A DNA stretch of 38,258 bases, from positions 1 to 38,258 of the forward strand of contig JAUXRW010000016.1 of the NCBI GenBank assembly GCA_030681555.1. The letters run 5' to 3'. Both the position numbers and the translations under genes were made by a program. Origin of the DNA: Acidimicrobiales bacterium (lineage in GTDB: Bacteria > Actinomycetota > Acidimicrobiia > Acidimicrobiales > VFJN01). The notes under the pieces were generated by a model. That model was not told where the DNA came from and made no database searches. It was given only the letters and a program-made list of their open reading frames with translations. This document shows, piece after piece, positions 1 to 38,258 of the stretch (the first letter of the stretch is position 1; each line of letters opens with the position of its first letter).

Positions 1-57
1 CCCCACGACCGATTCGGGGACACCCGGTCGGTCCGGCCGGGCCTGTGTACGTTCACG

Positions 58-1626
58 GTGGTGCTCCCCGACCCTGCAACTCCCCGAGGGCGGGCGAGGC
101 GAGCCGCAGCCCCCTTCGGCTCGAGCCTGCTCGGCCCCGCCGACGAGTCGAACCGGGCGCTGCGCGTCCGGCTTCAGCTGCTGACGACCGTCGCCATCGT
201 CGCCGCGCACATCGTGGGTGTGGTAATCGTCTCCGCACTGAACCTCTGGGTGTTGCCTCGTCCGGATGCGCTGCGCGGTGACCTGATCGTCGCCAACGCC
301 GTCGCCATCCCGATCTATCTCACCGGGGCGCTGGTGGTCGGGGTGGTCTGGGGGACGCGACGCGCCTTCGGCCACGTGGGGTGGATCCTGACGGACGAGC
401 GGCCGGATGCCGATCAGGTGCGGGCGACCCTGCGCACCCCCATCGCGCTCGTCGGCGTGCAAGCCGCCCTCTGGGCGGGCGGCGGCGTGGTCTTCACCGC
501 GATCAGCCTGGTGGTGCAGCCCGGAGTAGCCCTCAACGTCGCCGTGTCGATCGTCCTCGGCGGCGCAGTGACCTGCATGGCGGCCTACCTGCTCACCGAG
601 TTCGTGATGCGCCCCATTGCGGCCCGGGCACTGGCCTACGGGCCGCCGGACCGCCTGGCCGGGCCGGGAGTCGCCCTCCGCTCCCTGCTGGCCTGGACGC
701 TCGGCTCGGTGCCGGTCGGGGGGCTCATGGTGATCGCCGTGCTGTCGCTCGTCCGCGACGACGTCTCGGCCGATCGGCTCGCCGTCTCGATCCTGGTGCT
801 GGGCGCCACCGCCGGGATCGTCGGCCTCCTGCTCACGTCTCTCGCCGTCCGGGCGGCGGTCGACCCCATGCGGTCGCTCACCACGGCTGTCCGGGCGGTG
901 GAGGGCGGCGACCTCGACACCTCGGTGGTCGTCTACGACGGGAGCGAGGCGGGTGTGCTGCAGGCGGCGTTCAACCGCATGATCTCCGGGCTGCGCGAGC
1001 GGGACCGCGTGCGCGACCTCTTCGGTCGCCACGTCGGCGAGGCGGTGGCCCGTGACGCCCTGGCGAAGGGGATCGAGCTGGGGGGCGAGGTGCGCTGCGT
1101 GTCGACCCTGTTCGTCGACGTGATCGGCTCCACCGAGCTGGCCTCCACCAGGCCGGCCACCGAGGTGGTCGACCTGCTCAACCGCTTCTTCTCGGTGGTG
1201 GTGAACGTCGTCGACCAGCACGGAGGGATCGTCAACAAGTTCGAGGGCGACGGCGCCCTCGCCGTGTTCGGCGCTCCGGTAGAGGTCGCCCAACACGCCA
1301 GCGCCGCCCTCGCTTCGGCGCGCACGCTCTCCGTGCGACTGCGCGCGGAGGTGCCGGAGTGCGAGGCGGGGATCGGCGTGTCCACCGGCGACGTGGTGGC
1401 GGGCAACGTCGGCGAGGAGCGGCGCTACGAGTACACCGTCATCGGCGACCCGGTGAACGAGGCGGCGCGGCTCTGCGACGAGGCCAAGACGGTGGGCGGG
1501 AGGGTGCTCGTGGCGATGCGCTCGGTCGAGTCGGCCGACCCGGGTGAGCAGGCCCTGTGGCAGGAGGGTGCCGCCATCCAGCTCCGGGGGCGCCTGGACG
1601 TCACCCGCACCGCGGTGCCGCAGTAG
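58..1626 (+). CDS. Membrane-anchored class III adenylate/guanylate cyclase with HAMP domain
   Basis: Multiple TM segments, HAMP-like region, then cyclase motifs TLFVDVIGSTELA, GGIVNKFEGDGALAVFGAP, YTVIGDPVNEAARL; resembles mycobacterial Rv1318c-type cyclases. Confidence 0.9.
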   Translation: MVLPDPATPRGRARRAAAPFGSSLLGPADESNRALRVRLQLLTTVAIVAAHIVGVVIVSALNLWVLPRPDALRGDLIVANAVAIPIYLTGALVVGVVWGTRRAFGHVGWILTDERPDADQVRATLRTPIALVGVQAALWAGGGVVFTAISLVVQPGVALNVAVSIVLGGAVTCMAAYLLTEFVMRPIAARALAYGPPDRLAGPGVALRSLLAWTLGSVPVGGLMVIAVLSLVRDDVSADRLAVSILVLGATAGIVGLLLTSLAVRAAVDPMRSLTTAVRAVEGGDLDTSVVVYDGSEAGVLQAAFNRMISGLRERDRVRDLFGRHVGEAVARDALAKGIELGGEVRCVSTLFVDVIGSTELASTRPATEVVDLLNRFFSVVVNVVDQHGGIVNKFEGDGALAVFGAPVEVAQHASAALASARTLSVRLRAEVPECEAGIGVSTGDVVAGNVGEERRYEYTVIGDPVNEAARLCDEAKTVGGRVLVAMRSVESADPGEQALWQEGAAIQLRGRLDVTRTAVPQ

Positions 1627-1633
1627 GCCGACG

Positions 1634-2470
1634 GTGGCCGTACCGGAGCGCACCGCCCGGCCCCGTCGGTACCTCATGTGCCGGCCCGAGCACTTCGACG
1701 TCACCTACCAGATCAACCCGTGGATGGATCTGGGGGTCGCAGTGGACACGGCACGCGCCCTCGGCCAGTGGGAGGCGCTGGTCGACACGTACCGCGAGCT
1801 CGGCCACGAGGTGCACCTGATCGAGCCGGCCCCCGACCTGCCGGACATGGTGTTCGCCGCCAACGCCGGCGTCGTGCTCGACGCACGCGTGTACGGCGCG
1901 CTGTTCCTCGTCGAGGAGCGCCGCGGTGAGGAAGCGCTCTACCGCGCGTGGTTCGCCGCCCACGGCTTCGTCGACGTCGTCACCCCCCGCGAGGTGAACG
2001 AAGGGGCGGGGGACCTCCTCGCCGTGGGCGACGTGATCCTCGGGGCGCACGGGTTCCGGACGTCGCGCGGAGCCCATCGCGAGGCGGAGGAGTGCTTCAC
2101 TCGGCCGGTCGTGTCGCTGGAGCTCGTCGACCCGCGCTTCTACCACCTCGACACGGCGCTGGCCGTGCTCGACCGCGAGACGATCGCCTACTACCCCGGC
2201 GCCTTCGCGCCCGCAGCGCTGCGAGAGCTCCAGCACCGGTTCCCCGACGCCATCGTGGCAGGGGAGGCCGACGCTGTCGCCTTCGGCCTCAACGCCACGA
2301 GCGACGGTCGGCACGTCGTCCTGTCGGCGGATGCCGTGGGGTTGATCGGCCAGCTGCGCGACCGTGGCTTCCACCCGATCGGCCTCGACCTGTCCGAGTT
2401 GCGGAAGGCCGGCGGGAGCGCGAAGTGCTGCACGTTGGAGCTCGCGGGCTGGTCCGGGCCGGTGCGATGA
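1634..2470 (+). CDS. Dimethylarginine dimethylaminohydrolase / arginine deiminase-related amidinotransferase-fold protein
   Basis: MCRPEHFDVTYQINPWM, PDMVFAANAG, and C-terminal GGSAKCCTLEL Cys motif; GTG start at 1634 inferred. Confidence 0.8.
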   Translation: MAVPERTARPRRYLMCRPEHFDVTYQINPWMDLGVAVDTARALGQWEALVDTYRELGHEVHLIEPAPDLPDMVFAANAGVVLDARVYGALFLVEERRGEEALYRAWFAAHGFVDVVTPREVNEGAGDLLAVGDVILGAHGFRTSRGAHREAEECFTRPVVSLELVDPRFYHLDTALAVLDRETIAYYPGAFAPAALRELQHRFPDAIVAGEADAVAFGLNATSDGRHVVLSADAVGLIGQLRDRGFHPIGLDLSELRKAGGSAKCCTLELAGWSGPVR

Positions 2471-2478
2471 TCGTCAGA

Positions 2479-3729
2479 TCACGAGCAGATCTGGACCGTG
2501 CCCTGGCGACCGTGGAGGTCGAGCACCCGGGTGACCGCCTCGTTCAAGCGCGCCTCGCTGAGGTCGCCTCGGTCCACGGCGGCCACGATGCCGTCCACCA
2601 GCACCCGGAAGGACCCGCCCTGGTTCACCAACGCCGCGTCGGCGCCGGCGGCGAGGGCCATCGAGGGGGCAACGTCGAAGCCCCACCGTGTGGTGATCGT
2701 GCCCATGCCGAGCGCATCGGTGATGGCGATCCCGTCGAAGCCGACGCTCCGGAGCAGCTCGTAGGCGCCCGGCTCGAGGCTGGCGGGCAGGTCGGTCCAG
2801 ACCCGCGGGTAGGCGACGTGCCCCACCATCACGGCCTCGGCGCCCGACTCGATCAAGGCCTGGAACGGCACGAGGTCTGCGCCCGTGAGCTCCTCCCGCG
2901 TCGAGTCGTCGACGCTCACTTCGAGGTGGGGATCGCCGTTGCCCCCGTGGCCCGGGTAGTGCTTGAGCGTGACCGCGACGCCCGCCCGGCGCAGCTCGCC
3001 GGCGAAGGCGGCTGCCGCTTCGGTCACGGCGGCAGGGTCCACGCCGTACGACCGGTCTCCGATGACGCCGGTCGCCGGGCCGCCGTCGAGGTCGAGCACC
3101 GGCGCGAAGATCCAGTCGACCCCGAGGGAGCGCAGCCGTTCGCCGAGGGCGCTCCCCGCCTGCGCCGCGGCGTCGGCACCGGCCTGGCCCAGCCGCCGGG
3201 CCGATGGCGTCTTGTCGCCGAGCGCTCGGAGGGACGACACACGGCCGCCCTCCTCGTCGATGGCCACGAGCAGATCGGGCCCGAGCCGTTCCCGCAGCCC
3301 GCGCACCAGCGCCTGGCCCTGCCCGAGCTCGACGAGGTTCTCGTCGCGCAGCATCACGCCGCCCACGCCGGTGGCGACCAGCTCGTCCACGAGGGGATCG
3401 TCGGCCCCGGTGACGCCCGGCAGCCCGACCACGAGGGCCAGCGCGGCCCGCTGTTCCAGCGAAGCACCGTCGCAGGACGGCGCGGAGGTGTCCGGCTGCT
3501 CGACGGCGGCGGCGGCGGCCGGGCCGGCATCCGAGGCCTCGTCGTCGACGTCGGAGCCACCGCACGCGATCGCCCCCACGGCAAGGAGCGTCGTCGCCAC
3601 GATCCGGGCGAGGATGACCACGGGGCGCGCTCGGTCGCCCCTCGCCTCGGTGTTCACGGCGCCAGCATCGCGCCCCGTCGCCACCGCCCGGCAAGTCGGG
3701 GTGTCCACGCCGTCCGGCCGGGTAGGCAC
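2479..3729 (-). CDS. Glycoside hydrolase family 3 (beta-N-acetylhexosaminidase-like), putative lipoprotein
   Basis: IDEEGGRVSSLR, KHYPGHGGNGDPH, GFDGIAITDALGMG; lipobox-like LLAVGAIACGG. Start codon uncertain. Confidence 0.83.
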   Translation of the reverse strand: MPTRPDGVDTPTCRAVATGRDAGAVNTEARGDRARPVVILARIVATTLLAVGAIACGGSDVDDEASDAGPAAAAAVEQPDTSAPSCDGASLEQRAALALVVGLPGVTGADDPLVDELVATGVGGVMLRDENLVELGQGQALVRGLRERLGPDLLVAIDEEGGRVSSLRALGDKTPSARRLGQAGADAAAQAGSALGERLRSLGVDWIFAPVLDLDGGPATGVIGDRSYGVDPAAVTEAAAAFAGELRRAGVAVTLKHYPGHGGNGDPHLEVSVDDSTREELTGADLVPFQALIESGAEAVMVGHVAYPRVWTDLPASLEPGAYELLRSVGFDGIAITDALGMGTITTRWGFDVAPSMALAAGADAALVNQGGSFRVLVDGIVAAVDRGDLSEARLNEAVTRVLDLHGRQGTVQICS

Positions 3730-3734
3730 TCGCC

Positions 3735-4454
3735 ATGACCACCGCAGACGAGCGCCGGGCTCGTGAGGAGGCGCGCGCCACGTTCCTGGGCGTCTTTGCG
3801 GGCGGTTTCGCGGACGAGCGGTACCTGGCGTGGGAGCGGGACTACAAGGTCGAGGCTCATCGCCTGTGGGTGGACCGGATCGGGGGCAAGACGGCGTTCC
3901 GGGCGCAGCTCGACGCCGGTCGCCACGACGAGGTCGCGGCGACGGTGGTGCGGATCGAGTCCGGCCGTGCCCTCCTGTTCTCGTTCGAGAAGATGGCGCT
4001 GCGCGATGCGGTGGTCCGCTCGCCCGAGGGCGCGGCCGCCTTTACCGAGGGGCTGTACGACTGGCTGCACGGGCCGGACGGAGAGCCCGCCCGCTTCGAG
4101 CGGTGGACCGAGGTGGTCGCCGCCCTCCCGCGGCGACAGACCCGGGTGGCGACCTGGCCCGTGGTCACCGTCTTCGGCTCGATCGCCCGTCCGAAGGTGC
4201 ACCTGTTCCTGAAGCCGAGGACGATCCGCCGAGCGGCCGAGGCCTACGGCTTCCCGCTCGAGTACTCGTCCACCCCGTCGTGGAGCACCTACGCCAGCCT
4301 GCTCGAGCTGGCCCGCACGGTGCGAACTGACCTGACGGACCTGGCCCCGCGCGACCAGATCGACGTCCAGTCCTTCCTCTGGGTGCTCGGTTCCGACGAG
4401 TATGCAGACCAGCGCCTGGCCGCTCGTGGTCGTAGGGAGCGCCGCGCCGGCTGA
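3735..4454 (+). CDS. Conserved hypothetical protein
   Basis: 240-codon ORF with ATG start after the divergent GH3 gene; no family recognised. Confidence 0.65.
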   Translation: MTTADERRAREEARATFLGVFAGGFADERYLAWERDYKVEAHRLWVDRIGGKTAFRAQLDAGRHDEVAATVVRIESGRALLFSFEKMALRDAVVRSPEGAAAFTEGLYDWLHGPDGEPARFERWTEVVAALPRRQTRVATWPVVTVFGSIARPKVHLFLKPRTIRRAAEAYGFPLEYSSTPSWSTYASLLELARTVRTDLTDLAPRDQIDVQSFLWVLGSDEYADQRLAARGRRERRAG

Positions 4455-4500
4455 CCGGGAGGGCAGGCTCGGCGCACGCGCCGCTGGGTACGCAGCGGAG

Positions 4501-5513
4501 GTGGCCCCCGACACCCCGCTCGCCGTCGCCGTCACCGGCCCGACGGGCACCTTCGGCTTCGGCCTGGTGCCGCTGCTCGAGGCCGATCCCCGGATCGGCG
4601 CGTCGTGGGCGTGGCCCGTCGGCCCTTCGACCCCGCCGAGCACGGCTGGACGAAGATGACGTACCGGCAGGGCGACGTTCGCGACGCCGAGGCGCTCGAG
4701 GCGGCCTTCGAGGGCGCCGACGTCGTGGTGCACCTCGCCTTCCTGGTCACGGGTGCCGCGGGAGCCCCCACCACCCGCGCCATCAACGTGGACGGCACCC
4801 TCAACGCGTTCCGGGCGGCGGCCTCGGCCGGCGCGCGGCGGTTCGTCTACGCGTCCTCGGTCGCCGCCTACGGCTTCCACGCGGACAACCCCGTGGGCAT
4901 GCGTGAGGAGTGGCCGACTCGGCCTGCGGACCGCCTCTTCTACGCGCAGGAGAAGGCCGAGCTGGAGGAGGCGCTGGCCGCCGCTGCGCCCGACCATCCG
5001 GAGCTCGGCGTCTACGTGCTCCGACCGCCGGTCGTGCTGGGACCGCACGTCGTCGGGGGCAAGAGCAAGCTGGCCGGGCGACTGCTGCCCGTCGGTCGGC
5101 GCGCCGCCCGGGCCGCCGAGCGGGTCCCCCTGCCCCTGCCGGTGCTCGCTCCCGACCTGCCGATCCAGCTGATCCACGAGGCCGACGTCGGTTCGGCCTT
5201 CCTGCAGTGCATTGTCGGTGCCGGCCCTCCCGGGGCCTACAACATCGCGGCCGACGACGTGTTGACCGCCGCCGACATCGTGCGCGAGCTCGGGCTGCGA
5301 CCGGTGACCGTGGGTTCCGGCCTGTTGGGGCGAGCCGCACGGCGGGTGGCCTCCCTCCCGGTGCCCGGCTTCCTGCCGCAGGTCACGTCGTGGGCCGAGG
5401 CGGCCAGCCACCCCACCGTCGTCGACATCAGCAAAGCCAAGCGCGAGCTGCACTGGCAGCCGCGCTACAGCAGCCGCGAGGCGCTCCGGGCCACGCTCGC
5501 CGACCCCAGCTGA
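4501..5513 (+). pseudogene. NAD-dependent epimerase/dehydratase with a 1-nt frameshift near 4598
   Basis: Rossmann N-terminus VAVTGPTGTFGFGLVPLLEADPRIG in one frame; rest (VVGVARRPFDPAEHGW...VVHLAF...FVYASSVAAYG) in another. One added base gives 1014 nt (338 codons). Confidence 0.8.
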
Positions 5514-5558
5514 GGACCGCTGCCGGGCCGAGCGGCAGGGCGTCCGGTGGTCAGGTGG

Positions 5559-5785
5559 TCAGCCCGAGGAGCCCCGGTGCTGCTGGATGATGCGGTGGGC
5601 GATCTCGACGATCGACGTCTCGTCCTTCTCCGCCGCCCGCTCCAGCAGGCGGCCTGCTCGGCTGTGCAGGCCTCGTTGATCATGAGGAGCCCCGTCGGCT
5701 CGTGCCAGCTGGACGGCGAGGGACGAGCCAGCGATGCCGCCCCCCACGATGACGACGTCCGACGCCCGGGCACCTCCACAGGCGC
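5559..5785 (-). pseudogene. Chimeric remnant: FAD-binding enzyme N-terminus joined to a frameshifted ANTAR-like C-terminus
   Basis: ASDVVIVGGGIAGSSLAVQLARA followed by (other frame) TGLLMINEACTAEQ and (original frame) RLLERAAEKDETSIVEIAHRIIQQHRGSSG-stop. Confidence 0.5.
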
Positions 5786-5826
5786 ACGCTACGCCGCCGC
5801 CGTGATCGGCGCCCCCGGGCGCGACC

Positions 5827-6504
5827 TCAGTCGCCCAGCAAGCGCCCGAGCACACCTCGGTGCAGCTGCTCCCGAAGCTCCGGAGGGCCCGGGTGCGTCT
5901 CCACCGCCCCGGCCTCCCGCAGGGCGCAGGCCGCGGTCCCACCCGTGGAGAGCCCGATGCAGTCGAGGCCCGCGCGGCGAGCGGACTCGACGTCCCACAC
6001 CGAATCGCCCACGGCGATCGCCCGGCTGGCCGTTCCCGACGCGGCTCGGAGCGCGACCTCGAAGACCTCCGGTGACGGCTTGGCCTCCTCGACGTCGCCG
6101 GCGGACGTGACGGCGTGGATGACGTCGTCCGCGTCCAGGAGGGCGACGAGGGCGTCGGCGTCGGCCTCTTCGGAAGAGGACGCGATCACGACCCGTGCGG
6201 CCCGCTCGGCGACGGCTCGCAGGAGGTCGGTCGCACCGGGGAGCGGCCGGGCCTCGTCGCGCGTCGCCCGGAACCGGTCGCGCCATCCGTCCTGCACCGG
6301 CGTGTGGTCACCGGCACCGAGCAGCTCCTCGAGGAGCAGGTCGCCGGCCATGCCGATCCGGGCGTGGATCCACGCCGTGGGGACGTCGTGGCCGGCGGCC
6401 CTGAACGCGCCCTGCCAGGCCTGCACGTGCAGGTAGTTCGTGTCGACGAGGGTGCCGTCGAGGTCGAAGAGCACGACGGCGGGCACGGCGTCGGACGGCG
6501 GCAT
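5827..6504 (-). CDS. HAD family hydrolase (phosphoglycolate phosphatase-like)
   Basis: VVLFDLDGTLVDTNYLH, VIASSSEE, KPSPEVFEVAL, AIAVGDSVWDVESARRAGL. Confidence 0.92.
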   Translation of the reverse strand: MPPSDAVPAVVLFDLDGTLVDTNYLHVQAWQGAFRAAGHDVPTAWIHARIGMAGDLLLEELLGAGDHTPVQDGWRDRFRATRDEARPLPGATDLLRAVAERAARVVIASSSEEADADALVALLDADDVIHAVTSAGDVEEAKPSPEVFEVALRAASGTASRAIAVGDSVWDVESARRAGLDCIGLSTGGTAACALREAGAVETHPGPPELREQLHRGVLGRLLGD

Positions 6505-6513
6505 GGTCGGGCC

Positions 6514-8127
6514 CTACCCGGGGCGGTCGCCGCCGACACGGCGCCCCTCACACGGTGCGGCCGCGTGCAGCACGCAGCGCCCCGCCGCCGCCAGGGCGAG
6601 GGTGACGGCACCCCACGGCACCGACGTGCCACCGGTGGCCGGCAGGGTGCCCGTACGAGCAGCCTCGCGGCCGACGGTCGGGGTCGGGGCGGGCTCCGGC
6701 GCGGCCGTGCGCTGACGGATCGAGATCTCGGCGCGGCGGAAGTACGAGCCGAGGGCCAGGCTCTCCGCGAGGATCCCCTCCGGCGAGTACTGGTTGGCCG
6801 TGTGGGGCGGACCGAGGTCGACCGTGAAGGCCAGCCGGCCCGCGGCGTCGGCCACGGCCGTGACGCTGGTCGGGCTTCCCGCAGGGAGGTCGACGAGCGG
6901 CGGCAGCAGGCCAACGGGCAGCGTGAGCACGCCGGCGCTCGCACTGGTGAGGTCGTAGGCCGCCCCCGGATCGAAGGCCGGCGACGTGAGCACGTCGACC
7001 GGGCCGCTCCCGGTGAGGGCGAGGCCGGCCGGCGAGACATCCCTCAGGTCGAGGAACTCGATGGCCGGCCGATGCGTGGTGAACGTCCACCCCCAGACTG
7101 ACGTGACGGGGTCCGTGGCGCGGTGGTCGAACGCTCCCGGCGTCGCCGGCGGTGCCGCGAACGTGGCCATGAGGCCGGGGAGCCACGCCGCCAGATCGTG
7201 GTCCCAGTGGTGCCACTCGTGGGTGCCGCACGGCTGGACCACGAGCTCGTGGGCGACGCCGGCCAGGGTCAGCCTGGTGGCGAAGCCGACGTTCATCGGC
7301 GCGATGGCTGCCTCGAGCACGGCGGACGGAGCGGAGTCGCCCGGGCACGGCACCCCTGTCCGGGTGACGAGGCGCAGCCGCAGCGGCCGCAGGTTCGAGG
7401 CGAGGTCGGGGGGGTTGTGGCCCCGCCACTGCGCCTCGTGGGTGAGGTACGGCCCCCAGCGGCGGTCGTCCCCCACGCCCAGCGCCTCGAGGGCCTCGGC
7501 CTCGACGATGCTCAGGTCGGCGACGTCCACCGCCCCCGAGAACGACGCGGCAGAGACGAACCGGTCGGGGTGGCGGGCTGCGTAGGCCATCGCGCCGAAC
7601 CCGCCCATGGACAGGCCGGCGACCGCCCGTCCCTCTCGCGCACCGACCGCGCGGTACGTGGCCTCGACCCAGGGGAGCACCTCCTCGAGGTGGTGCGTCT
7701 CCCAGGCCGGCCCGTCGATCCAGTCGGAGTAGAAGCCGGTGGCGCCACCCTCGGGCATCACGACGATCAGATCGAGCCCGGCGGTGTGCCCCTCGACGTC
7801 GCTCGACCCGGTCCACGACCGCTGGTCGCCGTCCGTGCCGTGCAGGAGCAGCAGCACCGGATAGCGCCTCGCCGCCGCGGCGGGATCGTCGTACCCCGCT
7901 GGCAGCAGCACTCGCACCCGGGCCGGCCGGCCGAGGGCTGGGCTCTGCAGCGTCAGCTCGTGGAGCCGCCCGTCCTCGAACACCACCTCCTCCTCGAGCA
8001 GGGTGAGCCCCTCGTCGGGTGCGGCTGCGACCGCCGCCGCCGATGCGGTCTGCGCCGCGGGCGAAGGTGCTCCCAACACCGTGGCCGCCACGAGGACGGC
8101 CGCCAGCGCCCGCACCGCCGTACGCAT
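6514..8127 (-). CDS. Secreted esterase (esterase D/antigen 85-like alpha/beta hydrolase) with C-terminal LPATG sorting-like signal
   Basis: Signal peptide, nucleophile elbow VAGLSMGGFGAM, C-terminal TLPATGG + hydrophobic stretch + Arg-rich tail. Confidence 0.85.
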   Translation of the reverse strand: MRTAVRALAAVLVAATVLGAPSPAAQTASAAAVAAAPDEGLTLLEEEVVFEDGRLHELTLQSPALGRPARVRVLLPAGYDDPAAAARRYPVLLLLHGTDGDQRSWTGSSDVEGHTAGLDLIVVMPEGGATGFYSDWIDGPAWETHHLEEVLPWVEATYRAVGAREGRAVAGLSMGGFGAMAYAARHPDRFVSAASFSGAVDVADLSIVEAEALEALGVGDDRRWGPYLTHEAQWRGHNPPDLASNLRPLRLRLVTRTGVPCPGDSAPSAVLEAAIAPMNVGFATRLTLAGVAHELVVQPCGTHEWHHWDHDLAAWLPGLMATFAAPPATPGAFDHRATDPVTSVWGWTFTTHRPAIEFLDLRDVSPAGLALTGSGPVDVLTSPAFDPGAAYDLTSASAGVLTLPVGLLPPLVDLPAGSPTSVTAVADAAGRLAFTVDLGPPHTANQYSPEGILAESLALGSYFRRAEISIRQRTAAPEPAPTPTVGREAARTGTLPATGGTSVPWGAVTLALAAAGRCVLHAAAPCEGRRVGGDRPG

Positions 8128-8141
8128 CACGCCTCGCTGCT

Positions 8142-8407
8142 TCAGGGCTTCACGAGCCGCTCGAAGGCCTTCGTGGCCCCGGCGACCATCGGGACCTTGT
8201 GCTCCTGGTCGCCGCCGACCGCGGCGTCGGCCACGCAGTGGCGCAGGCGCTCGTCCACGGGGCCCACGGCGGCGCTCTGCGGGGCCGTGCTGATCGCGCT
8301 CATCTGGTTGAGGACGTCGATGCCGTACGTGTCCTCCTCGATGAGCCGCTGGAGCCCACGCACCCGGCTTTCGATCCGCCGCAGTGGGGCATGCGATCGC
8401 CGTTCAT
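8142..8407 (-). pseudogene. csoR-like: CsoR/FrmR-family (DUF156) metal-sensing repressor, N-terminus disrupted by probable 1-nt frameshift
   Basis: LRRIESRVRGLQRLIEEDTYGIDVLNQMSAIST...VDERLRHCV; in-frame start absent; one added base links ATG at 8407 (MNGDRMP...) to the CsoR frame giving 89 codons. Confidence 0.72.
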
Positions 8408-8431
8408 CTCGTACCGGGGCATCACCGGACC

Positions 8432-8447
8432 ATACCTGTGTGGGTAC
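8432..8447. promoter_or_regulatory. Candidate CsoR-type operator ATACCTGTGTGGGTAC
   Basis: TACC-N6-GGTA imperfect palindrome ~25 bp upstream of the csoR-like ATG; resembles known CsoR operators of form TACCC-N-GGGGGTA. Confidence 0.4.
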
Positions 8448-8454
8448 CGGGCGG

Positions 8455-8690
8455 CGGTTGGACCCGCCGGAGCCACCGCGACCTTGTCCCTCAGGAGGAC
8501 CTCGGCCGACACGGTGCGCCGCAGACGGTGTCGCCGGTGAGGAGCACCGGGACGAGCCCGAGCCGCGCAGCTCCGCGGCGGCCTCCGCCGGCGTCGGCGT
8601 CACCGTGTCAGCGACGACCAGGACCCCCGGGACCGCGCCGTCCGACGCGACCGACACGCGGTGCGTCCGGTGGGACTCGAAGCGAGCTCC
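8455..8690 (-). pseudogene. Remnant of a heavy-metal P1B-type ATPase (P/N domain fragment)
   Basis: Pieces in three frames: VASDGAVPGVLVVADTVTPTPAEAAAEL; GLVPVLLTGDT; TVSAEVLLRDKVAVA, matching the P-ATPase order ...VADxxxP..A...L..LG..pvLLTGD...AEVLPxDKV. Both ends missing. Confidence 0.6.
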
Positions 8691-8757
8691 GGGAGGCGTC
8701 GGCTTGCGGAGGCGCGGCGCGATGCGGGACGTTGTGCGGCAGAGCGAGGGGGGAGCC

Positions 8758-9558
8758 ATGGAGCGCTCGGACGGATCGACATCGATCGACAACCTGGAGC
8801 TGGCGTGGCAGTCGATCACGGCACTCTCCGCGGAGCTCCGGGACGACGAGTGGGACGCGTCGACCGGGTGCCCGGGCTGGAGCGTCAAGGACATGATCTC
8901 GCACCTCATCGACTACGAGGCCCGCGCGCTCGGTCGCCCGGCGCCCGATCACGCGCCGGCCGACCTCAGTCACGCCAAGAACCCGATGGGTGAGCACAAC
9001 GAGATAGGCGTGGACGCTCGGCGGGCGCTCCCGGGCCCGGCCGTCCTCGACGAGCTCCGCGAGGTCACGACCGCCCGGCTGGCCCAGCTCCGGGCGCTGA
9101 GCGACGACGACCTGGCGCGGGAGACGGTCACCCCCGTCGGCCCGGGCACGATCGCCGACATGCTGACGCTCCGGGTGATGGACACGTGGTCGCACGAGCA
9201 GGACGTGCGGCGGGCGATCGGCCGCCCCGGGCACGAGACCGGGCCGTGTGCAGCGGAGGCCGTGGCCTACTTCTCCCGCTTCCTGCCCGCGATCATCGGC
9301 AAGCGGGCCGGCGTGGCGGACGGGAGCGTGGTCGTGCTGACGATCGGCGACGTCGCACGCCTCGCGATCGGCATGGAGGCGGGGCGCGCCCAGGCGCTGC
9401 CCGAGGTGCCCCCCGACCCGACCGTCGAGCTCACGATGCCGGCCAGCGCGTTCGCCGCCTTGGTTTGCGGCCGCTCGGATGTGCCCGACGACGTCACCGT
9501 CGCCGGCGACGCCGCCGTCGGCGAGGCCGTGCTCGCCGTCCTCGGCTTCATGCCGTAG
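8758..9558 (+). CDS. Maleylpyruvate isomerase family mycothiol-dependent enzyme
   Basis: WDASTGCPGWSVKDMISHLIDYEARALG, LRVMDTWSHEQDVRRAIGRPG; DinB/MDMPI architecture. Confidence 0.88.
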   Translation: MERSDGSTSIDNLELAWQSITALSAELRDDEWDASTGCPGWSVKDMISHLIDYEARALGRPAPDHAPADLSHAKNPMGEHNEIGVDARRALPGPAVLDELREVTTARLAQLRALSDDDLARETVTPVGPGTIADMLTLRVMDTWSHEQDVRRAIGRPGHETGPCAAEAVAYFSRFLPAIIGKRAGVADGSVVVLTIGDVARLAIGMEAGRAQALPEVPPDPTVELTMPASAFAALVCGRSDVPDDVTVAGDAAVGEAVLAVLGFMP

Positions 9559-9582
9559 GGATTTGCGAGAAAGGACCGGTCG

Positions 9583-10359
9583 ATGCTGCAGGCCCTGCGA
9601 TCGAGTCGGGCGACCGCGTACGTTGCCGGCCTGCTCCCCGTGGCCCGCCCGGCGCGCTTCCTCGTGCTGTGTCAGCCGAGGTCGGGCAGCGAGCTCTTCG
9701 TGGAGCTGCTCAACGGACTGCCCGGCGTGGTCTGCGTCTCCGAGCCGCTGCGCTCGCCGGCATGGTCGCTCGGCGCCGTGCTCGAGGGGTGGGCCCGGCG
9801 CGCCCGGCTGCGCGGCGCCCGGGCCTGGGGGTGCAAGCTCCTGATCCAGGACTTGCTGTGGCACGAGGGCCGCTACGGGCCGGGCGCCGACGTCCTGCGC
9901 TCTCTCGTCGACCGAGGGTGGACGATCGTGCACCTGCAGCGTCGCGACCCGCTCTCGGGGGCGCTCTCCGCGCTCCATGCCGACACCACCGGGCGGTGGC
10001 ACCAACGGGAGCACGAGGACGTCTCGTTCACGCCGATGACGCCCGACGTCGCCACGGTGCTGGCCTGGCTTCACACCATGGACCTTCAGCAGCGGTGGCT
10101 GGACGCTGCCCTCGCTTCGGTGCCCTACCTCGAGGTCGACTACCACGACGACCTGCTCAGCCCCGGGGCTCGGCGGGCGCTGGTCGATCGCATCAGCGCC
10201 GCCCTGGGGGTCCCCTCGGCGCCGGTGAGCTCGACGCTGCGCGCGGTTGCCCCCCGGGACCCCTGGCAGCGGGTCGACGATCCGGAGCCCCTGCGCGTCG
10301 CGCTCCGCCAGACGAGGTTCGCCCACCTCGTCCCCGACGACCCCGACGACCCCGACTGA
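9583..10359 (+). CDS. Sulfotransferase family protein (Stf0-like)
   Basis: 5'-PSB motif FLVLCQPRSGSELFVELL; LQRRDPLSGALS; WLHTMDLQQRWLD. Confidence 0.75.
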   Translation: MLQALRSSRATAYVAGLLPVARPARFLVLCQPRSGSELFVELLNGLPGVVCVSEPLRSPAWSLGAVLEGWARRARLRGARAWGCKLLIQDLLWHEGRYGPGADVLRSLVDRGWTIVHLQRRDPLSGALSALHADTTGRWHQREHEDVSFTPMTPDVATVLAWLHTMDLQQRWLDAALASVPYLEVDYHDDLLSPGARRALVDRISAALGVPSAPVSSTLRAVAPRDPWQRVDDPEPLRVALRQTRFAHLVPDDPDDPD

Positions 10360-10369
10360 CCACGCTGCG

Positions 10370-10417
10370 AACTGGTCGAAGAAGTACAGCGCTTCCGCTG
10401 CACTTCTTCCACCGGTT
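10370..10417. terminator. Bidirectional hairpin between convergent genes
   Basis: GAAGAAGTACAGCG-CTTC-CGCTGCACTTCTTC (14-bp arms, 1 mismatch), extending outward AACTGGT/ACCGGTT with mismatches. Confidence 0.7.
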
Positions 10418-10482
10418 GCGCTCTGTAGGGACGGGATGGGGCCGACGGCGACGAGGAAGACGGCCGCGAAGACCTCACAGAG

Positions 10483-11325
10483 CTAGCTCGGCGAGCCGCC
10501 GGCCGGGCCGGTGCCGCCGGGCGCCGTGCCCGGGGTCCTCGTTCCCGGAGTCGTGCCGGTGGTCGTGCCAGCGCCGCCGGTCGGCCCGCTCGAGGTGGCG
10601 GACTCCACGGTCTGGCTGGCCTTCTCCTCGGCCGTTTCGACCGCTTGGGCGGCCTGCTCCTTGGCCGTCTCCTTGGCCGTCTCGGCGGCGCGGACGGCCT
10701 GGTCCTTCGTCTGCTCGGCGGCGCCGTGGGCGTCGCCCTTCACCGTCTCGGCCGCTTCCTGCGCGGTGTCCTTGAGGCGATCGGCGGCCTCGGTGGCCTG
10801 CGACGCGACGTCTTTGGCCACGGTCTGCACACCCTCCCCCACCTCCGTCGCCGCCGACTCGAGGGCCGGTTGCACCTGGCGGATTGCCTGCTGCTCCCGT
10901 CGAGAGGTCGGCACCAGCGTGCCGACGAGCGCGCCGGCCCCGAACGCGATGAGACCGGCGGCGAACGGGTTCCCCTGCGCCTGGTTCTTCAAGACGGTGG
11001 GAGCGCCCGCCACCGCATCACCCACGGAGGACGCAGCCGACGTCCCGGAGGACGACACGGCGCCGACGGAGGACGTCACCGACCCGGCTGCGCTCCCGAG
11101 CTTGTCGCCGGTGGCGCTCGTGGCGCTCGACGCGGTGCCGGTCACGTTGTCGGCTGCGCCCATGACGGCCTCACGAGCCCGTCCGAAGGACTGGCGCACC
11201 GCGGCGCGCCGGCGCTCGTCCATGCGGTTCGGGCTGACGCGGTCGCCGATGGCAACCAGGTCCCGGCTCACGTCCTCGCGCTGCTGCTCCAACTGCTGCC
11301 TCAGCTCCTCTGCTGTTTGGCCCAT
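10483..11325 (-). CDS. DUF3618 domain-containing protein with Ala/Thr-rich C-terminus
   Basis: MGQTAEELRQQLEQQREDVSRDLVAIGDRVSPNRMDERRR motif; TM helix FAAGLIAFGAGALVGTLVP. Confidence 0.85.
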   Translation of the reverse strand: MGQTAEELRQQLEQQREDVSRDLVAIGDRVSPNRMDERRRAAVRQSFGRAREAVMGAADNVTGTASSATSATGDKLGSAAGSVTSSVGAVSSSGTSAASSVGDAVAGAPTVLKNQAQGNPFAAGLIAFGAGALVGTLVPTSRREQQAIRQVQPALESAATEVGEGVQTVAKDVASQATEAADRLKDTAQEAAETVKGDAHGAAEQTKDQAVRAAETAKETAKEQAAQAVETAEEKASQTVESATSSGPTGGAGTTTGTTPGTRTPGTAPGGTGPAGGSPS

Positions 11326-11741
11326 GCCACGTCCTCCTTGAGAGTTTCCTTCGTGTGCTCCGCGACGGGCGTCGCGGACTTGATCTGGTCCTTGCCCTTG
11401 AGCACGAGGACGGCGGCGACCGCCGCGTACACGAGGCCCACGACGAGGAAGCCCCAGCCGAGGCTGTCGAACAGGTTCGAGAGGGCATAGGCCGCTGCGA
11501 AGGAGATGACCAGGACCGAGAAGTACCCGGCCAGGCCGCCGCCGCCGACCACGCCGAACCCCTTGCCGGCCTGCGACACCTCCTCCTTGATCTCGACCTT
11601 TGCCAGCTCGATCTGCGTGGACACGAGGTTCCCCACGTCGGTCGTCATCCGGCCGAGGAGCTCGGAGAGCGACTGGTCGGGTTCGATCGGCTCCGCCGCC
11701 TCGGCACTGCCGGGCAACGGCGTCTCGTGCATGGCGCTCAT
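11301..11741 (-). CDS. Phage holin-like (Actinobacterial holin-X) family membrane protein
   Basis: LSELLGRMTTDVGNLVSTQIELAKVEIKEEV...two TM helices; overlaps DUF3618 gene. Confidence 0.85.
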   Translation of the reverse strand: MSAMHETPLPGSAEAAEPIEPDQSLSELLGRMTTDVGNLVSTQIELAKVEIKEEVSQAGKGFGVVGGGGLAGYFSVLVISFAAAYALSNLFDSLGWGFLVVGLVYAAVAAVLVLKGKDQIKSATPVAEHTKETLKEDVAWAKQQRS

Positions 11742-12435
11742 TGCGCCCCGCCGATCGGCGACACGGCGGTGGTGCCAGGGGCGCCCGTGCTGAGCGGGGG
11801 GGTCGGCGCCTGGCCGATGATGCCGGGCCCGACGGGATCGTCGAGGGTGCGCTCACCGGCAGCGACTCCGGGGCTGCCCAGCGCGGCGGACGGTGCGCTG
11901 GACAGGCGGACTGGCCTTCCGAGCCACCCGTGGGCGCCTTGGCCGCTTCGACGATGCTCTGGGTGTCGGTGGCTCGGACGATGCGAGCGGTCACCAGTCC
12001 CGCCGCCGCAGCGCCCAGCAGGAAGAGGCCGGGACGGTTGCGAGCGAAGCGACGGGCGTCGTCGAGGGTGGCGTCGAGTCCGCGCTCATTCAGGCGAGAG
12101 GCGAAGCCCTGCGCCTTGGTCGCGATCTCCGCGATCGCATCGCGGGCGAGACCCGGCTGCCCGGCGTCGGCCATGGCCTGCAGCTGGCCGCCGAGGTCGC
12201 CCAGCGCCGAAGCAACGCGGTCGGACTGGTCCGACGCCTGCGAGCGCAGCTGGTCCTTGGTGCTGTTGACGAGCTGCTTGGCCTCCTCTGCGGCCTGGGC
12301 ACCGACGGCCTTCGCCTCCTCCGCCGCCGTCTTGGCCACGGTGGTGGCCTGCTCCGTGGCCGTCGAGGCGACGTTGGCCGCCTCGGCGGCTGCCCGTCCC
12401 GCGGGAGACGCTTGCTCGGTCGAGGTGTCGGTCAT
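11738..12435 (-). pseudogene. Ala-rich helical envelope/stress protein, reading frame interrupted by a probable 1-nt deletion near 11912-11916
   Basis: MTDTSTEQASPAGRAAAEAAN...FARNRPGLFLLGAAAAGLVTARIVRATDT; switching frame after GGSEG gives ...PVRLSSAPSAALGSPGVAAGERTLDDPVGPGIIGQAPTPPLSTGAPGTTAVSPIGGAQ-stop, whose TGA overlaps the next ATG (ATGA); 698+1 nt = 233 codons. Confidence 0.75.
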
Positions 12436-12574
12436 GTCGGTTCTCCCTGCTTCGTGGATGTCGAACTCGTCGCTTGACTGTCCCCGCCGCCCGAACGGCA
12501 AACGAATGGCGCGGAATAGAGGAGATGCGGCCCCCGATGGCTCAGCCCTGCGGTCGACGGGTAGCGCACGCCGC

Positions 12575-13588
12575 ATGCAGCAGACCGGCGACGGTGGTGG
12601 GCACGGCCGCGACGCGAAGGTCCCGGCGGACGTCCCGGCAGCTGGATGGCGCGACATCCTCGTCCGGACGGTGAAGGAGTCCAAGGCCGATGGGGCGCCG
12701 CTCCTGGCTGCGGGGGTCGCCTTCTACGCGCTGCTCGCCCTCGCCCCCGCGCTCACGGCGCTCGCTGGGCTGTACGGCCTGGTCGCCGATCCGGCCGACG
12801 CGGCGCGGCAGGTCCGGGACCTGTTGGCCGCCGCACCCACGGAGGTCCGGGACCTCGTGGAGGTGCAGCTCACCACCGCCGCCGAGCGGTCGCAGGGCGG
12901 CGCGCTCGCCTTCATGGTGATCGGGGCCCTGCTGGCGCTGTGGTCGGCGTCAAGCGGGGTCCAGCACCTCATCGGTGCCATCAACACGGCCTACGACGAA
13001 GAGGAGACGCGGGGCTTCGTCAAGGTGCGGGGCCTGGCCCTGCTCCTCACGGCGGGCGCCATCGTCTTCCTCGCAGTGAGCATCGGCGTGATCGCGCTGC
13101 TCCCGGCCGTGCTCGCCGACACCGCGCTCGGCGACGCCTCCCGCATCACCATCGCCATCCTCCGCTGGCCCGCCTTGGGCCTGTCGATGATCGGCGGGCT
13201 GGCCGTGATCTACCGGGTGGCCCCGGACCGCGAGGACCCCCGATGGAGCTGGGCCGGGCTCGGTTCGGTCGTGGCCACCCTGCTCTGGCTGATCGGCTCG
13301 GTGGCGTTCTCGGTGTACTCGGCCAGCTTCGGGAAGTACGAGACGACCTATGGCGCGCTCGGTGCGGTCGTCGTGGTCATGCTGTGGCTCTTCCTCACCG
13401 CCTACGTCGTCGTGCTGGGGGCCGAGCTCAACGCAGAGGCCGAACGGCAGACCCGCAAGGACACGACCACCGGCCACGGCCGGTCGCTCGGCGAGCGGGG
13501 GGCAGAAGCGGCCGACACGGTCGGTCCCACTGCCCACGAGGTGAAGGCGGGCGTGAAAGCGTCGGCGGACGTCTCCGGCTCGCGCTAG
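12575..13588 (+). CDS. YihY/BrkB family membrane protein
   Basis: LLAAGVAFYALLALAPALTALAGLYG, YSASFGKYETTYGALGAVVVVMLWLFLTAYVVVLGAELNAE. Confidence 0.92.
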   Translation: MQQTGDGGGHGRDAKVPADVPAAGWRDILVRTVKESKADGAPLLAAGVAFYALLALAPALTALAGLYGLVADPADAARQVRDLLAAAPTEVRDLVEVQLTTAAERSQGGALAFMVIGALLALWSASSGVQHLIGAINTAYDEEETRGFVKVRGLALLLTAGAIVFLAVSIGVIALLPAVLADTALGDASRITIAILRWPALGLSMIGGLAVIYRVAPDREDPRWSWAGLGSVVATLLWLIGSVAFSVYSASFGKYETTYGALGAVVVVMLWLFLTAYVVVLGAELNAEAERQTRKDTTTGHGRSLGERGAEAADTVGPTAHEVKAGVKASADVSGSR

Positions 13589-13739
13589 CAGCGTGAGCAC
13601 GGACCGAGCTCGCCGCCACGACAAGGGTCCTGGGATCCGCGCGTGCACTCGAGGACCCCATCATCCCGGTGTCGCCCAGCCGCCATGACCTTGCCAGCGT
13701 GAGCGCGCCAGCGGGACCGGGCGAACCGGGGTCGCATGC

Positions 13740-14975
13740 TCAGGCCACGGCTGGGTCCGACGCCCTGTCGGAGGTCGTGCTCGGGGCGCGCATCGCGCCG
13801 GTGCGGTCGAGGAGGCCGGCCAGGATGCACAGGCCGAGGATGGGTGTGCTGATGCGCATCAGCCACGTCGACTCGGCGAGGAGGCTCACCACGAAACCGA
13901 ACAACGCGACGTTCATCCCGGCGAAGACGGCGTCGTCGACCCGGGGCCACCGGGTGGGGCCGGAGGCGACCACGAGGAGGGCGAAGATGGCGTTGGTGAG
14001 GACGCCGACGAACATCGTGTGGTCGAGGGCGAGGAGCTGGTGGTTGGCCACGAGGTCGATGTCCCCGCCGTTGGCGGCGACGAGGTAGTTGAGGAAGATG
14101 ATGTTGACGACGATCGCCAGCGCCGACATCGCCGCGTAGCGGCCCGGTGCCCGATCGCCCCAGGCGACGTCGCGGATCGGCCGCCACAGCCGCCGGAAGA
14201 AGATTGCCACGCCGGCGAGCTCGATCACGGTGGCCAGTGGCGGGAGGGCGTCGATGTCGAGCAGGAGGCCGACCATCAGCAGCAGGCCGCCCATGAACGG
14301 GAGCGCCACCTGCGCGGTGCCGAGCCGACCGGCGGGCTCAAGACGGCCGGACGGTCGCAGGCTCCACTCGGCGAGCGCCATGCCAATCGGGATGAGGAAG
14401 CCCACCACCATCGTTGCTGGGTGGGCGTCGCTGCCGCCGTCGGTGAGAACGTTGCGGCCGGTGGCGATCTCGGTGGCGAGCAGGACGCCGAGGACCCCGC
14501 CCACGACAGAGGTGGCCACCGCGGCGAGGATCGCCAGGTGCACGGTGGTGAGCTCGATCCGCCGGGACCGCACGGCGACCCAGGCGAACATGCCGACGAT
14601 GGCGGCGAGCGCGACCGTCCCGAGGATCGCCCTGGGTTCCTCGTAGGTGAACGCGAACGTCAACGCGAACACCGGCAGCACGATCAGCGACACCCGAGCG
14701 AAGAACCGGCCCGCCTTCGACTCGGTCTCGCTGGCGCCACTACCGAACAGCCAGAGCGAGGCTGCGAACACGCTCATCGTGATCCACCCGAGCGTGCCGG
14801 CGTGGACGTGCGACAGCAGGACCTTGCGGTCGAAATCGACGACATCGGTGCCGTTGAGGATGCCGATCCCCACCGTCCAGACGAACACCACCATCGCCGC
14901 CTGGAGCAGGAGCCTGACCTCACCCCGGAGGGGATGCTCGCCACCTTCGACGATCACGGCATCCACCGCCACCAC
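13740..14975 (-). CDS. Polytopic membrane protein with His-rich TM motifs (heme-copper oxidase subunit I/NnrS-like, uncertain)
   Basis: About 12 hydrophobic segments; LLSHVHAGTLGWITM, DAHPATMVVGFLIPIGMALAEW, NHQLLALDHTMFVGVLTN. Confidence 0.6.
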   Translation of the reverse strand: MVAVDAVIVEGGEHPLRGEVRLLLQAAMVVFVWTVGIGILNGTDVVDFDRKVLLSHVHAGTLGWITMSVFAASLWLFGSGASETESKAGRFFARVSLIVLPVFALTFAFTYEEPRAILGTVALAAIVGMFAWVAVRSRRIELTTVHLAILAAVATSVVGGVLGVLLATEIATGRNVLTDGGSDAHPATMVVGFLIPIGMALAEWSLRPSGRLEPAGRLGTAQVALPFMGGLLLMVGLLLDIDALPPLATVIELAGVAIFFRRLWRPIRDVAWGDRAPGRYAAMSALAIVVNIIFLNYLVAANGGDIDLVANHQLLALDHTMFVGVLTNAIFALLVVASGPTRWPRVDDAVFAGMNVALFGFVVSLLAESTWLMRISTPILGLCILAGLLDRTGAMRAPSTTSDRASDPAVA

Positions 14976-15089
14976 CCCTCTCGCCCCGTCGGCAGCCCGC
15001 TGGGAGATCGTACCGGAGCTCGACGAGAGGTGGCGCCAGCAGGCGGCATCCTCGCTGTGCGCGGCCCCGGCTAGTTGGCCGGGTCGCGG

Positions 15090-15923
15090 TCAACCGGCGG
15101 GGCTGGCCGAGGTCTCCACTCCGTCCCACTCCACGACCTGGTCGAGGGTCACGTGCAGCACGCCACCGTCGTGCCCGGCCTCCGCGGTGCCCCGCAACAG
15201 CTCACCTTGCTTGGCCGCCGGCCCCGGCGCGGAGTACTCGTCCAGGACGACGCCGATCGAGCCGGCATCGTCGGAGGTCAGGGACAGGAGGGCGGGCAGG
15301 ACGTGCAGCTCCTGCTCCTCGGCGAACCAGCGAGCCGGCACGGCGAGCGGTCCTGCGAGGGCGGCGATGGCCGACGTCCCTCCCGCCTTGGCGGGGGCTT
15401 CTGGCGGGGCGGCGTCGACGGACCAACCGCCCCAGCTGTCCCTCACCTCGTCGCTCTCGACGACGGCCCCGTCGGTGGGATCGAGCGCGAAGAGCACCCG
15501 CCGCGGTGGCAACCGGCGGCCGAGCTTCCCGCTCACGAGGTCGCCGCCGAAGGCGAGGAGGTCGGGGGCGTTGCGGGTCGCGTAGGAGAGCAGCGCCCGT
15601 GTCGCGGCCAAGCCCTGCTTGCGCTTGCCGAGCAGCTCGAACGGGGTGCCTGCGTCGAACACCTCGACGGGCCCGGCCATGAGGACGCTACGGCCAGGCA
15701 CGCGCACCACGGCTGCCCCCCGGCGCTCTCGGCGAAGGACGTTGACCTTCACGGTGCCCGTCGCCGCCGCGAACCACAAACGCCCACCGGAGAAGGCGAA
15801 CAGCTCCGGGGTGACGTGCGGACCGTTCTTAGAGGCGACGGCGATGTACGCCTGGCGCGCCTCCTCGAGGGCGCTGCGCGCCAGCAGCGGGAGGTCGGGG
15901 GAGGTCTCGTCGGTCGTCGTCAC
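15090..15923 (-). CDS. Pyridoxamine 5'-phosphate oxidase-family protein
   Basis: YIAVASKNGPHVTPELFAFSGGRLWFAAATGTVKVNVLRRERRGAAVV flavin split-barrel pattern. Confidence 0.75.
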   Translation of the reverse strand: MTTTDETSPDLPLLARSALEEARQAYIAVASKNGPHVTPELFAFSGGRLWFAAATGTVKVNVLRRERRGAAVVRVPGRSVLMAGPVEVFDAGTPFELLGKRKQGLAATRALLSYATRNAPDLLAFGGDLVSGKLGRRLPPRRVLFALDPTDGAVVESDEVRDSWGGWSVDAAPPEAPAKAGGTSAIAALAGPLAVPARWFAEEQELHVLPALLSLTSDDAGSIGVVLDEYSAPGPAAKQGELLRGTAEAGHDGGVLHVTLDQVVEWDGVETSASPAG

Positions 15924-15983
15924 CGACCCCGGCTACCCGCCCGCCCCTCCCCCCAACCTCGGGGATGCACCCGCCGGCTGGCA

Positions 15984-16721
15984 TCAGGTGAGCTCGTCGG
16001 CCTCCTCGGGCTCGACCCCCTCGGTGAGGGGGTCGCTGCGTCGGCGGCCCCGCTCCTCGCGCCACGTCTCGAAGGCGGCGACGGAGCCGGCCAGCCAGGC
16101 GGCGCCCAGCACGAACCCCCCGAGCACGTCCGACAGGAAGTGCACCCCCAAGGCCATCCGCGAGAAGCCGATGGCGAGCACGAGCAGAGCCGTGCCGGCG
16201 ACGGCCCACGACCGGCGCGCCCGGGGCACCAGCGGCAGGAACACCAGCAGCAGCGCTCCGTAGCAGACGAAGGAGCCCATCGAGTGGCCTGACGGGAAGC
16301 TCTTGCCGAAGGCAGTGGCGATCGGCTCGTCGAAGACGGGGCGGGGCCGCCCGACGGCGAGCTTCACGAGGCTGTTGACGATGCCGCCGCCGACGCTGAC
16401 CACGACGAGGAAGACCGCCAGCTTGCGAGCGCCTCGCCGCAGCAGCCACAGCGCCGCCAGGCCGACGAGCACGAAGAGGAAGGTGCCGCGGCCCGTGAGG
16501 GAGATGGCCTGCATCACGAGCTCGAGGCCCTGGTAGTCCACGACCCGGTCGTGGAGGCGTTCGGCGAGGCGCTCATCGAGCTCCGTCAGCGGTCCGTCCA
16601 CCGTCACCTGGTGCAGCAGTAGCCCGAAGGGAACGCCGACGAGTGTGACCGCGGCAGCGAGGAGGACGGCCCGGACGCCGTACCGACCCGAGGGGCCGAG
16701 GCGCGACGGGCCGTTCCTCAC
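15984..16721 (-). CDS. PAP2-family phosphatase
   Basis: KLAVGRPRP, FPSGHSMGSF, SRMALGVHFLSDVLGG; GTG start overlapping the upstream stop (GTGA). Confidence 0.92.
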   Translation of the reverse strand: MRNGPSRLGPSGRYGVRAVLLAAAVTLVGVPFGLLLHQVTVDGPLTELDERLAERLHDRVVDYQGLELVMQAISLTGRGTFLFVLVGLAALWLLRRGARKLAVFLVVVSVGGGIVNSLVKLAVGRPRPVFDEPIATAFGKSFPSGHSMGSFVCYGALLLVFLPLVPRARRSWAVAGTALLVLAIGFSRMALGVHFLSDVLGGFVLGAAWLAGSVAAFETWREERGRRRSDPLTEGVEPEEADELT

Positions 16722-17761
16722 CCGGCGGGCTCCCGAGCGGTGGGGGCGAGGACGACGCGCAGCGCTCGCCGTCGCTTGCCTACCGTGAACCGCGCCGGTC
16801 CGTCGAACGTCTCGCCGTCGGCAGCCAGGCGCTGGGGGCCGTCGAGGCACTCGATGTCCAACGACTCCACCCGACGCTCGTCGTAGACGGACAGCGCGCT
16901 CAGGCGCCCCATCATCGCCGCCAGCACGAAGCGGGTTCGGGCGTAGCGGGGCCCCCCGTGCACGAGTCGCACATCGAGCACCCCGTCGTCGAGCTGCTCC
17001 CGCCAGGCGGGTCCGAGCCCCGGGGGTCCGTAGGACCCGTTGCCGATCCACCCGACCCAGACGTCGACCCGTTCCCCGTCGATCCGCAGCCGGAGGGGGC
17101 GCATCCTCGGGAGCTCCCACACGAGCGCCACGACCAGGGCCGGCCACTTTCCGAGCCACCGCTCCAGGTGCTCGCGCCGGTCGACCACCGCGGTGTACCC
17201 GCCGAAGCTGAGGGTGTTCACGAAGGTGCGGTCGCCGATCGTCCCCACGTCGATGCAGGCGGCCGTGCCCGCCCGGACCGCCGCTACCGCGTCCTCGACG
17301 TCGTCGATGCCGAGATCCCGCGCGAGGTGGTTGAGCGTTCCGCCCGGGACGACGACCAAGGGAACGCCTCGCTCCGCGGCCACGGCGGCGGCCGCGGCCA
17401 GGGTGCCGTCCCCGCCAGAGGCCCCCACAGTCGTGAACGCCGGGTCGGAGAGCAGCTCGGCGAGGTCCTCGCCTTCCTCGAGCTCTCGGATGTCGGCGGC
17501 CGGAAGCCCCGCCCGCAGCACGTCGGTCGGGGGACCGACCCAGGCCGGCCCGGACCGGGGGTTGATGACGATGCGCGTGCCGGCTCCGTCGGGCGAGGGC
17601 CGCGGGTGGCCCTGCGGGAGCGGGTGGGCGCGAGGTGTGTCCGCTGTGTGGGGGCGGAGCGGGACGACGACGCGTCGGAACCACCAGCCGAGGACCGCGA
17701 GCAGCGCGGCCCCCAGCACAATGGAAGGTCCCCGACGGCGCACCCGCCCACTCTGGCTCAT
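16718..17761 (-). CDS. Diacylglycerol kinase catalytic-domain lipid kinase
   Basis: IVINPRSG, VGASGGDGTLAAAAAV, VVPGGTLNHLARDLGI, GWIGNGSYGPPG. Confidence 0.92.
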   Translation of the reverse strand: MSQSGRVRRRGPSIVLGAALLAVLGWWFRRVVVPLRPHTADTPRAHPLPQGHPRPSPDGAGTRIVINPRSGPAWVGPPTDVLRAGLPAADIRELEEGEDLAELLSDPAFTTVGASGGDGTLAAAAAVAAERGVPLVVVPGGTLNHLARDLGIDDVEDAVAAVRAGTAACIDVGTIGDRTFVNTLSFGGYTAVVDRREHLERWLGKWPALVVALVWELPRMRPLRLRIDGERVDVWVGWIGNGSYGPPGLGPAWREQLDDGVLDVRLVHGGPRYARTRFVLAAMMGRLSALSVYDERRVESLDIECLDGPQRLAADGETFDGPARFTVGKRRRALRVVLAPTAREPAG

Positions 17762-17853
17762 GCGAGGCCCTCGCGTGCTCTGCCACCCAGCCACCGCTGC
17801 GGTCGCCGCGAAAGGACCGCTCGATGCGCCCGAGCCGCCGCCATGATCTCTGC

Positions 17854-18579
17854 ATGCCTTCGCTGGAGCGGATCGACGACCTCGGCACCATCCTGTCGAT
17901 CTGGGCCCACCCTGATGACGAGACCTACGTCGCCGGTGGCACGATGGCCGCCGCAACGGCGAACGGGCAGCGGGTCGTGTGCGTCTCGGCCACGGCCGGC
18001 GAGCTCGGCACCGACGACCCCGCAGCGTGGCCGCCGGAGCGCCTGGGTCGGGTGCGGCGCTGGGAGGCGCGCGCCGCCATGGCGGTGCTCGGCGTCGACG
18101 ACCACCGGTGGCTCGACCTTCCCGACGGCGGGCTTGCCGACCTCGCTCCGGAGGGCCCCGTCGGCCGGCTGGCGGACCTCATCGACGGGGTAAGCCCGGA
18201 CACGATCCTGACGTTCGCTCCCGAGGGCGGCACGTTCCACCCGGACCACCAGACCATCTCGCGATGGGTCACCCGGGCACGGGAGCGGGCCCGCCATCGG
18301 CCCCGCGTGCTGCACGAGGCCCTCACCGTCTCGCAGGTCCAGGAGTGGGGTGACCACTGGGAGCGCTGGGGCATCTTCATGTCCGACGACCGGCCGGCCG
18401 GTGTGCCCGACGAGGACGTCGCCTTCCGGATCGAGCTGACGGGCGCAGCCCTCGACCAGAAGGTGGCCGCCCTCACAGCCATGCACACGCAGGTGGCACC
18501 GGCCATCGCGCTGCTGGGCGAAGCGGACTTCCGAGCCAGCAACGCCGTGGAGTGCTTCGTGGACGCCGGCGCCGGGTGA
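17854..18579 (+). CDS. PIG-L/LmbE family deacetylase (MshB/Mca-like)
   Basis: WAHPDDETYVAGGTMA; FAPEGGTFHPDHQTISRW. Confidence 0.92.
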   Translation: MPSLERIDDLGTILSIWAHPDDETYVAGGTMAAATANGQRVVCVSATAGELGTDDPAAWPPERLGRVRRWEARAAMAVLGVDDHRWLDLPDGGLADLAPEGPVGRLADLIDGVSPDTILTFAPEGGTFHPDHQTISRWVTRARERARHRPRVLHEALTVSQVQEWGDHWERWGIFMSDDRPAGVPDEDVAFRIELTGAALDQKVAALTAMHTQVAPAIALLGEADFRASNAVECFVDAGAG

Positions 18580-18606
18580 CGACCCGCCGCAGGGCCGGGA
18601 GCGCAC

Positions 18607-20004
18607 CTACCCGGTCGGCGGCGCGTCGGCAGGAGCAGCCGCCGCCTCGCCGCCGGCCGGTGCTTCGTCGACGGGCGGTTCGGCGGCCGGCGGATCGGGG
18701 ATGACAGCCGGCACGGTCGGCGGCGGGGCGGCCGTCGTCGCCGTCGCAGCGGTAGGCGGCGTGGTCTCGGCCGTGCGCACCGGGGCTTCCCGCACAGCGC
18801 GGGCCTCGGTCGTGGTGGTCGTCGTCGGTGCAGTGGTGGTCGTCGTCTCGGTCGGAGGCGCACCGGCGTCGTCCGGTCCGGCCAGCGCAGCCAGTGTCGG
18901 CACGGCCACGAGGGCGGCGGCGATGCCGCCCGCCACGACGAGTATGGAGGCGCGGCGCCTGCGTCTCGGCGCAGTGGGAGCCCCGGCGAAGGTGACCGCA
19001 GGGATCACGGTGGTGCCGTCGCCTGGCACCGGTGCCGCGGTGGGCACCGTCGCGTGCAGCGCGACCGTCGGTTCGGCCACTGCGCCAGAAGCGGTAGCGG
19101 GCACGGGCGCCGTGGGCTGGTCGAGGGCGGTTCCCGCCAGCGCGACGGCGGCAGCGGTCGCGCCCGTCTGCGGGACCGGGACCCGCCCGTCGGCGAGCGC
19201 GGCGAGGTGGTCGCGCACCTCGGCCGCCGACGGCCGCTGCTCAGGGTCGCGAGCGCACATGCGGGCGAGGAGCGGACGCCATCCCTCCGGGGTCCCGGTG
19301 TGGACGTCCGGATCGCGCACGAGGCGGGCCATCGCCACCTCCTGCACGGTGCCGACGAACTCGTGGCGGCCGGTGAGCGCCTCTAGCAGCAGGAGACCGA
19401 GGGAGTACACGTCGGCGGCGGGGGTGACGTCGTGGCCTTGCACCTGCTCGGGCGCCATGTAGCCGGCCGTGCCGATGGCGATCGACGCCGAGGTCACCCG
19501 CGGAGAGTCGAGGAGGCGCACGATGCCGAAGTCCACGAGGCGCGACCGGCCTTGGGGATCGCAGAGGACGTTGGCCGGGGTGACGTCGCGGTGCACGACG
19601 CCGTGGCCGTGGATGAAGCCCAGGGCATCGGCCAGCTCCGCACCCAGCTCGGCCACCCGCCGGGGCTCGAGGGGTCCTCCCTCGGCTATGCACTCCGAGA
19701 GCGGCGGGCCGTCGACGAGCTCGAGGACGACGTAGGCGTCGTCACCGTGCGGGCCGGCGTCGAACACCCGGACGAGGCCGGGGTGGTTGAGGCTGGCCAG
19801 GACGCGCACCTCTTCGTCGAACCGAGCTCGGTCGGCGGGCGAGGCCGCCCGGTACACCTTCACGGCGACCCGCCGCTGGAGGAGGCGATCCTCGCCCTCG
19901 TAGACGTCGCCCATGCCTCCGCGAGCGATGTGGCGGAGCAGCGCGTAGCGGCTCCCGAGCACCGTGCCGACGTGGGGGGCGGTCTCGGTCGGACTGCTGG
20001 TCAC
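18607..20004 (-). CDS. Transmembrane serine/threonine protein kinase (PknB-type)
   Basis: GGMGDVYEG, VAVKVY, VVHRDVTPANVLCD, LVDFGIVRLL, GTAGYMAPEQ; TM helix then Thr/Pro-rich extracellular tail. Confidence 0.95.
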   Translation of the reverse strand: MTSSPTETAPHVGTVLGSRYALLRHIARGGMGDVYEGEDRLLQRRVAVKVYRAASPADRARFDEEVRVLASLNHPGLVRVFDAGPHGDDAYVVLELVDGPPLSECIAEGGPLEPRRVAELGAELADALGFIHGHGVVHRDVTPANVLCDPQGRSRLVDFGIVRLLDSPRVTSASIAIGTAGYMAPEQVQGHDVTPAADVYSLGLLLLEALTGRHEFVGTVQEVAMARLVRDPDVHTGTPEGWRPLLARMCARDPEQRPSAAEVRDHLAALADGRVPVPQTGATAAAVALAGTALDQPTAPVPATASGAVAEPTVALHATVPTAAPVPGDGTTVIPAVTFAGAPTAPRRRRRASILVVAGGIAAALVAVPTLAALAGPDDAGAPPTETTTTTAPTTTTTTEARAVREAPVRTAETTPPTAATATTAAPPPTVPAVIPDPPAAEPPVDEAPAGGEAAAAPADAPPTG

Positions 20005-20064
20005 CCGGGCCGTCTACCCATCGTCCGGGCCGCCTACCCCTCGCGTTTCTCGGCGCCTTGGTTC

Positions 20065-20090
20065 GTTTGACGGGCGGCGACCAGGGGTAA
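20065..20090 (+). promoter_or_regulatory. SigB/SigF-like promoter GTTT-N16-GGGTAA
   Basis: GTTT 20065-20068 and GGGTAA 20085-20090, 39 nt before GTG at 20129. Confidence 0.35.
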
Positions 20091-20128
20091 GCCGGCGGCA
20101 ACCCACCGCCTCACGAGGAGATGACGAC

Positions 20129-20335
20129 GTGCGCATGTGGCTCCGCTTCTCGATCGGGATGTTCGCCTCGGCTGTCGTGCTGCTCGTCAGCGCAGGTCTG
20201 GGCCTCGTGGGCTCGTGGGCCCTCGGCCCGGCCGCCATCGCCTCGATGGTGGCGGCCCTCATCGCCGTCGTGGCGATGGAGGAGCGCGACCACGCCGCAC
20301 CCCGCGAGCTCACCGCCGTCCCCGACCTCCGGTAG
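20129..20335 (+). CDS. Small two-helix membrane protein
   Basis: VRMWLRFSIGMFASAVVLLVSAGLGLVGSWALGPAAIASMVAALIAVVAMEERD; GAGGAG RBS upstream. Confidence 0.6.
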   Translation: MRMWLRFSIGMFASAVVLLVSAGLGLVGSWALGPAAIASMVAALIAVVAMEERDHAAPRELTAVPDLR

Positions 20336-20369
20336 CCACGCAGCCCCCCCCGCTGACGCGGGCTTCCAC

Positions 20370-20785
20370 CCACCCGACCGGGGGCGAGCCCCCTCCCCAC
20401 GCTGTTCGCCGGGTTCCTCGCCGCTCCTCGCCGTCGCCGCCCTGTTGCACGTCCTCGCCTCGACCACGCGGGTGCGGGCGCATGACTTCGCGGTGCTGCG
20501 GGCCATCGGCCTCACCGCCGTGGCACCCGCGCCGTCGTCAGCGTGCAGGGCACGGCCATCTTCGTCACAGGCCTCGCCCTCGGGATCCCCCTCGGCGTCG
20601 CGCTGGGCCGGACGGGCTGGGGGCTCGTCGCCGACAGCGTGCCCCTTGACCAGGTCGCACCGTTCGCCATGGCCACCGTGATGCTGCTCGTTCCCGTGGC
20701 GCTGCTGGCTGCGCAGGTGGTGGCCTACGCCCCCGGCCGGCGGGTCGCCCGGATGCACGCCGCAGAGGTGCTCCGCACGGAGTGA
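20370..20785 (+). pseudogene. C-terminal fragment of an FtsX-like ABC transporter permease, frameshifted
   Basis: LLAVAALLHVLASTTRVRAHDFAVLRAIGLTA in one frame, then AVVSVQGTAIFVTGLALGIPLGVALGRTGWGLVADSVPLDQVAPFA...RRVARMHAAEVLRTE in another; no N-terminal portion upstream. Confidence 0.7.
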
Positions 20786-20838
20786 CGGCGTCCGCCGGGT
20801 CGTCCGGCGACCAGGTGACCACGTCCTAGGCTCTCGAC

Positions 20839-21498
20839 GTGCCGATCCGGGTCGTGCTGGCAGAGGACAACACCCTGTTGCGCGAGGGCATCGCGCGGCT
20901 CCTCGAGCGCGCCACCGACATCGATCTCGTGGGCGTGGCGGCCGACCGGCCCGAGCTCGAGGCCCTCATCGAGGCGGCCTCGCCCGACCTGGTCGTCACG
21001 GACATCCGGATGCCGCCCAGCGGCACCGACGAGGGCATCCAGATCGCCGCCCAGCTCCGACGCAACCGCCCCGAGGTCGGCGTGGTCGTGCTCAGCCAGT
21101 ACGCCGACCCGGCCTACGCCCTCGCCCTGCTCGACGGCGGTTCGGAGGGCCGCGCCTACCTACTGAAGGAGCGGGTCAGCGAGGTCGAGGAGCTGCTGGC
21201 CGCGATCCGCGAGGTGGCGGCCGGCGGATCCGTGATCGACGCCAAGGTCGTGGAGTCGCTGGTGTCGTCCCGGCGCCCGCACACATCCGACGTCGACCGG
21301 CTCACCCCCCGGGAACGGGAGATCCTCGGGGAGATGGCGCAGGGCAAGAGCAACGCGGCCATCGCCGCTGCGCTGGTGCTGTCCACGCGGGCGGTCGAGA
21401 AGCACACCAACTCCATCTTCTCGAAGCTCGGGCTCTCGGAGGAGATCGACGTGAACCGACGGGTGAAGGCGGTGCTCCTCTACCTCGCCGCCGCGTGA
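20839..21498 (+). CDS. NarL/LuxR-family response regulator
   Basis: VVLAEDNTLLREGI, VVTDIRMPP, YLLKERV, LTPREREILGEMAQGKSNAAIAAALVLSTRAVEKHTNSIFSKLGL. Confidence 0.94.
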   Translation: MPIRVVLAEDNTLLREGIARLLERATDIDLVGVAADRPELEALIEAASPDLVVTDIRMPPSGTDEGIQIAAQLRRNRPEVGVVVLSQYADPAYALALLDGGSEGRAYLLKERVSEVEELLAAIREVAAGGSVIDAKVVESLVSSRRPHTSDVDRLTPREREILGEMAQGKSNAAIAAALVLSTRAVEKHTNSIFSKLGLSEEIDVNRRVKAVLLYLAAA

Positions 21499-21572
21499 GG
21501 GAGGGTAGCCCCACCCCTCCACACCGGCCCGCACCCTGTTGCTCGCGGGCCTGCGGTAGGAAGAATGCGGAG

Positions 21573-21962
21573 GTGAAGGTGGTGTCGACCGACGGGGTGT
21601 CCGTGCTGATCGTGGACGATCAGCTGCCGTTCCGCCTCGCGGCGCGGGCCGTGCTCCGCCGCGCCGAGGGCTTCGAGCTCGTCGGCGAAGCGGCCGACGG
21701 CGACGAGGCCGTCGCCATGGCGGCCGAGCTGCGCCCGAGCCTCGTCCTGATGGACATCAACATGCCGACGATGAACGGCATCGAGGCGACCCGCCAGATC
21801 ATGGCGGCGGCGCCGGGCACCACCGTGTTCCTCTGCTCGACCTACCAGCGCTCTGACCTCCCGCCCGAGGCGGAGAGCTCCGGGTTCGCGGCTTACGTGA
21901 ACAAGGAGGAGCTCGGACCCGACCTCCTCCGCCGCCTCTGGGACGACCGCGGGGGCGACTGA
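21573..21962 (+). CDS. Stand-alone receiver-domain response regulator
   Basis: VLIVDDQLPFRLAARAVL, LVLMDINMPTMNGIEATRQI, AYVNKEEL; no output domain. Confidence 0.88.
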   Translation: MKVVSTDGVSVLIVDDQLPFRLAARAVLRRAEGFELVGEAADGDEAVAMAAELRPSLVLMDINMPTMNGIEATRQIMAAAPGTTVFLCSTYQRSDLPPEAESSGFAAYVNKEELGPDLLRRLWDDRGGD

Positions 21963-21972
21963 AACCCTGACG

Positions 21973-24411
21973 TCAGCGGACCTGGAGGATGCGGGCCCGG
22001 CCCGCGTGCCCACCGGCCGCCCGGGTTGCCGGCTCACCGACCACGTTGGCCACCGCCACCAGCGCCACCAGGGCCAGCGCGATCAGGCCGAGCGGCACCG
22101 ACGGCGTGGTGGCCGCGCCGAGCTGGCCGGCGAACGCGAGCCAGGTCCAGCGACCCACCGCGATGCCGAGAGGCACGCCGATCACCACGGCGCCGGCGAG
22201 CAGGAGGTTTGTCTGCCAGCGGACGGTGCGGCGCACCTCGCCGCGCCGGAAGCCGAGGGCGGAGAGCACCGCGTAGGTGCGGGCCTGGCGCCGGACGGAA
22301 GCGCTCAGGGTGGTGGCCAGGGCGATCACCGCGGCCAGGGCGAGGAGCCCTGCCAACAGGTGCGCCGTGCCGCGCGCCGGGCTGAGGGCCGCCACCTCGG
22401 CCGGCCGCTGCTCCGTGTAGATCGAACCGGCCATGGCGGGCAGGCCGTACGTCATCTCGGCCGCCACCATCTCGACGACGCTCGGCGCGAACCGACCTGC
22501 GTCTACGCCCTCGGCAAGACGCACCATGGCGGTTCCCCGGAAAGCCGCGTCGTCCAGCTCGGCCAGCGTGTCGTAGGTGACGAGTGCTCCTTGCCCCAGG
22601 CTCGGATGCGAGCTGGCCAGGGGACCGATGGCGGGCAGCGCGACCATCCCCACCACTCGCAGCTCCCCCAGCCGGGTCGTGACCTCGTCGCCCAGCCCGA
22701 CGCCGAGCTCCCCCGCGGTCACGCGGCCGAAGGCGATCTCGTCGCTCGCTCGGGGAAGGCGTCCGTCGACCACCGTAACCGGCGGCGGGCCGCTCACCGG
22801 CTCGATCCCCATCGTGCTCACGCTGCTGCCGTCCACGGTGATGCGCCCGTTGCCCGTCACCATCAGCGCGGCGATCCGTCCGTCGGCCGCTTCGACCACG
22901 GCCGGCCCACCCTCGGTGATGATCTCCTCGTACCCGCCACCGAACTCGACGACGAGATCGGCGGCCCACCCGTACCGGTCCGGCTCCCGGAGGAGCTGAC
23001 GTACGCCTGCTCCGAACGTCAGCGCGCTGATGATGGCCGTGATCGACAGGACGCAGGCCGCCAACGTGGCGCGCGACGGCACCGTTCGACCACCCGCCCC
23101 TGATCCCGCGGCGTGGGCGGCGCCCACGGTGGCGACGGGCCCCAGGCCCATGCCGGCCAGTCCCTGGACGAGGCGGGACCGGGAGGGGCGGGCCCCCGCA
23201 CCGGCCTGCTGCCGGCGGAGCGTGAACCGGCTCATCGCCAGGACGAAGGCGCCCAGGACGAGACCGAGCACGAGCGCGCCGAGCCCCAGCACGGTGACAT
23301 CGATGTCCAGGCCGCGATCGGGCTCGAACGCCCGTACCGGCCCGACGGGACCCACGGGCGACAGCGCGATCGCGAGCGCTACGGCACCCACCGCTCCGAG
23401 CATGACAGCGGCGATGGCCGGTGCCGCCAACCCCATGGCCGCGCGCCCCGGCGCGAACCCGACGGATCGCAGGGTGGGGACGTCGGGCGAGGCAGCAGCG
23501 AGGAGCCGCGCGGCGCCGAGCGCACCGAGGACCAACGCGGCCGCCGCAGCGAAGCCGCCGAAGATCCCGAGGGTCGCCACGATGGGACGGATGCCGCGCT
23601 GCACGCCCTCCAGCTGCTCGTCGTTGCGGCGGACGTTCACGGCCACGTCCTCCGGCAACAGGGCCTGGTAGCCGTCGAGCACGTCCTCGACCCGCGCTCC
23701 CGGAGCGAGGGTGAGGGCCTGCCAGATGTAGCCCCCGGCGACGTCAGCGAGGTCGCGGGTGGCCGCCTCGCTCAGGAGGATCCGGGGCGAGCGGTCGAAG
23801 TCGTCGGCCAGCGCCTCCTCGGCGAACTGGCCGATGCCGACGACGTGCATCGTGGCCTCGCCCACGCGCGGGAAGTCCCGTGGGTCGCCTTCACCGATCT
23901 CGAAGATCCCGAACTCGAGCTCGGATCCCACCTCGAGGCCTCCGAGCTCCGCGCCGATCGTGTTGACGAAGGCCTCGTCGGGAGCATCGGGGTCCGGGAG
24001 CCGACCCTCGACCAGGGTGGCCCGGTCGGTCTCGGTGTAGCGGCCGTCCAGTGAACCGACGACCTCCCCGCCGAGATCCGCGAAGGCCACGCCGTCCTCG
24101 GCGAGCAGGTACATCTTCTCCAGCCCGAAGTGGGTCGCGGCATGGGCCACACCGTCGAGCGACCGGGCCCGCTCGACCACGGGGGCCACGACCTCCGGGC
24201 CCGCGTCTTCGGCGAAGACGACCGGGTTCAGGGCGACGTCGCTCGCGTTGCTCGCCTCGAGGTACCGCGGGAAGGCCGACGCGGTGCGTCGGGCGGCGGC
24301 CATGGACGTGAGCCCGACACCACCCGTGAGGGCGAGCACGAGGGCCAGGCCGAACATCGCCCGCCGGTTCGCCCGCAGCGTGCGGCGCGCGAGGAGCCAG
24401 AGCGCGGCCAT
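21973..24411 (-). CDS. FtsX-like ABC transporter permease
   Basis: 812 aa, N-terminal TM + large extracytoplasmic domains + FtsX C-terminal TM (YAVLSALGFRRGEVRRTVRWQTNLLLAGAVVIGVPLGIAVGRW). Confidence 0.9.
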   Translation of the reverse strand: MAALWLLARRTLRANRRAMFGLALVLALTGGVGLTSMAAARRTASAFPRYLEASNASDVALNPVVFAEDAGPEVVAPVVERARSLDGVAHAATHFGLEKMYLLAEDGVAFADLGGEVVGSLDGRYTETDRATLVEGRLPDPDAPDEAFVNTIGAELGGLEVGSELEFGIFEIGEGDPRDFPRVGEATMHVVGIGQFAEEALADDFDRSPRILLSEAATRDLADVAGGYIWQALTLAPGARVEDVLDGYQALLPEDVAVNVRRNDEQLEGVQRGIRPIVATLGIFGGFAAAAALVLGALGAARLLAAASPDVPTLRSVGFAPGRAAMGLAAPAIAAVMLGAVGAVALAIALSPVGPVGPVRAFEPDRGLDIDVTVLGLGALVLGLVLGAFVLAMSRFTLRRQQAGAGARPSRSRLVQGLAGMGLGPVATVGAAHAAGSGAGGRTVPSRATLAACVLSITAIISALTFGAGVRQLLREPDRYGWAADLVVEFGGGYEEIITEGGPAVVEAADGRIAALMVTGNGRITVDGSSVSTMGIEPVSGPPPVTVVDGRLPRASDEIAFGRVTAGELGVGLGDEVTTRLGELRVVGMVALPAIGPLASSHPSLGQGALVTYDTLAELDDAAFRGTAMVRLAEGVDAGRFAPSVVEMVAAEMTYGLPAMAGSIYTEQRPAEVAALSPARGTAHLLAGLLALAAVIALATTLSASVRRQARTYAVLSALGFRRGEVRRTVRWQTNLLLAGAVVIGVPLGIAVGRWTWLAFAGQLGAATTPSVPLGLIALALVALVAVANVVGEPATRAAGGHAGRARILQVR

Positions 24412-26486
24412 CAGACGGGGACCTGCCCGGCGACGGTGGCGCCCTCACCCGGCGCCGATCGCCACTCCACGCTGCCCCCGATGGCGCCCAGCCGGTCGCT
24501 CATGTTCACGTATCCATGACCGGCGGTGGCCGCGCCCACGTCGAAGCCAGGACCGTCGTCGGCCACCGCGAAGCGCAGCAGGCCGTCGGCCTCCTCGACC
24601 TTGATGTGCACTGTCGCCTCGGGGGCGTGCTTGCCCGCGTTCTGCAGCGCCTCGAGGCAGCAGAAGTACACGGCCGCCTCGACCTCGCTCGGGTGACGGC
24701 CCACCGCGCTGTCGACGCCGACCGCCAGCGGGCTCCGGGTCGCAGCGGCTCGCAGCGCCTCGTTGAGGCCGCTGTCCATGAGCAACGGGGGGTAGATGCC
24801 GTGGGCGAGGTCGCGCAGCTCCTGGATCGTGTCCTTCACGGCATCGCCCAGCGCGTCGAGCATCTCCCGAGCGGACTCCGGATCGTCACCCAGCATGTCC
24901 TTGGCCAGCCGCAGGTTCACCGCCAGCGCGACCAGGTGCTGCTGCGCTCCGTCGTGGAGGTTGCGCTCGATCTTGCGGCGCTCCGCGTCGCCGGTGGCCA
25001 CGATCCGGGCACGGGAGGCCTGCAGGTCGTCGTTGGCCCGCTTGAGGTTCTCGAGGCTCTCCTGCAGGGCGGAGTCGAGCTGCACGTTGTGGAGGGCGAG
25101 GCCGACCTGCCGGGCCAGCTCGGTGAGGACGCGGTCGTCCTCCTCGGTGAACCGGTCGTCGTCGGTGCCCCGCTCGATGACGAGGAGCCCGAGCAGCTCG
25201 CCGCTGTGCGACACCGGGGCGACGCGGAGCTGAGCGCGATCACGCCCCTCGAGCAGCGGCGGGAGCCAGATCTCCAGCCAGACGTTCCCGGTGACCCCCG
25301 CCCGCGTGACCACCGGCTGCTCCTCGGGGCCGAGCACGAGGGGAGGCGCCGTGCGGTCGGGCACCGACACGGTTAGCTCGAGGCGACCCGCGGTGCCCGT
25401 CCAGATCTCCGCCCGCCGGAGCACCAGCACCTTGCGGAGCGACTCGGCCAGCTGCAGCAGCAGCTCGTCCATGGGGATCGATCGGCTGAGGCGACTGCCC
25501 CACGTGCGCAGGACCTCGTCGGGCGGGTGGCGCTCGCCGTAGACCAGCCGGTTGGCGCTCTCGGCCAGGCGCTCGCGCGTGGGCACGTAGGCCACTGCCG
25601 CCACCGCGGCCGCCAGCATGGAGAGCACGAGGAGACGACGCTCGGCGTCGTCGGGCGACCGGCCGAGGCCGATGACGATCACGAGGTAGACGACGACGAC
25701 GACCGCCGTGACCCCGGTGGCCGACACGGTGTGGACCAGCACGCGATCGACGCGGCGGGACATGCGGGCGCTCGTGCCCGCGGCGAGGGCCAGCGGGACG
25801 AGGGCCGTGGCTGCGGCCGCTACTTCGGCGGCGTAGGAGGGCCAGTCGACGAGCAGGTGCAGCGCCGCGACGACGAGGGCCACCTCGACGATGACGGCCA
25901 CCGCGCAGCCGACCAGCTGGAGGCGCTGACGAGCCATGCCCGCAGACCGGAGGTAGGTCTGGTGCGCGGCCGGCAGGCCGATCAGGAGGGCGAGCACGAC
26001 GCCGGCCGCCACTCCGGCCACCGAGGGGGCGCGGTCGGCGATGGCGAGCCACACGCCGATGGCAGCGGCACACACGTACCCGGTGATGGCCAGCGAGCGA
26101 AGGCCGGGTCGGGCCAGGCTCCCGTCCGGCATCACCAGCTCGAGGTGAAGGGCCGCCGCCGGGATGATCGCCGATGCGACGGCGTGGAGAGCGTCGAGGT
26201 CGGCCAACGTCGCCGTCGCCGCGCACGCTCCCCCGGCGACGGCGGCTCCGCCCACGACGAGGCCGAGCCGTTCGCTCCCGCGCCTCGCAAGCACGAGTGC
26301 GGCGCCGGCCCAGAACGCGACGAGCGCGGCCCGCACCCAGTCGCCGGCGACCACCGAGCTGTCGGTGACGCTGGCTGCGGCGAGCCCGAGGGACACCACC
26401 CCGGCGAGCCCGGCGAGGGCACGTGCGGTGCCGGCGACGGGCGGCGCCTCCGGGGCGTGGTCGAGTGTCGTGCGGACGGTGGTCAC
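24411..26486 (-). CDS. NarL-type sensor histidine kinase (multi-TM, GAF, HisKA_3, HATPase_c)
   Basis: ERRKIERNLHDGAQQHLVALAVNLRLAKDML; EALQNAGKHAPEA; VADDGPGFDVGAATAGHGYVNMSDRLGAIGG; stop overlaps permease start (TGATG). Confidence 0.93.
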   Translation of the reverse strand: MTTVRTTLDHAPEAPPVAGTARALAGLAGVVSLGLAAASVTDSSVVAGDWVRAALVAFWAGAALVLARRGSERLGLVVGGAAVAGGACAATATLADLDALHAVASAIIPAAALHLELVMPDGSLARPGLRSLAITGYVCAAAIGVWLAIADRAPSVAGVAAGVVLALLIGLPAAHQTYLRSAGMARQRLQLVGCAVAVIVEVALVVAALHLLVDWPSYAAEVAAAATALVPLALAAGTSARMSRRVDRVLVHTVSATGVTAVVVVVYLVIVIGLGRSPDDAERRLLVLSMLAAAVAAVAYVPTRERLAESANRLVYGERHPPDEVLRTWGSRLSRSIPMDELLLQLAESLRKVLVLRRAEIWTGTAGRLELTVSVPDRTAPPLVLGPEEQPVVTRAGVTGNVWLEIWLPPLLEGRDRAQLRVAPVSHSGELLGLLVIERGTDDDRFTEEDDRVLTELARQVGLALHNVQLDSALQESLENLKRANDDLQASRARIVATGDAERRKIERNLHDGAQQHLVALAVNLRLAKDMLGDDPESAREMLDALGDAVKDTIQELRDLAHGIYPPLLMDSGLNEALRAAATRSPLAVGVDSAVGRHPSEVEAAVYFCCLEALQNAGKHAPEATVHIKVEEADGLLRFAVADDGPGFDVGAATAGHGYVNMSDRLGAIGGSVEWRSAPGEGATVAGQVPV

Positions 26487-26505
26487 GGGGTGATCGGATC
26501 GCCGC

Positions 26506-27246
26506 TCAGGCGAGCGGAGCGGGGCGGTCGCCCGGGGCGACGACCTTGCCGTCCTTCATGCGGGCGACCCGCTGCGCCGCTGCGGCCACGTCGTCGTCGT
26601 GCGTCACCATGAGGATGGTCTGGCCACCCCGGTGGAGCCGGCGGAACAGCTCGATGACCTCCTGGCCGCCCTCCGAGTCGAGCGCGCCAGTGGGCTCGTC
26701 GGCCAGGAGCAGGGTGGGCTCGTTGGCGAGCGCGCGGGCGATGGCGAGGCGTTGCCGCTGCCCGCCCGATAAGGAGCCCGGCGCCGCCTTGGCCTTGTCG
26801 GGGAGGCCGAGCAGGTCGAGCAGGTCGCGTGCGCGGGTCTCGGCGGGGCGCCGCTTCACGCCGGCGACCATGGCGGGGAGGGCGACGTTCTCCAGCACGG
26901 TCATGCCCTCCAGCAGGTTGAAGAACTGGAAGACGATGCCGATGTGACGGCGCCGCATGTGAGCCAACTCGTCCTCCGTCTTGCCGGTGACCTCCTCGCC
27001 CCCGAGGGAGATCGTGCCCTCGTCGGGCTGGTCGAGCCCGGCGACGAGGTTGAGCAGCGTGGACTTGCCGCAGCCTGACGGACCCATGATGGCGACGAAC
27101 TCGCCGGGCCCCATCTGGAAGTCGGTGCCGCGCAATGCTCGGACCGGTGCGTTCTCGGCTTCGAACGTGCGACGGACGCCGCGCACGTCGAGCACGAGGT
27201 CGGACGGCGCGATCAAGGGCTGGGGTGCGGGCTCGGTGGTCGTCAT
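26506..27246 (-). CDS. ABC transporter ATP-binding protein (LolD/MacB-like)
   Basis: Walker A MGPSGCGKST, LSGGQRQRLAIARAL, LLLADEPTGALD; ATGA overlap with upstream gene. Confidence 0.96.
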   Translation of the reverse strand: MTTTEPAPQPLIAPSDLVLDVRGVRRTFEAENAPVRALRGTDFQMGPGEFVAIMGPSGCGKSTLLNLVAGLDQPDEGTISLGGEEVTGKTEDELAHMRRRHIGIVFQFFNLLEGMTVLENVALPAMVAGVKRRPAETRARDLLDLLGLPDKAKAAPGSLSGGQRQRLAIARALANEPTLLLADEPTGALDSEGGQEVIELFRRLHRGGQTILMVTHDDDVAAAAQRVARMKDGKVVAPGDRPAPLA

Positions 27247-28571
27247 GCGGGGCTGCCGATCTCTCGTTCGATGCGATAGGTGGACACGGGCGCGCTGCGC
27301 CCCTTCACGAGCTCGGGTTCGTTGCGGGTGGCCTCCGGTCGGGTGGACAGCCCTTCCCACGTGGCCTCGCTCAGGATCGTCTGCCCGCCCGGGCGAGCCA
27401 TCTCCTGCAAGCGCTGCGCCAGGTTCACCGTGTCGCCCACCAGCGTGTACTCCAGCCGCTCTTCCGATCCGAGCAGTGCGGCCGCCGCCTTGCCGGTGGA
27501 CAGCCCGATGCCCAGGAGGAACTCCTCGCGACCCGTACCCTCCCACGCCCGGTTGAGCTCGTGCTGCGAGCGGTGCATGGCCAAAGCCGCCTCCAGCGCG
27601 CGGTCGGCGTGGTCGGGCTGGGGGAAGGGTGCCCCGAAGACCGCCATGACGGCGTCGCCGATGAACTGCATCACCGTGCCGCTGGCGCCGATGATGGCCC
27701 GGTTCATCGCGGCTCGGTGCTCGTTCAGCTGCGCGGCGAGCTGGGTCGGGGTGATGCGCTCAGCGATCGAGGAGTAGCCGCGGATGTCGGACATCAGCAC
27801 CGTGACCTCGAGCTCCTCGCTCTCGCCGATGTGGCGCCCGTCCTGGCGCAGCTTCTCTGCCAGCCCTCCTGGCAGGAGACGGGAGAGCGTCTCACCCTGC
27901 TCCTCCCGGTCGACTATCGCCTGGTGGAGCAGGCGCAAACGCCGCAGCGCGCTGTCGGCGCCGACGGACGCGCCCTTGGCCAGGTCGAGGAAGAGGTGCT
28001 CGACGGCGTCGGAGACGGCCTCCGGCGTCGTCCTCCGGGTCACGGCGATGGCCTTGATCGGCCGGCCCTCGGCGATCCAGGTGAGCAGCTCCTGGTCGTC
28101 TGCCGTCAGGTCGTCGTCCCCCGCCTGCACGGGCCGGACCAGCGCGTCGACGATCGCAGGGTCCAGCAACGTGCCGCCGGCGGCCACGGCCCGGATGGCG
28201 TCGACGAGCTGATCGCCCTCCGCGAGGCGATCCTTCAGCAGGTAGGCGTAGCCCGCGGCACCGTCGGCCAGCAGCGACACGGCGTACTCCGGGTCGTCGT
28301 ACTGCGACAGGATCACGACGCCGGTGCCGGGGTTGCGCTTCCGGATCTCCTTGGCCGCATCGATGCCCTCCCGGTTGAACGTGGGCGGCATGCGGATGTC
28401 GCTGACCACGACCTGCGGCTCGTGGGCGAACGCCGCCGCGATGAGCTCAGGGTGGTCCGAGGCCTCGGCGACGATCTCCAGATCGGCCTCGCGGGCGAGC
28501 AGGCCGCGCACACCCATACGGACGATCAGGTTGTCGTCCGCCAGCACCACGGTGATCACGCCCTCTGGCAT
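27243..28571 (-). CDS. Receiver - LuxR-like (degenerate) - class III nucleotide cyclase fusion
   Basis: VVLADDNLIVRMGVRGLL, VVVSDIRMPP, YLLKDRL; LTADDQELLTWIAEGRPIKAIAV...; VLMSDIRGYSSIAERI, GTVMQFIGDAVMAVFGAP, YTLVGDTVNLAQRL. Confidence 0.93.
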   Translation of the reverse strand: MPEGVITVVLADDNLIVRMGVRGLLAREADLEIVAEASDHPELIAAAFAHEPQVVVSDIRMPPTFNREGIDAAKEIRKRNPGTGVVILSQYDDPEYAVSLLADGAAGYAYLLKDRLAEGDQLVDAIRAVAAGGTLLDPAIVDALVRPVQAGDDDLTADDQELLTWIAEGRPIKAIAVTRRTTPEAVSDAVEHLFLDLAKGASVGADSALRRLRLLHQAIVDREEQGETLSRLLPGGLAEKLRQDGRHIGESEELEVTVLMSDIRGYSSIAERITPTQLAAQLNEHRAAMNRAIIGASGTVMQFIGDAVMAVFGAPFPQPDHADRALEAALAMHRSQHELNRAWEGTGREEFLLGIGLSTGKAAAALLGSEERLEYTLVGDTVNLAQRLQEMARPGGQTILSEATWEGLSTRPEATRNEPELVKGRSAPVSTYRIEREIGSPA

Positions 28572-28595
28572 GACACCATCAGGCCACGTTCCGGG

Positions 28596-28610
28596 CCCCT
28601 TGACCAGGGG
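28596..28610. promoter_or_regulatory. Inverted repeat CCCCT-TGACC-AGGGG in divergent intergenic region
   Basis: Perfect 5-bp arms, 5-nt spacer, 25 bp upstream of the cyclase ATG (28571). Confidence 0.3.
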
Positions 28611-28720
28611 GCAGCCATGCGACGCCGGGTGGTGCCAGCCCCACCCCCGGGATGCCGGACCGCACCCTCGCCACCACCGTCCTCGCGGGCAAATGTGGAG
28701 CAGCCGGCAGAGGAGGATCG

Positions 28721-29722
28721 ATGAAGCTCGAGGCATGCGTCGTAGCGGTGTCATGGATCCCGTCCGAGGCCGTGAAGGGCGCGATGAGGGCGCCGTTCGA
28801 GCTCGGCATCGCGCACTACGACGAGCCGCTGCCCGACGTCCTCGGCGACCTCGACGACTGGAAGGCGAGGGACCTGTTCCGGGTGGCCAACGTCCTCCGG
28901 GCCTGGATCGAGGTCGACGAGAGCGGGGCCATCGTCGGGCACGGCTACCTCGGCGGCGGCGTGATCGGCGCGACGACCATGGGCCTCGGCTCGGCGACGG
29001 CGACCTTCCGAGCCGTGCCCTACCCGGACCTTCAGGCCGAGCCCGACGTCGGTGACGGGTGGGTGCGGTTCACCCAGACCGCCGGGGGGCGGACCGGGGT
29101 CCCGGCCCCCCGCCGCGTCGCCAAGCCGCCCTTCGTGCAGTACCACGCCCCCACGGCCTGGTCGACGCTGGCGCTGACCATCAAGGCCGACGGCACGCAC
29201 GACTGGGACCTCGTCGGCGCCAGTCCCTTCCCCCGACACTGGATCTACGGCCCCGACGGCAAGCTGGCCGCCAAGTCCGGCCTGGTCGACTTCAAAGACT
29301 GGTACCACCACGCCTTCGGGGAGTCCAGCCCCTGGGGCGGCGAGGAGAGCCCTGCGCTCGTCACGGCCGTGGAGTCGGCCATGGAGCGCCAGCTCTCCCG
29401 GGTGATCATGGGAGAGGGCAAGCCGAAGATCCGCAAGCTCAAGGCGGGCGCCGCCCTCACCCAACAGGGGGAGGAGGCGGATGCGATCTACCTCCTGCTC
29501 GACGGCGTCATCCAGGTGCAGGTGGACGGCGAGGAGATCGCCGCCCTCGGGCCTGGCGCGCTGATCGGCGAGCGGGCCGTGCTGGAGGGTGGGCGGCGGA
29601 CGGCCACCCTCGTCGCGGTCAGCCCGTGCAAGGTCGCCGAGGCCCGGAAGGTCGAGCTCGACCTCGCCGCGCTGGCGGAGGTGAGCGCCGGGCACCGCCG
29701 GGAGGAACAGGACCTCCCGTGA
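28721..29722 (+). CDS. Protein with C-terminal cyclic nucleotide-binding domain and N-terminal domain of unknown function
   Basis: GAALTQQGEEADAIYLLLDGVIQVQVDGEEIAALGPGALIGERAVLEGGRRTATLVAV (CNB phosphate-binding cassette); RBS GAGGAGG. Confidence 0.88.
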   Translation: MKLEACVVAVSWIPSEAVKGAMRAPFELGIAHYDEPLPDVLGDLDDWKARDLFRVANVLRAWIEVDESGAIVGHGYLGGGVIGATTMGLGSATATFRAVPYPDLQAEPDVGDGWVRFTQTAGGRTGVPAPRRVAKPPFVQYHAPTAWSTLALTIKADGTHDWDLVGASPFPRHWIYGPDGKLAAKSGLVDFKDWYHHAFGESSPWGGEESPALVTAVESAMERQLSRVIMGEGKPKIRKLKAGAALTQQGEEADAIYLLLDGVIQVQVDGEEIAALGPGALIGERAVLEGGRRTATLVAVSPCKVAEARKVELDLAALAEVSAGHRREEQDLP

Positions 29723-30567
29723 GGTTGCACGTGCTCGGCGTGCGGGGCTCGACCCCGTCGCCGGGTCGAGACTTCGCCCGCTACGGCGGCAACACCTCGT
29801 GCGTGGCGATCGGGCGCGACGGTGCCGCGCCCAGCCTGCTCCTCGATGCCGGCACCGGTCTCCGCGGGCTCGGCGCCCTGCTGGGCGACCAGCCGTTCCA
29901 CGGAGCGCTGCTGCTCGGGCACCTGCACTGGGACCACACCCAGGGGCTCCCGTTCTCGCCCGCGCTGGACCACGACGCCGCGGAGGTGCGCCTGTGCCTT
30001 CCGGACCAGGAGGACGGCGACGCCGCGGTCGACGTGCTGCGCCGCGCGATGTCGCCGCCGCACTTCCCGATCGGGCCGGAGGGGCTGCGCGGTCGATGGA
30101 CGTTCGAGGGACTCGAGCCGGGCTACCACCACGTCGCCGGGTTCGAGGTGCTGGCGCTCGAGATCCCCCACAAGGGCGGCCGGACCTACGGCTACCGGAT
30201 CAGCGACGACACGAGCGCCGTGGCCTACCTCTCCGACCACGGTCCCGGCGCCCTCGGGCCAGGACCCGAGGGCTGGGGTCCGTACCACGACAACGCCATG
30301 GCGCTCGCAGCCGGCGTCGACCTGCTGGTGCACGATGCGCAGCACACCGCGGACGAGCTGCCCACGCGCCTCGCCTGGGGCCACTCCGCGGCGGACTACC
30401 CCGTCGAGCTCGCTCGCCGAGCCGAGGCGAAGGCGGTGCTGCTGTACCACCACGACCCCACGCGCACCGATGACGAGGTCGACGCGCTCGTGGCCTCGTT
30501 CGCCGGCGCGCCGCTGCCGGTGACGGCCGCGGCCGAAGGCGCGACCATCCAGCTGGGATTGTCTTAG
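29719..30567 (+). CDS. MBL-fold metallo-hydrolase, PhnP/RNase Z-like phosphodiesterase-type
   Basis: VRGSTPSPGRDFARYGGNTSCVAI, LLLDAGTGLRGLG, GHLHWDHTQGLPF, LSDHGPG; GTG start overlaps upstream TGA (GTGA). Confidence 0.9.
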   Translation: MRLHVLGVRGSTPSPGRDFARYGGNTSCVAIGRDGAAPSLLLDAGTGLRGLGALLGDQPFHGALLLGHLHWDHTQGLPFSPALDHDAAEVRLCLPDQEDGDAAVDVLRRAMSPPHFPIGPEGLRGRWTFEGLEPGYHHVAGFEVLALEIPHKGGRTYGYRISDDTSAVAYLSDHGPGALGPGPEGWGPYHDNAMALAAGVDLLVHDAQHTADELPTRLAWGHSAADYPVELARRAEAKAVLLYHHDPTRTDDEVDALVASFAGAPLPVTAAAEGATIQLGLS

Positions 30568-30652
30568 AAGCGAGCGGCTCGCGCCGAGCACGGCTTCGTC
30601 CTGCACATTGCGCCCATCGACGCTGCTGGAGGCCCCTATCGGACACGCCTGA

Positions 30653-30678
30653 GGTTTGGCCGCGCGCGCCCTGGGTAC
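30653..30678 (+). promoter_or_regulatory. SigB/SigF-like promoter GGTTT-N15-GGGTAC
   Basis: GGTTT 30653-30657, GGGTAC 30673-30678, 54 nt before ATG 30732 of a stress-type gene. Confidence 0.5.
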
Positions 30679-30731
30679 GCGGGGGCCACAAGCGGACGGA
30701 CGACCGTCAGCATGACGACACGGAGGCACAC

Positions 30732-31010
30732 ATGATCGGGTTCCTGATCGGATTGGTCATCATCGGGCTCATCGCAGGGTTCCTGGCCCGCGCGTTGGTG
30801 CCTGGCGACGACTCGATGAGCATCCCGGCCACGATCCTGCTGGGCATCGTCGGCTCCTTCGTCGGTGGGTTCCTGGCCGACGCCCTGTTCCGGAACGACT
30901 CCGAGGACGTGGGCCTCGGCCCGGTGGGCCTGATCGGCTCCACCATCGGCGCCATCATCTGCCTGCTCATCTACCGGGCCGCCACCCGCCGGTCCGGCGC
31001 CCTCCGCTAG
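30732..31010 (+). CDS. GlsB/YeaQ/YmgE family stress-response membrane protein
   Basis: MIGFLIGLVIIGLIAGFLARALVPGDDSMSIPATILLGIVGSFVGGFLAD... Confidence 0.93.
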   Translation: MIGFLIGLVIIGLIAGFLARALVPGDDSMSIPATILLGIVGSFVGGFLADALFRNDSEDVGLGPVGLIGSTIGAIICLLIYRAATRRSGALR

Positions 31011-31029
31011 CCACAGCGAAGCACCTCCC

Positions 31030-31065
31030 CCGACCCCCGCCTTCCTCAGGGAGGGCGGGGGTCGG
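31030..31065. terminator. Strong GC-rich hairpin between convergent genes
   Basis: CCGACCCCCGCC (31030-31041) / GGCGGGGGTCGG (31054-31065), perfect 12-bp arms, 12-nt loop; no U-tract. Confidence 0.75.
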
Positions 31066-31326
31066 CGCGTCTGCGTGCGGCTGCCGTCGGCCAACGCCGC
31101 GTCACGCGTCCGGAGGGGGGGACGTCCGACGTACGCGCGAGGAGCGCCGCCGTGAGCACCCGCGTCGAAGCCCGGTCGCAGCGCTTCGTCGGCGGACTCG
31201 GATCGGGCCTCGCCCAGGCCGACGGCGCGGAGGAGGCGCGGCGCGGCGGGGTGGTCGACGGGACGGCGGGCAGGCACATGGGGTGCGCCGTTCCCGTCCG
31301 CCAGCTCCGGCAACCCGCTGTGACGC

Positions 31327-32448
31327 TCATGGGCGGAAGACCTCGGCGAGCCAGGGGATGCTCTGCTCGATCCCGACGGCTCGGAGCCGGTCGGCGGCGC
31401 TGTCCTCGACGAGCGCGTGCGCTTCGTCCAGCCCGCTGGCCGCATGCGCCTCCACCCGGTCGATGAGCTCGTGCAGCCGCCGCGCCGTCGGCGTGAGGTC
31501 GCCCGACACCAGGTCGGCGAGGTTGCCGTGGGTGCCGTCGCGCAAGGCGGACCACCGGTTCTCCTCGATGCGCCAGGTGGGCGGCGCTCCCAGGGCCTCG
31601 CCGTCGTGGTGCCGGGCCGCCAGGTGGCCGATGAGCGCGTGGACGAACCCGGCCAGCCCGGCGGCGCCGGCAAGGGTGGGCTGCACGTCGGGCACGCGGA
31701 CCTCGAGGGTGCCGTAGCGGACGTGCGGGCGCAGCTCCCACCACCACCGACCCGGGTCCGCCACCCAGCGTGTGGTGGCGCCCCAGCGCATCTCCTCGGC
31801 GTGCGCCTCCCAGCTCGCGATGGCAGGAGGGACGCCCTGGCGGGGCAGCAACGTGCTCGTGAGCGGGCGCACCGACGCGAGCCCGGAGTCCCGGCCCTCG
31901 TGGAACGGGGCGGCGCCGGCCAGCGCGGCGATCTCGGGCAGGTACCCCCGCAAGGCGTTGTACACCGCCAGCGTGCTGTCGGCGCCCCCGACCGCCACGT
32001 GCACCTGCAGCGCGCCCACGAGCTGGCGGCGAGCCACCTCCCGGTACTCGGACTCGAACGAGCGAGCCCGCTCCGTGTCCCCCAGCGCTACCGGACCGCA
32101 CACCAACGGGTGCACCGCGGCGGCCACGGGGGCGACGGCGTCGGCACAGGCCGCCGCGGCCTGCCGGCGTGCTCGAGCGAGCTGGGCAATGGCGCTGTCG
32201 ACGTCGGGCGCAGGGTCGGTCACGAGCTCGATCTGGCAGGCCGGCAGCTCTCGCTTGACCGACGCGTCCCCTGCGGCGGCCACGACGCGCTCGGCGACCG
32301 GGGCCGGCATCCAGCTCCTGCGGTCGACCAGGAGGATCTCCTCCTCGAGCCCGACGGTGAGCGGGTGGGGCGCGTCAAAGCACGCTCGAAGCCGCACCGG
32401 GTCGGCAGCGGTGGCGCGGGCGTCGTCGAGGCCGCCGGGGTCGAGCAC
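31327..32448 (-). CDS. Glutamate-cysteine ligase family 2 (carboxylate-amine ligase YbdK-like)
   Basis: PLTVGLEEEILLVD, LQVHVAVGG, RDSGLASVRPLTSTLLPRQGVPPAIASW, VEVRVPDVQPT-like segment; GTG start at 32448 inferred. Confidence 0.87.
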   Translation of the reverse strand: MLDPGGLDDARATAADPVRLRACFDAPHPLTVGLEEEILLVDRRSWMPAPVAERVVAAAGDASVKRELPACQIELVTDPAPDVDSAIAQLARARRQAAAACADAVAPVAAAVHPLVCGPVALGDTERARSFESEYREVARRQLVGALQVHVAVGGADSTLAVYNALRGYLPEIAALAGAAPFHEGRDSGLASVRPLTSTLLPRQGVPPAIASWEAHAEEMRWGATTRWVADPGRWWWELRPHVRYGTLEVRVPDVQPTLAGAAGLAGFVHALIGHLAARHHDGEALGAPPTWRIEENRWSALRDGTHGNLADLVSGDLTPTARRLHELIDRVEAHAASGLDEAHALVEDSAADRLRAVGIEQSIPWLAEVFRP

Positions 32449-32640
32449 GGCGGGCACCTTCCCGGCCCACCGCGTTCCGAACCCGATGCCGCTGGGGAGG
32501 ATCGCAGGCCCTCCCAGGCCACCGGTGCCGCCCACCCAGGTGGCAGTCGGGTGTTCGGGGCACCGTGGGCCTGCGTAGGGCCGCTGGTTGCCCCCACCCT
32601 GCGGGGGTTGACCCGTCCCGACCGGTGGTAGGACGCGGGA

Positions 32641-33147
32641 ATGCCGACCTTGCCTGACGCCGATCCGATGGCCCAAGGGCCCGTTCCGACCGAGAACCAG
32701 CCCGGCCACCACCCGCCGGTAGAACAGGACAAGCCGACCGGACCACCGCCGACGCCGGGCAGCCGCACCCGCGAGTTCGCCTTCGCCTTCGACCCGCTCT
32801 TCCGCCTGCCGGCCCTCGCCGCCGGCGTCACGCCGGACAACGCCGTGGTCGAGGTAGACGGGCAGCAGGTGAGGGTGCGGTTCGGGACGTGGCGGATGGA
32901 GGTCGACCGCGACAACATCACCGAGGTGACGGCCACGGGTCCGTATCTGCCGTGGAAGGTGATCGGTCCGCCCCACCTGAGTTTCAAGGATCGCGGCATC
33001 ACGTTCGCCACCAACCGCAAGCGGGGTGTGTGCATGCAGCTGGCGGAGCCGCTCCCCGGCATCGAGCCGACCGGCCGCATCAAGCACCCCGCCGTCACAG
33101 TCACCGTCGCGGAACCCGACCAGCTCGTGGAGCTGCTCTCGCGCTGA
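32641..33147 (+). CDS. Conserved hypothetical protein
   Basis: 168-aa ORF with beta-rich segment FAFDPLFRLPALAAGVTPDNAVVEVDGQQVRVRFGTWRMEVDRDNI; ATG start. Confidence 0.7.
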   Translation: MPTLPDADPMAQGPVPTENQPGHHPPVEQDKPTGPPPTPGSRTREFAFAFDPLFRLPALAAGVTPDNAVVEVDGQQVRVRFGTWRMEVDRDNITEVTATGPYLPWKVIGPPHLSFKDRGITFATNRKRGVCMQLAEPLPGIEPTGRIKHPAVTVTVAEPDQLVELLSR

Positions 33148-33197
33148 CCGCGGGCACCAGGTCAGGCCGCGCGCGATCGCCAGCACCACCACCTCCA

Positions 33198-33222
33198 GCC
33201 CGATCAGTGAACCGGATCGGGC
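33198..33222. repeat. Inverted repeat GCCCGATC-N9-GATCGGGC
   Basis: Perfect 8-bp arms, 9-nt spacer, between the hypothetical gene and the SDR gene. Confidence 0.5.
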
Positions 33223-33281
33223 AGTGGTTGCCGGATTCGATTCACAGATCGGGGGGGAGGAAGGTCTGCCACACTGCGGCG

Positions 33282-34067
33282 ATGACCAACCAAGACCTCG
33301 CAGCGTTCCGCAACCAGCCCGTCGACCTCACGGGGCACGTGGCGCTGGTGACGGGGGCGACGTCCGGGCTCGGGCGGCGCTTCGCCGGCACGCTGGCCGC
33401 CGCCGGCGCAGCGGTCGTGGCGGCGGGCCGACGGCAGGAGCGCCTCGACGAGCTCAGCGCCGAGATCGTCGCCACGGGCGGGAGCTGCGCGGGCGTACCG
33501 CTCGACGTCACCGACTTCGACCAGCTGGTGGCGGCGGTCGACGCCGCCGAAGCGGCCTTCGGCACCGTCACGATCCTCGTCAACAACGCGGGCATTCCGG
33601 ATGCGCAGCGCGCCCACAAGATGTCGCCGGAGCTCGTGGACGCGGTGCTCGGCACGAACCTACGTGGGCCCTACCTGCTGGCCTGCGAGGTGGCCCGGCG
33701 GCTGATCGCGGCAGAGCAGCCGGGCCGCATCGTGAACATCTCCTCGATCGGTGCCTTCTCCTACCAGGGCGGCGGCGCCGCGCTGTATTCGATCTCCAAG
33801 GCGGCGATCAACCGCATGACCGAGGTGCTGGCCGTCGAGTGGGCCCGCAACCACATCAACGTCAACGCCATCGCGCCGGGCGCCTTCGAGTCCGAGATGA
33901 TGGCCGGGATGATCCAGCGGATGGGCGAGTTCTCGCACCTGTTCCCCCGCAAGCGGATGGGCCATCCGTCGCAGCTCGACAGCACGCTGCTCTACCTCGT
34001 GTCGCCCGCGTCGGAGATGGTCACCGGCACCGTGATCAAGGTGGACGACGGCCAGGGCGGCCGCTGA
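33282..34067 (+). CDS. SDR-family oxidoreductase
   Basis: VALVTGATSGLGRRFA, LVNNAGIPD, ISSIGAFSYQGGGAALYSISKAA, NVNAIAPGAFESEM. Confidence 0.95.
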   Translation: MTNQDLAAFRNQPVDLTGHVALVTGATSGLGRRFAGTLAAAGAAVVAAGRRQERLDELSAEIVATGGSCAGVPLDVTDFDQLVAAVDAAEAAFGTVTILVNNAGIPDAQRAHKMSPELVDAVLGTNLRGPYLLACEVARRLIAAEQPGRIVNISSIGAFSYQGGGAALYSISKAAINRMTEVLAVEWARNHINVNAIAPGAFESEMMAGMIQRMGEFSHLFPRKRMGHPSQLDSTLLYLVSPASEMVTGTVIKVDDGQGGR

Positions 34068-34071
34068 CGGC

Positions 34072-34989
34072 ATGACCGGCGACCACGGCCACTCGCACGC
34101 ATCGGCGGGGCCGAGCGCAGGGGCTCGCCACCGCGGCCGGCTGGCCTTCGCCTTCGGCGTGCTGGCGGTGTTCATGATCGTCGAGGTGGTGGCCGCGCTG
34201 GCCACGCGCTCGCTGGCCCTCCTCTCCGACGCCGGGCACATGCTCACCGACGTGCTCGGCCTGGGGATGGCGCTCGCCGCGATCCAGCTGGCCAGCCGCG
34301 GGTCGGCCCACCGCCATCGCACCTTCGGCCTGTACCGGCTCGAGATCCTCGCTGCACTGGCCAACGCGGTGCTCCTCCTCGGGGTCGCGCTGTACGTGGT
34401 GGTGGAGGCACTCGACCGGTTCGACGACGCACCCGAGGTGCTCGGCGTACCGATGCTCGTGGTCGCCGCCCTGGGGCTCGCCGCCAACGTCGTGGCGTTC
34501 CTCCTGCTCCGTCACGGCGCCAAGGAGTCGCTGAACGTGGAGGGCGCGTACCTGGAGGTGCTGGCCGACGCCGTCGGTTCCGTCGGCGTGATCGTCGCTG
34601 CGATCGTCATCCAGGTCACCCAGTGGGAGTGGGTCGACCCGGCGGTCGGCATCGCCATCGGGCTGTGGATCCTGCCGCGCACCTGCCGGTTGGCGGCGAA
34701 GGCGGTCCGCATCCTGGTGCAGGCCGCGCCCGCCGGCACGGACCTCGACGCCATCGAAGCCGCGCTGGGCGAACTGGCCGGCGTGGTCGACGTCCACGAC
34801 CTCCATGTGTGGACCCTCACGTCGGAGATGGAGGTCGCCTCGGCCCACCTCATGGTGCGGGCCGGTTCCGACACCCACGCCGTGCTCGATCAGGCGCGCT
34901 TTCTGCTGCGGGACGAGCACCACATCTGCCACGCCACGCTGCAGATCGAACCCGACGACCACGAAGGTTGCGACGAGGTCACCTGGTGA
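34072..34989 (+). CDS. Cation diffusion facilitator (CzcD-like) transporter
   Basis: LALLSDAGHMLTDVLGLGMALAA, His-rich N-terminus, HxxxD motifs, DVHDLHVWTLTSEMEVASAHL. Confidence 0.95.
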   Translation: MTGDHGHSHASAGPSAGARHRGRLAFAFGVLAVFMIVEVVAALATRSLALLSDAGHMLTDVLGLGMALAAIQLASRGSAHRHRTFGLYRLEILAALANAVLLLGVALYVVVEALDRFDDAPEVLGVPMLVVAALGLAANVVAFLLLRHGAKESLNVEGAYLEVLADAVGSVGVIVAAIVIQVTQWEWVDPAVGIAIGLWILPRTCRLAAKAVRILVQAAPAGTDLDAIEAALGELAGVVDVHDLHVWTLTSEMEVASAHLMVRAGSDTHAVLDQARFLLRDEHHICHATLQIEPDDHEGCDEVTW

Positions 34990-35035
34990 CGGACGATCGT
35001 CGTCGCGTCGCCACGGCGCCGCCCGTGCCAGACGG

Positions 35036-36517
35036 CTAGGCGGACGCAGCCGCCAGGGGCACCGGCTCGGGGTTCGAGAACACCATCGCCTCGTCCTCGA
35101 TGCCCTTCAGCTTCAGGGCGCGGTAGTCCCGCAGGTAGCTCTGGTGCACCTGCCACGGGAAGCGCGACCCCTGCTTGGGGAAGCGGTCGGCCGACCGCGT
35201 GACGTAGCCGGATGAGAGGCCGAGCAGCGGCTCGGCGGTGACCGAGGCGTCGCTGTTCTGCGGCGTGCACTGGCGCAGCCCCGTCTCCCGCATGTGGTTC
35301 AGCAGCCGGGTGACGTAGTCGCAGGTGAGGTCGCACTTCAGCGTCCACGAGGCGTTCGTGTACCCGATGGCCAAGGCCAGATTGGGCACGCCCTCGAGCA
35401 TCATCCCCTTGTAGGTGAGCTTGCTCGGCAGATCGAGGGGCTCGCCGTCGACCGATACCTCGATGCCGCCGATGAAGAGGAGCTCGATGCCCGTGGCCGT
35501 CACGACAACGTCGGCTTCCAGCTCCTGACCGGACTGCAGCTTGATGCCCTTCTCCGTGAACGTGTCGACGTGGTCGGTGACGATGTCGACCGACCCGCCG
35601 CGGATCGCCTTGAAGAGATCACCGTTCGGAACGACGCAGAGGCGCTGGTCCCACGGGTTGTACTTCGGTGTGAAGTGCGTGTCGAGGTCGTAGCCCTTGG
35701 GCAGTTGCCCCTGGATCCCTCGCCGCAACACCCACTTGACGAGCCCGGGTCGGCGCTTGCTGATGACGTACGACGCCTGGGTGCCGAGGGCCAGGATCCA
35801 CCGGATCAGCGGAGCCGACACGCGCTGCGGCAGCACCTTGCGGAGGATGTCGGCCACGGGGTTCTTCGCGGGCAGCGAGGCGATGTACGTGGGCGAGCGC
35901 TGCAGCATCGTCACGTGTCCCGCAACGGGAGCCATCGACGGCACGAGCGTGATCGCGGTGGCCCCGCTCCCGATGACGACGACGCGCTTGCCCGCGTAGT
36001 CGAGGTCGTCCGGCCACTTCTGTGGGTGGACGAGCGTGCCGAGGAACCGGTCCATGCCGGGGAAGTCCGGCAGGTAGCCCTTGTCATAGCGGTAGTAGCC
36101 GCTGCAGGAGAAGAGGAAGCCGCACGTGAGCTGCACGGTCTCGCCGGTGTCGGTGCGCTCGGCGGTGATGCGCCAGCGGGCGTCGGGCGTCGACCAGTCG
36201 GCGGCCACGATCCGGTGCCGGAAGCGGATCTTCTGGTCGATGCCGGCTTCGGCCGCAGTGTCGCGGATGTACTGGAGGATCGACGCGCCGTCGGCGATGG
36301 ACTTCTCCCCGTCCCAGGGCCGGAACGTGTAGCCGAGCGTGAACATGTCGGAGTCGGAGCGGATCCCGGGGTACCGGAACAGGTCCCAGGTGCCGCCGAT
36401 CGAGTCCCGCGCCTCGAACACCGCGTAGGTGGCCCAGGGGCACTCCGTCTGCACGTAGTGCGCGGCGCCCACACCGGAGAGGCCGGCACCGACGATCAGG
36501 ACGTCGACGTGTTCCAC
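35036..36517 (-). CDS. Flavin-containing Baeyer-Villiger-type monooxygenase (EthA-like)
   Basis: VLIVGAGLSGVGAAHYVQ, EARDSIGGTWDLFRYPGIRSDSDMFTLGY, VVVIGSGATAITLVP, VVTATG. Confidence 0.93.
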   Translation of the reverse strand: MEHVDVLIVGAGLSGVGAAHYVQTECPWATYAVFEARDSIGGTWDLFRYPGIRSDSDMFTLGYTFRPWDGEKSIADGASILQYIRDTAAEAGIDQKIRFRHRIVAADWSTPDARWRITAERTDTGETVQLTCGFLFSCSGYYRYDKGYLPDFPGMDRFLGTLVHPQKWPDDLDYAGKRVVVIGSGATAITLVPSMAPVAGHVTMLQRSPTYIASLPAKNPVADILRKVLPQRVSAPLIRWILALGTQASYVISKRRPGLVKWVLRRGIQGQLPKGYDLDTHFTPKYNPWDQRLCVVPNGDLFKAIRGGSVDIVTDHVDTFTEKGIKLQSGQELEADVVVTATGIELLFIGGIEVSVDGEPLDLPSKLTYKGMMLEGVPNLALAIGYTNASWTLKCDLTCDYVTRLLNHMRETGLRQCTPQNSDASVTAEPLLGLSSGYVTRSADRFPKQGSRFPWQVHQSYLRDYRALKLKGIEDEAMVFSNPEPVPLAAASA

Positions 36518-36530
36518 GCTGCTTATCTCC

Positions 36531-37418
36531 TCAGGCGCTGACCGCAGTGGCCAGCTTGTCGTTCAGGGTCCCAGCCTCGCCGAAGAGCTCCCGCCGCCAG
36601 GTCGTCACCAGCTCGTTCGTGTCACGGTCGTCGGGGTGGAAGTCCGGGCGGTTGTAGTCCTTCAGCTGCCGCCACAGCTCGCGCGTGAGCACGGGCGAGT
36701 GGCGGAGCTTCTTCAGGCTTCGCCGAAGGTTGCCCCGCTGATACGTCGCCCGGTCGCCGGCCAGCGAGACGAGCACCTGCACCACCATGCCGAGCACGAA
36801 CCCGAAGCGCAGGAAGTTCATCGTCCAGACGCGCATGCGCTCGCTGCCGCCCACCGCCTTGTAGACGTCGAAGGCGACGGCCTTGTGCTCCGACTCCTCG
36901 AGCGCGTGCCAGACGAAGAGGTTCCGCACCTCGTCGTGGCCGAAGAGGTTGCGGGTCTCCTCGCTGGTGAGCACCAGCTCGGCCAGCGTGGCCGTGAAGT
37001 GCTCGAGGGCCGCGGTGGCCGCCAGGTTCGACGAAGCCGGCGCGACGCGCTCGCGCAGCTCCAGGCCCCACCGGGTGATGCGCTCGAAGCGCTTGACCGG
37101 GTAGCCGAGCTCGTGCAGGCGGTCGTTGAAGGCGCGGTGCTCGCGGCCGTGCATGGCCTCCTGCCCGATGAACCCGTTCACCTGGCGCTTCAGCGCAGGA
37201 TCCGTGATCTGGTCGCGGTAGTGGCGGACCGACCGGACGAAGAAGTCCTCGCCGTCCGGGAACACGGCGGACAGCGCCGCTGCGATGTGGCTGTGCACGA
37301 GGTCGCCGTCCGCGGCGAAGTGCTTCGGGAGCTCCCGCAGGGACTCCTCGAAGGAGATGCGCCGCGTGGGAATGCTCCGCTCCGGGTTGCTCGGCTGGGC
37401 CTGGGTCTGCACGCTCAT
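36531..37418 (-). CDS. Metal-dependent hydrolase (PF10118-like)
   Basis: FIGQEAMHGREHRAFNDRL, ATAALEHFTATLAELVL, LFVWHALEESEHKAVAFDVY: conserved E/H metal ligands. Confidence 0.88.
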   Translation of the reverse strand: MSVQTQAQPSNPERSIPTRRISFEESLRELPKHFAADGDLVHSHIAAALSAVFPDGEDFFVRSVRHYRDQITDPALKRQVNGFIGQEAMHGREHRAFNDRLHELGYPVKRFERITRWGLELRERVAPASSNLAATAALEHFTATLAELVLTSEETRNLFGHDEVRNLFVWHALEESEHKAVAFDVYKAVGGSERMRVWTMNFLRFGFVLGMVVQVLVSLAGDRATYQRGNLRRSLKKLRHSPVLTRELWRQLKDYNRPDFHPDDRDTNELVTTWRRELFGEAGTLNDKLATAVSA

Positions 37419-37444
37419 CTGACCTCCCGGTCGGCACGGAGATG

Positions 37445-37493
37445 ATCGTAGACGATCTGAGTGATTTACTCAAATGCTCAGTTCTGGTACGAT
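37445..37493. promoter_or_regulatory. Divergent promoter pair sharing a TetR-type operator
   Basis: Operator TGAGT-gattt-ACTCA 37458-37472. Plus strand: TTTACT (37465-37470) -N17- TACGAT (37488-37493). Minus strand: TTGAGT (37473-37468) -N17- TACGAT (37450-37445). Confidence 0.65.
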
Positions 37494-37500
37494 GCCGCCG

Positions 37501-38121
37501 ATGGGAGCGAGGCCCGACACCGCTGCGGCCACGAAGGGCGCGCAGACCCGCCAGGCGATCCTGGACGCAGCCATCGCGCGGTTCGGTCGGGAGGGTTACC
37601 GGGCGACGTCGGTGGCCGACATCGCCCGCGACGCGGGCGTCGGCGGCACCGTCGCCTACGCGTACTTCCCGAACAAGGAGGCGCTCTTCCTCGCCGCGAT
37701 CGACGAGGACGCGAGCGGTGTGATGCACGACGGGCTGTCGAGCATGTCCACCGATCCCGGCGCCACCGACTGGCGGGAGACCCTGATCTTCACGCTGGTC
37801 GCCGCCGTCGAGGGGCACCCTCTGGCGCGGCGAGTGCTCGCCGGCCTCGAACCCGAGGTCACCGAGCGCGTGCTGGAGATCCCGGCGCTGATGGAGCTGC
37901 GCAAGGCTTGTGTCGAGCGCATCCGGACCGAGCAGGCGGCGGGCACGGTGCGCACGGACATCGACGCCGTCGCGATCGGCAACGGCGTGGTGTCGATCCT
38001 GCTCTCGCTGCTGATGTCGGTCGTGCAGGTCGGCAGCGGCGCAGCCGTCACGTACGGGTCGGATGTGGCCGCGGTCTTCGCCGCCGCCCTCGATCCCGTG
38101 CCGACGTCCAAGCGTCGCTGA
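37501..38121 (+). CDS. TetR/AcrR family transcriptional regulator
   Basis: RQAILDAAIARFGREGYRATSVADIARDAGVGGTVAYAYFPNKEALFLAAI; ATG 37501 favoured over 37492/37474 because of -10 position. Confidence 0.93.
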   Translation: MGARPDTAAATKGAQTRQAILDAAIARFGREGYRATSVADIARDAGVGGTVAYAYFPNKEALFLAAIDEDASGVMHDGLSSMSTDPGATDWRETLIFTLVAAVEGHPLARRVLAGLEPEVTERVLEIPALMELRKACVERIRTEQAAGTVRTDIDAVAIGNGVVSILLSLLMSVVQVGSGAAVTYGSDVAAVFAAALDPVPTSKRR

Positions 38122-38258
38122 GGCCGCAGAGGGGCGCCCCGGGCGCGACCCCAGCCGGATCGCGAGAGCCGTGCACGAATGATCCCGATGACCTATTCAC
38201 CGTCGCTGCGGTTCGGTCGATAGTCACCTCATCAACCAACCGCACCCGGGTCCCCGGG

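Follow-up and report, generated by a model that had tools for sequence, protein, structure and literature searches.

The question raised by this locus is whether a receiver-cyclase fusion, a divergently encoded cyclic-nucleotide-binding (CNB) protein and an MBL-fold hydrolase, which lie together in 38,258 nucleotides of an Acidimicrobiales bacterium (contig JAUXRW010000016.1; the whole stretch is here called the window), belong to one signalling pathway. An earlier note had read the three genes as a module in which a cyclic nucleotide is written, read and erased, and the genes and their domains, the 149-bp divergent spacing, the GTGA overlap and the HLHWDH motif of the hydrolase (as GHLHWDH) are all present where that note had placed them (Table 1). 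That note had overlooked the new domain at the N-terminus of the CNB protein as well as the histidine kinase, exporter and paralogous regulator, and the degenerate NarL/LuxR helix-turn-helix (HTH) between the receiver and the cyclase domain and the overlap of the cyclase gene with the ABC ATPase gene also lie beyond it. This last overlap makes the cyclase the head of a four-gene operon that also encodes a NarL-type histidine kinase and an ABC exporter of the MacB type. For the CNB gene, both a strong Shine-Dalgarno-like AGGAGG and the alignment with ortholog starts speak for the start at 28721. Neither a sigma-70-like promoter in the 149-bp intergenic region nor terminators were found, nulls that are uninformative here, and no known RNA elements or tRNAs were detected.

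Table 1. Features of the cyclase/CNB locus in the window
Feature	Position	Strand	Basis or remark
NarL/LuxR-type response regulator, paralog of the cyclase's receiver	20839..21498	+	45% identity over 195 aa
FtsX/MacB-like ABC permease, final operon gene	21973..24411	-	FtsX 1e-09
GAF-HisKA_3-HATPase sensor histidine kinase, NarX/LiaS type	24411..26486	-	HisKA_3 7.6e-16, GAF, HATPase_c
MacB/LolD-type ABC exporter ATPase	26506..27246	-	ABC_tran 4.1e-38; start overlaps cyclase stop (ATGA)
Receiver / degenerate LuxR-type HTH / class III cyclase fusion, 442 aa	27243..28571	-	operon gene 1; ATG start at 28571, stop at 27243; Pfam Response_reg 3.6e-16, Guanylate_cyc 5.1e-22
Divergent intergenic region, 149 bp	28572..28720	.	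sequence
Unclassified beta-rich N-terminal domain of CNB protein, residues 1-230	28721..29410	+	database searches, AlphaFold
C-terminal CNB domain and HRREE tail	29411..29722	+	PF00027 (cNMP_binding) 1.9e-16, residues 238-312
MBL-fold metallohydrolase	29719..30567	+	Lactamase_B_2 3.5e-13; GTGA overlap with CNB gene

The comparison of neighbourhoods that the earlier note had proposed as a check came out in its favour, the arrangement being kept in many genera and beyond chance. It covered 80 loci (67 of them informative, that is, well flanked) from Actinomycetota, Dormibacterota and Chloroflexota that encode the CNB family, here named NTD-CNB for its ~230-residue unclassified N-terminal domain (NTD) and its CNB domain. 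An ortholog of the receiver-cyclase occurs in 53 of the 80 loci, and cyclase and CNB genes are directly divergent in 30 of the 60 loci with sufficient flank. Another class III cyclase occurs in six further loci, and in three of these (L057, L096 and L103) it too is the divergent neighbour, a cyclase-AAA/NB-ARC-TPR protein of ~900 aa; a cyclase-AAA-TPR protein lies upstream in L050 and L117 (these STAND-type cyclases were found with a broader cyclase profile and missed by a narrower one). That loci without the receiver-cyclase have non-orthologous class III cyclases beside the receptor supports the pairing of cyclase and receptor. The MBL gene is found in 41/80 loci, starting in most coupled loci within ~20 bases of the end of the CNB match, and in none of the 17 from Dormibacterota and Chloroflexota; relatives of the LuxR-type regulator (57-76% identical) occur in 38, ABC ATPase orthologs (at least 60% identity) in 30 and close homologs of the histidine kinase (at least 50% identity) in 29. 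Among 296 other Actinomycetota genomes, NTD-CNB is present in 14 of 16 that bear the cyclase and likewise in 14 of 16 that bear the MBL gene (Fisher p ~1.5e-15 in each case), values that are uncorrected for ancestry and too small because related genomes are not independent. The protein distance matrices are correlated (r 0.75, 0.67 and 0.73), as shared species history would also make them. From the 21 class III cyclase domains in the 3.28 Mb of the window genome, chance linkage was estimated at ~10%.

The receiver of the fusion is of the NarL type, with D14, D59 (the phospho-acceptor) and K114 invariant among 48 orthologs and NarL-type profiles matching it, and its alignment with response regulators such as DesR, VraR and DevR extends over ~195 aa to include the HTH-like region, which unlike theirs is degenerate and is followed by a cyclase domain. 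The class III catalytic fold is shared with the class IIIb adenylate cyclases CyaB and CyaC and the guanylate cyclase Cya2, as are the two metal-binding aspartates (D263 and D307), N384 and R388, all invariant in the 48 sequences. Residue 377 is Thr or Ser throughout, and at the second specificity position the receiver-cyclase shares Thr with CyaB and CyaC. In contrast, the purine-selecting position, which aligns to Lys in CyaB and CyaC and to Glu in Cya2, is Gln (Q303) in 48/48 cyclases, so that the Lys characteristic of a class III adenylate cyclase is missing and the enzyme could differ in activity or in substrate.

Of the bacterial pathways of cyclic mononucleotides that have been worked out in detail, most end at a CRP-type transcription factor. 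The present locus resembles the cAMP-CRP and cGMP-CgrA pairs, the latter encoded in a cluster, in that a cyclase (class III or other) and a CNB protein act, and are sometimes encoded, together. Unlike those receptors, the protein has no HTH C-terminal to its CNB domain, which ends at about residue 312 of 333, follows an unclassified domain and is the sole domain found (PF00027). Its phosphate-binding cassette is nearly invariant (G283 63/63, E284 62/63, R293 63/63, T294 62/63), and with Gly-Glu and Arg in place the domain is predicted to bind a ligand. Foldseek matched the CNB part of the AlphaFold model (pLDDT 87) to the CNB domains of CRP, PKA, PKG and PycTIR. For residues 1-230, no convincing sequence match was found in Pfam, NCBIfam, PHROG or PDB; the Foldseek matches listed were CNB proteins (PDB) or weak and partly cupin (viral), and among 297 genomes the domain is confined to the NTD-CNB family. 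Pfam RHS_repeat (0.0039 at best; 4/26) looks like a chance match to a YD hairpin.

The reading that we favour, and hold to be reasonably probable, is a two-component-controlled cyclic-mononucleotide pathway composed of kinase, receiver-cyclase, NTD-CNB receptor and, in many Actinomycetota, removal by the MBL enzyme. The histidine kinase of the operon would phosphorylate two related receivers, those of the LuxR-type regulator and of the cyclase, a pairing suggested by gene order alone. The activated cyclase would then produce a 3',5'-cyclic mononucleotide, which may bind the NTD-CNB protein at its CNB domain and thereby switch the N-terminal domain as the putative output, and the coupled MBL-fold enzyme would act as a phosphodiesterase that removes the nucleotide. 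Linkage, co-occurrence and substitute cyclases give strong genomic support to the part of the earlier note's module in which a phosphorelay-controlled cyclase serves a non-Crp CNB receptor; its 'erase' part is weaker. The near-invariance of active-site and cassette residues, the paralogy of the two receivers and the resemblance of the MBL model to YhfI also speak for the pathway. Against it weigh the invariant Q303, the loci of Dormibacterota and Chloroflexota that lack the MBL gene and eight of the 67 well-flanked loci in which no cyclase lies nearby.

The MBL enzyme is an accessory to the locus, and a rather unlikely alternative confines the pathway to cyclase and NTD-CNB protein, with the MBL enzyme acting on a product of the N-terminal domain, a 2',3'-cyclic nucleotide or an RNA end. 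Such a division would fit the Dormibacterota and Chloroflexota loci, which keep cyclase and CNB protein without MBL, and the score of 29.1 bits against the cyclic nucleotide phosphodiesterase model NF041851, far under a cut-off of 400 that no control genome passed either. Against the alternative, the RNase Z cut-off is missed too (TIGR02651, 28.8 bits against 292.95), and the MBL protein has HDAQ at the position where RNase Z has HEAT. Eight residues (H68, H70, D72, H73, H151, D173, H222 and H244) are invariant in 38 MBL sequences. With the AlphaFold model (pLDDT 91.5), Foldseek scores YhfI, RNase Z and PhnP nearly equally, which also suits the alternative, although the top PDB match is YhfI, reported to favour cAMP and cGMP (PMC9117128), and the tight coupling of the MBL and CNB genes, together with their co-occurrence, speaks against it. 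A PF12706 MBL fold and the HxHxDH motif are shared with the atypical class-II phosphodiesterases Rv1339, YhfI and CpdA of C. glutamicum (PMC9293780) and with Apyc1 (PMC9117128), from which the present enzyme differs as a separate subfamily; within their [T/S]HXHXDH motif, HLHWDH (H68-H73) is kept, and the preceding residue is G in the window protein and in 17 of the 38 sequences, T in 13 and S in 8 (T or S in 21/38).

A Pycsar-type defence against phages, in which a cyclic pyrimidine would cause the CNB protein to release a cell-killing or growth-stopping N-terminal effector, is improbable. The adjoining class III-like cyclase and CNB protein do reproduce the layout of PycC and its CNB effector (PMC11224242), the PADLOC models PycC and PycTIR match the cyclase and CNB domains, the PycTIR CNB domain is similar to that found here, STAND-type cyclases are substituted in some loci and a TIR-WD40 protein adjoins one. 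The PADLOC matches are limited to the shared domains, however, and the CNB protein contains neither the TIR nor the membrane domain of a Pycsar effector; the locus differs further in its receiver-controlled cyclase, its MBL enzyme and its ties to a kinase, a regulator and an exporter. The Arg reported to select CTP in EaPycC (PMC11224242) would align, by a placement counted from the metal-binding Asp, with the Lys position that is Gln here. Relatives were found in no viral contigs or plasmids, which counts against a Pycsar system and likewise against a phage or plasmid origin. Still less credible is a reading without a common nucleotide, under which the genes stay together through shared regulation of an envelope-stress operon, as the exporter, FtsX permease and LiaS/NarX-like kinase might suggest, while the CNB protein reads either the general cAMP pool or nothing at all; the linkage spans phyla and withstands changes of order and strand, and unrelated class III cyclases replace the receiver-cyclase.

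No account of the arrangement was found in open-licence papers. Since many bacteria keep these genes together and no database searched contains the sensor domain, the locus appears to be a genuine signalling system without an earlier description. More speculatively, and with limited conviction, the receptor could represent a new class for cyclic nucleotides, an unclassified domain, possibly an enzyme, that is gated by CNB and served by class III cyclases that can stand in for one another; the invariant Gln would then mean relaxed specificity or a nucleotide that is not cAMP. The locus joins a two-component sensor to a cyclase, and what this enzyme makes is probably read by a receptor that has a domain missing, by sequence, from Pfam, NCBIfam, PHROGs and PDB. 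The locus occurs in three phyla, one pattern-based scan having returned 272 relatives, and in cultured strains such as Pseudonocardia endophytica DSM 44969 (L114) and Knoellia flava (L096, with a STAND-type cyclase), and it opens both nucleotide and output to direct test.

The locus is a conserved one that combines two-component genes, a class III cyclase and a CNB-domain receptor, with the MBL enzyme as an accessory. Its arrangement and its receptor are new and the remaining parts are known; the arrangement is not described in the open-licence literature searched. The three genes, proposed in the earlier note as a cyclic-nucleotide write/read/erase module, were confirmed in the sequence, the minus-strand protein carrying Response_reg and Guanylate_cyc domains, the first plus-strand protein a CNB domain at residues 238-312 and the second an MBL fold (Pfam). 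The stop codon of the cyclase gene shares bases (ATGA) with the start of the gene for an ABC ATPase. Next come genes for a histidine kinase (GAF-HisKA_3) and for an FtsX-type permease, and the cyclase is therefore taken as the first gene of a four-gene operon. The alignment of the NarL/LuxR regulator with the receiver-cyclase takes in the helix-turn-helix region, which is degenerate in the cyclase protein, and the operon's histidine kinase would serve both receivers. A second class III cyclase in the window retains the usual Lys (NKFEGDGALAVFG).

Features at the window locus, at compared loci of the CNB-protein family (L) and in the window's genome (G000)
Feature	Position	Strand	Remark
Receiver-cyclase	window 27243-28571	-	
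CNB protein	window 28721-29722	+	
MBL enzyme	window 29719-30567	+	
NarL/LuxR regulator	window 20839-21498		45% over 195 residues to receiver-cyclase
Second class III cyclase	window 58-1626	+	not ortholog of receiver-cyclase
TIR-WD40 protein	L063:6822-9608	+	directly upstream of CNB-protein gene; no cyclase nearby
MFS transporter-CNB fusion	L091:6660-8327	-	divergent from CNB-protein gene
Second, partial CNB-protein copy	L071:13666-14520	+	more CNB-domain ORFs close by
Phytoene-desaturase-like oxidoreductase	L063:11859-13286		FAD-dependent; adjoins MBL gene
Same	L105:11804-13240		adjoins MBL gene
Same	L044:3998-5407		adjoins MBL gene
MBL paralog	G000:C127:24288-25112		
MBL paralog	G000:C147:45569-46405		

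Of 60 genomes taken from around the window's order, its own genome among them, 8 carry a full-length relative of the CNB protein, each from a different family, with the MBL gene directly downstream in five of the eight and the cyclase directly divergent in three. A collection scan gave 272 relatives, and among the best 80 loci, partly drawn from the same public genomes, the grouping recurs, with the receiver-cyclase in 53, the MBL gene in 41, a LuxR-type regulator in 38, the ABC ATPase in 30 and the kinase in 29; the cyclase is directly divergent in 30 of the 60 loci with sufficient flank. Across 296 Actinomycetota genomes besides the window's, the CNB protein was found in 25, the cyclase in 16 (>600 bits vs <470 for other receiver-cyclases, plus one copy truncated at a contig end) and the MBL enzyme in 16 (>340 bits vs <282 for the rest), by score cut-offs chosen after the gaps were visible. 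The overlaps were 14 genomes for cyclase and CNB protein, 14 for MBL and CNB protein and 11 for cyclase and MBL; p-values near 1e-15 overstate the case because the genomes share ancestry, and the linkage itself is not in doubt. Two Actinomycetota genomes (G072 and G087) carry three CNB-protein copies apiece without a high-scoring receiver-cyclase.

Where the receiver-cyclase is missing, the neighbour is often another class III cyclase: cyclase-AAA/NB-ARC-TPR proteins of ∼900 residues at the equivalent divergent site (L057, L096, and L103), cyclase-AAA-TPR proteins upstream (L050 and L117), or a match from profile only (L107). Replacements included, a class III cyclase lies within about 8 kb in 59 of 67 informative loci, where the 21 such domains in the 3.28-Mb window genome give an estimated chance expectation of about 10%. 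This retention of a cyclase while its type changes makes the strongest case here for the CNB protein as the reader of a cyclase product. Both metal Asp residues, the Asn and the Arg are present in 48/48 cyclases, and the receiver phospho-acceptor is retained. All 48 have Gln in place of the purine-selecting Lys, and Thr (33) or Ser (15) occupies the second specificity position, a combination that fits neither adenylate cyclases nor the guanylate cyclase Cya2.

The CNB cassette Gly, Glu, and Arg are conserved in 62-63 of 63 proteins. For residues 1-230, searches of Pfam, NCBIfam, PHROGs, and PDB sequences gave no convincing match. The whole-protein AlphaFold model is good (pLDDT 87) and has a beta-rich N-terminal domain; in structure searches with it, the matches listed were to the CNB part only. 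Across 297 genomes the N-terminal domain is present in the same 26 as the full protein, with majority-residue conservation of 70% vs 69% for the CNB domain, and its invariant polar residues (D34, R54, R131, S168, R172, and H173) suggest a putative ligand or catalytic site.

In most coupled loci the start of the MBL gene lies no more than about 20 bases from where the CNB hit ends, implying joint expression; the gene is absent from all 17 loci of the set that come from Dormibacterota or Chloroflexota. The expected metal-ligand residues are invariant, and the best PDB matches of the model were YhfI, then RNase Z and PhnP, with Apyc1 lower. YhfI prefers cAMP and cGMP (PMC9117128), and enzymes related to it are atypical class-II phosphodiesterases (PMC9293780). 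The protein falls below both the NF041851 and RNase Z cut-offs, and cNMP hydrolysis is predicted with a better than even likelihood, and no higher. An oxidoreductase-type ORF cluster occurs in 23/80 loci. Both MBL paralogs of the window's genome are closer to the RNase Z and phosphodiesterase models than is the locus enzyme.
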